Origin: Streptosporangiaceae bacterium
GTDB lineage: Bacteria > Actinomycetota > Actinomycetes > Streptosporangiales > Streptosporangiaceae
DNA: 5,275 bases
Direction of reading: 5' to 3'
Assembly: GCA_025934635.1 (NCBI GenBank)
Contig: JAICWX010000485.1
Location: forward strand, 1-5,275
The translations under genes and the position numbers were made by a program. Shown here in pieces: positions 1 to 5,275 of this stretch (position 1 is the first letter of the stretch; every line of letters begins with the position of its first letter). Under the pieces are notes generated by a model. That model was not told the origin of the DNA. It did no database searches and worked only from the letters and a program-made list of their open reading frames with translations.

Positions 1-4
1 GAGT

Positions 5-796
5 ATGGCCGTCGAGGCCTGCCTGATCCTGCCCCCGGTCAAGGCCACCGCAGCTCCCGGCACCCGGCTGCACAGCCTGCTCCTCGACCGGGAGACAGTC
101 TGCAACCAGGTCACAGAGCTGTTCCCGGCAGTGCTGACCGCGTTCGCAGCCGCGCACAGCGCCCTCGCCCTGATCGTGGCACTGCCCCTGGTGATCGTGC
201 CGCAGCGATCGCTGCGCCATGCCGCACTGGCCGCCGCGGCCCGGACCGACGCCAAGACCGGGCTGCTGAACGCCGGCGCCTGGCAGCGCGAAGCCGCCGT
301 GGAGGTCACCCGGGCTGCCCCGGCGCAGGCTCCGCTGGCGGTCGCCATCGCCGACATCGACCACTTCAAAGCCGTCAACGACACGCACGGCCACCTCGCC
401 GGTGACGCCGTGCTCGCCGCGGTCTCCGCCGCCATGCGGGACCTGCTGCGCGACTGCGACCTGTGCGGCCGGTTCGGCGGCGAGGAATTCGCCCTGCTAC
501 TCCCCCGCACCACAGCTCCCCAGGCCCTCGAGATCACCGAGCGGATCCGCCAGGGGATCTCCCAGCTCGCCATCCCCCGGGACGGCACCGCGGCAATACG
601 AGTCACCATCTCTATCGGCGTCGCCGTCCCCAGCCAGACCTGCCGCACCCTCGATGACCTCCTCGCCGCCGCCGACCACGCCCTCTACCAAGCCAAACGC
701 AACGGCCGCGACCGCGTCATCATGGACGCAGACACCCGAGTCCTGCAGGCCAGCCAGCCGCTGCCGCTCGCGCGCACCGATATCCTGCTGGGTTAG
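5..796 (+). CDS. GGDEF diguanylate cyclase, C-terminal part of a membrane protein
   Basis: Likely makes cyclic di-GMP from two GTP at the inner face of the membrane. Numbering from the ATG at 5: a hydrophobic segment at about 39-66 is followed by a short linker and a full GGDEF domain (about 79-240). Visible motifs are RTDAKTGLLN (80-89), the metal-binding DID (117-119), FKAVND (121-126), the active-site GGEEF (158-162), TISIGVA (201-207) and ALYQAKRNGRDRV (226-238). An inhibitory I-site, R149-x-x-D152, sits at the canonical distance before GGEEF, so product inhibition is expected. No PAS, GAF or EAL domain is present. Actinobacterial relatives usually have several membrane helices before this point, and the reading frame is open to the window edge, so the ATG at 5 is probably internal and the gene partial. 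It is divergent from the recombinase cassette in strand and function and looks like host chromosome. Confidence 0.93.
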   Translation: MAVEACLILPPVKATAAPGTRLHSLLLDRETVCNQVTELFPAVLTAFAAAHSALALIVALPLVIVPQRSLRHAALAAAARTDAKTGLLNAGAWQREAAVEVTRAAPAQAPLAVAIADIDHFKAVNDTHGHLAGDAVLAAVSAAMRDLLRDCDLCGRFGGEEFALLLPRTTAPQALEITERIRQGISQLAIPRDGTAAIRVTISIGVAVPSQTCRTLDDLLAAADHALYQAKRNGRDRVIMDADTRVLQASQPLPLARTDILLG

Positions 797-811
797 TGAT
801 CAGGCGACGCT

Positions 812-829
812 AGCGGACCGATCCCCGCT
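812..829 (+). terminator. weak hairpin after the GGDEF gene
   Basis: AGCGG (812-816) can pair with CCGCT (825-829) around an 8-base loop. One extra G-C pair and one wobble pair at the base extend the stem to about 7 bp. It begins 15 bases after the stop codon. There is no T run, which is common in high-GC actinomycetes. Placement suggests a terminator, but the stem is short and could be chance in such GC-rich DNA. Confidence 0.25.
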
Positions 830-925
830 GGAAGCCGGTACCCCAACGGCTGGCCTGGCCGGTTGCTCGCCGGGCGGACCCGACTTCGATGGCGTGCCAT
901 GACTGATTCGCGAACTCGCAGCATG

Positions 926-948
926 CATTCCGCTGTTCCGGCGGAATG
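926..948. repeat. 8-bp inverted repeat
   Basis: CATTCCGC (926-933) is the exact reverse complement of GCGGAATG (941-948), separated by 7 bases. Just before it lie the palindromes TTCGCGAA (907-914) and GCATGC (921-926). No T run follows. It could be a hairpin in a transcript or a protein-binding dyad. Confidence 0.45.
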
Positions 949-973
949 ACCAGGCGGAGCGTTGTTAGCCGTC

Positions 974-1000
974 CCATCCGTCTCGCGAGAACCCGGATGG
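974..1000. repeat. stem-loop with a palindrome inside its loop
   Basis: CCATCCG (974-980) pairs with CGGATGG (994-1000). The 13-base interval contains TCTCGCGAGA (981-990), itself a perfect 10-base palindrome. The nested arrangement is unusual for random DNA, but no gene start lies close enough to make a regulatory role clear. Confidence 0.45.
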
Positions 1001-1247
1001 CGGGCGATGGGCACACCGGGAGGAGCCGGAATGCGGAATGGACGCAGATCCCGGATTCCAGCCCCTTCCCTTCCGCACCTTCCGCGGTTCCGGTCTGCCG
1101 TCATGCAACGTGCTGCTGAGAGGCTGACCGTGCTGTGGACGGGCAGCGTTTCTAGCTGCCGACTCGCCGAGAGTCCTCGCAGGCGTTGGCGACGAGTCTG
1201 CGCAAGGCGGTCCGACGCCATCATCGCGAGCATGGCGGCGTGGTGTG

Positions 1248-1281
1248 CGCCGATCCCGGCCGGTCTCGGCCGGGATCGGCG
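1248..1281. repeat. perfect 14-bp hairpin, 6-base loop
   Basis: Positions 1248-1261 (CGCCGATCCCGGCC) and 1268-1281 are exact reverse complements around the loop GGTCTC. This is the strongest secondary structure in the gene-free stretch. No T run follows on either strand, so it is either an actinomycete-style terminator without a U tail or a structural/binding site. No convincing gene ends right beside it. Confidence 0.6.
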
Positions 1282-1526
1282 GGTGCCTCGCTCAAGTACG
1301 GCCACCGCGAGCCCGTGCCGCCTCCCGCGTACTGCGGGCGCGCAGCGAGCCCGCCGCGCACGGCCGGTGGTCTTGTCCCGGTACGGCTTCTTGCCGCCGA
1401 CCTTGGCGGAGCGCTTACCTACCGGACCCAGGTTGCGGGAAGCGCATTCTCCTGCGTGCCGTGTGGCGCCATTTATAGCCGATGACGGCCGGCGGGGCTT
1501 AACGTGGAAATAGTGCGGTCTATGTT

Positions 1527-1538
1527 GGCGCATTTTGC
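1527..1538 (+). repeat. left copy of the 12-base inverted end repeat
   Basis: GGCGCATTTTGC, exactly repeated in inverted orientation at 5151-5162. The inward flanks (1542 onward and 5145 downward) also share GC..CGAGG and a nearby GCCG, with some gaps. The AT-rich core is unusual for this GC-rich region. A 12-base match is not decisive alone: about one such pair is expected by chance in a window this size. Confidence 0.5.
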
Positions 1539-1596
1539 GGCAGCGACGAGGAAGTTGCCGAGCGCCTTTCCAGGGTTGTGCTGAGGCCGGGTACCG

Positions 1597-1630
1597 GGCG
1601 ACTGGTGAACGCTCGTATTCGTCTGTGGCG
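1597..1630. other. left recombinase-core-like site (degenerate)
   Basis: GGCGACTGGTGAA (1597-1609), an 8-base spacer (1610-1617), then TTCGTCTGTGGCG (1618-1630). Read against the minus-strand version of the site at 5054-5086, the left arm matches at 9 of 13 positions and the right arm at 8 of 13, with conservation concentrated next to the spacer (CTGGTGAA and TTCNTCTG). The spacers differ. This looks like a diverged partner core site at the left end of the element. Confidence 0.35.
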
Positions 1631-1640
1631 TGTTTGGCGG

Positions 1641-1919
1641 TCAGCCTGATGTCGGGTTACCAGCTGTGATGAGAAGGGCCGGCGGCGGTGGGCGTAGGGC
1701 GGGTAACGGGCCGGGCTGGAAGAGCGGTTCGCCGTCATTGCCGCCGAGCAGGAAGGTGAAGCGGTCCAGGTCGTTGCGGAGCTGTGGCAGGCCGTAGGCG
1801 GGGTGGCCGACGAATGCGAGCAGGGATGGGGCGAGGCGGGCGGGGTCGCTGGCGATCCAGCCGGTGAGGAATTGTAGGAGCTCGGCGAGTTCAGCGGCGT
1901 CTACGATGTCGAGGTTCAT
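1641..1919 (-). CDS. small hypothetical protein, 92 aa, last gene of the cassette
   Basis: I do not recognise a named family, but the composition is that of a real protein and it resembles, from memory, small unnamed Streptomyces proteins. Residues 1-67 look like a compact helical domain: acidic/hydrophobic helices (MNLDIVDAAELAELLQF), W21, FVGHPAYG (36-43) and LRNDLDRFTFLLGGNDGEPLF (47-67). The tail (68-92) is proline-rich with weaker GC third-position bias, so it may be an added, non-conserved extension. No membrane segment or catalytic motif is seen. The purine-rich Shine-Dalgarno-like stretch (GGAAGAGGAA) lies about 15 bases before the ATG at 1919, further than usual; an in-frame ATC at 1928 would be nearer. 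Codon 72 is TTA (1706-1704), rare in actinomycetes. It starts 140 bases after the second recombinase gene, so it may be a cassette passenger or accessory factor. Confidence 0.7.
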   Translation of the reverse strand: MNLDIVDAAELAELLQFLTGWIASDPARLAPSLLAFVGHPAYGLPQLRNDLDRFTFLLGGNDGEPLFQPGPLPALRPPPPALLITAGNPTSG

Positions 1920-2016
1920 GCGGGGGATGGCTGTTTCCTCTTCCTTCGCTGGTTTTCCTGTTCCCGTAGCAGCGCGTTCTCGCCTCCAGGTCAGGGGCGC
2001 GGGAATTCCTGTCGGG

Positions 2017-2044
2017 CGGATGCCCTGTCCCCGGAGGACATCCG
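2017..2044 (-). terminator. possible hairpin terminator after the second recombinase gene
   Basis: CGGATG (2017-2022) pairs with CATCCG (2039-2044). After one mismatch, CCT (2024-2026) pairs with AGG (2035-2037), leaving an 8-base loop. It lies 15 bases past the stop codon at 2060 and before the small gene at 1919. No T run is present. It may end or attenuate the recombinase transcript, leaving the small gene separately or weakly expressed. Confidence 0.3.
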
Positions 2045-2059
2045 CTGCCCGCGGTGCCG

Positions 2060-3565
2060 TCAGCCGCCGTGGTTCTGGGGTGGATCGTGGCCTGGCCGCT
2101 GGCCTGCGGCGTACCGGCTCCAGGTGGCGCCGGCGTTGACGTGCTGGCGGGTGGTAGTGGTGTGGTGGAAGCCGAGGGCGTCGGCGATGACGGGGGCGGG
2201 GACCTGGAGGACGAGCTGGCGCAGCGCGGAGATGCGGGCGGTGCGCAGCGGCAGGCCGTGGTCGCGGAGCTGGGCGGCGATGGAGCGGTAGGAGGCGGGC
2301 TGGCCGGCGTGGCGGCCGGGGAACAGCCAGTCGCTGCCGTGGTTGGCGGGGACGTGGTCGTGGCGGGTAGCGGCGAGCTGGTGCAGCGGCGCGTCGAACG
2401 GCGCCGGGACGGGGCTGGGCGGGTCGCCGAGCCGCAGCCAGGTCTGCCCGTCGTCGTCGCGGGTCAGGTCGCCGGCGGACAGTCGCAGGATGCGGCTGAG
2501 CGGCTGGGCGTAGAGAAGCATCAGGCAGGCGGCGGCGCGGGTCTTGACGGGGATGCCGGTGCCGGTGGCGAAGCGTCGCAGCAGGTCCAGGCGGCGCTGC
2601 TGGGTGATGGCCTGCCCGGAGTAGGCCTGCTGGCGGGGGATGTCCAGGTGGCGGGGGATGTGGCCGTGCCCGGTGGCCCAGACCAGGAATGCGCGGGCGC
2701 CTTCGCGCTGGTGGGTGCCGTGGCTGGCGTAGTAGGCGTCGATGTGGGCCTGGGTGAGGGCGGCCGGCCGCACGCCCAGGCCGGCGGTCCAGGTCAGGAA
2801 GGCCTGGGCCTGGATGAACCGGCTCCTGGCGTACTGGGCGGCGGTGGTGCGCAGCGGCCCGGCGGCGGCCCTGGCCCGCATCGCCGGGAGCTGGTGCCAC
2901 AGCCCGAACTGGCGCAGCAGCCGCAGGTGCGGGTGCCCGGCCAGGGCGTCCAGCCGCCGGTCCAGCCACGTGCCGAACTCGCGCAGCTGCCTGTCGGTGG
3001 CGGGCAGCATGCCGCAGTCCACCAGCAGGTCACGCAGGTAGTGCACGGCTCGCCGCCGGGGCCAGCCATCCAGCGCCTCGTGGGTGAGCGGCAGCGTGCC
3101 GGCCGCCAGGCGGGTGAGCAGGTCGCGGATGTGCGGTTTGCCCAGCCATTCCAGCGTGGCGGATGGGCTGGCCGTGGCGGCCAGGGCATCCGCCAGCGGT
3201 TTCAGCGGCGCAGCGATGGCACCGGTCCCGTCCTCCAGCAGCCGGGCGGCCGTCCAGGCCACGGCGCACCGGCCGCATAGCCGGCTCAGTCCTCGCCGGC
3301 TACCGGGAGCCATGCCGGTTTCGGTGCCGCACTGCAGGCAGGAGAAGTCCCGGGTGATCCCGGCGCAGTCCCGGCAGATCCGCACCCCGTCACGCAGGCC
3401 GGGCAGCGCCCGGTCCGCGGTGCCGCACCCGGGACAGGTCCCGGTGGCCGACAGCGCCACATCCAGGCACGGGTAGCACAGGTGCCCCTCGGGGAAAGAA
3501 GCGGCGGGCCAGCCGTGATGCCCGCACCGGGCGCAGGTCCGCTTCTTCGGCGCCGAGGCGGTCAC
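2060..3565 (-). CDS. zinc-ribbon tyrosine-recombinase-like protein, 501 aa
   Basis: Probable second recombinase subunit of the element. The N-terminal 100 residues carry six CxxC pairs (C11/14, C30/33, C44/47, C64/67, C76/79, C97/100), enough for three four-cysteine zinc ribbons. A helical core-binding region follows (about 240-310: RFIQAQAFLTWTAGLGVRPAALTQAHIDAYY), then a recombinase-like catalytic fold: LLYAQPLSRILRLSAGDL (350-367, with R358 as candidate first arginine), ISALRQL (445-451), and VIADALGFHHTTTTRQHV (459-476). The usual HxxR histidine appears as S446, no clear beta-hairpin lysine is seen, and the tyrosine expected after the GH-like motif is H475; Y485 is the nearest tyrosine. 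Activity may therefore be altered or lost. The start is the GTG at 3565, overlapping the HTH gene's stop (GTGA), which suggests translational coupling. The open frame continues upstream to 4030, but that part is only the shadow of the neighbouring genes. Confidence 0.87.
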   Translation of the reverse strand: MTASAPKKRTCARCGHHGWPAASFPEGHLCYPCLDVALSATGTCPGCGTADRALPGLRDGVRICRDCAGITRDFSCLQCGTETGMAPGSRRGLSRLCGRCAVAWTAARLLEDGTGAIAAPLKPLADALAATASPSATLEWLGKPHIRDLLTRLAAGTLPLTHEALDGWPRRRAVHYLRDLLVDCGMLPATDRQLREFGTWLDRRLDALAGHPHLRLLRQFGLWHQLPAMRARAAAGPLRTTAAQYARSRFIQAQAFLTWTAGLGVRPAALTQAHIDAYYASHGTHQREGARAFLVWATGHGHIPRHLDIPRQQAYSGQAITQQRRLDLLRRFATGTGIPVKTRAAACLMLLYAQPLSRILRLSAGDLTRDDDGQTWLRLGDPPSPVPAPFDAPLHQLAATRHDHVPANHGSDWLFPGRHAGQPASYRSIAAQLRDHGLPLRTARISALRQLVLQVPAPVIADALGFHHTTTTRQHVNAGATWSRYAAGQRPGHDPPQNHGG

Positions 3566-3909
3566 GGCCTGGGACGCAGCTTGGCGCGGGCCGGGCGCAG
3601 CGCGCTCAGGTCCGTGACGCCGTCCTTGCCGCCGCTGCTGCCGGCGGCGCGGCGGCGGGCCGGGACGTTCTCGGCGCGGGTGGCGATCAGCTGCGCCGGG
3701 GTGACGCCGAAGATGTCGCACAGCGCGGCGAGCACCGGCAGCGACAGCCGCTCCGGTGTCTGGGTGACCAGCCGCCACACCTGCACCGACGACAGCGTGA
3801 TACCCCGCTCGGCCAGCAGCGGCTCCAGGTCCGACGCGTTGAACAGCCCGGCGGCGGCCATCACCTCCCGCAGCCGCCACTGGTAGCTGACCTGCCGCTT
3901 GGCCGCCAT
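3562..3909 (-). CDS. XRE/Cro-type helix-turn-helix protein, 115 aa
   Basis: Small DNA-binding protein of the Cro/C1 (XRE) type. The HTH region spans about residues 12-75: RLREVMAAAG, then LLAERGITLSSVQVWRLVTQ (31-50) covering the turn and recognition helix, and the typical LSLPVLAALCDIFGVTPAQLI (55-75). The C-terminal 40 residues are basic, rich in arginine and proline, and probably disordered. It sits between two recombinase genes: its ATG shares a base with the upstream stop (TGATG) and its stop overlaps the next GTG. The Shine-Dalgarno AAGGAG ends 6 bases before the ATG at 3909; the GTG at 3912 would be only 3 bases away, so 3909 is preferred. Likely roles are autoregulation of the operon through the palindromes at 5054-5086, or an architectural role in recombination like an excisionase or TnpC. 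The family call is firm; the role is inferred. Confidence 0.9.
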   Translation of the reverse strand: MAAKRQVSYQWRLREVMAAAGLFNASDLEPLLAERGITLSSVQVWRLVTQTPERLSLPVLAALCDIFGVTPAQLIATRAENVPARRRAAGSSGGKDGVTDLSALRPARAKLRPRP

Positions 3910-5033
3910 CACGTGCTCCTTCCCGGCCGCATCGCCGCGGCCGCCGTCGCGTCCAGCGCCCGCCGCAGCGTCCGGGTCCGGAAGTCCGAGGACACGCAGG
4001 TGTAGATCGCGGTGGTGGAGGCGTGCTCATGGCCGGCCTGCTGCTGCACGAACAGCGGATCCCAGCCGCCCTCGATCAGGTGGGTGACATACGAGCGGCG
4101 CAGCGAGTGGAAATCCAGCCCCTCATCCAGGCCCAGCGCGTCCCGGTACTCACCCAGCCGCTTGTGCAGCGTCCCCGGCCCGATCCGCGGGCCGCGCTCG
4201 GACGGCCACAGCGCCGCCGACTCCCCGGCCGATGCCATCAGCGGCCGGGCCTCGGCGATCCACTGGGCCAGCACCTCGGGCACCCAGTCCCACACGGTCA
4301 GCACGCTGCGGTGCTTCGGCGGCGATCCCTTCATCGCCTTGCCGAACCTCACCTGGCACACCCCGTACTCCCCGAACTCCGGCGCATGCGGGTTCGGCCC
4401 GAAGTCGGCCACATCCAGCATCGCCGCCTCGGTGCGGCGCAGCCCGAACCCGTACGCCACCTTCAGCGCCGCCGCGTCCCGGAACGCCGGCAGCCACCCC
4501 TTGCGCCCGCCGCCGCGGACCCGCACTGCCTGCTCGTCCGCATGGTCGAACAGCGCCTCCAGCTCATCGAGGGTGAACGCCCGCTTGCGCGGGTCCGCCT
4601 CGTTCTGCTGGACATGGACCGCGGTGTTCCAGTCGTGGACCACCTGGACCGGATGGGTGCCGAACCGGGCCTGGCACTGATCGGCCCAGCCGTAGGCCGG
4701 ATCGGTCGCATACCGGCAGAACGCCGACACCGACGAAGCGTGAGCGCGGACCGTCGAGCGCGCCAGCCCCTTCACCCCCCGCATGTCCCCCAGCCACTCA
4801 TCGAGCATCTGCGGCGCCCACTGCCACGGCAGGGCATCAGCGTGGCCGGCGAACGCCCGCACCATCGCCTGCCGGCGGCCGATCGTGGAGAACGCCAGGT
4901 TCCGGGCCAGCTGCTGCGCCCGCCACCCCTCCAGCATCGCGGCGAACACCTGCTCGCCGGGATGCAGCAGCGGCACCCCCGCCGCCAGGTGCAGGCCCGC
5001 CGATCCCGGCATCCCGTCCTGCCCCACGCCCAC
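3909..5033 (-). CDS. tyrosine recombinase (integrase/XerC-D type), 374 aa
   Basis: Site-specific recombinase predicted to cut and rejoin DNA through a tyrosine-DNA linkage. A SAM-like core-binding domain occupies about residues 28-115 (STIGRRQAMVRAFAGHA; LARSTVRAHASSVSAFCRYA). The catalytic domain (about 150-350) shows all the classic residues: R199 in YGFGLRRTEAAML, a lysine in VRFGKAMKG (K232 or nearby), H309 and R312 in FHSLRRSYVTHL, H335 in QQAGHEHASTTAIY, and nucleophile Y344. Length is close to Tn554 TnpA (about 361 aa, from memory). Start choice: GGAGG at 5047-5043 is 9 bases before the GTG at 5033 but touches the GTG at 5042, so 5033 is preferred over a 377-residue form. It is the first gene of the minus-strand cassette and its stop overlaps the HTH gene. 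Expected to be the main catalytic subunit. Confidence 0.93.
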   Translation of the reverse strand: MGVGQDGMPGSAGLHLAAGVPLLHPGEQVFAAMLEGWRAQQLARNLAFSTIGRRQAMVRAFAGHADALPWQWAPQMLDEWLGDMRGVKGLARSTVRAHASSVSAFCRYATDPAYGWADQCQARFGTHPVQVVHDWNTAVHVQQNEADPRKRAFTLDELEALFDHADEQAVRVRGGGRKGWLPAFRDAAALKVAYGFGLRRTEAAMLDVADFGPNPHAPEFGEYGVCQVRFGKAMKGSPPKHRSVLTVWDWVPEVLAQWIAEARPLMASAGESAALWPSERGPRIGPGTLHKRLGEYRDALGLDEGLDFHSLRRSYVTHLIEGGWDPLFVQQQAGHEHASTTAIYTCVSSDFRTRTLRRALDATAAAAMRPGRST

Positions 5034-5042
5034 CGCGACCAC

Positions 5043-5047
5043 CCTCC
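5043..5047 (-). promoter_or_regulatory. ribosome binding site deciding the first recombinase start
   Basis: GGAGG on the minus strand. It is 9 bases before the GTG at 5033 and directly adjacent to the GTG at 5042, which argues for the shorter protein. It lies just 6 bases from the inverted repeat ending at 5054, so a protein bound there could affect expression. Confidence 0.6.
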
Positions 5048-5053
5048 GTCACT

Positions 5054-5086
5054 TACATCAGATGAAGGAATCTTTCACCAGATGTA
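5054..5086. promoter_or_regulatory. 13-bp inverted repeat with 7-bp spacer: candidate recombinase core site or HTH operator
   Basis: TACATCAGATGAA (5054-5066) and TTCACCAGATGTA (5074-5086) are inverted repeats matching at 11 of 13 positions around GGAATCT (5067-5073). Two 13-bp arms and a 6-8 bp spacer is the geometry of tyrosine-recombinase core sites (loxP and FRT have 13-bp arms). Each arm is also nearly self-palindromic (TTCATC-N-GATGAA), with centres exactly 20 bp apart, which equally suits two operator sites for the XRE-type protein. The position, directly upstream of the first recombinase gene, fits either role. Confidence 0.55.
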
Positions 5087-5098
5087 GGCGGAGCGCAA
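5069..5098 (-). promoter_or_regulatory. weak candidate promoter of the recombinase operon
   Basis: On the minus strand, TTGCGC (5098-5093) is followed after 18 bases by AAGATT (5074-5069), a poor match to a sigma-70-type pair. It would start transcription about 30 bases before the GTG at 5033 and would be covered by the inverted repeat at 5054-5086, allowing autorepression. The match is weak and other AT-rich hexamers lie upstream. Confidence 0.2.
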
Positions 5099-5140
5099 CC
5101 CGGCAGGCAGCAGCCCCGCCGCCACGCCGGCCAGCCCCTC

Positions 5141-5164
5141 GCGGCGATTTGCAAAATGCGCCGC
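5141..5164. repeat. right end repeat within a near-perfect dyad
   Basis: Contains the right copy of the 12-base end repeat (5151-5162, inverse of 1527-1538). The copy lies inside a larger dyad: GCGGCG-ATTT (5141-5150) pairs with AAAT-CGCCGC (5154-5164, one bulged G) around GCA, giving 10-bp arms. The left copy lacks the second arm. This may be a recombinase or HTH binding site at the element end. Confidence 0.45.
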
Positions 5165-5249
5165 ACTGAACAACACCCAGCATCATTTAATGCACCTCAG
5201 CGGCACTATTCATGACCATCCAGGCGCCGCATCAAAACCATTCCAGTCC

Positions 5250-5262
5250 TTCATCAGATGAA
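5250..5262. repeat. perfect odd palindrome, third copy of the arm motif
   Basis: TTCATC-A-GATGAA is a perfect 6+1+6 palindrome. It shares 12 of 13 bases with the arm at 5054-5066, including the 11-base string CATCAGATGAA. Its centre is 196 bp from that arm. It lies beyond the outermost inverted end block, so it may be a distal operator, or a sign that the element extends past 5210. Confidence 0.5.
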
Positions 5263-5275
5263 ACCCGCGCTGTTA

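Follow-up and report, generated by a model that had tools for sequence, protein, structure and literature searches.

Actinobacterial Tn554-like elements were defined in 2012 and combine, according to the accessible text of that paper, a short and a long recombinase-like gene, in many cases joined by a small third one, on plasmids and chromosomes of actinobacteria; the long partner, with 611–828 residues, is counted there as a TBSSR and the third gene, if there is one, is TnpC (PMC3414803). RIT elements are likewise three-gene trios (PMC8138268; PMC3414803), but consist, as described in the available part of the first report, of three tandem tyrosine recombinases (RitA, RitB and RitC; PMC8138268), whereas the middle gene of the trio described here encodes an XRE protein. 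In SEs and GInts several recombinase-fold proteins are encoded in one operon, one of them without the full catalytic motif (Tfp, GinC), and insertion is target-specific, in the case of SEs, which are found in Gammaproteobacteria, with a 6-bp footprint (PMC10214605; PMC5385486). Insertion sequences of the IS1202 family resemble some of the loci discussed below in inserting beside dif (pdif/dif targeting) in one orientation but, in the accessible description, use a DDE transposase, generate target duplications and come from Acinetobacter (PMC10132070). Closest in gene layout are the "XER modules" of Antarctic Arthrobacter plasmids, trios which were termed putative novel integrative elements in 2018, share a core of XerD, an XRE regulator and XerC plus passengers, occur as 99% identical elements on two plasmids and were found inserted between umuC and umuD (PMC6305408). 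The layout of the present trio is already in print as these modules (MH067969), the likeness being one of description only, with a gene order that agrees with the paper's text; that text, as far as accessible, gives no ends, no target sequence and no analysis of the protein corresponding to orf3, and the word "dif" is absent from it (PMC6305408). A literature search, with subscription papers mostly outside its reach, returned no title or abstract on the ends of such trios, dif targeting, a degenerate orf3 or a wide distribution.

How does the present locus compare with these systems? The window, i.e. the whole analyzed stretch of 5,275 nucleotides from a Streptosporangiaceae bacterium (GCA_025934635.1, contig JAICWX010000485.1), contains a trio of genes that is very likely the movement module of a site-specific integrative element of about 3.7 kb, a reading that draws on conserved ends, near-identical copies at new places and lineage-specific targets, namely dif flanks, gene 3' ends and CRISPR spacers. 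The features of the window are as follows.

3909 to 5033 (start at 5033 or 5042), minus strand: orf1, catalytic tyrosine recombinase (PF00589)
3562 to 3909, minus strand: orf2, XRE/Cro-C1 helix-turn-helix protein of 115 aa with its ATG at 3909 (HTH_26), TGATG overlap with orf1
2060 to 3565, minus strand: orf3, 501 aa, N-terminal zinc-ribbon cysteines and a degenerate tyrosine-recombinase fold
1641 to 1919, minus strand: orf4, open reading frame of 92 aa just inside the right end, possible cargo, with weak evidence for a gene
1601 to 1625, plus strand: right end, motif ACTGG-N8-CGTATTC-N2-CTG, absent from 200 shuffles
5235 to 5275, minus strand: left end, inner arm GCGCGGGTT followed by the palindrome TCATCTGATGA, from by-eye comparison with L068 and L069
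5055 to 5085, minus strand: pair of palindromes immediately upstream of orf1, their centers spaced by 20 bp, probable orf2 operator

The three minus-strand genes with TGATG and GTGA junctions reported in the preliminary description are indeed present (5033/5042–3909, 3909–3562 and 3565–2060). At the first junction, GTGATGG, the stop codon TGA of orf1 overlaps the ATG of orf2, and at the second, CCGTGACC, the GTG of orf3 overlaps the TGA of orf2. The stop-start coupling had been taken to imply a fixed ratio and joint function of the products; joint expression is likely, a fixed ratio is not shown by coupling. A GGDEF gene on the plus strand (5–796) lies outside the element. For orf4 there was no match in PHROGs or PADLOC and no convincing relative among the loci tested; scans of the window with Rfam and for tRNAs were empty, and PADLOC found nothing in it.

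The assignments of the first two genes held up. orf1 is a canonical tyrosine recombinase that matches PF00589 with an E-value of 8.7e-19 and belongs to a family in which all five catalytic residues examined (R, H, R, H, Y; the tyrosine is Y347 here) are conserved in 36 of 36 aligned members. Counted from the GTG at 5042 it comprises 377 aa; the GTG at 5033 is better placed, behind GGAGG. The XRE-type DNA-binding protein orf2 matches HTH_26 (E 1.7e-11). Within 320 bp upstream of orf1 the motif CATCNGATG, which was picked after inspecting these upstream regions, is 94-fold denser than elsewhere in 47 loci (39 in 14.9 kb versus 17 in 609 kb), and 29 of these loci have at least one copy there. In the window the motif occurs twice, against 0.07 occurrences expected, one of them at 5252–5260. 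The protein orf2 may therefore bind palindrome sites upstream of orf1, with the pair at 5055 to 5085 probably being its operator.

Several lines of evidence indicate that the three genes belong together. A search with orf3 alone in 394 genomes of one class, with at most three candidates scored per genome, revealed matches (E ≤ 1e-20) in at least 52 of them, and matches were also found in 251 of 72,556 plasmid records. Among 29 loci fetched by orf3 alone (L020–L048), 25 carry orf2 on the same strand and 24 at least a part of orf1. Neither gene accompanies orf3 in L025, which lies at a contig edge, and in L030 and L036, where orf3 is partial; L048, a remnant, is devoid of orf2, and orf1 was not seen in L031 and L045, in the latter case because the first stretch was short, the wider stretch L113 containing it. 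The annotated plasmid copies that were opened have the same gene order, with genes overlapping or separated by few bases, and a gap of 61 bp ahead of orf3 occurs in one trio of L008. Moreover, the distance matrices of orf1 and orf3 correlate with r 0.84 over 46 pairs, the best of 999 permutations reaching 0.15. Counts of orf3 following orf1 were not used as evidence, since most loci were fetched through orf3 and such counts are circular. As judged by these sequence comparisons, the trio has been conserved and has co-evolved as a unit in Actinomycetota and is not a set of isolated, non-syntenic genes. Database records label its genes site-specific integrase, HTH regulator, "recombinase XerD" or hypothetical protein, and the present analysis delimits and explains what is thus annotated generically. 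One scan of viral contigs gave no relative, order-level searches around the genomes G253 and G341 covered the same 35 genomes and gave none better than 53% identity, and the closest full-length proteins, at 92%, are protein records without DNA.

Where does the element end? The right-end motif was derived from the window, L001, L101, L068 and L069, so that L004, L070 and L066 are the independent checks; it has a single match in the window. In 11 loci scanned it was found 3' of the trio with no mismatch in L004, L068, L070 and L101, with one in L069, with two in L066 and with three or more in the remaining five (L009, L129, L067, L071, L100). Exact matches among 132 loci are seven as listed (L003, L004, L005, L015, L068, L070, L101), of which L015 is L004 again, L003 is a 99% copy and L005 contains a broken copy of orf3. 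Left ends, compared by eye, consist of the inner arm GCGCGGGTT or a similar sequence and then a palindrome TCATCnGATGA, and the window's final 25 bases are similar to those of L068 and L069, which places the left outer boundary at the window edge (5275) or a few bases past it. With the right-end motif at 1601–1625 and the left end near 5275, the element would run from about 1601 to 5275 or slightly beyond, with orf4 included and a size, read from these sequence landmarks, of about 3.7 kb. The limits of 2060 and 5033 initially proposed were too narrow on both sides, the real extent being 1601 to at least 5275. End motifs of this kind would allow automatic annotation of such elements.

That the trio is carried by a mobile element follows from near-identical copies at different places of one genome. 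L059 and L060, on separate contigs of one genome and with different flanks, are 99.95% identical over 4083 bp, L057 and L058 are 99.5% identical over 3791 bp in one genome, the first part being a similar target gene, and L001 and L002 are 95.5% identical over 6289 bp in one genome, again with different flanks. In addition, L053 and L054, on two plasmids of Paenarthrobacter sp. YJN-5, share 99.9% over 4744 bp. By this comparison of sequences the trio-bearing element is mobile, and neither of the two findings named beforehand as speaking against such an element, homologues only as isolated genes or a trio never differing in presence between close strains, describes what was observed. Plasmid pA of P. 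ureafaciens AT (L007) contains two tandem copies with a period of 4714 bp, and the 4712-bp "plasmid" pD (L006) is the same unit, that is, the circle form of the L007 element. The start of the pD record, however, coincides with the boundary of the repeat, and the record is 2 bp short of the tandem junction; it may therefore have arisen in assembly and is not taken here to prove a circle. Plasmid L055, from strain AT5, has 1232 bp of left flank in common with pA at 100%, plus left-end sequence, and the genes behind this left end differ from those of pA. A search for empty sites with the whole loci L053, L054, L101, L009 and L010 gave no clean one among the matches listed; pACHL01 has both flanks of L054, but with other genes in between.

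The third gene had been described as a second divergent recombinase-like protein, of which the fold stands and the activity probably does not. orf3 of the window has no Pfam match above the cut-off, and among 50 relatives 10 have a weak match to PF00589 (best E 1.4e-4). All 50 rows listed by Foldseek are tyrosine recombinases; the best E-value is 3.0e-4, only two matches reach E ≤ 0.001, and the TM-scores, taken by query length, range from 0.16 to 0.27. As an alignment of the orf3 and orf1 profiles with hhalign gave no meaningful score (probability 1.2%), the case for kinship with tyrosine recombinases is built on the fold and the weak Pfam matches. Long members of the family have an extra N-terminal stretch in orf3, with open frames of 740–831 aa. 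The box-II histidine is kept in none of 44 aligned members, the box-II arginine is absent from 28 of the 44, and of 43 members none has a tyrosine in either of the columns compatible with its usual position. orf3 is thus probably a non-catalytic partner with a tyrosine-recombinase fold, some doubt being left by a displaced tyrosine, Y485. Strand exchanges would be made by orf1 on a site composed of an outer arm that the target supplies (the XerD half of dif, for example), a short spacer for the crossover and an inner arm belonging to the element, and orf3 would act as a DNA-binding, largely non-catalytic partner that helps to hold the ends. If orf2 binds the palindromes, it would repress the operon promoter and, from the palindrome just inside the left end, may also act on the recombination complex. 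Should orf3 really be dead, the element would offer a case in which to study recombination by a single type of active subunit.

If only orf1 cleaves, one strand exchange would leave a joined intermediate, from which a circle could arise by replication with the donor staying in place, as proposed for SEs. Such a copy-out route is a real possibility, although we lean against it. It would suit the pairing of one catalytic with one degenerate subunit and the tandem copies in L007, and the core-binding proteins without catalytic motif, Tfp and GinC, offer a precedent in SEs and GInts, but according to the accessible text SEs possess two RHRY recombinases besides Tfp (PMC10214605), and the circle record is doubtful. 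More generally, SEs and GInts are the nearest functional model for the trio by analogy, as they are depicted in the available parts of the two reports; they have four genes, two of them for RHRY recombinases, whereas the trio has three core genes, one with the motif, and they encode Srap or GinD where the trio has an XRE protein (PMC10214605; PMC5385486). Compared with the 6-bp footprint that the accessible text gives for SEs, the left end of the trio has a short variable stretch.

Could the locus instead be an ordinary Tn554-like element, with orf3 as an active second recombinase that uses the displaced Y485 and orf2 as an analog of TnpC? The conservation of this residue (of 43 aligned members that have a residue at the position, 41 have Y and 2 have F) speaks for it, as does the complete or almost complete invariance of R358, R449, H467 and Y485 in 50 relatives of the window protein. 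Y485, however, lies about 10 residues beyond the usual place of the tyrosine, and in contrast to an element with two catalytic tyrosine recombinases only orf1 has the complete set, orf3 being without the box-II histidine and the fitting tyrosine in all aligned members and often without the box-II arginine, Y485 leaving the doubt already mentioned. Neither is orf2 a protein of the TnpC type: it belongs to HTH_26 and has no match to DUF6262, which we take to be the TnpC family and to which the small gene at L099, part of a different trio, does belong. Furthermore, pBD2, pREL1, pRHL2 and pRHL3, carriers of Tn554-like elements listed in the accessible part of PMC3414803, gave no orf3 match, an empty search that by itself proves nothing, and their recombinase genes have generic similarity to orf1 only, except that pREL1 (L093) contains a broken remnant of an orf1-orf2 pair from this family. 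Site-specific insertion, here at dif and other lineage-specific sites, is a trait held in common. Altogether this explanation appears improbable, and trait comparison, synteny and near-identical copies support the suggestion that the trio defines a distinct, mobile actinobacterial element type related to Tn554-like and RIT elements and identical with neither.

Some relatives of the integrative element adjoin dif, the site bacteria use for chromosome separation. A site was called dif-like when it matched 18 or more of 21 fixed positions, scores away from dif sites reaching at most 17 of 21. Such a site is found, with its XerD side at the element, in 10 of 53 unique loci, 245–288 bp upstream of orf1, in one orientation and exactly at the left end. 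Of four further plasmids, the three chosen for their likeness to L053 (L130–L132) have it as well, with 19–20 of 21 positions, and L129 has no dif-like site. A dif in opposite orientation lies 213 bp upstream of the orf1 profile start in L107 and 464 bp upstream in L117, where the open frame reaches nearer, and the minus-strand trio of L008 has an opposite-orientation dif in common with the plus-strand trio on its other side. In total 16 of 57 loci are dif-adjacent, with two lineages on opposite sides of dif, and 41 have no dif site, some of these being a tandem copy, a circle or a contig edge without left flank. In the orf1 tree (midpoint-drawn) a branch with support 100/99 unites 11 rows, nine of them dif-adjacent (one being L006); the other two are L102, where 393 bp contained no dif, and L105, where the contig stops after 261 bp. 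L107, L117 and the minus-strand trio of L008 form a separate supported group (98/98), and L010, also dif-adjacent, stands apart on a long branch. The pattern CGATAANNNNCATTATGT has exactly one match in each of seven genomes (7/7), each beside a trio, and a reversed-pattern control gave 0; since these genomes were chosen for a dif-adjacent trio, this shows uniqueness of the site and not frequency of targeting. The two dif arms are those of XerC and XerD. Beyond the XerD-side arm follow 6–7 variable bases and then, in several members, an inner arm such as CTGCGTAT, so that arm, variable bases and inner arm may constitute the core site of the recombinase, with the dif half as outer arm. Elements known as IMEX integrate into dif by means of host Xer recombinases; that the trio encodes its own recombinase and adjoins an unsplit dif-like site speaks against such a mode, though the acting enzyme is not readable from sequence. 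The dif-flanking lineages suggest elements that bring their own recombinase and find in the chromosome-resolution site a place to land without harm. The nearest orf1 relatives of the window are not beside dif, and the window itself stops at the left end, without outer flank. It is a speculative and on balance unlikely generalization that there is a widespread class which combines one catalytic recombinase with one dead zinc-ribbon partner, takes a dif half-site as outer arm from either side according to lineage, settles at chromosome termini and plasmid resolution sites while leaving dif intact, and moves by single-strand exchange and subsequent replication.

Many copies are plasmid-borne and some abut dif, but that the trio is a resident, non-mobile resolution or stability module for plasmid multimers, its proximity to dif reflecting that role, is very improbable, given copies beside the only dif-pattern match of the seven genomes, copies inside CRISPR arrays and at the 3' ends of recombinase and ATPase genes, sharp ends with near-identical interiors, and most loci not being at dif. 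Among the other targets, a gene for a tyrosine recombinase (PF00589, E 1.1e-14) has L060 at its 3' end, the twin copy L059 follows a fragment of a second such gene (E 3.3e-8), and L057 is situated at the 3' end of an HATPase_c_2 gene (E 2e-10), with L058 behind a reading frame similar to that target. Among the loci scanned, CRISPR arrays were found only at L068 and L069, L023 being part of the L069 stretch. L068 is inside an array with 57 and 27 repeats on its two sides; its orf3 is broken and a run of N, an assembly gap, separates the right end from the repeats. L069 has 1 and 22 repeats on its two sides. Here 38 nt, equal to one 32-nt spacer plus 6 bases, extend from the repeat to the inner arm, and the next repeat, with one base changed, starts right at the right end, a spacing that, provided the 6 bases represent the crossover stretch, fits precise insertion with no long duplication of the target.

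Beyond the right end of the element, on its far side, lies a neighbour gene whose open frame extends to the left edge of the window:

5-796: GGDEF diguanylate cyclase gene

Related trio elements are located within CRISPR arrays in two separate genomes (L068 and L069), the repeats of which differ, and in both loci CATATCTTGCT or CATAACTCGCT is present ahead of the left end. The left flank of two further related loci, L001 and L004, is closely similar to this sequence preceding the left end in L068 and L069.

On the Arthrobacter plasmid p232 (L008:3112-9440) a single dif-like site lies between two divergent trios, which belong to different lineages, and is common to both. On a plasmid of strain AT5 (L055), trio left-end sequence is found at the same dif as in the element of L007, the tandem copies on pA of P. 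ureafaciens AT. Next to this left-end sequence come a CopG/Doc pair and a further integrase of phage type, and behind these stands a second dif-like sequence (17/21); the stretch L055:3477-5800 looks like a dif module. The pD record of P. ureafaciens AT, deposited as a 4712-bp 'plasmid', is a single copy of the unit that is repeated in tandem on pA, and the start of the record coincides exactly with the repeat boundary; possibly, pD is not a real replicon.

A different trio, consisting of a tyrosine recombinase, a DUF6262 protein and a HEAT-repeat protein, occurs on a Streptomyces plasmid (L099:13508-16395), in the same region as an orf1-orf2 pair in which IS21 genes occupy the position of orf3.
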